41,514 nt of DNA from Gammaproteobacteria bacterium (GTDB lineage: Bacteria > Pseudomonadota > Gammaproteobacteria > UBA9339), in assembly GCA_023135155.1 (NCBI GenBank), contig JAGLTR010000015.1, positions 1 through 41,514 of the forward strand, written 5' to 3'. How positions within the stretch are numbered: the first letter of the stretch is position 1; every line of letters begins with the position of its first letter. Below are positions 1 through 41,514 of this stretch, piece after piece. The notes beneath the pieces are model-generated. The model had not been told where the DNA came from. It searched no databases and saw only the letters and a program-made list of their open reading frames with translations. Made by a program: the position numbers and the translations under genes.

Positions 1-1
1 G

Positions 2-211
2 GATGGAGAAGATTCAGATACCTGTTTGAAAAAGCCAAATACTCCATCTGGATCTGCTGCTGGAACCGATTGTGGTGATATGAATTCAGTAAGCACTGAT
101 TCAGAGCGTCGAGTATCGAAGAAATCATTTTTAGCCAGGTTGTTTTCGCCGGGCAGCGTGGCGAGTGCTCCGGAACAAAATCTGCCTGAGCTAGATTTTA
201 GTAATCCTTAG
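2..211 (+). CDS. 3' end of an unidentified gene (partial)
   Basis: The frame is open from the first complete codon of the window to a TAG stop at 209-211, so this is the C-terminal ~69 residues of a gene that begins upstream. The visible part is polar, rich in Ser, Pro, Gly and Asp, and looks disordered, with a short basic/aromatic stretch (KKSFLARLF) near the end. It ends about 170 bp before the mraZ promoter. I do not recognise the protein. There is a possible internal TTG start at 26, but the open frame upstream makes a truncated gene more likely. Confidence 0.5.
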   Translation, partial: DGEDSDTCLKKPNTPSGSAAGTDCGDMNSVSTDSERRVSKKSFLARLFSPGSVASAPEQNLPELDFSNP

Positions 212-382
212 TATTGGTCCTATAGTTCTATTATTTCTTGAATCTATGGTGATGATTCTTATTTGCGTAATTGCAATATTTTGGGTCTATTGTGCCAAAA
301 AGGCCGTTGTAACCCCAATATCTTGATATCCTCTTAATTTAACATTGACTACTATGTCGCTGAATATAGTGCATATTTATGG

Positions 383-411
383 TTGACAGTGGTATGGTGT
401 GGCGATATAGT
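383..411 (+). promoter_or_regulatory. sigma70-type promoter of the dcw cluster
   Basis: A perfect -35 hexamer TTGACA (383-388) is followed after 17 bp by TATAGT (406-411). The predicted transcription start is near 418, giving a leader of about 38 nt before mraZ. It is the strongest promoter match in the window and lies at the head of the division/cell-wall cluster. Confidence 0.8.
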
Positions 412-443
412 GGCGACAGGTGGTTAGTAGTGGATAAAAGTGG
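389..443 (+). promoter_or_regulatory. MraZ operator: six GTGG direct repeats
   Basis: GTGG occurs at 389, 399, 410, 420, 430 and 440, i.e. at 10, 11, 10, 10 and 10 bp steps, on one face of the helix. The first two lie in the promoter spacer, the third overlaps the -10, and the rest cover the start site and leader. MraZ proteins are known to bind tandem TGGG-type repeats of 10-bp period upstream of their own gene, so autoregulation of the cluster is the likely role. Confidence 0.75.
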
Positions 444-455
444 GAGATGTCCACA

Positions 456-914
456 ATGTTTCGTGGTATTAACATAGTCAATTTAGATGCTAAGGGACGG
501 ATGGCGATTCCAACTCGTTACCGTTCTGAGCTTACGGATGAAGCTAATGGGCGTCTTATTGCCACCATTGACACTGAAGATTCGTGTCTATTACTTTACC
601 CGCTTCCGGCCTGGACGGAAATTGAACAGAAGATAGAGTCTTTGCCTAGCTTTAATCGTGTTACAAGACGTATTCAGCGATTATTGATCGGGCATGCGAC
701 TGAGGTAGAGCTTGATGCAAATGGCCGTATTTTACTGCCGTCTTTGTTGAGAGATTATGCCGGGCTTGAGAAGCGGGTAATGTTGATAGGACAAGGTAAG
801 AAGTTTGAGCTTTGGGACGAAGATCAGTGGAACAATGGGCGTAATGGTTGGCTTGCAGAAAGTCATCAAAACACCGCGGAACTACCAGAGCAACTACAAG
901 AATTATCTCTGTGA
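456..914 (+). CDS. mraZ: MraZ transcriptional regulator of the dcw cluster
   Basis: This is the DNA-binding regulator that opens most dcw clusters and acts on its own promoter. The protein has the two AbrB-like halves of the family: the N-terminal motif MFRGIN..LDAKGRMAIP and the second LDANGRILLP near residue 90. An upstream in-frame ATG at 447 exists, but GGGAG (442-446) abuts it directly, whereas it lies 9 nt before the ATG at 456. The shorter start gives 152 residues and the standard MFRG N terminus. The stop overlaps the GTG start of rsmH. The GTGG repeats just upstream are its expected binding sites. Confidence 0.93.
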   Translation: MFRGINIVNLDAKGRMAIPTRYRSELTDEANGRLIATIDTEDSCLLLYPLPAWTEIEQKIESLPSFNRVTRRIQRLLIGHATEVELDANGRILLPSLLRDYAGLEKRVMLIGQGKKFELWDEDQWNNGRNGWLAESHQNTAELPEQLQELSL

Positions 915-1906
915 GTAAGATTTATCGTCCTCGGCATCACTCGATAAAATCTGGCTCTTCCTCTGCAAAGGGGGAGGGCCAACATGGTTCTAGCCATGTG
1001 TCGGTTTTGCTTGATGAGGCGCTTACAGGATTGGCGATTAAAGAAGATGGAATTTATATTGATGCGACTTTTGGTCGTGGTGGTCACAGTAAGGAGATCT
1101 TAAAAAGATTGGGGCCACAGGGTCAAGTTTTAGCGATTGATCGCGACCCGGAAGCGATAGAGGTGGCAAAAAGAATGGGGGACGAGCGCTTACGCGTGGA
1201 ACACGGATCGTTCACTAAACTTAAGAGCTGGATTAGCGAATTAGGTTTGGCGGGCAAAATTGATGGTGTGTTGCTCGATTTAGGTGTTTCGTCACCACAA
1301 GTGGATAACCCAGAGCGTGGGTTTAGTTTTCTAAGAGATGGACCTCTTGATATGCGAATGGATCCAACTCAAGGGATGGACGCTGCGGGTTGGATAAACT
1401 CTGCTACGAATGAGGAGATAGCAACGGTGCTTAAGACTTACGGAGAAGAACGCTATAGCAAACGCATTGCTGATGCGATCGTTAAGGGACGAATTATTGC
1501 GCCGATTGCGACAACGGGACAGTTGGCGCGCATTGTTGCTGATGCTCATCCGAAATGGGAGCCACACAAACATCCGGCTACCAGAACTTTTCAAGGGATC
1601 AGAATATTTATTAATGATGAGCTTGGGCAGTTAAAGGATTGTTTAGAGCAGTGTTTAGATGTTTTAGCAGTTGGCGGTCGTTTGGTGGCTATTAGTTTTC
1701 ATTCATTAGAAGACCGCATAGTTAAAAACTTTATTCGTAAATATACGCATGGCGAAACTATGCCGCGTAAATTGCCAGTTCCAACTGAGCAGTTGGTTAT
1801 TCGTTTAAAGCGTATTGGTTGTGCAATTAAAGCCGGTGATGATGAAATTGCACTTAATATTAGATCGCGTAGCGCAAATATGCGCGTGGCGGAGAAGGTG
1901 GCATGA
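911..1906 (+). CDS. rsmH: 16S rRNA (cytosine1402-N4)-methyltransferase RsmH
   Basis: RsmH (MraW) uses S-adenosylmethionine to methylate N4 of C1402 in 16S rRNA. The SAM-binding motif IDATFGRGGHSK is near residue 52, followed by LDLGVSSPQ and GFSFLRDGPLDMRMD. The C-terminal FHSLEDRIVK and NIRSRSANMRVAEK blocks are also characteristic. The frame is open upstream, but the GTG at 911 overlaps the mraZ stop as GTGA and is the most credible start. It gives 331 residues, with an N-terminal extension of about 20 residues compared with the E. coli protein. A GTG at 998 would be shorter but cuts too close to the conserved VSVLLDEAL segment. Confidence 0.93.
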   Translation: MSKIYRPRHHSIKSGSSSAKGEGQHGSSHVSVLLDEALTGLAIKEDGIYIDATFGRGGHSKEILKRLGPQGQVLAIDRDPEAIEVAKRMGDERLRVEHGSFTKLKSWISELGLAGKIDGVLLDLGVSSPQVDNPERGFSFLRDGPLDMRMDPTQGMDAAGWINSATNEEIATVLKTYGEERYSKRIADAIVKGRIIAPIATTGQLARIVADAHPKWEPHKHPATRTFQGIRIFINDELGQLKDCLEQCLDVLAVGGRLVAISFHSLEDRIVKNFIRKYTHGETMPRKLPVPTEQLVIRLKRIGCAIKAGDDEIALNIRSRSANMRVAEKVA

Positions 1907-2241
1907 ATGCTGTAGCAAAATCAGTTGCTGAACGCGGATGGTTTGCAAACCCATTTGCAGTGTCATTTGCAATTCCTGCGCCAGGTTTAAAGGCCACATT
2001 GTTATTATTAATTATATTCTTAAATGCCTTTGCGCTTGTTTATATTAAAGACGTTAATCGTCGCCTGTTTATGCAAGATCAAAATGTTATGCAGGCAAGC
2101 AGTACGATGAATGTTAATTATGGCAAGTTGCTTCTGGAAGAAGGAACGTGGGCGACGCAAGCGCGTGTGCAGAATGTCGCAGAAGGTCAGTTAAATATGG
2201 AGATCCCAGCAGCTAAAGATGTTGTTATGGTAAAGCTCTAG
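1903..2241 (+). CDS. ftsL: Cell division protein FtsL
   Basis: This is a small bitopic protein of the FtsQ-FtsL-FtsB subcomplex that activates septal peptidoglycan synthesis. The 112 residues show a basic N-terminal tail, one hydrophobic membrane helix at about residues 29-48 (LLLLIIFLNAFALVYI) and a periplasmic helical segment that would form the coiled coil with FtsB. Sequence conservation in FtsL is low, so the call rests on size, topology and position between rsmH and ftsI. The ATG overlaps the rsmH stop (ATGA), with GGAGAAGG upstream as ribosome binding site. Confidence 0.85.
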   Translation: MNAVAKSVAERGWFANPFAVSFAIPAPGLKATLLLLIIFLNAFALVYIKDVNRRLFMQDQNVMQASSTMNVNYGKLLLEEGTWATQARVQNVAEGQLNMEIPAAKDVVMVKL

Positions 2242-3917
2242 TGCGTAAGAAACAGCAACAATTATTTTCCGGTAGATTCTATTTTCTAATTTTCCTTTTG
2301 TGTCTAATATTCGTTGGCCTTATTTTTAGAATGCTTGATTTGAATGTTTTTAAACATACGTTCTTGCAGCGGCAGAGTAACAGTCGTGCAATACGTGTTA
2401 TAAGTATTCCCGCGCACCGAGGCATGATTATAGATCGGAATAATGAACCATTGGCTATTAGTACGCCTGTTGATTCGGTTTGGGTTAATCCACAGATTAC
2501 TCATGTTACGCCAGAGCAGCTGACTAAATTAGGACATATTTTGCATATTCCATATAGTGTTTTGAGTCGTAAAGTTGATAAGCATAATGGACGTTGGTTT
2601 GTTTATTTACGACGTAGAATAGATCCTGCTGTTGCTAACAAAGTGCGTGCCTTAAAAGTGTCGGGGATATTCTTTCAGCGTGAATATCGTCGGTTCTATC
2701 CAGAGGCTGAAGTTGATGCGCATGTTTTAGGTTTCACAAATATTGATGATGTTGGCCAGGAAGGTTTGGAATTAGCCTATAATTCTTGGTTAAAAGGTGT
2801 TCCAGGAAAAAAGAAAGTGTTAAAGGATAGAATGGGTCATGTGATTGCTGATTTCGGCGATATAAAAAAACCACAACCTGGACATAATTTGCAAGTAAGT
2901 ATTGATGATCGCATTCAGTATTTAGCTTACCGTGAATTAAAAAGAATTTTTGAAAAATATCATGCTGAATCAGGATCTATTGTAGTTTTAGATGTTAAAA
3001 CAGGTGAAATATTAGCGATGGTAAATCAGCCATCATTTAATCCCAATAATCGACCTGCTGATACTGATGGTCGCTATCGAAATCGTGCGGTTACTGATGT
3101 TTTTGAGCCTGGCTCAACGATGAAAGCATTTAGTATTGCTAGTGCTTTGGAGAGCGGCAAATATACGCCTCTTACAAAGGTTGATACTAATCCTGGTTGG
3201 ATGGTTGTTGATGGTAATACTATTAATGATGAGCATATTAACCATGGTGTACTAACAGTTACTGGAGTGTTGCAAAAATCTAGTAATATCGGTGTGGCGA
3301 AAATGACGCTATCTTTGCCGGCTGAGCATTTATGGTTGGTTTTACATAAAATGGGTTTTGGTGAGATTACAGGTGGTGGTTTTCCTGGTGAAGTTCCAGG
3401 AATATTAGTGAACCATCGTGTTTGGCGCCCGTTTGTTTTGGCAACGTTAGCATTTGGTTATGGTCTCTCTGTTACGCCGTTGCAGTTGGCTGGTGCATAT
3501 GCTGTTATTGCTAATAACGGTATTAAAATGCCGCTAAGTTTTCTTAAAGTAGTACAAAATAATCTACCGCAAGGTGAGCGTGTAATGAAAGTACGGGTTG
3601 CGCGTCAGATGGCGGTTATGTTGGAGTCTGTGGTTGCAAATGGTGGTACCGGAACGCGTGCGCAGGTACCTGGATATCGAGTTGCAGGTAAGACCGGAAC
3701 AGCATATATTGCTGGAAAACATGGTTATAATAAAAAGAATCATATTGCATCATTTGTGGGTATGGCCCCGGTGAGCAATCCAAGATTGGTTGTTGCTGTT
3801 ATTGTGCGTAATCCGCATGGCCAACATTTTGGTGGCTTAGTGGCAGCTCCGGCATTTGCCCATGTTATGGGAGGAGCGTTACGTCTTATGGGTGTGGCGC
3901 CGGATAATTTATCTTAA
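2241..3917 (+). CDS. ftsI: FtsI (PBP3), septal peptidoglycan transpeptidase
   Basis: This is the class B penicillin-binding protein that cross-links septal murein with FtsW. After a single membrane anchor (about residues 12-32) come the pedestal domain and the transpeptidase domain. Active-site motifs are present: S292-T-M-K295 with the nucleophile Ser, S347-S-N349, and K484-T-G486. The 558-residue length is normal for the family. The GTG start at 2241 shares its G with the ftsL TAG stop, so translation is coupled. Confidence 0.96.
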   Translation: MRKKQQQLFSGRFYFLIFLLCLIFVGLIFRMLDLNVFKHTFLQRQSNSRAIRVISIPAHRGMIIDRNNEPLAISTPVDSVWVNPQITHVTPEQLTKLGHILHIPYSVLSRKVDKHNGRWFVYLRRRIDPAVANKVRALKVSGIFFQREYRRFYPEAEVDAHVLGFTNIDDVGQEGLELAYNSWLKGVPGKKKVLKDRMGHVIADFGDIKKPQPGHNLQVSIDDRIQYLAYRELKRIFEKYHAESGSIVVLDVKTGEILAMVNQPSFNPNNRPADTDGRYRNRAVTDVFEPGSTMKAFSIASALESGKYTPLTKVDTNPGWMVVDGNTINDEHINHGVLTVTGVLQKSSNIGVAKMTLSLPAEHLWLVLHKMGFGEITGGGFPGEVPGILVNHRVWRPFVLATLAFGYGLSVTPLQLAGAYAVIANNGIKMPLSFLKVVQNNLPQGERVMKVRVARQMAVMLESVVANGGTGTRAQVPGYRVAGKTGTAYIAGKHGYNKKNHIASFVGMAPVSNPRLVVAVIVRNPHGQHFGGLVAAPAFAHVMGGALRLMGVAPDNLS

Positions 3918-3935
3918 ATGTAAGTAGTACTTATT

Positions 3936-5420
3936 ATGTTGTTAAGTGCGTTATTAAAAGATTTTGTTACGGTAAATTCTACGCAAGATTGCGAAGTCTC
4001 AGGGTTGTGCTCTGATAGTCGTAAAATAAAGTCGGGTGATCTGTTTTTTGCTTATCCAGGCACACAGATTGATGGACGTAATTTTATTGATGTAGCTGTG
4101 GCAGGTGGTGCCAGCGCAGTTTTATGCGAAGCTGAGAATGAAGGTGATTTCTTAGATTGTGATGCCCCAATATTTTTTGTTAATGACTTGCAATACCATG
4201 TGGGTTTTATTGCGGCAAAATTCTACGATTTTCCAGCGCAAAAAATGCGTATGATTGGTATTACCGGAACAAACGGTAAAACATCATGTAGTCATTATTT
4301 GGCGCAAGCTTTAGATCAATTGAATATTCCATGCGGTATTGTTGGTACTTTAGGGGTTGGGTTCTCTGGTGATTTACAGCCGGGCATACATACAACACCT
4401 GATCCGATTTCGTTGCAAAAACATTTGTTTGAACTGCAGCAGCAGGGAGCAAAAGCTATTGCGATGGAGGTTTCCTCGCATGGTTTAGATCAGAATCGCA
4501 TTGATAGTATTCAATTTGACATAGCAGTATTTACTAATTTATCGCGTGATCATTTGGATTATCATCACACCATGGAAAGCTATGGCGCTGCAAAAAAGAA
4601 ACTATTTTTATCCTCTAATTTGCAGCAAGCTGTTATTAACGCGGATGATGATTTTGGTGTTGAATTAATTAATGCATTTAAAGATAAGTTGTCGGTTGTT
4701 GGGTTTAGTATGCAGGATGCGGAGATGGATATTCCGATAGTGCGCGCAACTGACGTTAAAATTAGCGATAGTGGTTATCATGTTGGAATAGTATCGCCAT
4801 GGGGTGATGGTATCTTAAATACTAATCTTTTGGGTCGTTTTAACGTTAGTAATTTATTGGCAGTGCTATCTGTTTTGGGAGTTATGGAGATGCCATTAGC
4901 TGATGCCTTAACCGCATTGGCAAAAATTGTTCCTGTTTCTGGTCGTATGCAGACTTTTGGCGGTGGTAAGAAACAACCGTTAGTGGTTGTAGATTATGCG
5001 CACACTCCAGATGCATTAATGCAGGCGCTAACTGTTTTACGTGAGCATTGTCATGGACACTTATGGTGCGTATTTGGTTGTGGTGGTGATAGAGATAGAG
5101 GCAAGCGACCATTAATGGGTGAGCTTGCTGAAAGGTTAAGTGATCAAATTATTATTACTGATGATAACCCTCGCACAGAAGACTCACTGGTAATTATCGA
5201 TGAGATCAAGCAGGGCTTGGTTTGCCCGTGGGCTGCAGAGATTGAGTCAGATCGTGCTACTGCGATTGCGCATGCTATTGACTGTGCAAATGCTGGCGAT
5301 ATTATATTGATCGCAGGCAAGGGGCATGAAGATTACCAGATAATTGGTGATGAGCGAACGCCGTTTAGTGATGTTGTTGAGGTGCAAAAAAACTTAGGAA
5401 TAAAAAATGCAGTTAAGTGA
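3936..5420 (+). CDS. murE: MurE, UDP-MurNAc-tripeptide ligase (meso-DAP type)
   Basis: This Mur ligase adds the third residue to UDP-MurNAc-L-Ala-D-Glu using ATP. The nucleotide loop G111-TNGKT116 and the Mur ligase motif EVSSHGLDQ are present. The motif D410-N-P-R413 is the established signature for meso-diaminopimelate selection, as opposed to lysine, which fits a Gram-negative cell wall. Length is 494 residues, normal for the family. No strong Shine-Dalgarno precedes the ATG. The 3' end overlaps murF by 14 bp, so the two are probably translationally coupled. Confidence 0.96.
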   Translation: MLLSALLKDFVTVNSTQDCEVSGLCSDSRKIKSGDLFFAYPGTQIDGRNFIDVAVAGGASAVLCEAENEGDFLDCDAPIFFVNDLQYHVGFIAAKFYDFPAQKMRMIGITGTNGKTSCSHYLAQALDQLNIPCGIVGTLGVGFSGDLQPGIHTTPDPISLQKHLFELQQQGAKAIAMEVSSHGLDQNRIDSIQFDIAVFTNLSRDHLDYHHTMESYGAAKKKLFLSSNLQQAVINADDDFGVELINAFKDKLSVVGFSMQDAEMDIPIVRATDVKISDSGYHVGIVSPWGDGILNTNLLGRFNVSNLLAVLSVLGVMEMPLADALTALAKIVPVSGRMQTFGGGKKQPLVVVDYAHTPDALMQALTVLREHCHGHLWCVFGCGGDRDRGKRPLMGELAERLSDQIIITDDNPRTEDSLVIIDEIKQGLVCPWAAEIESDRATAIAHAIDCANAGDIILIAGKGHEDYQIIGDERTPFSDVVEVQKNLGIKNAVK

Positions 5421-6702
5421 TTTAGATGTATTCCAGACTTATAGTATTGATACTCGTTCTTTACAGCGTGGTGATGTTTTTATTGCACTTCATGGTCCTA
5501 ATTTTGATGGTCATGATTATCTCGCAATGGCAGCTGAAAAGGGGGCAAGTGCTGCAATTGTTGAGCGTGAAGTTACAACGACATTACCGTTAATTATTGT
5601 TGACGATAGTTTTGCGACATTTTGTGATTTAGCGAAAGAACGTCGTCAAGCACTTAGTATTCCGATAAGTGCAATCACTGGTAGTTGTGGAAAAACTACA
5701 ACAAAAACCATGTTGGCAAATATTTTAAATGGTGTGGGTGAGACGTTAGCTACTGAAAAGAATTTCAATAATAATATTGGTGTGCCACTGACTTTATTAA
5801 AAATAATGCCTGAGCATAAATTCACAGTCATTGAAATTGGTGCCAATATGAAGCATGAGATTGCTTTTGCTGCTGAGATTGCTTCGCCTGATATTGCAAT
5901 TATTACGAATGCTGCCCCAGTGCATTTGGAAGGTTTTGGCAATCTAGATAGTGTGGCGCGGATTAAAGGCGATATCTTGACGAATTTACAACCTGATGGA
6001 CGGGGTATTTTAAATGCTGATGATCAATATTATGCTTATTGGCAAGAACGTCTGAATGGACGTGAATTTATTAGCTTTGGCTTGCATAATAAAGCTGATG
6101 TAATGGCGAAAGATATTGCTATTGATGCTGATGATGCAAGTCAATTTTCTCTAGTTACTCCGCAAGATTCTGTCGATGTGCATTTGAGATTATTAGGCGA
6201 GCATAATATCTATAATGCTTTGGCTGCTGCAGCTGCAGCTTTAGCGATTGGGGTGCCATTACAGCTTATTAAAATCGGTTTAGAAAATGTAACGGCGGTC
6301 CCTAATAGAATGATAAAAAAAGTTGGGAAAAATGGCGTAATTATTATTGATGATAGCTATAATGCCAATCCTCGTTCGATGCAGGCTGCCATGCGTATTT
6401 TGGCTTTGAGCAGTGGTAAGAAGGTGATGGTTGTTGGTGATATGGGTGAGCTCGGTGCTGATGCTCGTGATTTTCATCGTCAGCTAGGCGAAGAGGCGCG
6501 TGCGATAGGGGTTGATTATTTGTTTGCTGTGGGTGATTTAACCCGCCTGACTGTTGAGGCATTTGGAAACAATGCCGAGTTTTTTAGCGAACGTGAAGAG
6601 TTAATTGCAGTTTTAAATAAAATGGCACAACAGGGAGTCACTGTTTTGGTGAAAGGCTCAAAGGTAAATCGCCTTTGGGAAATTGTTGCAAGTTTGCTTT
6701 AA
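5407..6702 (+). CDS. murF: MurF, UDP-MurNAc-tripeptide:D-Ala-D-Ala ligase
   Basis: MurF completes the cytoplasmic pentapeptide by adding D-Ala-D-Ala. The N-terminal domain carries SIDTRSLQRGDVFIALHG, the family's substrate-binding region, followed by the ATP loop G92-SCGKT97. EKNFNNNIGVPLTLL and IIDDSYNANPRSM are typical MurF blocks. At 431 residues it is slightly short compared with E. coli MurF (452), with a compact C-terminal domain. The start lies inside the last 14 bp of murE. mraY follows after 16 bp with AGGAAG as ribosome binding site. Confidence 0.95.
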   Translation: MQLSDLDVFQTYSIDTRSLQRGDVFIALHGPNFDGHDYLAMAAEKGASAAIVEREVTTTLPLIIVDDSFATFCDLAKERRQALSIPISAITGSCGKTTTKTMLANILNGVGETLATEKNFNNNIGVPLTLLKIMPEHKFTVIEIGANMKHEIAFAAEIASPDIAIITNAAPVHLEGFGNLDSVARIKGDILTNLQPDGRGILNADDQYYAYWQERLNGREFISFGLHNKADVMAKDIAIDADDASQFSLVTPQDSVDVHLRLLGEHNIYNALAAAAAALAIGVPLQLIKIGLENVTAVPNRMIKKVGKNGVIIIDDSYNANPRSMQAAMRILALSSGKKVMVVGDMGELGADARDFHRQLGEEARAIGVDYLFAVGDLTRLTVEAFGNNAEFFSEREELIAVLNKMAQQGVTVLVKGSKVNRLWEIVASLL

Positions 6703-6718
6703 TTAGGAAGAAATAAAG

Positions 6719-7801
6719 ATGTTACTTTGGTTGGCGCAGGTTTTTGGTGATCACTGGCGGTTTCTACATGTGTTTCAATATATAACTATGCGTTGTATTT
6801 TGGGGGCATTGTTTGCACTTATTGTGTCTCTGTTTTTTGGAGCTCCTGTTATTAGATGGCTAAGTCATTATCAAGTTGGTCAACAAATTCGTGATGATGG
6901 TCCGCAGTCGCATTTGGTAAAGAAAGGTACGCCGACAATGGGTGGCGTGCTGATGCTGATTGCAATTACTATTAGTGTGTTAATAGCTGGCGATCTTACG
7001 AGCCGTTATCTTTGGATTACTCTGCTGGTTATGCTGGGATTTGGGTTTATCGGTTGGGTCGATGATTATTTAAAATTGGTAAAAAAGAATACCTGTGGTT
7101 TATCTGCGGGCAAAAAATATTTCATGCAGTCTGTGGTTGGTTTGGCTGCCGTATTATTTCTCTATTTCACGGCGCAATTGCCAGTTGAAACACAGTTAAT
7201 AATTCCATTCTTTAAGCACATCGCGATTAGCATGGGCCTGTTTTTTATAGTGTTTGGGTATTTTGTTATTGTGGGAACTAGTAATGCTGTTAATTTGACA
7301 GATGGTTTGGATGGTTTGGCTACTTTGCCGACGGTGTTGGTGGCCGCAGCATTAGGTGTGTTTGCATATTTAACTGGGAACTTCTATTTTGCCAAATATT
7401 TGTTTATTCCTTTTGTTCCTGGTGCTGGTGAGGTAGCTGTGTTTTGTAGCGCTATGGTTGGTGCTGGACTTGGGTTTTTATGGTTTAATACATACCCAGC
7501 AGAAATGTTTATGGGTGATGTAGGTGCGCTTGGTTTGGGAGCAGCTTTAGGTGTTATCGCAGTTATAGTGCGTCAGGAATTAGTTTTATTGATTATGGGC
7601 GGTATTTTCGTCATAGAAACATTGTCTGTGATTTTGCAAGTTGGTAGTTTTAAGCTAACAGGCAGGCGTATATTTAGAATGGCGCCACTGCATCATCACT
7701 TCGAATTAAAAGGCTGGGCAGAACCAAAAATCATCGTGCGTTTTTGGATTGTTACTTTTATTTTAGTCTTGCTCGGTTTGGCGACATTAAAACTGCGCTA
7801 A
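6719..7801 (+). CDS. mraY: MraY, phospho-MurNAc-pentapeptide translocase
   Basis: This integral membrane enzyme transfers phospho-MurNAc-pentapeptide to undecaprenyl phosphate, forming lipid I. The 360-residue protein has the expected roughly ten hydrophobic helices. It also has the conserved cytosolic motifs: KKGTPTMGG, the catalytic [18 protein letters not shown], and the HHHFELKGW histidine loop. It closes the first co-directional block of the cluster. Its stop is followed within 15 bp by a short inverted-repeat element and a minus-strand gene, which separate it from murD. Confidence 0.96.
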
Positions 7802-7805
7802 GAGA

Positions 7806-7925
7806 GCATGCTAGGCAGGGCTGTCCCATTAAAAACACCGTCATCCCGCGGCTTGACCGCGGGATGACGCAACTATTTGTTTTCATATAACAATATTTGT
7901 AATGGGACAGCCCTGGTATGCTAGG
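7806..7925. mobile_element. 100-bp MITE-like element with target duplication
   Basis: Perfect 16-bp terminal inverted repeats (CAGGGCTGTCCCATTA at 7816-7831 and its complement at 7900-7915) bound a 100-bp element without coding capacity. Immediately outside are 10-bp direct repeats, GCATGCTAGG (7806-7815) and GTATGCTAGG (7916-7925), with one mismatch; they look like a target-site duplication. Inside is a 12-bp-stem palindrome, GTCATCCCGCGG, with loop CTTGA (7840-7868). It lies between mraY and a convergent gene and may also act as their terminator. A decayed relative lies at 28863-28947. The parent transposon family is not identified. Confidence 0.7.
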
Positions 7926-7928
7926 GTA

Positions 7929-8372
7929 TTATTTGTTTCCGCAGCTGTAGGTGCTTTTCTTTGTTTGTTGTAATAAGTATTTTTTCTTAAACTTAATTAC
8001 TTTGCGCCAATAGATTATCAGTAAAATAAATCCCACAATGCCTAAAAGAAAACTGGTTGGTGGGAAAGGTGCGTATACAAAAAACTCAATAATTAAGTAG
8101 GCGAGGCCGAGGCCGAAAATATCATTAATGTGGCATGTTGATTTTGAGCATTTGCCAGTTTCTTGAGCGAGCGTTTTAGGAATGCAAAACGGGAGCATAA
8201 TCCAGGCGAAGATGTAGCCAACAAATGGAATTAGCATGAGCCAACAGAGCCAGGCGGGAACAATGTGTTTTTCCTCTGGGATTAGTTTTAATGTAGAGTA
8301 CATCGACAGAGAGAAGAAGAAAAAAAGGATGAGCTTCACTATAGAAGCCGTGACTAAGGTTGGGAACCACAT
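7929..8372 (-). CDS. Four-helix inner membrane protein of unknown function
   Basis: The 147-residue product has four hydrophobic segments at about residues 7-31, 36-62, 84-102 and 106-125, and a basic C-terminal tail (KFKKKYLLQQTKK). The second segment includes PAWLCWLMLIPFVGYIFAW, reminiscent of small membrane proteins of DUF4234/DUF5684 type, but I do not assign a family. A strong Shine-Dalgarno, TGGAGGT, lies 7 nt before its ATG, which supports a real gene. It runs against the cluster between mraY and murD, sharing the 53-bp divergent region with murD. Its position next to a MITE-like element suggests a later insertion. Confidence 0.7.
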   Translation of the reverse strand: MWFPTLVTASIVKLILFFFFSLSMYSTLKLIPEEKHIVPAWLCWLMLIPFVGYIFAWIMLPFCIPKTLAQETGKCSKSTCHINDIFGLGLAYLIIEFFVYAPFPPTSFLLGIVGFILLIIYWRKVIKFKKKYLLQQTKKSTYSCGNK

Positions 8373-8411
8373 AAATTTACCTCCAGTATTTTGTTTTACA
8401 GTAGATTATAT

Positions 8412-8417
8412 TATATT
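8412..8417 (+). promoter_or_regulatory. Putative -10 of murD, possibly leaderless
   Basis: TATATT (8412-8417) lies 8 nt before the murD ATG in an AT-rich divergent region. No Shine-Dalgarno precedes the ATG. The -35 is weak (TTGTTT at 8391-8396 with a 15-bp spacer). A promoter is needed here because the opposite-strand gene cuts murD off from mraY transcription. Confidence 0.45.
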
Positions 8418-8425
8418 TGTCGCCT

Positions 8426-9751
8426 ATGGATATAAATAAAAAATATGTTGTTGTTGGTTTGGGGAAGACCGGGATCTCTTGTGTGCGATTTCTGAGAGAC
8501 CAGGGATGTGATACTACTGTCGTTGATAGCAGGGCACAACCGCCTGGCGAGCTAGAGCTGGCGCGTGATTTTCCAAATGTTGAGTTGTTCTGTGGCAAGC
8601 TCGAGCATGACGTTATGCAGCTTGCTGATGTTCTGGTGGTGAGCCCCGGGGTGGCACTACGAAAGCCTGCCATCAAGGCGCAAATCGCGCGTGGTGTTGA
8701 GATTGTTGGTGATATCGAACTATTTGCAAGGGTAGCAGAGGCGCCGATAGTGGCAATCACAGGCTCGAATGGAAAGAGTACAGTGACAACGTTAGTTGGT
8801 GATATGGCGAAGCAGGCGGGTTTGCAAGTTGGTGTTGGTGGGAATTTAGGTGTGCCGGCACTTGATCTGTTGTCTGTTGAAAAGCCTGATTTGTATGTAT
8901 TAGAGCTTTCAAGTTTTCAGTTAGAGACCACGCGTTCGCTAAAAGCTGCAGCTGCAACTGTGTTGAATATTTCGCCTGATCACATGGATCGCTATGACAG
9001 CCTGGCGGATTATGTCGCAGCCAAAATGCGTATTTACAGCAATTGCAAAGCAGCAGTAATCAATAAAGACATGGATCCCGTAGAGACGCATAGCAATCCG
9101 TCTCAGAAGATATATTTCACCTTAAGCAAGCCAGGCAATGATGAGTTTGGAGTGAGAGACGGATATTTGGCCCTAGGTGATCAGCTACTGATGCCTATTT
9201 GTGAGCTTAAAATTAAAGGACGCCACCAAATAGCAAACGCTTTGGCGGCGTTGGCGTTAGGTGATGCGATTGGTTTGTCGATGAATGCTATGCTTGTAGC
9301 TCTGCGTGCATTTTCTGGGTTAGAGCATCGTTGCCAGTGGGTGCGTAGGCTTAATGGTGTCGATTGGATTAATGATTCTAAAGGAACAAATGTTGGTGCA
9401 ACTCAAGCGGCTATTTCCGGACTTGGGGAGTCTACAGCCGGTAAGATAGTTTTATTAGCTGGTGGCGAGGGCAAGGGTGCTGATTTTTCGGTATTATTAT
9501 CTGTAGTGCAAAAATATGTGCGCACGGTGATTCTTTTTGGTCACGATAGCGAGATAATAGCTGCGGCTTTAACAGAGGGCTGTAAAATAGTGCAAGCAGA
9601 ATCATTAGCGCAAGCTGTAACGATTGCAGCTAATGAAGCTCAAAGTGATGATGTGGTATTATTATCGCCAGCATGCGCAAGTTTCGATATGTTTAAGAAT
9701 TTCGAGGATCGTGGCGAACAATTTATGCAGGAAGTAAAAAAACTAAAATGA
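8426..9751 (+). CDS. murD: MurD, UDP-MurNAc-L-alanine:D-glutamate ligase
   Basis: MurD adds D-glutamate to UDP-MurNAc-L-Ala with ATP. The N-terminal Rossmann-like segment VVVGLGKTGISCVRFL binds the UDP part. The ATP loop is G113-SNGKS118, and LSSFQLE plus NDSKGTNVGAT are typical MurD motifs. I start at the ATG at 8426 (441 residues); the TTG three codons upstream has nothing in its favour. The gene has no Shine-Dalgarno and probably its own promoter. ftsW begins within its stop codon (ATGA). Confidence 0.95.
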   Translation: MDINKKYVVVGLGKTGISCVRFLRDQGCDTTVVDSRAQPPGELELARDFPNVELFCGKLEHDVMQLADVLVVSPGVALRKPAIKAQIARGVEIVGDIELFARVAEAPIVAITGSNGKSTVTTLVGDMAKQAGLQVGVGGNLGVPALDLLSVEKPDLYVLELSSFQLETTRSLKAAAATVLNISPDHMDRYDSLADYVAAKMRIYSNCKAAVINKDMDPVETHSNPSQKIYFTLSKPGNDEFGVRDGYLALGDQLLMPICELKIKGRHQIANALAALALGDAIGLSMNAMLVALRAFSGLEHRCQWVRRLNGVDWINDSKGTNVGATQAAISGLGESTAGKIVLLAGGEGKGADFSVLLSVVQKYVRTVILFGHDSEIIAAALTEGCKIVQAESLAQAVTIAANEAQSDDVVLLSPACASFDMFKNFEDRGEQFMQEVKKLK

Positions 9752-10869
9752 TTAGAAAAAAAAGCCTGCCTTTTATTTATGACTATTGGTTGTTAGCAAT
9801 AGTTTTTGCGTTGTTGGCTTTTGGTATTTTGATGGTCGCTTCAGCTTCAATGGTTATTTCTGATCAGCAGTTTCATATGCCGTTTCATTTTTTATTCCAT
9901 CAGGTGGCATATGTGATTACAGGGGGCTTTTTAGCTTTTTTTGTAACACGTATTCCGTTAATGGTTTGGGAGCGTGCAGGACCATATTTATTAATTCTTA
10001 GTCTGTTTTTATTGTTATTGGTTTTAATTCCTGGAATTGGACGCGAAGTAAATGGCAGTATGCGCTGGTTAGGTTTCGGACCATTGGGGATACAAGTTTC
10101 AGAGTTCGCGAAATTTTCGGTAATTATTTATTTGGCAGGTTATTTGGTGCGGCGCGAGGATGAAGTACGCGTGCAATTTAGTGGTTTTATTAAGCCGATG
10201 GTGGTTTTAGGTGTGGTTGCCATACTGTTGCTTCTAGAGCCTGATTTTGGTGCCACGGCTGTTATTATGATGACGGCATTAGGTTTAATGTTTTTATCTG
10301 GAGCTAGATTGTGGCAATTTCTCATGTTGATGGTGTTGGTCGTCGGTGCTTTAACGCTATTAGCTGTCGTATCTCCATATCGTCTGTTACGTTTAACAAC
10401 ATTTATGCATCCTTGGGCGAATCAATTTAATAGCGGTTATCAGTTGACGCAATCCTTAATTGCCTTTGGGCGTGGCGGAGTTTTTGGTGTTGGTTTGGGT
10501 AATAGTATTCAGAAACTATTTTATCTGCCGGAGGCGCATACCGATTTTCTTTTTGCGGTTTTAGCAGAAGAGTTGGGTTTAATCGGTGAGCTAATTGTTA
10601 TCGGTCTCTTTTTATCGCTATTTTTAAAAATGATGAGTATTGGGCGTAGAGTTTGGCGTATTGGTGAGAACTTTGCGGCTTATCTTTGTTATGGTTTTGC
10701 TATGTGGTTGGTGATGCAAGCGGTGATAAATATTGGGGTTAATTCTGGGGTTCTGCCAACCAAGGGTTTGACACTACCTTTTATGAGTTATGGTGGCAGT
10801 AGCATGTTATTTAACTGTATTGCCATTGGTATTGTGCTACGCATTTATCATGAGGTTGTGACGGTCTGA
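9748..10869 (+). CDS. ftsW: FtsW, septal peptidoglycan glycosyltransferase
   Basis: FtsW is the SEDS-family polymerase that works with FtsI at the septum. The 373-residue protein has about ten membrane helices. The SEDS motifs are present: GSMRWLGFGPLGIQVSEFAK in the first half, LLLEPDFGAT with the conserved acidic residue, and LPTKGLTLPFMSYGGSSM near the C terminus. The start overlaps the murD stop by 4 bp. In most gammaproteobacterial clusters murG follows; here the next gene is murC after 77 bp. Confidence 0.95.
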   Translation: MIRKKSLPFIYDYWLLAIVFALLAFGILMVASASMVISDQQFHMPFHFLFHQVAYVITGGFLAFFVTRIPLMVWERAGPYLLILSLFLLLLVLIPGIGREVNGSMRWLGFGPLGIQVSEFAKFSVIIYLAGYLVRREDEVRVQFSGFIKPMVVLGVVAILLLLEPDFGATAVIMMTALGLMFLSGARLWQFLMLMVLVVGALTLLAVVSPYRLLRLTTFMHPWANQFNSGYQLTQSLIAFGRGGVFGVGLGNSIQKLFYLPEAHTDFLFAVLAEELGLIGELIVIGLFLSLFLKMMSIGRRVWRIGENFAAYLCYGFAMWLVMQAVINIGVNSGVLPTKGLTLPFMSYGGSSMLFNCIAIGIVLRIYHEVVTV

Positions 10870-10931
10870 CGTATCGACCAAATTTTAAAGCTTCTCGACT
10901 TTCCTATCTATCTATATTTTCCGAACCAAAC

Positions 10932-10940
10932 TGTTACAAT
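10932..10940 (+). promoter_or_regulatory. Extended -10 promoter of murC, predicted leaderless
   Basis: TGT-TACAAT (10932-10940) matches the extended -10 consensus TGnTATAAT. It ends 6 nt before the murC ATG at 10947, so transcription would start on or beside the start codon. No clear -35 is needed for this promoter type, and none is seen. No Shine-Dalgarno is present. Confidence 0.6.
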
Positions 10941-10946
10941 GTCGCG

Positions 10947-12350
10947 ATGAGTATACAAATCACAGATACAAAGCGCAGTAAGCGTATCCACTTCGTGGGA
11001 ATAGGTGGTGTTGGGATGAGTGGAATAGCTGAGGTTTTGATTAACCTTGGTTATCAGATTTCAGGATCCGACATTAAAGAGAATGCTAATACCAGGCGTC
11101 TTGCATCTTTGGGTGCGCGTATTGCATATGAGCAAGTTGCCAAGAATGTTGATGATGTTGATCTCATCGTTACTTCAAGTGCTATCAAGAAAAGCAATCA
11201 TGAAGTTAAGGCGGCGTTGAAGAGATGTATTCCTGTAGTGCCGCGCGCGCAAATGCTAGGTGAGCTGATGCGTTTGCAAGAAGGTATTGCGATTGCGGGG
11301 ACGCATGGTAAAACAACCACGACTAGCTTGGTTGCCAGTTTATTGACAGAGGGTGAGCTTGATCCAACGTATGTTATTGGTGGTCAGTTAAATAGTGCCG
11401 GTTCAAACGCGCGTTTAGGTACCGGAAAATATTTTGTGGCTGAAGCTGATGAGAGCGATGCTTCGTTTTTATTTTTGCAGCCGCGTATGGCAGTTGTTAC
11501 TAATATTGATGCTGATCATATGCAGACATATAAGGGTAACTTTGATGTTTTGCGCGCGACGTTTTTGGATTTTTTACATAAATTACCGTTTTATGGTTTG
11601 GCTGTAGTTTGTATTGATAACCCAATTGTACGTGAAATACTGCCAGATATAGCACGTCCTATTCTTACTTACGGTTTTTCAGAAGATGCGAGTGTGCGAG
11701 CGGTTAATTTTCAGCAAATCGGTGTGCGTTCTAGTTTTCAAATTGTACGACCTGATCATGAGACCTTAACCATAGAATTAAATATGCCTGGTAGGCATAA
11801 TGCATTAAATGCTTTAGCTGCCGTTGCAATAGCTACAGAGTGTGGTGTTAGTGATGCAGCGATATGTGCTAGTTTAAATAAATTCCAAGGTGTTGGAAGG
11901 CGTTTTCAGCTATATGGCGATATTAAGTTTAAGCATGGTAAAGCGCTGTTGATTGACGATTATGGGCATCATCCTAATGAGATTGCCGCAACTCTTGAGG
12001 CGGTTCGCCAAGCCTGGCCAGGGCGACGTCTTTTGCATGTTTTTCAGCCGCATCGGTATTCGCGGACACACGATCTTTTTGAGGACTTTGCAAGGACACT
12101 GTCTGTATCTGATATGCTACTATTACTAGAGATATACTCAGCTGGTGAGAAGCCGATTACGGGCGTTAGCGGTCGGGCATTAGCTCGCAGTATAAGGCAG
12201 CGCGGTAAGGTTGATCCGCTGTTTGTTCCGCAGCTTGAAGAGTTGCTGGGGGTCTTGGACGATGTAGTACAAGATGGCGATATTTTATTATTGCAAGGTG
12301 CAGGTAGTATTGGCGCGATGGTTACACAGTTAGCCGAGAGAAAGAAATAA
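10947..12350 (+). CDS. murC: MurC, UDP-MurNAc:L-alanine ligase
   Basis: MurC adds L-alanine to UDP-MurNAc, the first peptide step of the pathway. The N-terminal HFVGIGGVGMSGIAEVL motif binds the nucleotide sugar and G118-THGKT123 is the ATP loop. EADESDASFL and DDYGHHPNEI are characteristic MurC blocks. Length is 467 residues, normal. It has its own predicted promoter with practically no leader, which separates the murC-murB-ddlB-ftsQ group from ftsW. murG is missing between them. Confidence 0.96.
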   Translation: MSIQITDTKRSKRIHFVGIGGVGMSGIAEVLINLGYQISGSDIKENANTRRLASLGARIAYEQVAKNVDDVDLIVTSSAIKKSNHEVKAALKRCIPVVPRAQMLGELMRLQEGIAIAGTHGKTTTTSLVASLLTEGELDPTYVIGGQLNSAGSNARLGTGKYFVAEADESDASFLFLQPRMAVVTNIDADHMQTYKGNFDVLRATFLDFLHKLPFYGLAVVCIDNPIVREILPDIARPILTYGFSEDASVRAVNFQQIGVRSSFQIVRPDHETLTIELNMPGRHNALNALAAVAIATECGVSDAAICASLNKFQGVGRRFQLYGDIKFKHGKALLIDDYGHHPNEIAATLEAVRQAWPGRRLLHVFQPHRYSRTHDLFEDFARTLSVSDMLLLLEIYSAGEKPITGVSGRALARSIRQRGKVDPLFVPQLEELLGVLDDVVQDGDILLLQGAGSIGAMVTQLAERKK

Positions 12351-12362
12351 GTAGGGTAAGAG

Positions 12363-13241
12363 ATGTATCAAGTACGTGGAAAAATTTTTCAAGATCATAA
12401 GTTGGCTCCATACACAACCTGGCATATCGGTGGTATGGCAAAGGTTTTTTATCAGCCGCAGGATTTGGCGGATTTAAAAGAGTTTTTTGTTCAATTAGAT
12501 CCAAAAGAAAAGATTTATTGGTTGGGTGCGGGTAGTAATGTATTAATTGCTGATGCAGGTCTTGATGGCGTGGTGATTTATGCAAAAGATAATTTAAATA
12601 AAATAGAAAAACTAACTAATAATAATTTCCGTGTTGAAGCTGGGGTTTTTTGTCCGAAATTAGCTGGTTTTTGTAAGCAAGAAAGTTTAATTGATGGCGC
12701 TTTTTTAGTCGGTATTCCTGGAACTATTGGTGGGGCATTGGCTATGAATGCTGGAGCTTTTGGAAGCGAGATTTGGAGTTTCGTCACAGCCATTGAGACG
12801 GTTGATAAGCAGGGAAAAATATCCTTGAAAAAAGCTGAAGAATTTTCAGTGAATTATCGCGAAATAGATTTGGCTGCTGATGAGTGGATTATTGCGGGAC
12901 ATTTTAATTTTTCTACTGGTAACTTTCATGAAGTCGAAGAGCGTATTAAAACTTTATTGGCGCAGCGTTATGCGACGCAGCCTTTGGCCGAACGAACCTG
13001 TGGTTCTGTATTTCGTAATCCACCGAATGATTATGCTGGTCGCTTGATTGAACAGTGTGGCCTAAAAGGTATGGTTGTTGGTGATGCTATGGTTTCGCAG
13101 AAGCATGCGAATTTTATTGTTAATAGAGGTAAGGCTACAGCAGCTGACGTATTACAATTAATGCAGGATGTGCAAGCTGAGGTTCAAGCGAAGTTTGGTG
13201 TAGGGCTTGTTCCTGAAGTGAGGATTTTAGGGTATGACTAA
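12363..13241 (+). CDS. murB: MurB, UDP-N-acetylenolpyruvoylglucosamine reductase
   Basis: This FAD- and NADPH-dependent enzyme reduces UDP-GlcNAc-enolpyruvate to UDP-MurNAc. FAD-binding motifs include NTTWHIGG-like TTWHIGGMA near the N terminus, GAGSNVLI, GIPGTIGGALAMNAGAFGSE and the catalytic serine region CGSVFRNP. The C terminus ends in VPEVRILG with the proposed catalytic Glu. At 292 residues it corresponds to the shorter type II form rather than the 342-residue E. coli type. It starts 12 bp after murC and overlaps ddlB by 8 bp. Confidence 0.94.
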   Translation: MYQVRGKIFQDHKLAPYTTWHIGGMAKVFYQPQDLADLKEFFVQLDPKEKIYWLGAGSNVLIADAGLDGVVIYAKDNLNKIEKLTNNNFRVEAGVFCPKLAGFCKQESLIDGAFLVGIPGTIGGALAMNAGAFGSEIWSFVTAIETVDKQGKISLKKAEEFSVNYREIDLAADEWIIAGHFNFSTGNFHEVEERIKTLLAQRYATQPLAERTCGSVFRNPPNDYAGRLIEQCGLKGMVVGDAMVSQKHANFIVNRGKATAADVLQLMQDVQAEVQAKFGVGLVPEVRILGYD

Positions 13242-14160
13242 GCGGATTTTAGCAAAAGATTTTGGTGAAGTTGCAGTGTTAATGGGTGGTGACTCAGCAG
13301 AACGTGAGGTCTCTCTGGTTTCTGGTAAGTGTGCCTTAGACGCATTGTTGCGTAAAGGTGTGCATGCATATGCTATTGACGTTGATAAAACGGTTGTCGA
13401 CCAGCTTTTGGCGCGCAGGCCTGATAGGGTGTTTATTGCGCTGCATGGCACAAAGGGTGAGGATGGTGTAATCCAAGGTTTGCTGGAGGTTATGGATATT
13501 CCTTATGCAAGCAGTGATGTTGCTTCCTCATCGCTAACAATGCATAAGTTACGCAGCAATTTATTTTGGAAAGGGATTGGGCTTCCGGTGATACCGACTA
13601 AGGTTATTTCTAAGGATGATTCTTTGGCTGCGTTGAATAAAAATTTCTCTTTCCCTGTTTGTGTGAAGCCTGCTTGTAGTGGCTCCAGTTGTGGTATTTC
13701 GAAGGTTGAGACAGTAGATGAAATTCCAGCGGCATATGCATATGCGAAAAAATTCAGTGAAGAGGTTATGTTGGAGCCTTGGATCGAGGGGCGAGAATTT
13801 TCCGTAGGTATTTTGGGTGATGAGGCTTTGCCGGTAATTGAAATTACCACATCAGCGGGCTTTTATGACTATAACGCTAAGTATAAAAATGATAACACTG
13901 GTTATTTGTGTCCTTGTGATTTGGATTTAAGTGTGCAGAAAAAGATGCAAGAGATAGCGTTGGCGGCTTTTCATACTGCGGGTTGTCGTTATTGGGGTAG
14001 GGTGGATTTTTTGCAAGATGCAAATGGCAAGATTTGGTTACTAGAAGTAAATACTATTCCTGGTTTAACTTCACATAGCTTAGTTCCTAAAGCTGCGGAA
14101 CATGTTGGTATTAATTTTGATGAGTTGATTTGGAAAATCTTGGCATTTACTTTACGCTAG
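13234..14160 (+). CDS. ddlB: D-alanine:D-alanine ligase
   Basis: This ATP-grasp ligase joins two D-alanines for the MurF step. The N-terminal GGDSAEREVSLVSG motif, the ATP-grasp segment PVCVKPACSGSSCGISKV, LEPWIEGREFSVGIL and the metal-binding end LLEVNTIPGLTSHSL are all present. Length is 308 residues, as for E. coli DdlB. The ATG lies inside the end of murB, and ftsQ follows after 25 bp, the usual order. Confidence 0.95.
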   Translation: MTKRILAKDFGEVAVLMGGDSAEREVSLVSGKCALDALLRKGVHAYAIDVDKTVVDQLLARRPDRVFIALHGTKGEDGVIQGLLEVMDIPYASSDVASSSLTMHKLRSNLFWKGIGLPVIPTKVISKDDSLAALNKNFSFPVCVKPACSGSSCGISKVETVDEIPAAYAYAKKFSEEVMLEPWIEGREFSVGILGDEALPVIEITTSAGFYDYNAKYKNDNTGYLCPCDLDLSVQKKMQEIALAAFHTAGCRYWGRVDFLQDANGKIWLLEVNTIPGLTSHSLVPKAAEHVGINFDELIWKILAFTLR

Positions 14161-14185
14161 ATAATTTTGATTATTAGGGGCCCTC

Positions 14186-14884
14186 ATGTTTGGAAAGCTT
14201 AGTATAAAGAGTGCATTGCAAATATTTATTCTAGTGAGCGTTGCTGTTTTGTTGATTTGGGCGTGGGTTTTATTGCGTAATCCTGCATATTTCCCAATAC
14301 ATGATGTCGAGATCCAGGCCTCATATCAGCACATCGCCCCGCAGACTATTCAAAAGGTAATCGCGCCTTTTTCACAGCAGAGTTTTTTTGCGTTAAATGC
14401 AAAGTCGCTCAAGAAGCAATTGCTTGATATTCCGTGGATTTATCAGGTGGTTGTGCGTCGTGTTTGGCCAGCAAAAATTATAGTCAAGATTGTTGAGCAG
14501 CAAGCAGTGGTGCGCTGGAATGATGACTCGCTCTTTAATGCGCAAGGTGATCTATTTACACCAGAAAAAATTACGGCAAATGATCTGCCCGTTATAGTGG
14601 CTCCAGATGATCAGTCAGCACAAGCGTGGCGTCTCTATCAACATATAGCGCAGCAGGTCGGGTTGTTGGGGTTACATGTAGTGAAGTTAGAGATGAATAA
14701 TGATCGTATGTGGGCAATGCAGCTTGATGATGGCATTATTGTACAGCTTGGTAAGGTTGCAATTTTATCTAAGGTTGTTCGCTTGGTTGCGCTATACCCA
14801 AAAATCATTGGGGGTAGGGGTGACGCTGTTGCGAAAATTGATCTGCGTTATCGTAACGGCGTTGCGGTTCACTGGAAGAAATAA
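14186..14884 (+). CDS. ftsQ: Cell division protein FtsQ
   Basis: FtsQ is a bitopic divisome protein that recruits FtsL/FtsB. The protein has a membrane helix at about residues 11-29 (LQIFILVSVAVLLIWAWVLL), a POTRA domain (about residues 34-105, including HDVEIQASY and IPWIYQVVVRRVWPAKIIVKIVEQQAVVRW) and the C-terminal beta domain ending IDLRYRNGVAVHW. Length is 232 residues, a little short for the family. A purine-rich AGGGGCC precedes the ATG. It is followed by a 252-bp gap before ftsA, which is longer than usual. Confidence 0.92.
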   Translation: MFGKLSIKSALQIFILVSVAVLLIWAWVLLRNPAYFPIHDVEIQASYQHIAPQTIQKVIAPFSQQSFFALNAKSLKKQLLDIPWIYQVVVRRVWPAKIIVKIVEQQAVVRWNDDSLFNAQGDLFTPEKITANDLPVIVAPDDQSAQAWRLYQHIAQQVGLLGLHVVKLEMNNDRMWAMQLDDGIIVQLGKVAILSKVVRLVALYPKIIGGRGDAVAKIDLRYRNGVAVHWKK

Positions 14885-15000
14885 ATATAATATTGTCAAT
14901 CAACTGGTTACATAAACTTGTTAATTTATTGTTTTATTTCAAGTGTTTTTTTGCGAATATTTTTTCATGAAGTGATTTTTTCGTCTTAACCATTATGATA

Positions 15001-15022
15001 AGCTACCACCTCGTAGCTTTTT
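15001..15022 (+). terminator. Terminator- or attenuator-like hairpin in the ftsQ-ftsA gap
   Basis: AGCTAC (15001-15006) pairs with GTAGCT (15013-15018) around the loop CACCTC, followed by TTTTT. The six-base stem is short. The rest of the 252-bp gap (14885-15136) is AT-rich, with a possible -10, TATGAT, at 14994-14999 just before the hairpin, so this may be an attenuator in an ftsA leader. Confidence 0.35.
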
Positions 15023-15136
15023 GTATTTAGCTCGTCGCCAATGAAGTTATTAATAAATAAGGCGTTTTTATAAGCTAGAAAATACATTAAGTCATTTTGC
15101 TGCTTTTAGAGTTTAGATGGAGATAGTTAAAGTAAG

Positions 15137-16372
15137 ATGGCAAAAAAAATCGATAACAACTTGATTGTTGGTCTAGATATTGGAACTACCAAGATTGTAG
15201 CTTTGGTAGGTGAGGTTAATCAGGATGGTAATGTTGAGGTCATTGGAATTGGCTCACATCCATCGAAAGGTTTAAAGCGTGGCGTTGTTGTAAACATCGA
15301 GGCAACGGTAAGCTCGATCCAGCGCGCTATTGAAGAAGCTGAATTAATGGCTGGCTGTGAGATCCACTCAGCCTATACTGGAATCTCCGGTAGCCACATA
15401 AGAAGTCTTAATTCCCATGGTATCGTCGCCATTCACGATAATGAAGTTTCGCAGATTGATATTGATCGTGTAATTGATGCGGCACGCGCTGTTGCTATTC
15501 CAGCAGACCAAAAGATTTTACATATTCTGCCGCAAGAGTTTGTGATTGATAGCCAAGAGGGCATTAAAGAGCCTATTGGTATGTCAGGAGTGCGCCTTGA
15601 GGCAAAGGTGCATATCGTTACAGGTAGTGTGAGTGCGGCACAGAATATTATCAAATGTGTTGAGCGTTGTGGACTAAAAGTCAGTGACATAGTTTTGCAG
15701 CAGTTGGCTTCAAGTCATGCGGTTTTAAGTGAAGATGAAAAAGAGCTTGGCGTTTGTTTGGTTGATATTGGTGGTGGTACTACTGATATCGCTGTTTTTA
15801 CAAATGGCTCGATACGCCACACAGCAGTTATTCCGATCGCAGGTGATCAAGTAACAAACGATATTGCTGTAGCGTTAAGAACGCCGACGAAGCATGCCGA
15901 AGAGATAAAGATTAAGTTTGGTGCTGCTTTAGCCCGCTTAGCTGATCATACGCGTACAGTTGAAGTGCCTGGAGTTGCGCAGAGGCAGTCGAAAGACTTA
16001 TCGCAAAGAACGTTAGCTGAGGTTATTGAGGCCCGTTACGAAGAGTTGTTTTCGCTCGTGTCAGCAGAGTTGCGACGCAGTGGTTTTGGTGACTTGATTC
16101 CTGCAGGTATGGTGGTAACAGGTGGCGCTTCGAAAATAGAGGGCGCACTCGAGTTGGCTGAACAAGTGTTTCAAATGCCGGTTCGTCTTGGTGCTCCACA
16201 GAACATTCAAGGCATTACTGATGTGCAGAATAATTCTATCTACGCTACAGGCGTAGGATTGTTGCTATCTGGTTATCAAGACCAGGGTGATGGGCAGCAA
16301 GAGATTAAGTTGACCGTGGGCATGAAGGGTTTGTGGTCGCGGATGAAAAGTTGGTTTCAGGGTAATTTTTAA
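15137..16372 (+). CDS. ftsA: Cell division protein FtsA
   Basis: FtsA is the actin-like ATPase that anchors FtsZ to the membrane and recruits the divisome. The phosphate-1 motif VGLDIGTTKIVALVG, the 1C subdomain (about residues 85-165), the phosphate-2 motif LVDIGGGTTDIAVF and the adenosine motif GMVVTGGASKIEG are visible. The C-terminal GLWSRMKSWFQGNF is the expected amphipathic membrane-targeting helix. Length is 411 residues. A GGAGA element lies 13 nt before the ATG. ftsZ follows after 24 bp. Confidence 0.96.
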   Translation: MAKKIDNNLIVGLDIGTTKIVALVGEVNQDGNVEVIGIGSHPSKGLKRGVVVNIEATVSSIQRAIEEAELMAGCEIHSAYTGISGSHIRSLNSHGIVAIHDNEVSQIDIDRVIDAARAVAIPADQKILHILPQEFVIDSQEGIKEPIGMSGVRLEAKVHIVTGSVSAAQNIIKCVERCGLKVSDIVLQQLASSHAVLSEDEKELGVCLVDIGGGTTDIAVFTNGSIRHTAVIPIAGDQVTNDIAVALRTPTKHAEEIKIKFGAALARLADHTRTVEVPGVAQRQSKDLSQRTLAEVIEARYEELFSLVSAELRRSGFGDLIPAGMVVTGGASKIEGALELAEQVFQMPVRLGAPQNIQGITDVQNNSIYATGVGLLLSGYQDQGDGQQEIKLTVGMKGLWSRMKSWFQGNF

Positions 16373-16399
16373 AGTTAAGTAAGTAGGAGTGATAGCGTG

Positions 16400-17560
16400 A
16401 TGTTTGAGTTATCAGAAAATCAGGTTACAAATGCAATTATTAAAGTAGTTGGCATTGGTGGTGGTGGCGGTAATGCTGTTGATCATATGATTCGTGAGAA
16501 CGTTGATGGCGTTGATTTTATTTGCGCTAATACTGATGCTCAAGCGTTGAAAAATGCTAGCGCAAAAACGCTGATGCAACTTGGTAATGAGATTACCAAG
16601 GGCTTAGGTGCCGGTGCTGATCCAGAAATTGGACGTTTGGCGGCAGAGGAGAATCGTGATCGTGTGCGCGATATTCTTGATGGCGCTGATATGGTGTTTC
16701 TTACTTGTGGTATGGGCGGTGGTACCGGAACAGGTGCAACTCCAGCTTTTGCTGAGATTGCTAAAGAGTTGGGTATTTTAACCGTCGCTGTGGTGACCAA
16801 GCCATTTTCTTTTGAAGGTAAAAAACGTCTGTTAGTTGCTGATGATGGTATTAAAAATTTAGCTCGTCACGTTGATTCATTGATCACGATTCCTAATGAC
16901 AAATTATTGTCAGTTTTGGGTAAAAACATTAGCTTACTAAACGCTTTTAAAGCTGCAAATAATGTTTTGCAGGGCGCAGTGCAGGGCATTGCGGATTTGA
17001 TTACTCGTCCTGGTTTAATTAATGTCGACTTTGCTGACGTACGTACTGTTATGTCAGAAATGGGCATGGCCATGATGGGAACTGGTACCGCGCGTGGTGA
17101 GCAGCGTGCCACTGAAGCTGCAGAAGCTGCAGTTTCTAGCCCACTATTGGAAGATGTCGATCTTAGTGGTGCTTGTGGTGTGTTAGTCAATATTACCGCT
17201 GGGTTAAGCATGACAATCGGTGAGTTTGAAGAGGTTGGTGATGTCATTAAATCCTTCACCTCAGAGAATGCGACTGTTGTTGTTGGTACTGTTATTGATC
17301 CTGATATGAGCGATGAACTGCGTGTTACAGTTGTGGTAACAGGCTTAGGCATGCAGGGTGAAAAGATTATTGATCCCAAAATAAAGGTTACAGAGACTAC
17401 TAAGCGTGATGGCACCGTTGATTATCATAAGTTGGAGCGTCCAACAGTGATGAGGAATCAGCCCCAAGAAGTAAAAGACATTCCTGCTGGCGAGTTTGAT
17501 AAGAATATGGAGTACCTTGATATCCCCGCTTTTTTGCGTCGACAAGATGATAGCGAATAG
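16400..17560 (+). CDS. ftsZ: Cell division GTPase FtsZ
   Basis: FtsZ is the tubulin-like GTPase that forms the Z ring. The nucleotide-binding GIGGGGGNAVDHM and the tubulin signature GMGGGTGTGA are present. The T7 loop NVDFADVRTVM would complete the catalytic site of the next subunit. After a short linker comes the conserved C-terminal peptide YLDIPAFLRRQ, which binds FtsA and ZipA. GTG at 16397 and ATG at 16400 are both possible; I prefer the ATG because the resulting MFE start matches the family and TAGGAG lies 10 nt upstream. Confidence 0.97.
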   Translation: MFELSENQVTNAIIKVVGIGGGGGNAVDHMIRENVDGVDFICANTDAQALKNASAKTLMQLGNEITKGLGAGADPEIGRLAAEENRDRVRDILDGADMVFLTCGMGGGTGTGATPAFAEIAKELGILTVAVVTKPFSFEGKKRLLVADDGIKNLARHVDSLITIPNDKLLSVLGKNISLLNAFKAANNVLQGAVQGIADLITRPGLINVDFADVRTVMSEMGMAMMGTGTARGEQRATEAAEAAVSSPLLEDVDLSGACGVLVNITAGLSMTIGEFEEVGDVIKSFTSENATVVVGTVIDPDMSDELRVTVVVTGLGMQGEKIIDPKIKVTETTKRDGTVDYHKLERPTVMRNQPQEVKDIPAGEFDKNMEYLDIPAFLRRQDDSE

Positions 17561-17611
17561 TTTGTTCCGTAGATGGGGTAAAGCCTAGAGCTACTTTTTT
17601 CACAAACCTTA

Positions 17612-17620
17612 TGTTAAAAT
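17612..17620 (+). promoter_or_regulatory. Extended -10 promoter of lpxC
   Basis: TGT-TAAAAT (17612-17620) fits the extended -10 pattern. Transcription would start near 17627, giving a leader of about 28 nt with AGGA (17641-17644) as ribosome binding site. This gene therefore differs from the predicted leaderless ones. Confidence 0.45.
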
Positions 17621-17654
17621 GCCGGCCTTTATGACCACATAGGATATACAGAGA

Positions 17655-18566
17655 ATGGTTAGACAGCGCACTTTGAAAAACGTAATTCGAGCCACAGGAG
17701 TTGGCGTCCATACTGGCGAAAAAGTTTATTTAACACTACGACCTGCAGCCCCTGATACAGGGATAGTTTTTTCTCGTACTGATATAGCCAATCCAGTTGC
17801 GATTCAAGCATTAGCCAAAAATGTTGGTGATACACGTTTATCTACAACTTTAGTTAAAGGCGTTACAAGAGTTTCTACTATTGAACATTTAATGTCAGCT
17901 TTCGCCGGTTTAGGAATTGATAATGCTTATGTTGATGTAAGTGCTCCAGAAGTTCCAATTATGGACGGGAGTGCGGGTCCATTTGTATTTTTATTGCAAT
18001 CTGCTGGGATTGAAGAGCAGGATGCGTTAAAGAAATTTATTCGTATTAAAAGTAAAATTGAAGTTAAAAGTGGCGAGAAAAAAGCTTCAGTAGAACCATA
18101 TAATGGTTTTAAAGTTTCATTTAAAATTGACTTTGATCATCCTATTTTTCGTAATAGTCAGCAAGATGCTGTAATAGATTTTTCAAAACACTCTTTTATT
18201 AAAGAAGTAAGTCGTGCACGTACTTTCGGGTTTTTGTCCGAGTTCGAATGTTTGCGCGCTAATAATTTAGCCTTAGGTGGTAGTTTAGGGAATTCAATTG
18301 TAGTTGATGATTATCGTGTGCTAAATGAAGACGGCTTGCGTTATAAGGATGAATTCGTAAAACATAAAGTTTTAGATGCTGTAGGTGATTTATATCTTTT
18401 GGGTCATCAATTAATCGGTGCTTTTTCCGGATTTAAATCAGGCCATGCCTTGAATAATATGTTATTGAATACTTTATTGGCGCATGAAGAGGCGTGGGAA
18501 GTTGTAACTTTTGCAGATAACGCCAAAGCGCCGTTTACATTCTCGCCAGCAATCGAAGCTGCATAA
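17655..18566 (+). CDS. lpxC: LpxC, UDP-3-O-acyl-GlcNAc deacetylase
   Basis: LpxC is the zinc deacetylase at the committed step of lipid A synthesis and so indicates a Gram-negative outer membrane. The zinc ligands expected in the family are visible: H78 in IEHLMSAF, and H237 and D241 in [22 protein letters not shown] and the Hotdog-linked [11 protein letters not shown] are also typical. Length is 303 residues. It closes the dcw cluster after ftsZ, the standard gammaproteobacterial order, and is followed by a hairpin of the GTAGAGACGC family. Confidence 0.96.
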
Positions 18567-18586
18567 TTTATTATATATTAAACCGT

Positions 18587-18609
18587 AGAGACGCATTGCA
18601 TGCGTCTCT
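18587..18609. repeat. GTAGAGACGC-family hairpin after lpxC
   Basis: AGAGACGCAT and ATGCGTCTCT form a perfect 10-bp stem around the loop TGC. It lies between the convergent lpxC and dciA, and may act as their terminator although it lacks a long T run. The same CCGTAGAGACGCAT head recurs at 33260 after era. Confidence 0.7.
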
Positions 18610-18634
18610 TGTTGTTGTAAATATCTCCGAACTA

Positions 18635-18952
18635 TCAATAACGATTAACTTTATAATTAATCTTTTTCAGACCTTTAAATTCAGGTTGTACACGCAGAGT
18701 TTTGATGATATCTGGCAGGCCATAGCGAAGATTTGTCGCCCAATTGGCATTGTCGACAACTAGTATCATGTGTGTGCCATCAAACTTACTAACATGGCAG
18801 TGACCGCCAAGTTCATTATCGAGAGTTTGACGAAAAAGTCTGTCCAGATGTTGCAGTTCTTCAGTTTGGTGAATGAGCTTGTGGAGCTGTCCTGTCTTGC
18901 TGTTGAGCAGTTCGCCAATTGATTTTGCATGTTGTTTGGAAATTGTCATCAT
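18635..18952 (-). CDS. dciA: DciA (DUF721), replicative helicase loader/operator
   Basis: DUF721 proteins are DciA, which assists DnaB loading in bacteria without DnaC. The product shows the family's C-terminal pattern: HMILVVDNANWATNLRYGLPDIIKTL with a conserved Trp, then a short basic end. The frame is open to a TTG at 18970, but TATAAT (minus strand 18962-18957) overlaps those codons. An ATG at 18952 or 18949 gives the more credible start (105 or 104 residues), with almost no leader. The lpxC - dciA - secA arrangement is common in Gammaproteobacteria, which supports the call. Confidence 0.8.
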   Translation of the reverse strand: MMTISKQHAKSIGELLNSKTGQLHKLIHQTEELQHLDRLFRQTLDNELGGHCHVSKFDGTHMILVVDNANWATNLRYGLPDIIKTLRVQPEFKGLKKINYKVNRY

Positions 18953-18956
18953 CGGC

Positions 18957-18962
18957 ATTATA
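18957..18962 (-). promoter_or_regulatory. -10 of dciA, predicted leaderless
   Basis: On the minus strand TATAAT ends 4 nt before the ATG at 18952 and 7 nt before the ATG at 18949. No Shine-Dalgarno is present, and the -35 is not clear. Confidence 0.5.
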
Positions 18963-19035
18963 TGACACAATGCCGCGTTTAGTGTAGCTGTTTACTATAA
19001 ATTTAACGCGCTGCATTTGAGTAATAAAAACAAGG

Positions 19036-19041
19036 TATAAA
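19036..19041 (+). promoter_or_regulatory. Putative -10 of secA, predicted leaderless
   Basis: TATAAA ends 6 nt before the secA ATG. The only Shine-Dalgarno candidate, AAGG, is 13 nt away and would lie upstream of the transcription start. The -35 (GCATTT, 17-bp spacer) is poor, so confidence is moderate. Confidence 0.45.
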
Positions 19042-19047
19042 TGGATC

Positions 19048-21771
19048 ATGTTTACTAAAATTGTCACCAAAGTTGTCGGTACTAACAACGAACGCACCCT
19101 GAAACGCTTACATAAAATTGCCCGTGAGATCAATTTACTAGAGCCCAAAATGCAGGCGCTCTCTGATGATGAATTGCGTGCGAAGACGGATAAATTTCGT
19201 GAGCGCTATAAAAAAGGCGAGACTCTTGATCAATTGCTTCCTGAGGCGTTTGCTGTTGTCCGCGAGGCAAGTGTACGAACTCTAGGTCTGCGACATTTCG
19301 ATGTGCAGTTGGTTGGTGGTATGGTTTTGCATGGTGGTAGCATTGCCGAGATGCGTACTGGTGAAGGTAAAACCTTGGTGGCGACATTGCCGGTTTATCT
19401 TAATGCTATTCCGCAGAAAGGCGTGCATCTTGTTACAGTAAATGACTATCTTGCTAGTCGTGATGCTGAATGGATGGGGCCGATCTACAGGTTTCTCGGT
19501 TTAACAGTTGGCGTGATTTTATCGAATCAGCAGCATGAAGAGAAACAAAAAGCCTATGTTTGCGATGTTACTTATGGTACAAACAATGAATATGGTTTTG
19601 ATTATTTGCGCGATAATATGGCCTTTACCACTGACGAAAAAGTACAGCGTGGTTTGTATTATGCGATTGTTGATGAGGTTGACTCTATTTTAATTGATGA
19701 GGCGCGTACGCCATTAATTATTTCTGGTCCAAGTGAAGATAGTTCTGAATTATATATCGCAATTGATAAACTAATTCCAAAATTAACGAAGCAGGAAGAA
19801 GATGAAGGTCCTGGAGATTATTTATTAGATGAAAAAACTAAGCAGGCATTTTTATCTGAGGCTGGACATCAGAAAGTTGAACATTTATTAGTTGAGGCTG
19901 ATTTATTAAAAGAAGGCGAGAGTGTTTATAGTCCGGCAAATATGATCTATATGCATTATTTAAATGCCTGTTTGCGCGCGCATGCACTTTTCCATAAGGA
20001 TGTAGATTATATTGTAAAAAACAGTGAAGTGGTGATTGTTGATGAGCACACTGGTCGTACGATGGATGGCCGACGTTGGTCTGATGGGTTGCATCAAGCT
20101 ATAGAGGCTAAAGAGGGCGTAAAAGTTCAGAACGAAAATCAAACCTTAGCATCTATTACTTTCCAGAATTATTTCCGAATCTATAATAAATTAGCCGGTA
20201 TGACCGGTACTGCTGATACGGAAGCATTCGAGTTTAGACAAATTTATGGTTTAGGCGTAGTTGTTGCACCAACAAATAAACCAATGATTCGCAAAGATCA
20301 TGGCGATCAGATTTATCTGACAGCACGTGAAAAATTTAATATGGTAATTAACGATATTAAAGAGCGCCAGAAGAAAGGTCAGCCGACATTAGTTGGTACT
20401 GCATCGGTGGAAGTTTCTGAATATCTATCGCAACTATTAACGAAAGATAAAATTCAACACGAAGTATTAAACGCTAAACAACACGAGCGTGAGGCTGGAA
20501 TTATTGCGCAAGCAGGTCGCCCTGGCGCCATTACTATTGCGACTAATATGGCTGGTCGAGGTACGGATATTGTTTTGGGTGGTAATGTTGAAGTTGAATT
20601 GGAAGAGTTAAAGAATCCGACGGATGACCAGATAGCTGCGTTAAAAGCTGATTGGCAAAAGCGTCACGAACAGGTGCTTGCTGCAGGTGGTTTGCACGTG
20701 ATCGGGTCAGAGCGTCACGAGTCACGTCGTATTGATAATCAGTTGCGTGGTCGTTCAGGTCGTCAGGGTGATCCGGGTTCGTCGCGTTTCTACCTTTCTT
20801 TGGAAGATAATCTAATGCGTATTTTCGCTTCCGAGCGTGTTGGTGCAATCATGAAGCGTTTAGGTATGAAAGAGAATGAGGCGATTGAGCACTCATTTAT
20901 TACACGCGCCATTGAGAATGCACAGCGTAAAGTTGAGGGGCATAACTTTGATATGCGTAAAGCACTTCTGGAGTATGACGATGTTGCTAGTGAGCAGCGT
21001 AAAGTAATTTATTCGCAGCGTGATGAATTAATGGCAGCAGAAAATATTTCTGAAACGATCGATGCAATTCGTGAAGATGTCGTAAATAATTTAATTAATG
21101 TATATGTTCCACCACAAAGCGTTGAAGAACATTGGGATATTCCAGGCCTCGAGCGCAAAATTGAGCAAGATTTCTTGATAAAAATGCCTATTAGCACTTG
21201 GTTAAAAGAGGATTCTGAGCTACATGAAGAGACTCTGCGTGAAAAAATACTTGCTGAGTTTGTAAGTCATTATAAGTCTAAAGAGGAAAATATTAGTCCA
21301 GAGATAATGCGGCAGATGGAAAAAAACCTTATGTTGCAGATATTAGATATACAGTGGAAAGAACATTTAGCCTCAATGGATCATCTGCGTGAAGGAATTC
21401 ATTTGCGTGGTTATGCGCAGCAAGATCCAAAGCAAGCATATAAGCGTGAAGCGTTTAAAATGTTTAGCGAGATGTTGGATACGCTAAAATATGATGTCTT
21501 AAACGCATTACACTCAGTACAAATACAAGCTGAAGAAGATCTGCAAAAGATGGAAAATCAACAGCGTCGTCAAGCACAACAACAAGCAAGACACATGAAT
21601 TACCAACACGCTGATGCCGGGAGTGTTTTCCAAGGCGAAGCCGAAGGTCAGGAAGGAGAGTTTGAAGCGCAACAACCAGTTGTACGCACTGGTCCAAAAG
21701 TGGGTCGAAATGATCCGTGTCCTTGCGGGTCTGGTAAGAAATATAAGCAGTGTTGCGGAAAGTTGAATTAG
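19048..21771 (+). CDS. secA: SecA, preprotein translocase ATPase
   Basis: SecA drives export of unfolded preproteins through SecYEG. The Walker A motif MRTGEGKT has K108 at the same position as in E. coli SecA. The DEAD-like motif [17 protein letters not shown] follows, then the preprotein-binding region. Nucleotide domain 2 has [17 protein letters not shown] and [22 protein letters not shown]. The C terminus carries the zinc-binding SEC-C motif [14 protein letters not shown] after a Gln-rich linker, suggesting SecB interaction. Length is 907 residues, full length. It is transcribed divergently from dciA. Confidence 0.97.
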
Positions 21772-21801
21772 TATTATTTTTAGGCGAGTTTTTCGCATCT
21801 T

Positions 21802-21818
21802 ACCGTATTTGATACGGT
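21802..21818. promoter_or_regulatory. Hairpin/palindrome between secA and the 1336-aa gene
   Basis: ACCGTAT (21802-21808) and ATACGGT (21812-21818) form a perfect 7-bp stem with loop TTG. It touches the -35 (TTACAT, 21818-21823) of the next gene and has no T run, so it may be an operator rather than a simple secA terminator. Confidence 0.4.
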
Positions 21819-21847
21819 TACATATATCTAGTTTTTAGTTCTATACT
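21818..21847 (+). promoter_or_regulatory. Promoter of the 1336-aa gene, predicted leaderless
   Basis: TTACAT (21818-21823), an 18-bp spacer and TATACT (21842-21847) form a plausible sigma70 promoter. The -10 ends 8 nt before the ATG at 21856, leaving at most one or two leader bases. No Shine-Dalgarno is present. Confidence 0.55.
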
Positions 21848-21855
21848 CAGTTTCT

Positions 21856-24800
21856 ATGGGTAGAGGTAATAAGACATCAGGATATAAACGACGAAGTAGT
21901 CGGTACGATAGGCGATTGTTTCCGCGCGCGCTACAGCCTCATGAGTCGTCGAGTGCAAGAAATAAAAGAGGAAATGGTCAAAGTTCTCAAAAAAGAGAGT
22001 TAACGGGAGGAGAGCGTGTATTTTTAGCCGTTATTGCTGTTTCGCAGTTGTTTGCGGGCCTGAAATTTTTAAGTTGTAGTGTTGTTGGTGCAGCCGCTAT
22101 GCCTACAAAGTCTAGTAGGCCAAGGCCTCCAACTTCTTCGGTCAATGTAGTTGTTTCTTGGGGATTACGTGCGTCTAATAGCACTTGTTCTGCACAGCCA
22201 AATCCTGCATCGAGTGATAGTGCAGAAAAGCTTGGTTTAGTAAGTGCCGAACAACCTGTCACTATATTTCACGAGCCTGTCGTTTTAAAAGCACGAAGTA
22301 TCCGCAATCGTGATCGTATATTGCAGGATTGGCCAGCTTGGAGTCATAAGTTTTTAAAACTATTTAAGGATGGTGACGATGTTGATGTTAGTTTATTAAG
22401 CCAGTATTTGCTTGAGTTTATTAAGAAATATCCTGATTGGGGTAATATCCCTTTTATTAAAGATAAAATATATTTATATGAGAAGATAGTAGCTATTTAC
22501 TATGGTTCTAGCGAGGATTTGCTAGATGTTGCGCGTAGTTCTTTGATCGAAGCCAAAAAGCTAGCCACGAAACTTAATGAAGATGATTCAGTAAAAATCT
22601 GGTGTGATCATAATTTGCCAGAATTTGAGGCCACAATTGCTGTAAGGGTTTATAATCTGGCAATACAGGCAATACCGAATAAATGCAACGGCAATTTAAC
22701 TTGTCAGCGAGAAATGGCTATAGAAGAAATATACAAGCTGGAGCCGTATTTTCCGGTTTTAGCAAACAATGAAAGCACTCGAAACAAGCCTTTTGAATTA
22801 TATTTATTGAGATATAACTTGAATGTTGGTTTCAGAAGATATGAGCAGGCAATAACAGATCTTGAGGAAGCGGTAAAGTTAGCGATGAGGAATGATAAAG
22901 CCGAGCGTGTATCGCGGATAGAAGAGATAATTGACCAAATTTATGAAGATATGAGTTTTTTGGACTATGCAGACAATAAGGTCAGAATAGGTGGGATTGT
23001 CAGGCTGATTAAGCAGGAATCATTAACTGTCGTTTCAGGGGCGCAAAGTGAAGAGTTCGTTAGTAATATATTAGAGAATTGGCAGGTTTGGAGCGATAAA
23101 ATTTTGCGTCTACTAGTAGACGGTGAAGATGTTAATGTTGTTTTATTAAGGAAATATATGCTCCAGTTTGAGGGAGAATATCCTGACTGGGAAGAGCATT
23201 CTTTTATTAGGAATAAAATATATGTATATCGAGGAATGATATATGTTAGTTACTATTTGGATAAAAGCTCGATCGATATGGCGCGCAGTCATCTAATAGA
23301 CATCAAAGGTGTCGTCGCAAGATTTGATGAAAATGATCCGGTAAAAATATGGTTTGATAATAATATACCAGTGTTAGAGGCTACAATTGCTATGCGTGTA
23401 TATGATCAGGCTTTGGATGCTATTCCATACGAATGCAGTGATAATGACAATTGTCGAGACAGGAAGTGGTTGGATGAGCTCAATAAGTTGATACCATACT
23501 ATTCATTATTATATGACCAGAAAAAAGATCTGAAGACGTTTCCTGAGTTGCTTCTTTTGATGAGTGAGGTGAAATTTAGATTAAATAAGGATGACGAGGC
23601 AATTGCAGATCTTGAAGAGGCGGCAAAATTGTTGATGCTAAATGACCAAGCCAAATGTATATCGTGCATAGAAGAAACGTTAAGACACTATGGTATAGAT
23701 ACGTATAATAGAGTAGGCGAGAATATTAGAGCCAGAATTGATAGGATTGTTGAATTGATTGGGCCGAAACCATTTGCTGTGCAAGTGCAAGAGAAACTTT
23801 TATATCATTGGCCTCGTTTATTAGCACTAGTTGCTGTAATTCTTACTTTTTTTGGTGCTACGTGGGTTATTTCCAGAAAAATGAAAGTTGCTCGAGCGAT
23901 TAGACGCAAGCTTGCATTAGATTCGCAACTCGATCGCGTAGCTAGGTTGACTGATTTAAATAATATTACAGAGGATTTTGTCGGTTTAAATTGGGAGTGG
24001 GTAGAGGATAGTTGTTATAGTTTGAAGTTAGAATACAAAAATACTATGTACGCTAGACGGGGATCTTTTGCTGGAGAAATATGTCTTGACGGTTCAATAA
24101 TTGATTTTGGCATTAGAGCGTTATTTAAGCAGTTATTTGGTGAGTCCAATATAATGGTAACCAACGATTGTTTGATCGTTACGCTGGATGATGAAAAATG
24201 CCACATAAAACCACCACAGCATAAAATTTCGCAAATAAAACAAGAATTGGTAGAGTGCTCTTGCGAATATAAATTACATTTATTTGAGCAAAAGATCGCA
24301 GAGAAACTAGACGAATGCCAACAATTAAAGGACGATATTAATGAGGTCTTGGAGTCGTTAAATCTTGAGCGGGTTAGTGCGATTTGCGATGTTCGGTGCA
24401 AAGCCAAAAGTAGGATTGAAAAATTGTATCATCGCGATTATTGGGAATTGATTGTATTTTGCGACGATTTTGTAAGTAGACAAGTCGAGATGGAGTCAAC
24501 AACTGAAAATGGTCGCGCTATAGTTGATTCATTGGAGAAAATATGTGCGGAACTACAACAACTGTCGCAAGAGAATGAGCAGAAACTTAATCAATACGCC
24601 AATGATATAGGGTTACTACGGATTGGTTGTCGCACTATCATAGAAGAATGCAAAAAGTATGGTCAAGCAATTAGTGATGGTTTGATTGTATTAGAGAAAC
24701 GACATGCAAATGCTTTGAAGTTGCTTGATGGAGATTGTTCTGCGTTGGAAGTTGTGGGAAAAAAATCAACGCCAAGTTTTTTTGATAGCGGTGCTAGTAG

Positions 24801-25866
24801 TAGTGAGGGTAGCGGCGATGAGTGCAATATTGAGAAAGAACCATCTGGTCCTACATTAAATGCGATGAGTGTGGGAGCCACGCCTGAAAAGCAAGAAGAA
24901 GCGGTTATTGTCGTCAATAAAGGTAGGTCTCCTAGACGCGAGATCACTATTACAGCTGAGCATTTATCAGAACCAATAACGAATATTGCAGCCATTATAG
25001 AAATTATCTCAGTCTATCGATCTAGCAATGATGTAAGTCAAAAACGACAACTGCATTATGTGTTTCAATTGTATTGTTTAAGATTATTTGAACGACTAAA
25101 ATCTTTATGTTATGGCGATCAACGCGCTTATGAGAGCGTTGCTAATATTCGCAATTATTTTATGCATTGGCAATTTAATAGCGACGATCTTGAGTTAACA
25201 GTTGTAGATAATTTAATGTCGCTTGAACAATTGGACCTACTGTTGCAACAGATTAAGCAGAATTTGCAAGATAGTGAAGCAAGAGATGAGTTGCGCGCTT
25301 TCTTGCGCGACAATCTTTTGCAGGCGGCAGAGGATTTGGCTCAGGAAGGGAAAAGTTACTATGCGGTCGGTGAATATGCCGAAATAATTAGAGAAGCATT
25401 GTGTGCTTTGCAGAGTTTAAATATATCGGTTGAGCGGGGGTTAGAACAATTACCAGGTCTGTATGCTGCTGTAATGGTATTGGCGTTAATCGGCGAGAGT
25501 TTACAGAAATTATACGAGATTTTTTTCTATGCTACTACTACGGATATAGATAAAACTAATGCAAATGCGTTGCTGGTTGATTTGTATGCAGTAGATGGTA
25601 GTAAGTCGTTTTGGAGATTTTGTTGCAGAACCAAGGGAGCATTGGGGCACAATAAATATTTGCAATTAGATTTAAAACAACTTCGGCAATATGCTAACTT
25701 TGAAGAAAATCAAAGTATGTGGAGTCAGGCTGGCGAATGTTTGAAAAACGCGATTGACTTGACGGCTTCATTCAGTGGTATGAGTGTTGAAAAGGTGGGT
25801 GATGATGGTAGGTTGGATTATGATTCGGAGACTGAGACTTCCAGTCCCATATTGGGAGGACGCTGA
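21856..25866 (+). CDS. Large bitopic membrane protein with duplicated periplasmic unit and HEPN-like motif
   Basis: I do not recognise this 1336-residue protein as a named family. Visible layout: a basic N-terminal tail (1-54), a membrane helix (about 55-80), a short low-complexity stretch, then two tandem copies of a ~250-residue helical unit (about 155-394 and 405-645). A second membrane helix follows (about 656-674) with RKMKVARAIRRK behind it, so the repeats should be periplasmic and the rest cytosolic. Next come a mixed region (about 700-795), a coiled coil (about 796-960), a Ser/Glu-rich linker and a helical C-terminal part. That part contains R1099-N-Y-F-M-H1104, which fits the R-N-x3-H motif of HEPN RNases. 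A second HEPN-like stretch (IGES at 1212, R1258-x6-H1265) is weaker. The segments DEAIADLEEAAKLL and YEQAITDLEEAVKLA resemble TPR helices. It is monocistronic between secA and rseP, with its own promoter and terminator. A HEPN or signalling function is inference. Confidence 0.75.
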   Translation: MGRGNKTSGYKRRSSRYDRRLFPRALQPHESSSARNKRGNGQSSQKRELTGGERVFLAVIAVSQLFAGLKFLSCSVVGAAAMPTKSSRPRPPTSSVNVVVSWGLRASNSTCSAQPNPASSDSAEKLGLVSAEQPVTIFHEPVVLKARSIRNRDRILQDWPAWSHKFLKLFKDGDDVDVSLLSQYLLEFIKKYPDWGNIPFIKDKIYLYEKIVAIYYGSSEDLLDVARSSLIEAKKLATKLNEDDSVKIWCDHNLPEFEATIAVRVYNLAIQAIPNKCNGNLTCQREMAIEEIYKLEPYFPVLANNESTRNKPFELYLLRYNLNVGFRRYEQAITDLEEAVKLAMRNDKAERVSRIEEIIDQIYEDMSFLDYADNKVRIGGIVRLIKQESLTVVSGAQSEEFVSNILENWQVWSDKILRLLVDGEDVNVVLLRKYMLQFEGEYPDWEEHSFIRNKIYVYRGMIYVSYYLDKSSIDMARSHLIDIKGVVARFDENDPVKIWFDNNIPVLEATIAMRVYDQALDAIPYECSDNDNCRDRKWLDELNKLIPYYSLLYDQKKDLKTFPELLLLMSEVKFRLNKDDEAIADLEEAAKLLMLNDQAKCISCIEETLRHYGIDTYNRVGENIRARIDRIVELIGPKPFAVQVQEKLLYHWPRLLALVAVILTFFGATWVISRKMKVARAIRRKLALDSQLDRVARLTDLNNITEDFVGLNWEWVEDSCYSLKLEYKNTMYARRGSFAGEICLDGSIIDFGIRALFKQLFGESNIMVTNDCLIVTLDDEKCHIKPPQHKISQIKQELVECSCEYKLHLFEQKIAEKLDECQQLKDDINEVLESLNLERVSAICDVRCKAKSRIEKLYHRDYWELIVFCDDFVSRQVEMESTTENGRAIVDSLEKICAELQQLSQENEQKLNQYANDIGLLRIGCRTIIEECKKYGQAISDGLIVLEKRHANALKLLDGDCSALEVVGKKSTPSFFDSGASSSEGSGDECNIEKEPSGPTLNAMSVGATPEKQEEAVIVVNKGRSPRREITITAEHLSEPITNIAAIIEIISVYRSSNDVSQKRQLHYVFQLYCLRLFERLKSLCYGDQRAYESVANIRNYFMHWQFNSDDLELTVVDNLMSLEQLDLLLQQIKQNLQDSEARDELRAFLRDNLLQAAEDLAQEGKSYYAVGEYAEIIREALCALQSLNISVERGLEQLPGLYAAVMVLALIGESLQKLYEIFFYATTTDIDKTNANALLVDLYAVDGSKSFWRFCCRTKGALGHNKYLQLDLKQLRQYANFEENQSMWSQAGECLKNAIDLTASFSGMSVEKVGDDGRLDYDSETETSSPILGGR

Positions 25867-25871
25867 TAATT

Positions 25872-25896
25872 AAAAAGGGGCATGAAGCCCCTTTTT
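25872..25896. terminator. Bidirectional rho-independent terminator
   Basis: AAAAAGGGGC (25872-25881) and GCCCCTTTTT (25887-25896) are perfect complements around ATGAA. The symmetric A and T runs let it end both the 1336-aa gene and the convergent DUF4389 gene. Confidence 0.9.
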
Positions 25897-25914
25897 AATA
25901 AGTAATGATTTTTA

Positions 25915-26220
25915 CTATTTTTCTATTTTCTTATGTTTTTCTTTTGTCGTAGGCCAAGCTTCAAACGGGAATGGTTTTTGCTCGCTTACGTAAGTTAAAT
26001 ATTCCATGATTTGATAGATATATTTACTTAAGGATTCAGAGAATGGTAAAAGAGTTTTTGCGGGTTTGCCAACGAGCATTGTATAAATAAACTGAAATGC
26101 GGCGATAACCCAAATTAGAATTCTGGTGAGAAATGTTACCAGTACGAAAAAGATCATAAAGATAAGACGGATCCATTTTTCTTTAACTGATAGCTTCTCC
26201 TTTAGAGTTGGTTCTGTCAT
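25915..26220 (-). CDS. DUF4389 family membrane protein
   Basis: The 101-residue protein matches the DUF4389 pattern as I know it: two adjacent hydrophobic stretches (LIFMIFFVLVTFLTRILIWVIAAFQFIYTMLVG) followed by LLPFSESLSKYIYQIMEYLTYVSEQKPFPF. The function of the family is unknown. An upstream in-frame ATG at 26235 exists, but its codons contain AAAGGAG. This is a good Shine-Dalgarno for the ATG at 26220, so the shorter start is preferred. It converges on the 1336-aa gene with a shared terminator and diverges from rseP. Confidence 0.85.
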   Translation of the reverse strand: MTEPTLKEKLSVKEKWIRLIFMIFFVLVTFLTRILIWVIAAFQFIYTMLVGKPAKTLLPFSESLSKYIYQIMEYLTYVSEQKPFPFEAWPTTKEKHKKIEK

Positions 26221-26270
26221 GATAGCTCCTTTCATCGTTAAAAACGTAAATATTCTAACACAACTATATT

Positions 26271-26297
26271 TTGCATAGTAGTGTTGGCCGTTATAAT
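26271..26297 (+). promoter_or_regulatory. Promoter of rseP, nearly leaderless
   Basis: TATAAT (26292-26297) ends 9 nt before the ATG at 26307. The -35 is either TTGCAT (26271-26276, 15-bp spacer) or TTTTGC two bases upstream with a 17-bp spacer. The predicted leader is only a few bases, and no Shine-Dalgarno is present. Confidence 0.55.
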
Positions 26298-26306
26298 GAG
26301 ACCGTT

Positions 26307-27605
26307 ATGGATATGCTAGGCAACGTTGTCATCTTTCTTGTAACCATCATCCTCTTGGTCTTGATTCATGAGGCTGGGCACTTTTGTGTTGCGCGTATAT
26401 TGGGAGTTACTGTAGAGCGCTTCTCTATTGGCTTTGGGCGGGCGCTGTGTAAGTTCAAGAGTCGTAAAAGTGGCGTTGAATATGTATTGGCACCGATTCT
26501 ACTCGGTGGCTATGTGAAGTTGAATGATGATTCTTATAATGCCAAACCAGCTTGGCGTCGATTGTTAATCATGTTGGCAGGCGTGGCTGCGAATTTATTA
26601 TTAGCGATATTGGTTTTCTGGTTGCTGTTCTCGATTGGAATCAAGGGACCGAAGCCAGTAATAGGTGAGGTAGTTCCGCATTCAATTGCCGCAGAAGCTG
26701 GTTTGTACTCAGGTATGCTGCTTAGAACGATTGATAACAAGCCTGTTGCAAGTTGGCAGGAGGCAGCAATCGCTATTGTGAAACGCTTGGGCGATAAAAA
26801 TACGATGACTATCAATGGTCATGTATTGGCATTGCAAAATTGGTCTGTTAGTAAGTTAGATCCAGACCCTATTGCAGGTTTGGGGTTCAAGCCGTATACG
26901 CCTTTTATTAGACCAATAGTTAATGAGGTCAAAAAAAATAGTCCTGCTTCTCGAATTGGTTTGCGACGTGGTGATCGCGTTATCAGTGTTGATAAAACAC
27001 CAATTAAAAGGTGGCAGCAATTTCTTCGATATATTGCGCAACATCCACAGACGCAAGTGGATATTGTTGTTACGCGTGGTCATCATACTATTAAATTATC
27101 AGGAAAAACTGGTAGTCGTTTTCAAGCTGGTTGGAAAAGTAAAGGTTATTTGGGCGTTAGTTCGTTGCCGGTCAAATGGCCGAGTAATATGTTACAGGAA
27201 CGGAATTACGGTATTTTTGGTGGACTTATTCAATCATTGCGTCAAACATGGATGCTGTTTAGTTTTAATTTTATTGTATTGGCGAAGCTAGCCATGGGCA
27301 AAATATCGCTAAAAGTTCTTGGCGGACCAATTACAATATTTGCTGCAACTGAACAGGCTTTTCAGCATGGTATTATTGCATATATTTCATTTCTGGCCAT
27401 GTTAAGCATTATGTTGGCATTTATTAATATTCTGCCTATTCCAGTTTTAGATGGTGGTAATGCAGTGATGCTGGTTATTGAAATGATATTTAAAAAGCCT
27501 ATACCGGAGAATGTGCAATTAATTGCGGTGCGTATAGGTTTATTTATTTTGGCGGCAATTATGTTTGTCGCTATTGGTAATGATGTTTTACGAATATTGT
27601 CATAA
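26307..27605 (+). CDS. rseP: RseP, site-2 intramembrane metalloprotease
   Basis: RseP cuts membrane-bound anti-sigma factors and remnant signal peptides in the envelope stress response. The zinc motif H21-EAGH25 lies in the first membrane helix, and the third ligand is in NILPIPVLDGG near the C terminus. Two PDZ-like regions (about 110-190 and 200-280) lie in the periplasmic part. The frame extends upstream to a TTG at 26271, but that overlaps the promoter. The ATG at 26307 gives 432 residues, and the ATG at 26313 would also fit. An FKBP gene follows after 18 bp. Confidence 0.94.
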   Translation: MDMLGNVVIFLVTIILLVLIHEAGHFCVARILGVTVERFSIGFGRALCKFKSRKSGVEYVLAPILLGGYVKLNDDSYNAKPAWRRLLIMLAGVAANLLLAILVFWLLFSIGIKGPKPVIGEVVPHSIAAEAGLYSGMLLRTIDNKPVASWQEAAIAIVKRLGDKNTMTINGHVLALQNWSVSKLDPDPIAGLGFKPYTPFIRPIVNEVKKNSPASRIGLRRGDRVISVDKTPIKRWQQFLRYIAQHPQTQVDIVVTRGHHTIKLSGKTGSRFQAGWKSKGYLGVSSLPVKWPSNMLQERNYGIFGGLIQSLRQTWMLFSFNFIVLAKLAMGKISLKVLGGPITIFAATEQAFQHGIIAYISFLAMLSIMLAFINILPIPVLDGGNAVMLVIEMIFKKPIPENVQLIAVRIGLFILAAIMFVAIGNDVLRILS

Positions 27606-27623
27606 TAATGTGGAGGAAGGATT

Positions 27624-28157
27624 GTGAAAAAATATATATTAGTAGTTGTACTGGTTGTGGTTGTAGTGGTTGTTTTGTATGCATTGACGGTAAAACGCCA
27701 TAATGTCACATTGCAACAAAAACAGGTTGATCAATCGCAAACGATGAGTGCTGCGGCACAAAAGAATACGGAGTTGGCGACGGAATTTTTTGCAGCGAAT
27801 CGTCAGAATACTGGTGTTGTAACTTTACCTAATGGTTTGCAATATAAGGTTATGCAAAAAGGTAGCGGTACACAGCCTAAACTGCACGATACAGTAGTTG
27901 TGGATTATGAAGGGCGTCTGTTAAATGGCGAGATCTTTGATAGCTCATATGCGAGAAAACAATCAGTGTCATTTCAGCTATCAACCGTTATTCAAGGTTG
28001 GCAGCAAGGGCTACAGTTAATGCGTACCGGTGGAACGTGGATGTTTTATATTCCAGCGAAACTAGCTTATGGGGCGCAAGGTTACCCGCCTGTTATCGGA
28101 CCGAATGAAGCGTTGATATTTAAAGTGCATCTGCTTAAGATAAAAAAGGCAGTGTAG
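27624..28157 (+). CDS. Membrane-anchored FKBP-type peptidyl-prolyl isomerase
   Basis: The N terminus is a signal-anchor of almost pure valine and leucine (about residues 4-20). A short helical linker and an FKBP domain (about 72-175) follow. FKBP landmarks are VVVDYEGRLLNGEIFDSSYAR, VIQGWQQGLQLMRTGGTWMFYIPAKLAYG and a final IFKVHLLKI. It resembles the C-terminal half of Mip/FkpA proteins but lacks their long dimerisation helix, so I give no symbol. A GTG start is preceded by GGAGG 7 nt upstream. The position after rseP suggests a periplasmic folding role in the same operon. Confidence 0.9.
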   Translation: MKKYILVVVLVVVVVVVLYALTVKRHNVTLQQKQVDQSQTMSAAAQKNTELATEFFAANRQNTGVVTLPNGLQYKVMQKGSGTQPKLHDTVVVDYEGRLLNGEIFDSSYARKQSVSFQLSTVIQGWQQGLQLMRTGGTWMFYIPAKLAYGAQGYPPVIGPNEALIFKVHLLKIKKAV

Positions 28158-28162
28158 CAGGA

Positions 28163-28579
28163 ATGGATTTTGTAGTTAAAATAAGAAGGTCCTTATTATT
28201 TGCGTTTTTTTTAGGTATTGTGCACTTGTGTGCGATTACGGCGGTAATATTGTTGTCGGTTCCAGTCTACATAAAGTTACTATGTATGATTTTGTTGTTT
28301 ATCAGCTTTCTTTATTATTTTAATAAATATGTAATTCTAAATAGTGCGAGGACTATTGTTAAAATAGAGCATATTGGTGAGAGTTGGAGTTTGGTAAACA
28401 GTGAAGGTAATATTATGTCCGCTGAATTGGTGGCCACATATATTTCTCGTAGGTTAATTGTCTTGCGATTTAAAGTGTCAGGAAGACTTTTTAAAATATC
28501 AGTGCCAATATTCATTGATGCTGTAACCGCAGAGAGTTGGCGGCAATTGCGACAGCGCTTGTTAACTAAAAAGGTTTAG
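28163..28579 (+). CDS. YgfX/CptA-like (DUF1434) inner membrane protein
   Basis: The 138-residue protein has two close hydrophobic helices (about residues 10-32 and 35-54), then a soluble beta-rich tail. The tail includes GESWSLVNSEGNIMSAEL, RRLIVLRFKVSG and SVPIFIDAVTAESWRQLRQRLL. This layout, and the ending in which Asp is followed by an amphipathic R-x-L-R helix, resembles YgfX/CptA, an inner-membrane protein reported to affect FtsZ and MreB in E. coli. The resemblance is moderate, and the usual partner SdhE is not adjacent. It lies 5 bp after the FKBP gene and 2 bp before acyP, so all are probably co-transcribed. Confidence 0.55.
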   Translation: MDFVVKIRRSLLFAFFLGIVHLCAITAVILLSVPVYIKLLCMILLFISFLYYFNKYVILNSARTIVKIEHIGESWSLVNSEGNIMSAELVATYISRRLIVLRFKVSGRLFKISVPIFIDAVTAESWRQLRQRLLTKKV

Positions 28580-28581
28580 GT

Positions 28582-28854
28582 GTGAAACGTATATGTAAAC
28601 ATTTCATTGTGTGCGGGCAAGTGCAGGGGGTTTGTTTTCGTAACGCGACACAAGCAAAAGCGCGTGAGTTAAATTTAACAGGATGGGTGCGTAATACTGA
28701 AACTGGAGAGGTTGAGGTTATTGCTTGTGGCGCTCTGGATAACGTGGAAAAACTAGCAGAGTGGTTGCATCAAGGCCCGGCGTTTGCGCAGGTTGTTAAA
28801 GTGACTATGAATGAAATTCCTTTTCAGGAGTTTAAACATTTCGAAGTTATATAG
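28582..28854 (+). CDS. acyP: Acylphosphatase
   Basis: This small enzyme hydrolyses acyl phosphates such as carbamoyl or acetyl phosphate. The family signature is clear: CGQVQGVCFRNAT holds the phosphate-binding loop and the catalytic Arg, and LTGWVRNTETGEVEVIACG holds the catalytic Asn. The 90-residue length is normal. The GTG start has AAAGG upstream. It is the last gene of the rseP group. Confidence 0.95.
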   Translation: MKRICKHFIVCGQVQGVCFRNATQAKARELNLTGWVRNTETGEVEVIACGALDNVEKLAEWLHQGPAFAQVVKVTMNEIPFQEFKHFEVI

Positions 28855-28862
28855 CAGTATGT

Positions 28863-28947
28863 GGGGTTGTCTCATGAGCAGTGTTCTCAACCTAAAAACA
28901 AATGGTTAAGTCCCGCGGTTTGACCAAGTTTTTAATGGGATAGCCCT
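28863..28947. repeat. Decayed relative of the 7816-7915 element
   Basis: The right end, TAATGGGATAGCCCT (28933-28947), differs by one base from the right end of the element at 7816-7915. The left end, GGGTTGTCTCAT (28864-28875), is a degraded version of the other terminal repeat. The interior has CCCGCGGTTTGACCA like the internal palindrome there. No target duplication can be seen. The piece lies between acyP and the lepA promoter. Confidence 0.6.
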
Positions 28948-28967
28948 GTTGCAACACGCTTCTCTTG

Positions 28968-28996
28968 TTGTCAAGACTTGGCCTCACGCTTATACT
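28968..28996 (+). promoter_or_regulatory. sigma70 promoter of lepA, predicted leaderless
   Basis: TTGTCA (28968-28973), a 17-bp spacer and TATACT (28991-28996) make a good promoter. The -10 ends 7 nt before the lepA ATG, so transcription would start at or next to the A of the ATG. There is no Shine-Dalgarno. Confidence 0.7.
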
Positions 28997-29003
28997 ACCG
29001 CGC

Positions 29004-30794
29004 ATGTTAGAGCGGATACGAAATTTTTCCATAATTGCCCATATAGATCATGGTAAATCGACACTGTCTGATCGGTTGATTCAGATATGTGGTGGGTTAA
29101 CTGAACGTGAGATGGGTACCCAAGTATTAGATAGTATGGATATCGAGCGTGAACGTGGGATTACCATCAAAGCACAGAGTGTAACGCTGAAATACATGGC
29201 TAAAGATGGCTATGAGTACCAGCTGAACTTTATCGATACGCCTGGACATGTGGATTTCTCCTATGAAGTATCGCGTTCATTGGCGGCCTGTGAAGGCGCA
29301 TTACTATTGGTTGATGCAGCTCAAGGGGTTGAAGCGCAAACGGTAGCGGTTTGTTATATGGCTATCGAGCAAGGGCTAGAAGTTATTCCGGTATTGAACA
29401 AGATTGATCTGCCTTCCGCTGAGCCTGAGCAAGTAATGCAAGAGATAGAAGATATTATTGGTATAGAGGCAATTGATGCGCTTAAGGTTAGTGCGAAAAG
29501 TGGTTTGGGTGTCGATGCGCTATTAGAGGAGCTCGTTGCGAAAGTGCCGCCACCAGTGGGTGATCTCGACGCACCGTTACAGGCGCTTATTGTTGATTCT
29601 TGGTTCGATAATTATCTGGGTGTTGTTTCTTTGGTGCGCGTAAAAAATGGAGTGCTCAAAAAAGGCGATAAGATTCGTATTATGAGTACCGGTAAAGATC
29701 ATCTGATAGATGAACTGGGTATTTTTACACCGAAGCGCAAAAAACAGATGCAGTTGTCAGCCGGAGAAGTTGGCTATGTTGTGGCAGGTATTAAGGATAT
29801 TTTTGGCGCGCCAGTTGGTGATACGATCACTATGGCAAACGATTTAGCAGCAGAACCATTAGCAGGATTTAAACAGGTAAACCCACAAGTTTATGCTGGT
29901 ATGTATCCTGTAAGCGCGGATGATTTTGAGGCCTTTCGTGATGCTCTTGCAAAACTGCGCTTAAATGATGCTTCTTTAGTTTATGAGCCAGAGAGTTCCG
30001 ATGCTCTAGGTTTTGGTTTTCGTTGTGGGTTTTTAGGAATGTTGCACATGGAAATTGTGCAGGAGCGATTGCATCGCGAATATGATTTAGATTTAATTAC
30101 GACAGCGCCGACAGTAATTTATGAAATTGTAAAACGTAACGGCGATATTATTCATATTGAAAATCCGTCAGCACTACCAGAACCAGGTGATGTTGCAGAG
30201 GTTCGTGAACCTGTTGTTAAGGCTCACATTTTAGTACCGAAAGATTATGTTGGTAATATTATAAAGCTATGTTTAGAACGTCGTGGGACGCAAAAGAACA
30301 TGCAGTATGTTGGTACCCAAGTTGCGTTGACTTACGATCTACCGATGGCAGAAGTGGTATTGAATTTCTTTGATCGTTTAAAGTCTGTTAGTAGTGGTTA
30401 CGCATCTTTAGATTATGGGTTTGATCATTTCGAGGCGTCTGATTTAATTAAATTAGATATCTTAATTAATGGTCATAAGGTTGATGCGTTGGCATTGATT
30501 GTGCATTCTTCTCATTCCTTCTCACGAGGGCGTGCACTTGTGGAAAAAATGAAAGAATTAATTCCACGCCAAATGTTTGATGTTGCAATTCAAGCGGCGA
30601 TCGGTGCAAAAGTTATCGCGCGTTCAACAGTGAAAGCCCTGCGTAAAAATGTTACCGCAAAATGTTATGGTGGTGATGTATCGCGTAAACGTAAACTGCT
30701 CGAAAAGCAGAAAGCCGGTAAAAAGCGTATGAAGAGCATCGGTAAAGTTGATGTTTCACAAGAAGCCTTTTTAGCGGTCTTGAAGGTTGAGTGA
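29004..30794 (+). CDS. lepA: LepA (EF4), ribosome-associated GTPase
   Basis: LepA is a translation GTPase related to EF-G. G motifs are clear: [12 protein letters not shown] (G1), RGITIKAQS (G2), [10 protein letters not shown] (G3), NKIDLPSA (G4) and VSAKSGLG (G5). EF-G-like domains and the LepA-specific C terminus, ending in [17 protein letters not shown], follow. The frame reaches back to a TTG at 28965, but that lies within the promoter. The ATG at 29004 gives 596 residues, as in E. coli (599). It starts the lepA-lepB-rnc-era series. Confidence 0.97.
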
Positions 30795-30885
30795 TTAGTT
30801 GCTTGATCGCTGCCATCTATCTTCTTCTTGCACATCCATAGGTGAGTTGCGATAATTCGCAAATTGTTGATAACAGGGGTTTTTT

Positions 30886-31671
30886 ATGAATATGAGTTTC
30901 GATTTTCCGTTGATTTTAACGCTTTTGGTTATAGTGACTGGTGTTATCTCTTTGATTGATATAATCTTTTTTGCCAAAAAGCGTAAAGCGGCGGGTAAAA
31001 AGAAGCCCTCTGTACTGATTGAATATTCACGTTCATTTTTCCCAGTATTGTTGGTTGTGTTGCTGATTCGTTCGTTTTTAGTGCAGCCATATCGCGTACC
31101 GACAGGTTCCTTGGAGCCAACGATCATGCCGGGTGACTTTATCGCTGTGAACCAGTTTGCTTATGGTTTGCGCCTGCCTGTTATCAACACCAAAATAGTT
31201 GCGATAGGCGAGCCTAAGCGTGGTGATATAGCCTTATTTAGATGGCCAGATAACCCATCAATTATATTTGTGAAGCGTGTTGTTGGTGTTCCAGGTGACC
31301 ATATTGTTTATCGTAATAAGATTCTGAGGATTAATGGTAAGATTTGTGCGCAGAAGTTATTAGGTACAGCCTTAGATGTTGAGCCTGATATGGTGCCAAT
31401 TCCAGTGCAGCGTAAATTAGAGAATTTAGTTGGTGTGAAACATCAAATATTTATTCGTAAGGTCGGCGGAGAAACTGGTAGTTTTGATATCGTTGTGCCC
31501 AAAGGTTTCTATTTCATGATGGGTGATAATCGCGATGATAGTGATGATAGTCGTGATTGGGGTTTTGTGCCTGAAGCTAATTTTGTTGGTAAAGCGATGT
31601 TCATCTGGTTTAGCTGGAATTCAGAAACTAGTAGTGTGCGTTGGCACCGAATAGGTGATGCTGTTAAATAA
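30886..31671 (+). CDS. lepB: Signal peptidase I
   Basis: LepB removes signal peptides of exported proteins at the periplasmic face of the membrane. There are N-terminal membrane helices (about residues 5-27 and 46-62). The catalytic Ser is S75 in PTGSLEPTIMPGD, and the catalytic Lys is K130 in IIFVKRVVGVPGD. GDNRDDSDDSRDWGFV is the family's box E. The residue after the nucleophile is Leu where Met is usual, a mild variation. Length is 261 residues. AGGGG precedes the ATG, and the stop overlaps the rnc start (TAATG). Confidence 0.95.
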   Translation: MNMSFDFPLILTLLVIVTGVISLIDIIFFAKKRKAAGKKKPSVLIEYSRSFFPVLLVVLLIRSFLVQPYRVPTGSLEPTIMPGDFIAVNQFAYGLRLPVINTKIVAIGEPKRGDIALFRWPDNPSIIFVKRVVGVPGDHIVYRNKILRINGKICAQKLLGTALDVEPDMVPIPVQRKLENLVGVKHQIFIRKVGGETGSFDIVVPKGFYFMMGDNRDDSDDSRDWGFVPEANFVGKAMFIWFSWNSETSSVRWHRIGDAVK

Positions 31672-32351
31672 TGTCAGTAAATCAACTTGAAAAAAAGATC
31701 AGTTATATATTTAAAGATCCACAACTTTTGGATATTGCTTTAAGGCATCGTAGTGTTGGGCATAATAGTAATGAGCGTTTAGAATTTCTTGGTGATGCTA
31801 TTTTGAATTTTGTTATTGCGGCTGAACTATTTAATCGCTATCCCGCTTATCGCGAAGGTGATCTAAGTAGATTGCGTTCGAATTTAGTACGACGCGAAAC
31901 CTTGGCGGAAATAGCGCAAGACTTCGATATTGGTGAGTTTTTGCATTTAGGTGTTGGTGAGCGTAAGAGCGGTGGTTTTAGGCGTTCTTCAATTTTAGCT
32001 GACGCTGTTGAGGCCATTATTGGTGCTATTTTCCAAGATTCAGACGTTGAGACTTGTGGCAAAGTAATAATTAAATGGTATGAAAATAGGTTAAAGAACT
32101 TAACTGTTGATCATATTAAAGATGCTAAAACTGAACTGCAGGAATATATGCAGGCGCAAAAGTTACCGTTGCCTAAATATGAAATAATTGCCACCAGTGG
32201 CAAAAGTCATCATCAAGTATTTAGTGTCCGTTGCTCTGAAGAAGGGCTGGATATTATTACTGAAGCAGACGGACCTAGTCGAAAAAAAGCCGAGCAAGAT
32301 GCAGCAGAAAAATTCTTAGAACAGTTACAAGAACAAAAAAAGAAAAAATAA
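31671..32351 (+). CDS. rnc: Ribonuclease III
   Basis: RNase III cleaves double-stranded RNA in rRNA processing and mRNA decay. The signature NERLEFLGDAILNF carries the catalytic acidic residues, and the second catalytic segment is ILADAVEAIIGAIF. A double-stranded RNA binding domain fills the C-terminal third (about 150-222), ending in a Lys-rich tail. Length is 226 residues, as in E. coli. The A of its ATG is the last base of the lepB stop, and era starts 2 bp after it, so lepB-rnc-era is one unit. Confidence 0.97.
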   Translation: MSVNQLEKKISYIFKDPQLLDIALRHRSVGHNSNERLEFLGDAILNFVIAAELFNRYPAYREGDLSRLRSNLVRRETLAEIAQDFDIGEFLHLGVGERKSGGFRRSSILADAVEAIIGAIFQDSDVETCGKVIIKWYENRLKNLTVDHIKDAKTELQEYMQAQKLPLPKYEIIATSGKSHHQVFSVRCSEEGLDIITEADGPSRKKAEQDAAEKFLEQLQEQKKKK

Positions 32352-32353
32352 TT

Positions 32354-33247
32354 ATGAAAACTCATTGTGGTTACGTGGCTTTAATTGGCCGTCCGAATGT
32401 TGGCAAGTCAACAATTATGAACTGCATCTTAGGGCAGAAGATAAGTATTACCTCAAGAAAGCCGCAAACAACGCGTCATCGCATTCTTGGTATTAAGACT
32501 GAGGACGATAGACAGGCGTTATATGTCGATACTCCAGGGTTGCACCAGAGCCAGAAGCGCGCGCTAAATCGTTATATGTTGCAGGCTACTAAAGGCGCCA
32601 TTGTTGGTGTTGATGTTATTGTTTTTGTTATCGATGCTCTTGGTTGGCGTGATGAAGATGATTTGGTGTTGCAGCAGATAACAAAATCAGAAGTGCCAGT
32701 GATATTAGTAATTAATAAAATTGATCAGATTAAAGATCGAGCAAACTTGTTGCCCTATATTGAAGAGTTGACGAAGAAATATCCGTTTAAAGATATTATT
32801 CCAGTAGCTGCAAAAAACAGTACAAGTATTGATCGTTTGGAGAAGGTGGTTAATGAGTTGTTGCCTGAAGGTCCGTTACAGTATAACGAGGATGAGCTGA
32901 CGGATAAAAGCATGCGTTTTTTAGTGTCAGAAATTGTACGTGAGAAATTGACACGTCTATTGGGTCAGGAGCTCCCGCATGAATTAACTGTAGAGATTGA
33001 AAAGTATGTTGAAGATGATGAGGCAGGGATTGTAAGAATAGCAGCACTGATTTATGTGGCTCGTCCTGGTCAGAAAGCAATCGTTGTAGGCCACAAAGGC
33101 GAGGTGTTAAAACGTGTTGGTATGGAAGCGCGTAAAGACATAGAGAACCTTATCGAAGAAAAAGTATTTTTACAGCTCTGGGTTAAAGTAAAAAAAGATT
33201 GGTTTGATAACGCTCGTTTATTAAACGATTTAGGATACACAGAGTAG
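32354..33247 (+). CDS. era: Era, ribosome-assembly GTPase
   Basis: Era binds the 3' end of 16S rRNA during 30S assembly. The G1 motif GRPNVGKST, DTPGLHQ (G3) and NKIDQIKD (G4) are followed by a KH domain containing the GHKGEVLKRVGMEARKDIE loop (about residues 230-260). Length is 297 residues, normal. The 3' end is followed by hairpins of the GTAGAGACGC family, the first of which has a T run. recO, often next in Gammaproteobacteria, is not present here. Confidence 0.97.
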   Translation: MKTHCGYVALIGRPNVGKSTIMNCILGQKISITSRKPQTTRHRILGIKTEDDRQALYVDTPGLHQSQKRALNRYMLQATKGAIVGVDVIVFVIDALGWRDEDDLVLQQITKSEVPVILVINKIDQIKDRANLLPYIEELTKKYPFKDIIPVAAKNSTSIDRLEKVVNELLPEGPLQYNEDELTDKSMRFLVSEIVREKLTRLLGQELPHELTVEIEKYVEDDEAGIVRIAALIYVARPGQKAIVVGHKGEVLKRVGMEARKDIENLIEEKVFLQLWVKVKKDWFDNARLLNDLGYTE

Positions 33248-33263
33248 TGTATATATAAACCGT

Positions 33264-33290
33264 AGAGACGCATAGCATGCGTCTTTTTTT
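33264..33290 (+). terminator. Rho-independent terminator of era (GTAGAGACGC family)
   Basis: AGACGCAT and ATGCGTCT pair around AGC and are followed by a T run to 33290. Upstream bases CCGTAG match the hairpin after lpxC. Confidence 0.85.
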
Positions 33291-33314
33291 GTAGAGACGC
33301 GATTCATCGCGTCT
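33291..33314. repeat. GTAGAGACGC-family hairpin
   Basis: AGACGCGAT and ATCGCGTCT form a 9-bp stem around TC, with the same GTAG head. It lies directly behind the era terminator and is the second of three tandem hairpins. Confidence 0.75.
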
Positions 33315-33323
33315 AATTTGGAT

Positions 33324-33357
33324 ATAAAAAAAGAGACGCCCAGGTTGGGCGTCTCTA
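33324..33357 (-). terminator. Terminator of the minus-strand P-loop gene (GTAGAGACGC family, inverted)
   Basis: On the minus strand, GTAGAGACGCCCA and TGGGCGTCTC pair around a 3-base loop (AGAGACGCCCA and TGGGCGTCTCT on the plus strand, 33331-33355), followed by seven T. It lies about 20 bp after the stop of the gene ending at 33377. It is the third and inverted member of the hairpin group. Confidence 0.85.
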
Positions 33358-33376
33358 CGATATATTTGTTGTTAAT

Positions 33377-34351
33377 TTAAAGAGCTATTTCGGCTAATGC
33401 ATCTAAGGCTGATTTTAAGCCGCCATGCACAGCGTCAACATCTTCTTGTTTCCATTCGCTTGGATCTTCACGTAAGAAGGTGGTTAGATCGTCGCGGTTA
33501 TCAAACTTCGCTAATGGTAGATGGAATGTCTTGTCATATGCCTCTACAACAACTGTGTTTGGCTTGTCTGATTTCTCGATCAGGTAGTTGATATCGTCGG
33601 TACCATAGTCGTTAATCATAACTACATGCGGTACACCATGATGCAGGATAGATCCTTGTTCATCAGGTTTAGCACGTTCTTCGTTCTTACGACGTGAATC
33701 TTCAGGTGTTACCCATATGTAGAGTACAACCGCGCGGTTAAGTAGTTCCTCTGAAAGATGTGCAAAAGAGTATTGATAGCCGAAACCTTCAGGTAGAGGA
33801 AGAGATGAACCTTGTGGTCCACCACGAGCGAACTCAATAACAATAGTTTTATTTTCTAAAGATTCATGTGAAAGTTTACGTTTTACTTCAACAAAGTCCT
33901 GGCACTCTGCACGCAATTTGTCAGCAATAACTGTAAGCATCTCTGGATCTACAGTTGCTATACGGTTGGGAAGCCCAACTTTTTTTGCAGCAGCTTCTAT
34001 TCTGTCAAATACATATGTGGAAGCATCTGTTGGATTAATTTCTGTTTTGTTGATGACATCATCAAAATCCTCATTAACTAATTCAATCAGTGTTCCCCAT
34101 TCGCGTGGATCAACAAATGGTTCATCAGTGGTTTTGAAAAACATAGTTGGTTTGCCAAGTGCATCTAGCTCTTCGTCAAATCGACGCATTAAATGCACAT
34201 ATGGATAATCATCTAATTGAATAGTGTTGCCCATATGAAAATCTTTAGCGCGTTTTTCTTTCGAGCCATGCTCTAGGTAAGTACGCACTTCTGATTTTCC
34301 AGAAGCTGGTAGGGCAGTTAATAAAATTACGTCAAATACTTTAGCGCTCAT
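33377..34351 (-). CDS. P-loop kinase-like protein of unknown function
   Basis: The 324-residue protein begins with a hydrophobic strand and a Walker A-like loop, A13-LPASGKS20, as in small-molecule kinases; the first Gly is replaced by Ala. Other noteworthy segments are NTIQLDDYPYVHLMRRFDEEL, IVIEFARGGPQGSSLP with a possible Walker B strand, and RRKNEERAKPDEQGSILHHG, which could be a lid. I do not recognise the family and infer only nucleotide-dependent phosphotransfer or hydrolysis. AAGGGGA precedes the ATG. It lies 10 bp after the membrane protein gene at 34362-35489, so the two form an operon. Confidence 0.75.
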   Translation of the reverse strand: MSAKVFDVILLTALPASGKSEVRTYLEHGSKEKRAKDFHMGNTIQLDDYPYVHLMRRFDEELDALGKPTMFFKTTDEPFVDPREWGTLIELVNEDFDDVINKTEINPTDASTYVFDRIEAAAKKVGLPNRIATVDPEMLTVIADKLRAECQDFVEVKRKLSHESLENKTIVIEFARGGPQGSSLPLPEGFGYQYSFAHLSEELLNRAVVLYIWVTPEDSRRKNEERAKPDEQGSILHHGVPHVVMINDYGTDDINYLIEKSDKPNTVVVEAYDKTFHLPLAKFDNRDDLTTFLREDPSEWKQEDVDAVHGGLKSALDALAEIAL

Positions 34352-34361
34352 CGGTTTCCCC

Positions 34362-35489
34362 TTATGCTTTTTGTGTTAATTTATCGGAATCGTCTTCAAT
34401 TTCGTGGGCTGCGAGAAGTTCGCGAGCACGTCTTTTCTCGGCTACAGTCATAAAGCCAATAGCAACGATAATGAAGAAAAGTGATAGCCAGTCCTGTAAT
34501 TCTGGGAATTTTCCAGCAAGGAACATCCAAGAAATTATAGTTGCCGCGGTTCCTGCAAGTAGCGAAGTTAAGCGGTTTACTAGTCCTGCGAAAGTTGCGG
34601 TTCGGCCTTTAAACATGAAGATAAAGACGGAGAAGAACGAAACCAAACCAAATGCGGTACCAGCTAATATTGCCCAGCCACCAGAAGGGATGCTAAAGGT
34701 AACAGCTGAACGATAATGCTCTAATAGCGCAATACCACCACCCCAATTAATTGGCCAATAAAATAGTGCAAATGCAGCAATTAAAATAAATGTAGTTGCT
34801 GATATTTGTTCGATAGCAAAATATCCGCGGTTGTCACCTTTAATACCTTTGGGTCGTGTGTTTTTAAAGTAGTTCATGATGTATATACGTAGAGCATAGG
34901 CGGCTATGTAGCTGCATAAAATCGACATGGCAGCAGGGTGAGTGAAGAAATCAAAGTCACCTGATTGTTGCGTAAATACACTCCAGAACAATTTTACACT
35001 GATAGCTAATAAGGCAAAGAATACACCGTAGTTTTCTTCCTTATAGACCTTTTTATGTAAAATGCCTTGGCGAATTTGAATGCTATCTACGATACGACTT
35101 ATAACAATTACACTGCCACGCATAATTACCATTGCGACCATTACTGATACGCCTTTAATTGAATACATTAAAGTTGTGAAAGTAATAATAATCGCGGTAC
35201 AAAAACCCGATGGGATAATGTAGAAAAATTCGCCTGGAACAGTGAATGGTCCAATTTTTTTCGGTAGAGCGGTTTTAAATTTATACCACTTCCTGATGAT
35301 AACAACAGCTAATGCGACACTGACGCCACCGATAGTGCTATAAACTAAATATTCGATCGGCACCATCATTGGGCCGCCAGGATAGCTTTGGAAATATTTT
35401 ACTGTTACACCAGTGATTACATAAAAGAAGAAATAGGCAAAGCAGAGTTGGATTAAGCGACCCGTACTGCCTTCAGAAGTTTTCCACAT
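34362..35489 (-). CDS. Ten-helix membrane protein, transporter-like
   Basis: The 375-residue product has about ten hydrophobic helices in two groups of five, the pattern of drug/metabolite (EamA-type) transporters. Hydrophobic segments are near residues 12-30, 42-65, 88-108, 112-133, 153-172, 188-206, 230-250, 268-292, 305-328 and 335-352. The C-terminal tail is charged and cytosolic. I see no motif that fixes a substrate, and family membership is tentative. It is the first gene of a two-gene operon with the P-loop protein. A promoter and a TGGAG ribosome binding site precede it. Confidence 0.75.
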   Translation of the reverse strand: MWKTSEGSTGRLIQLCFAYFFFYVITGVTVKYFQSYPGGPMMVPIEYLVYSTIGGVSVALAVVIIRKWYKFKTALPKKIGPFTVPGEFFYIIPSGFCTAIIITFTTLMYSIKGVSVMVAMVIMRGSVIVISRIVDSIQIRQGILHKKVYKEENYGVFFALLAISVKLFWSVFTQQSGDFDFFTHPAAMSILCSYIAAYALRIYIMNYFKNTRPKGIKGDNRGYFAIEQISATTFILIAAFALFYWPINWGGGIALLEHYRSAVTFSIPSGGWAILAGTAFGLVSFFSVFIFMFKGRTATFAGLVNRLTSLLAGTAATIISWMFLAGKFPELQDWLSLFFIIVAIGFMTVAEKRRARELLAAHEIEDDSDKLTQKA

Positions 35490-35521
35490 ATCAGACTCCA
35501 GGATGGGTTGAAAGTGGGGCT

Positions 35522-35550
35522 ATCATATAAGACTAGAGGTTATGGTGCAA
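35522..35550 (-). promoter_or_regulatory. sigma70 promoter of the transporter/P-loop operon
   Basis: On the minus strand TTGCAC (35550-35545), a 17-bp spacer and TATGAT (35527-35522) are followed by a leader of about 25 nt containing TGGAG. From 35551 to 35689 I see only AT-rich sequence with no gene. Confidence 0.7.
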
Positions 35551-35689
35551 CAGCCCCAGTCTGCAAAGATGATTCGTGTTGAATTTTATGCGATTTTAAT
35601 AGGATTTTTTCGATCAAAATGGGATTATAAAATAGTTTTTTATTTCAATAGGTTCGAGATGTTTTTGCACGGAATCATTAGATTCTAAC

Positions 35690-36244
35690 CTAGGCGTCGG
35701 TAATGATTTGATCAAGCTGAATGTCCCAACTGTTCGGTTCGATTTTGACTAAGCGCTGTAGTTCGTAGGCGATACCAACTAATGAGGGGATATGCGTTGT
35801 GCGTCTAAAAGAAAAAGTTCGGTCGTAGTAGCCACCACCTTTGCCAATGCGATTGTTATCGGAATCAAATGCAACGAGCGGCATGATTACTAGGTCAAGT
35901 TTCTCGGGTTCGATGTGCTGCCTTGCTTTGTTTGCTGGTTCAGGGATCTGGTATTTGTTTAAAACAAGTTGGTCATTTTGTTCATAGCAGATGAAGGCTA
36001 GGGGAGCGGTTGTATCTGTTGTAATTAATGGTACGTAGCAGTTTTTATGTGCACGCCAAATTTCTTCTATAATGAGGCGTGTTTCTACCTCGCCATTGAT
36101 TGCGATATATATTGCTATCTCATTGCTTTCTTTGAAAATCTTCGAGGTGATTAATTTTTGAGTGATTATTTGTGCGGCGTGGATACGTATTTTTTCAGAG
36201 AGTTTCTTGCGTTCCAAGCAAATTTTTTTACGTAGTTTGTCCAT
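35690..36244 (-). CDS. fau: 5-formyltetrahydrofolate cyclo-ligase
   Basis: This enzyme converts 5-formyl-THF to 5,10-methenyl-THF with ATP. The family motif RIGKGGGYYDRTF is present near residue 130, with LVIMPLVAFDSDNNR before it and a basic N-terminal helix. Length is 184 residues, normal. It lies about 25 bp after the 3' end of the 6S RNA gene on the same strand. In E. coli ssrS and the 5-FCL gene (ygfA) are co-transcribed, and the same is likely here. Confidence 0.93.
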   Translation of the reverse strand: MDKLRKKICLERKKLSEKIRIHAAQIITQKLITSKIFKESNEIAIYIAINGEVETRLIIEEIWRAHKNCYVPLITTDTTAPLAFICYEQNDQLVLNKYQIPEPANKARQHIEPEKLDLVIMPLVAFDSDNNRIGKGGGYYDRTFSFRRTTHIPSLVGIAYELQRLVKIEPNSWDIQLDQIITDA

Positions 36245-36267
36245 TTGTAGATGCTCATCTGTGTGCT

Positions 36268-36461
36268 AAAAAAAGCTCCGCGATACCGTTGTAGGTTTGC
36301 GTTCTGAACCCTACGGTTCAGGTGGGGATCAAGATTAGCAATTCAGGCTCTCGGTTTGAGCTAAGCTCATTCCGCTATGCACAACATTGCTAAGGCGCTT
36401 AAACCCCGTGCAAAAGCTTATAGGTTCAAGAACTATTTCTACTGACGCATATCGCAGAGAT
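36268..36461 (-). ncRNA. ssrS: 6S RNA
   Basis: 6S RNA binds sigma70 RNA polymerase and mimics an open promoter. The call rests on position (between zapA and 5-FCL, the normal gammaproteobacterial site) and sequence. The 5' end, CTCTGCGATA (36459-36450), pairs with the 3' TATCGCGGAG (36284-36275) with one G-U pair, forming the closing stem. A second stem pairs TGAACC and GGTTCA near the 3' end, as in the E. coli RNA. The total is about 190 nt, ending in a run of seven T. Exact ends are predicted, not measured. Confidence 0.85.
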
Positions 36462-36465
36462 CCTT

Positions 36466-36493
36466 AGTATAGCTGGAATATTTATTGGGGCAA
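36466..36493 (-). promoter_or_regulatory. Promoter of 6S RNA
   Basis: On the minus strand TTGCCC (36493-36488), a 16-bp spacer and TATACT (36471-36466) place the start at about 36459-36461, matching the 5' end of the closing stem. Confidence 0.7.
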
Positions 36494-36516
36494 GAGCTGT
36501 TGCTCAGAAAAAGATC

Positions 36517-36602
36517 AGTCATTCTGCGGCTTGACCGGAGAATCCATTAAAATAGGGTGAGTTGATATTATCTGGATTCCGCGGTCAAGCCGCAGAATGA
36601 CT
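36517..36602. repeat. REP-like long inverted repeat
   Basis: AGTCATTCTGCGGCTTGACC (36517-36536) is perfectly repeated in inverse at 36583-36602. The pairing continues inward for about 12 more bases with two mismatches, leaving a loop of about 22 bases. The core GCGGCTTGACCG is shared with the palindrome inside the MITE-like element at 7840-7868. It lies between zapA and the 6S RNA gene. Confidence 0.75.
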
Positions 36603-36643
36603 GGCTATTTATAGATTGAGAAAGAGTTAAAGGCGTGAGACAA

Positions 36644-36674
36644 AAAAAATCCCAGAGAGTTTCTGGGATTTTTT
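36644..36674. terminator. Bidirectional terminator after zapA
   Basis: TCCCAGA (36650-36656) and TCTGGGA (36662-36668) pair around a 5-base loop, flanked by A and T runs on both sides. It ends zapA transcription before the 6S RNA promoter. Confidence 0.85.
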
Positions 36675-36689
36675 AAAATGAATTTGGTT

Positions 36690-36992
36690 CTAGCCTTCAG
36701 CAGCTAAAGCGGCCTCGATGTCTTCTTGCAGGCCAAGAATTTGTGTGCTCATAGTATCCATGTAAGATTGGTTATGTTTGCGTTGTGACATGAGTTCGTG
36801 GGTAATATTCAAAGCGGTAATCACCATTAAGCTATCAAGATTGAGTACTTTATCGCTTGTGCGCATATCGCGAATCTTGCCATCAAGATACTTCGCAGCC
36901 TTATGCAGTTCATGCACCTTGTCAGCAGGGCATTTAACGTTAAAGTCACGCTCCATGATTCGAACAGTAACGTTGTTCTTGTCTGTGCTCAT
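36690..36992 (-). CDS. zapA: Cell division protein ZapA
   Basis: ZapA bundles FtsZ protofilaments at the Z ring. The 100-residue protein has the N-terminal globular part with VTVRIMERDFNVKCPADKVHELHKAAKYLDGKIRDMR, then NLDSLMVITALNITHELM and a C-terminal coiled-coil helix, the order typical of the family. Its ATG overlaps the stop of the small coiled-coil gene upstream by 4 bp, so the two are coupled. Confidence 0.93.
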   Translation of the reverse strand: MSTDKNNVTVRIMERDFNVKCPADKVHELHKAAKYLDGKIRDMRTSDKVLNLDSLMVITALNITHELMSQRKHNQSYMDTMSTQILGLQEDIEAALAAEG

Positions 36993-37192
36993 GATAATTC
37001 TTCCTTAATTTGTGAAATGTAGTTCCGTAACTTTTTAGAAATCGTTTCTTTCTGATGTGACAGGGAGGCGCGTTCTTGGATCGCTCTTGCCAACTTATTA
37101 CGCAATGCTCTGTTCTCACGAGCTAATTGCGAACGGTTATGCATTAAATGTTCTATTTTGAGCTTTAGATTAGTTAGATGTGCTTCACTCAT
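36989..37192 (-). CDS. Small coiled-coil protein, TIGR02449/ZapB-like
   Basis: The 67-residue product is a single predicted coiled coil (about residues 5-60), with LKLKIEHLMHNRSQLARENRALRNKL showing heptad hydrophobics. A protein of this size and type (TIGR02449) precedes zapA in many Gammaproteobacteria. A Z-ring role like that of ZapB is suggested by the link with zapA but not shown. It is the first gene of the minus-strand zap - 6S RNA - 5-FCL series and diverges from pepP. Confidence 0.8.
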   Translation of the reverse strand: MSEAHLTNLKLKIEHLMHNRSQLARENRALRNKLARAIQERASLSHQKETISKKLRNYISQIKEELS

Positions 37193-37268
37193 TGTAAATC
37201 AATCCATATTTCCTATTTTCAAGACATTACAAACAGTGTTTAATATAATGGTTTACAACCTTGAGGTC

Positions 37269-37284
37269 AACAGTGCTAACTGTT
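37269..37284. promoter_or_regulatory. Palindrome upstream of pepP, possible operator
   Basis: AACAGT-GCTA-ACTGTT is a perfect 6+6 palindrome. The half AACAGTG also occurs at 37232-37238, next to a TATAAT at 37244-37249. Both lie in the 117-bp divergent region between the zapB-like gene and pepP. No regulator is identified. Confidence 0.3.
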
Positions 37285-37309
37285 TAAATTAACAAAGAGA
37301 GTTAATGTC

Positions 37310-38623
37310 ATGAAAATTGGAAATGAATTTGAGAAAAGACGTCGCTATTTACTTGATCAATTGGGAAATTCTTCTATTGGAGTAGTGTTTGCGGCAAAAG
37401 AAATTAAGCGTAATGGTGAAGGATATTATCCTTTTCGCCAGGATAGTGACTTCTTTTATTTAACCGGATTCACCGAAACGGACGCAATTGCGGTCTTCGC
37501 TCCTGGGCGCGAAGAGGGGGAATATATTCTCTTTAATCGTCCGCACGACCCTGAACTAGAAGTGTGGGTTGGGCCATGTGCCGGACAAGAGGGCGCAGTT
37601 CGCGATTATGGCGCCGATCAGTCTTTTGCTATTCGTGATGCTGGTAAAATTATTACAAGCATTATTTCTGGACGCGAACGTGTTTTTTATAATGCCGGTG
37701 GTCATCCAGCATTTGATCATAGAATCATGAACTGGATTAAACGCTTGGAGTCAAAAGGACGGCAGGGGGTTAATGTCCCGACAGACCTAGTGAATATCGG
37801 CAAGATTACGCACGAGATGCGTTTACGTAAAGATGAGGCGGAAATTGCGACGCTCAAGAGAGCGGCTGACATTACAGCTGCTGCGCATTTGCGAACTATG
37901 CAGCATTGTCAGGTAGGCATGCTCGAATATGAGCTTGAGGCCGAGTTAATGTATGAGTTTGTGCGTGGTGGTGGACAGGACACAGCCTTTGAAAACATAG
38001 TCGCAAGTGGCGCTAGTTCATGTGTATTGCACTACACAGAAAATAACCGGCGCATAGAAAATGGTAAGTTGGTCATGATAGATGCTGGTGTTGAATATAA
38101 CCACTATGCAGCTGATATTAGCCGTACATTTCCAGCCAATGGTAAATTTAGCGAAGAACAAAAGGCGATCTATCAGGCAGTGTTAGAGACGCAAGAAGCA
38201 GTTATAGGGATGGTGCGTCCTGGTATTGCATGGATTGATCTACAGCATGCATCTGAACGCTTGATTACCGAGAAATTAGTCGCGCTAGGGATCTTGCAAG
38301 GCAAGGTTGAGAGCTTAGTTGCAGCGGGCGCTTACAAGCCATTTTATATGCATCGCATTGGTCACTGGATTGGTTTAGATGATCACGATGTTGGTAAATA
38401 TAAAATTGGCGAGATGTGGCGCATTTTGGAACCAGGTATGACCTTAACTATTGAACCAGGAATTTATATTCGTGACGATATTCCAGGCGTTGATAAAAAA
38501 TGGCATGATATCGGTATCCGGATTGAGGACGAGGTTTTGGTGACGGAAGATGGTTATGAGGTTTTGACTGTTGGGGTCCCCAAGAGAGTTGGCGAGATTG
38601 AAGCATTAATGGCAAACAGATAA
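37310..38623 (+). CDS. pepP: Xaa-Pro aminopeptidase PepP
   Basis: Aminopeptidase P removes N-terminal residues preceding proline. It has the N-terminal AMP_N domain (FRQDSDFFYLTGFTE) and the pita-bread metallopeptidase domain. The five metal ligands can be placed in MIDAGVEYNHYAADISRTF (two Asp), HRIGHWIGLDDHD (His), LTIEPGIYI (Glu) and GIRIEDEVLVTE (Glu). Length is 437 residues, as in E. coli. AGAGAG lies before the ATG. The usual ubiH/ubiI genes do not follow. Confidence 0.95.
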   Translation: MKIGNEFEKRRRYLLDQLGNSSIGVVFAAKEIKRNGEGYYPFRQDSDFFYLTGFTETDAIAVFAPGREEGEYILFNRPHDPELEVWVGPCAGQEGAVRDYGADQSFAIRDAGKIITSIISGRERVFYNAGGHPAFDHRIMNWIKRLESKGRQGVNVPTDLVNIGKITHEMRLRKDEAEIATLKRAADITAAAHLRTMQHCQVGMLEYELEAELMYEFVRGGGQDTAFENIVASGASSCVLHYTENNRRIENGKLVMIDAGVEYNHYAADISRTFPANGKFSEEQKAIYQAVLETQEAVIGMVRPGIAWIDLQHASERLITEKLVALGILQGKVESLVAAGAYKPFYMHRIGHWIGLDDHDVGKYKIGEMWRILEPGMTLTIEPGIYIRDDIPGVDKKWHDIGIRIEDEVLVTEDGYEVLTVGVPKRVGEIEALMANR

Positions 38624-38687
38624 TAGGGTTAATGTTGCGATGAGCTGTCAGTTAGATTGGCGGTTGACCTGTTAGTTTATATCTGGG

Positions 38688-38716
38688 TTGTGCCGTCAAG
38701 ATCTCGTGGTTATACT
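38688..38716 (+). promoter_or_regulatory. sigma70 promoter of the small secreted protein gene
   Basis: TTGTGC (38688-38693), a 17-bp spacer and TATACT (38711-38716) give a predicted leader of about 29 nt with AAGGAGA as ribosome binding site. Confidence 0.65.
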
Positions 38717-38751
38717 CTAGGATCAAAATACATAAAAAAGGAGATTTAGTA

Positions 38752-39063
38752 ATGAAAAAGATTATAGTTGTAATGTTTTCTATAACCTTAGGTTTGTTTT
38801 GCTGTATCAGTTTTGCTCAAACCGAACGCAATGTGTCGCTAATTTGCAGAATGAACCCACAAACGAAAAAAATTGAGTTATTGAAGAAGGTGGTTCCAGT
38901 AGATGTCAAAATCAAACATAAAACTATGTTGCAGTGGTGTAAAACGTATTATCAGTCAAACAGTAAACCGGCGGGGGAATTCCGTGTTAGAGTTGTAGAA
39001 AAGCGGAATAACAATGGTGTTTCATGTTGGCACTGTTGTCATCGTTGTTTGACCAAAGAATAA
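38752..39063 (+). CDS. Small secreted Cys-rich protein of unknown function
   Basis: The 103-residue precursor has a clear signal peptide: MKK, a hydrophobic core at about residues 4-18, and a likely cut after SFA at residue 22. The mature protein of about 80 residues is basic and ends in a compact cluster, CWHCCHRC, with two further Cys (LICRM and MLQWCKTYY). The cluster could bind metal or form disulfides. I know no family for it. It has its own promoter and a strong Shine-Dalgarno, AAAGGAG, so it is likely expressed. A stem-loop follows. Confidence 0.7.
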   Translation: MKKIIVVMFSITLGLFCCISFAQTERNVSLICRMNPQTKKIELLKKVVPVDVKIKHKTMLQWCKTYYQSNSKPAGEFRVRVVEKRNNNGVSCWHCCHRCLTKE

Positions 39064-39072
39064 AACGTGGGG

Positions 39073-39109
39073 AGGGACTGCTGCGTAAATTCAGCTTGCA
39101 ACAGTCCCT
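39073..39109 (+). terminator. Stem-loop after the secreted protein gene
   Basis: AGGGACTGCTGC (39073-39084) and GCAACAGTCCCT (39098-39109) form a 12-bp stem with one G-U pair. The T run is short and displaced (CTTTT), so it may be a weak terminator. Confidence 0.55.
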
Positions 39110-39175
39110 GATTCGCCTTTTAACTATCCTTGCATGGGTTGGGGGTATGAGTAGGTGATCACAATTTACGATATT

Positions 39176-41377
39176 TTAATTGCGTTTTATTTCTATGATA
39201 TTGGCAAGCTGACTTATTTTCGTGGTTATTTTGCTTAATGAGTTTAAGCCATCTATTTCAATTGTGAGATGAATTGTTGCAAGGTGTTCCTGTCGGTCAA
39301 CATTCGAGGTGAGGCCAATTAAATTAAGTTTTTCGTTGGCTATCAGATTGCTGATGTCTTTTATAAGTCCGGCGCGGTCGTATGCGATTATGGCTAAATT
39401 TACCGGATATTTAGCGGCAGATTTTGTGCCCCAGTTTACTTCCACTAGTTTTTCCGCGCGAATATTTTGGGCTCGCAGTATGTTTGGACACTCTTTTTTA
39501 TGGATTGAGACGCCACGGCCTTGCGTTATGTAGCCGATGATATCGTCTCCTGGGATTGGCGAGCAGCATTTTGCGATGGTTGTAAGTAGACTGCCGATGC
39601 CTTGGATTTCGATATCGCTGGGTTTGTTGTCAGTAGTTGGTTGTACAACTTGTGGTGGCGCAGTATCTTCTTTTGCTTGACGGTCTTGCCGCTGAATTAA
39701 ATTTATAACGGCCGATAATTTTATTTCGCCAGTAGCAATCGCAGCATACATCTCTTCTGGTTTTTTATGATGTAGGCTGCTAGCGATATGGCTAATATTA
39801 ATGTTTTTTAGTCCTAAGCGTTTGAATTCTTTTTCAAGTTGCTCTTGTCCTTCGGTTATATTTTTATCGTAGTTTTGTTTTTTAAACCATTGATGAATTT
39901 TTGCTTTTGCTTTAGAGGTTTTGATAAATCCTAAGTGTGGGTTTAGCCAGTCACGACTTGGGCGACCCTGTTTTGTGGTAATTATTTCAACACGATCACC
40001 TGTGCGTAATTTATAGGTTAAATTAACAATATGGTTGTTAATTTTAGCGCCACGACAGCGATGTCCAACTTCACTATGAATATGATATGCAAAATCCAAC
40101 GGGGTGGCGCCAGTGGGGAGATCAATTACTTCGCCACTTGGTGTAAAGACATAAACTCGGTCCTCGAAGATCTTGTGAACATCGTCAAGTTTATCTTCTG
40201 TTGCTGTAACCTCTTTTTGCCAAGCCATTATTTCGCGCAGCCACGCGATCTTAGCTTCATAATCTGAGCTTTTTTGCGGGCCCTCTTTATAGATCCAATG
40301 GGCGGCAACTCCCAGTTCAGCCTTTTCATGCATCTCATAGGTGCGAATCTGAATCTCAATATTCTTATTTTCAGGACCGATGATTGCCGTATGAATAGAT
40401 TGATAACCGTTAGGTTTAGGGGCAGAGACATAGTCATCGAATTCTTGTGGAATATGTTGCCAGGTAGCATGCACTTGGCTGAGGACTTGATAGCAGTCAT
40501 CTAGTGTTGGCACTAAAACTCTGACAGCAAGTGCATCATAAACCTCACTTAAATCGACATCTTTGCGTTGCATCTTACGGTAAATACTATAGATGTGTTT
40601 AGCGCGACCATAAACATCAGGGTTTTCAATATTGGCGCTATGTAATATATCTTTTAATTTAGTAATAAAATTCGCAACATATAAGTCGCGATCAATACGA
40701 CGTTGATTTAAGCCTTTGGAAATCTCTTTGTATTTGTCGGTTTCTAAATAGCGAAAAGCTAGATCTTCCAGTTCCCATTTTATATGACCGATACCTAATC
40801 TATTAGCTAATGGTGCGTAAATAGCACTAGTTTCATTGGCTAATAACTGTTGTTTGCGCGGGTTATAGTTTTTTATGGTGCGCATAATAGCTAGATGTTC
40901 GGCTAGTTTAATTAATACAGCACGAATATCGTCAACCATCGCCAGAAACATTTTGCGAATAACATCTATTTTTGGATGTTGATGATTATGATGCGAGACA
41001 GCGGCATACAAATCTGAAATACCATCGAGTTGTTTAGTGTTCTGAATTAGTTTTTTTATTGCAGGTCCAAAGTGTTCTTCCACGTCATCCAGGCTTAGAT
41101 CTGCATGTTGTACGCAGCTGTAAATAAAGGTTGCGGTTAGGGTGTCATCATCAATATTTAGATCGGACAAAATGTTGGCTATCGTAAAGCCTTGATGTAG
41201 GCAAGAATCACCGTAGGGTGTGGCTTGTTCTTCACCAATTAATCGCGCCAGGGTGGCGGCATGCTTTATTTGTGTTAACTTTTGACGTTGGCGTTTTTCT
41301 AAAATATGTTGCAACCAAGCTTCGACATCGATTATGCCATCGCTGCTGACTAGCTGTTTGTCGATTAGGTTTACCAT
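39176..41377 (-). CDS. relA: RelA, (p)ppGpp synthetase
   Basis: RelA makes (p)ppGpp when amino acids run short on the ribosome. The 733 residues align along the whole E. coli protein as I recall it. The pseudo-hydrolase domain lacks the HD dyad (the expected place reads FIYSCVQHADL), so it should not degrade ppGpp. The synthetase domain has GRAKHIYSIYRKM and the RelA-type acidic EFDDYVSAPKPNGYQSIHT. The TGS domain (VYVFTPSGEVIDLPTGATPLDFAYHIH), the zinc-finger region with AKCCSPIPGDDIIGYIT, and a C-terminal ACT domain follow. It converges with the secreted protein gene. Confidence 0.95.
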   Translation of the reverse strand: MVNLIDKQLVSSDGIIDVEAWLQHILEKRQRQKLTQIKHAATLARLIGEEQATPYGDSCLHQGFTIANILSDLNIDDDTLTATFIYSCVQHADLSLDDVEEHFGPAIKKLIQNTKQLDGISDLYAAVSHHNHQHPKIDVIRKMFLAMVDDIRAVLIKLAEHLAIMRTIKNYNPRKQQLLANETSAIYAPLANRLGIGHIKWELEDLAFRYLETDKYKEISKGLNQRRIDRDLYVANFITKLKDILHSANIENPDVYGRAKHIYSIYRKMQRKDVDLSEVYDALAVRVLVPTLDDCYQVLSQVHATWQHIPQEFDDYVSAPKPNGYQSIHTAIIGPENKNIEIQIRTYEMHEKAELGVAAHWIYKEGPQKSSDYEAKIAWLREIMAWQKEVTATEDKLDDVHKIFEDRVYVFTPSGEVIDLPTGATPLDFAYHIHSEVGHRCRGAKINNHIVNLTYKLRTGDRVEIITTKQGRPSRDWLNPHLGFIKTSKAKAKIHQWFKKQNYDKNITEGQEQLEKEFKRLGLKNINISHIASSLHHKKPEEMYAAIATGEIKLSAVINLIQRQDRQAKEDTAPPQVVQPTTDNKPSDIEIQGIGSLLTTIAKCCSPIPGDDIIGYITQGRGVSIHKKECPNILRAQNIRAEKLVEVNWGTKSAAKYPVNLAIIAYDRAGLIKDISNLIANEKLNLIGLTSNVDRQEHLATIHLTIEIDGLNSLSKITTKISQLANIIEIKRN

Positions 41378-41426
41378 GATTGATATCGTAACGTGGATGG
41401 TAGTTGTTTTTCAATGTTGTTTGTAA

Positions 41427-41514
41427 CTATTCAGCCATTTCTCGGGGAACGGCCATTAGCACTGCATCTTCGGGCGAAAAATGAAATTTTAAATGCTCAT
41501 TTACCAATGTAAAC
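41427..41514 (-). CDS. 3' end of an unidentified gene (partial)
   Basis: On the minus strand a frame is open from the window edge to a TAG at 41429-41427, 28 codons, with the end reading SPEDAVLMAVPREMAE. It stops 49 bp before the relA start and is probably the preceding gene of the same unit. I cannot identify it; in E. coli rlmD precedes relA, but this end does not recall RlmD. The stretch is short enough to be chance. Confidence 0.35.
   Translation of the reverse strand, partial: FTLVNEHLKFHFSPEDAVLMAVPREMAE

Follow-up and report, generated by a model that had tools for sequence, protein, structure and literature searches.

A gammaproteobacterial orphan gene beside secA encodes a predicted two-sided inner-membrane protein with a duplicated periplasmic domain and a candidate HEPN-like bundle

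In eukaryotes, Ire1 joins a non-cytosolic sensor through a membrane helix to a cytosolic output. For bacteria, HEPN proteins that are bound to the membrane and might sense external signals were put forward in 2013 (PMC3710099, section 15); membrane-associated examples from that paper are DUF4145 with WP-TM, Abi2/SWT1 with TM and HEPN-2TM-Zn-ribbon. We analysed a window of 41,514 nucleotides from the draft genome of a gammaproteobacterium (1.68 Mb, 72% complete), in which an orphan gene encodes a protein that shares with those examples a predicted place in the inner membrane, a helical domain bearing R-N-x3-H on the predicted cytosolic side, and the idea of a surface signal leading to an RNA output. 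It departs from them in having no sequence match, a large duplicated periplasmic domain and a possible second, degenerate bundle. With HepT/DUF86 (PF01934) toxins it shares an RNxxxH motif predicted to end helix 3, a helix after it and a profile score that is weak, albeit the best in the protein; unlike them, it has no MntA-like partner next door and no curated match, and is fused to a membrane sensor-like half. No MNT nucleotidyltransferase antitoxin of the type VII HepT/MntA kind is adjacent, the neighbours being secA, a DUF4389 gene and then rseP. The likeness to Ire1, a KEN RNase, is one of layout only (PMC3710099): the orphan is bacterial, has no kinase domain and no KEN match, and its periplasmic part is unrelated. 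Periplasmic TPR-repeat inner-membrane proteins also carry TPR-like helical repeats outside the membrane, whereas the orphan has units of ~245 residues with C-x5-C, sub-threshold TPR scores and a long cytosolic half.

The 1336-residue open reading frame named in the first-pass annotation is borne out by its ATG start, by a positive codon score confined to its own frame and by a GC3 of 0.33, the level of its neighbours; its codon adaptation is below that of housekeeping genes. The gene is real and native-like in codon use. No clear Shine-Dalgarno sequence is visible before it. secA lies upstream across a gap of 84 bases, and downstream a DUF4389 protein gene (25915-26235, - strand) is convergent with the orphan and has the intrinsic terminator in common with it; beyond lie rseP, an FKBP-type isomerase gene and lepA. 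The same annotation had given the gene its own promoter and terminator. The terminator stands as a strong hairpin; a promoter scan found no promoter in the 84-base gap, and promoter-like sites over the region were at chance level (15 seen against 15.2 expected), so that an own promoter is unsupported and co-transcription with secA is as likely. The features of the locus are as follows.

21856-25866, + strand: orphan membrane protein gene, ATG start, 1336 codons (open reading frame and codon score)
22015-22080, + strand: hydrophobic segment 1, residues 54-75, putative signal anchor (Kyte-Doolittle 1.93, basic N-flank)
22294-23025, + strand: periplasmic repeat unit 1, residues 147-390, with C277/C283 (aligned to unit 2; weak TPR-type match)
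23053-23781, + strand: periplasmic repeat unit 2, residues 400-642, with C527/C533 and a TPR-like stretch at 564-592 (aligned to unit 1; weak TPR-type match)
23812-23874, + strand: predicted transmembrane helix 2, residues 653-673 (Kyte-Doolittle 2.33, basic C-flank)
23926-24225, + strand: small predicted cytosolic region, residues 691-790, without family match
24226-24735, + strand: residues 791-960, predicted cytosolic and probably helical (weak, sub-threshold matches of SNARE/Sec10-like type)
24736-24945, + strand: low-complexity Ser/Gly-rich linker, residues 961-1030 (sequence)
24946-25293, + strand: four-helix bundle, HEPN-like candidate, residues 1031-1146 (AF2 single-sequence model, profile scores)
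25150-25167, + strand: R1099-N-Y-F-M-H1104, Rx4H-type motif at the modelled end of helix 3 (AF2 model, motif scan)
25282-25755, + strand: second helical region, residues 1143-1300, possible degenerate DUF86-like HEPN (full-length, very weak profile alignment)
25633-25650, + strand: K1260-G-A-L-G-H1265, placed by profile alignment at or beside RNxLxH
25869-25899, + strand: intrinsic terminator GGGGC-ATGAA-GCCCC with A/T runs on both sides (-19 kcal/mol, z -5.3)

Hydropathy peaks at residues ~54-75 and 653-673 agree with the two membrane helices first proposed. K/R outnumber D/E by 14 to 4 before segment 1 (residues 1-53) and by 9 to 5 after segment 2 (residues 674-710); the basic outer flanks of both segments would place the middle in the periplasm and both ends in the cytosol. 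Read from hydropathy and flanking charge only, residues ~76-652 (~575) are probably periplasmic and residues 674-1336 (~660) cytosolic, with both termini cytosolic, and the overall architecture of the first-pass annotation, with its ~575 periplasmic residues, holds. Segment 1 might be cleaved as a signal at GAAA-M (78-82); cleaved or uncleaved, the sidedness of the remaining parts is unchanged.

The periplasmic repeats also claimed there turn out to be one long tandem duplication. Units 1 and 2 align without gaps over 231 residues at 41% identity (E 4e-57), and each keeps a C-x5-C pair (C277/C283 and C527/C533), consistent with an oxidising compartment and probably forming one disulfide per unit. 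TPR-type matches at residues 328-342 and 564-592 are both sub-threshold, and no TPR reached its curated cut-off (TPR_8, 16.5 against 25.7 bits; TPR_2, 15.4 against 27 bits). On the cytosolic side, the long coiled coil proposed at first is weakly supported: residues 791-960 have a helical look and SNARE/Sec10-like matches below cut-off, but a rough heptad analysis detected no strong coiled coil in them. One candidate relative of this stretch (E 0.09) was rejected as an SMC-like coiled coil.

The proposed HEPN-type motif, R1099-N-Y-F-M-H1104, is present and is the sole R[NDH]x3H of the protein. Shuffling the whole protein produces an RNx3H by chance 5% of the time, and shuffling residues 1031-1290 does so 1.4% of the time. 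Single-sequence AlphaFold prediction of residues 1031-1146 gave a four-helix bundle (pLDDT 77.9, pTM 0.65) with helices at 1034-1056, 1060-1084, 1089-1103 and 1123-1145, in which R1099 and H1104 stand at the helix-3 end, the place of Rx4-6H in HEPN enzymes. A four-helix up-down bundle with the motif ending helix 3 is a mark of HEPN domains in section 7 of PMC3710099, and the modelled helix order agrees with it; the polar residue expected after the arginine is supplied by the asparagine. Because the model was built from sequence alone, it is independent of the initial guess, although it has no alignment depth, was assessed by helix order only, and has domain borders chosen around the motif. On these terms the motif's position along the chain came out as the first-pass annotation had asked of a structural model. 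An AF2 model of the 285-residue C-terminal region was unreliable (pLDDT 41). Helix 2 of this bundle contains no Ex3[KR], an acidic motif present in many, not all, HEPN families; E1079-R-L-K offers Ex2K only.

The profile and structure searches suggested as further checks went the other way. No HEPN family matched the whole protein or its pieces in Pfam, NCBIfam, PADLOC or PHROGs, no curated family of these four libraries was reached at its cut-off anywhere in the protein, and no solved structure matched by sequence. Foldseek with the bundle model, run without a known-HEPN positive control, listed no HEPN in its 50 best PDB rows; the lowest E there was 0.56, and the matches were vinculin heads, sensor domains and other generic bundles. 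It found nothing among viral models. A DUF3781 match straddles both bundles, with E 5e-4 for the full-length sequence and 9e-5 for a fragment of it, in both cases below cut-off. A PADLOC PDC-M64B candidate (E 0.037) was discarded: searching 398 genomes yielded a single weak match, interrupted by stop codons, and no alignable family. With hhalign against seven HepT-type proteins from relatives, RNYFMH was placed on the motif at a probability of 1.3%, less than the protein's own periplasmic repeats scored as decoys. The HEPN-like region as first described is supported in part: the motif's place in the modelled bundle agrees with it, whereas curated profiles, Foldseek and hhalign do not support it, and a missing profile match is one of the outcomes that the first-pass annotation had named as refuting.

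Comparisons with DUF86/HepT profiles gave marginal scores. Pairwise alignment to two HepT proteins landed on residues 1088-1142 (P 0.03-0.05 within the C-terminal region), and windows at residues 1021-1210 were the highest-scoring of the protein against DUF86/HepT profiles. The figures from these profiles are exploratory, because four were tried. The first, a 12-member DUF86 profile, gave 7.0 and 5.5 bits. A 15-member DUF86 profile (14 fetched sequences plus one from locus L029) gave 10.6 bits for residues 1031-1146 and 6.6 bits for 1143-1300; C-terminal windows took the top eight places of 451 from the orphan protein and 26 other neighbouring genes, with 1021-1210 best and 1161-1290 next, and none of the 500 shuffles made of each piece scored as high as the original. 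With a mixed profile the two regions came to 9.2 and 0.2 bits. The 29-member profile, the most trusted of the four, gives the weakest support for HEPN: 5.7 and 3.1 bits for the first and second region, equalled or bettered by 16 and 12 of 1000 shuffles and by 12 and 26 of 811 decoy windows, 3 HepT being within each of the latter counts.

A very weak profile alignment spans the whole second region, setting IGES (1212-1215) on the DUF86 IGEA position and the CRTKGALGH stretch on or beside RNxLxH; hhalign left this motif unaligned. The region also carries E1214-x3-K1218, of the Ex3[KR] type. It had first been described as a weaker second stretch marked by IGES and R1258-x6-H1265. Both are present, and R1258-x6-H1265 was rejected as a second HEPN site and carries no weight, because Rx4-6H is expected about 3 times per whole protein by chance. 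The better fit is K1260-G-A-L-G-H1265, which as a site would be degenerate, in keeping with a possible degenerate DUF86-like HEPN in this region.

No homologue of the orphan was found elsewhere in its own genome; in 55 relatives, 10 of the same family among them; in the 11 genomes of the order, by repeat profile or C-terminal region; in 369 genomes of the class, by the whole protein; in 398 genomes of the phylum, by the repeat profile only; in two GTDB contig scans; in viral contigs; or in phages and plasmids by tblastn. The collection scans used short exact peptide patterns, which distant relatives may escape. Two apparent relatives of the C-terminal region, with E 0.013 and 0.03, were put down to chance: one falls within a UvrD-type helicase, and one lies opposite a relaxase-like gene. 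A confident reading of the gene after secA was possible in five family relatives (L017, L019, L020, L021 and L023), and in each it is unrelated to the orphan. Across L017 and L019-L023 the post-secA genes differ by genus (an MFS-type transporter, membrane proteins, a glycosyltransferase-like gene and others), which makes the slot after secA a turnover point because its gene differs between genera of the family. L021 also contains a large ORF (3135-6233, + strand; 1033 aa) with a low-complexity start. Same-family relatives encode several HEPN proteins of the HepT/NTase-substrate-binding type (L029-L035), several beside a nucleotidyltransferase gene; the search used there gave no such protein in the incomplete genome from which the window comes. 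As kin of the orphan these proteins were rejected as unrelated, being mostly ordinary HepT/MntA-type pairs.

The reading we prefer, at about even confidence, is of a two-sided inner-membrane protein with a duplicated periplasmic domain, most likely a lineage-restricted trans-envelope sensor or scaffold; the broad description is the best supported, and a sensing role is suggested by layout only. The signal anchor and second helix would hold ~575 residues in the periplasm, where the two helical, TPR-like units of ~245 residues most likely bind a peptide, a protein or a wall or envelope component. In the cytosolic part, a small domain is followed by a helical stretch, then by a flexible linker and finally by two helical bundles at the C-terminal end. 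Binding outside would most likely alter the oligomeric state of these bundles, which would serve as an output or docking platform. A narrower version of this explanation, not its opposite, makes the protein an envelope-sensing RNase: the repeats detect a signal, the tail dimerises and a composite HEPN site, of R1099/H1104 plus a degenerate second HEPN at 1143-1300, cleaves RNA. Its appeal lies in a motif found where expected in an independently modelled four-helix bundle, in the HEPN-like polar N after R, and in residues 1021-1210 and 1161-1290 taking the top two places of the 451 windows with the 15-member profile, unmatched by any of 500 shuffles each. We nevertheless consider it improbable, since HEPN is absent from the curated library matches and the 50 best Foldseek rows, the 29-member profile drops to scores that shuffles and decoys reach, hhalign does not rise above decoys and helix 2 of the first bundle has no Ex3[KR]. 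A true HEPN-type fold for residues 1031-1146 is plausible, though less likely than not, and an active RNase in the predicted tail is unlikely. Less likely again would be a bacterial Ire1-like protein in the full sense, with a duplicated periplasmic sensor coupled across the membrane to two HEPN domains in tandem, a canonical and a degenerate one, that together make up one composite RNase site.

The bundles might instead be ordinary helical dimerisation or docking domains of a generic trans-envelope scaffold, with R-N-x3-H a coincidence. This is a serious contender that falls a little short of an even chance: RNx3H arises in one in twenty shuffles and the Foldseek matches are generic bundles, yet the motif ends helix 3 of the model and the profile scores peak there. 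A different account, which we find unlikely, sees a rapidly evolving protein, particular to the host or habitat of a bacterium with a reduced genome, that might for instance serve in envelope attachment or interaction and use its cytosolic part as a mere anchor. The absence of the orphan from all 10 same-family genomes searched, the unrelated genes in the post-secA slot of the five readable relatives and the 1.68 Mb genome, from an incomplete assembly, favour it; ~660 cytosolic residues are, however, a lot for an anchor. Because membrane-bound HEPN sensing has already been proposed (PMC3710099), even a strong RNase reading would be a variation on a known idea. Were the tail an RNase, this one bacterial protein would link the state of the envelope to RNA decay, a route open to testing and of the kind predicted in 2013 (PMC3710099). 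Were it not, the protein would still be large, two-sided in the membrane and lacking recognised relatives, from an order represented here by 11 genomes.

Elsewhere in the window, a gene between the FKBP-type gene and lepA (28163-28579, + strand; 138 aa) matches Cpta_toxin (PF07254, E 1.8e-9) and probably encodes a YgfX-type membrane protein. Further along, a multi-pass membrane protein that looks DMT-transporter-like by eye (34362-35489, - strand) adjoins a P-loop-like protein (33377-34351, - strand), each without a Pfam match.
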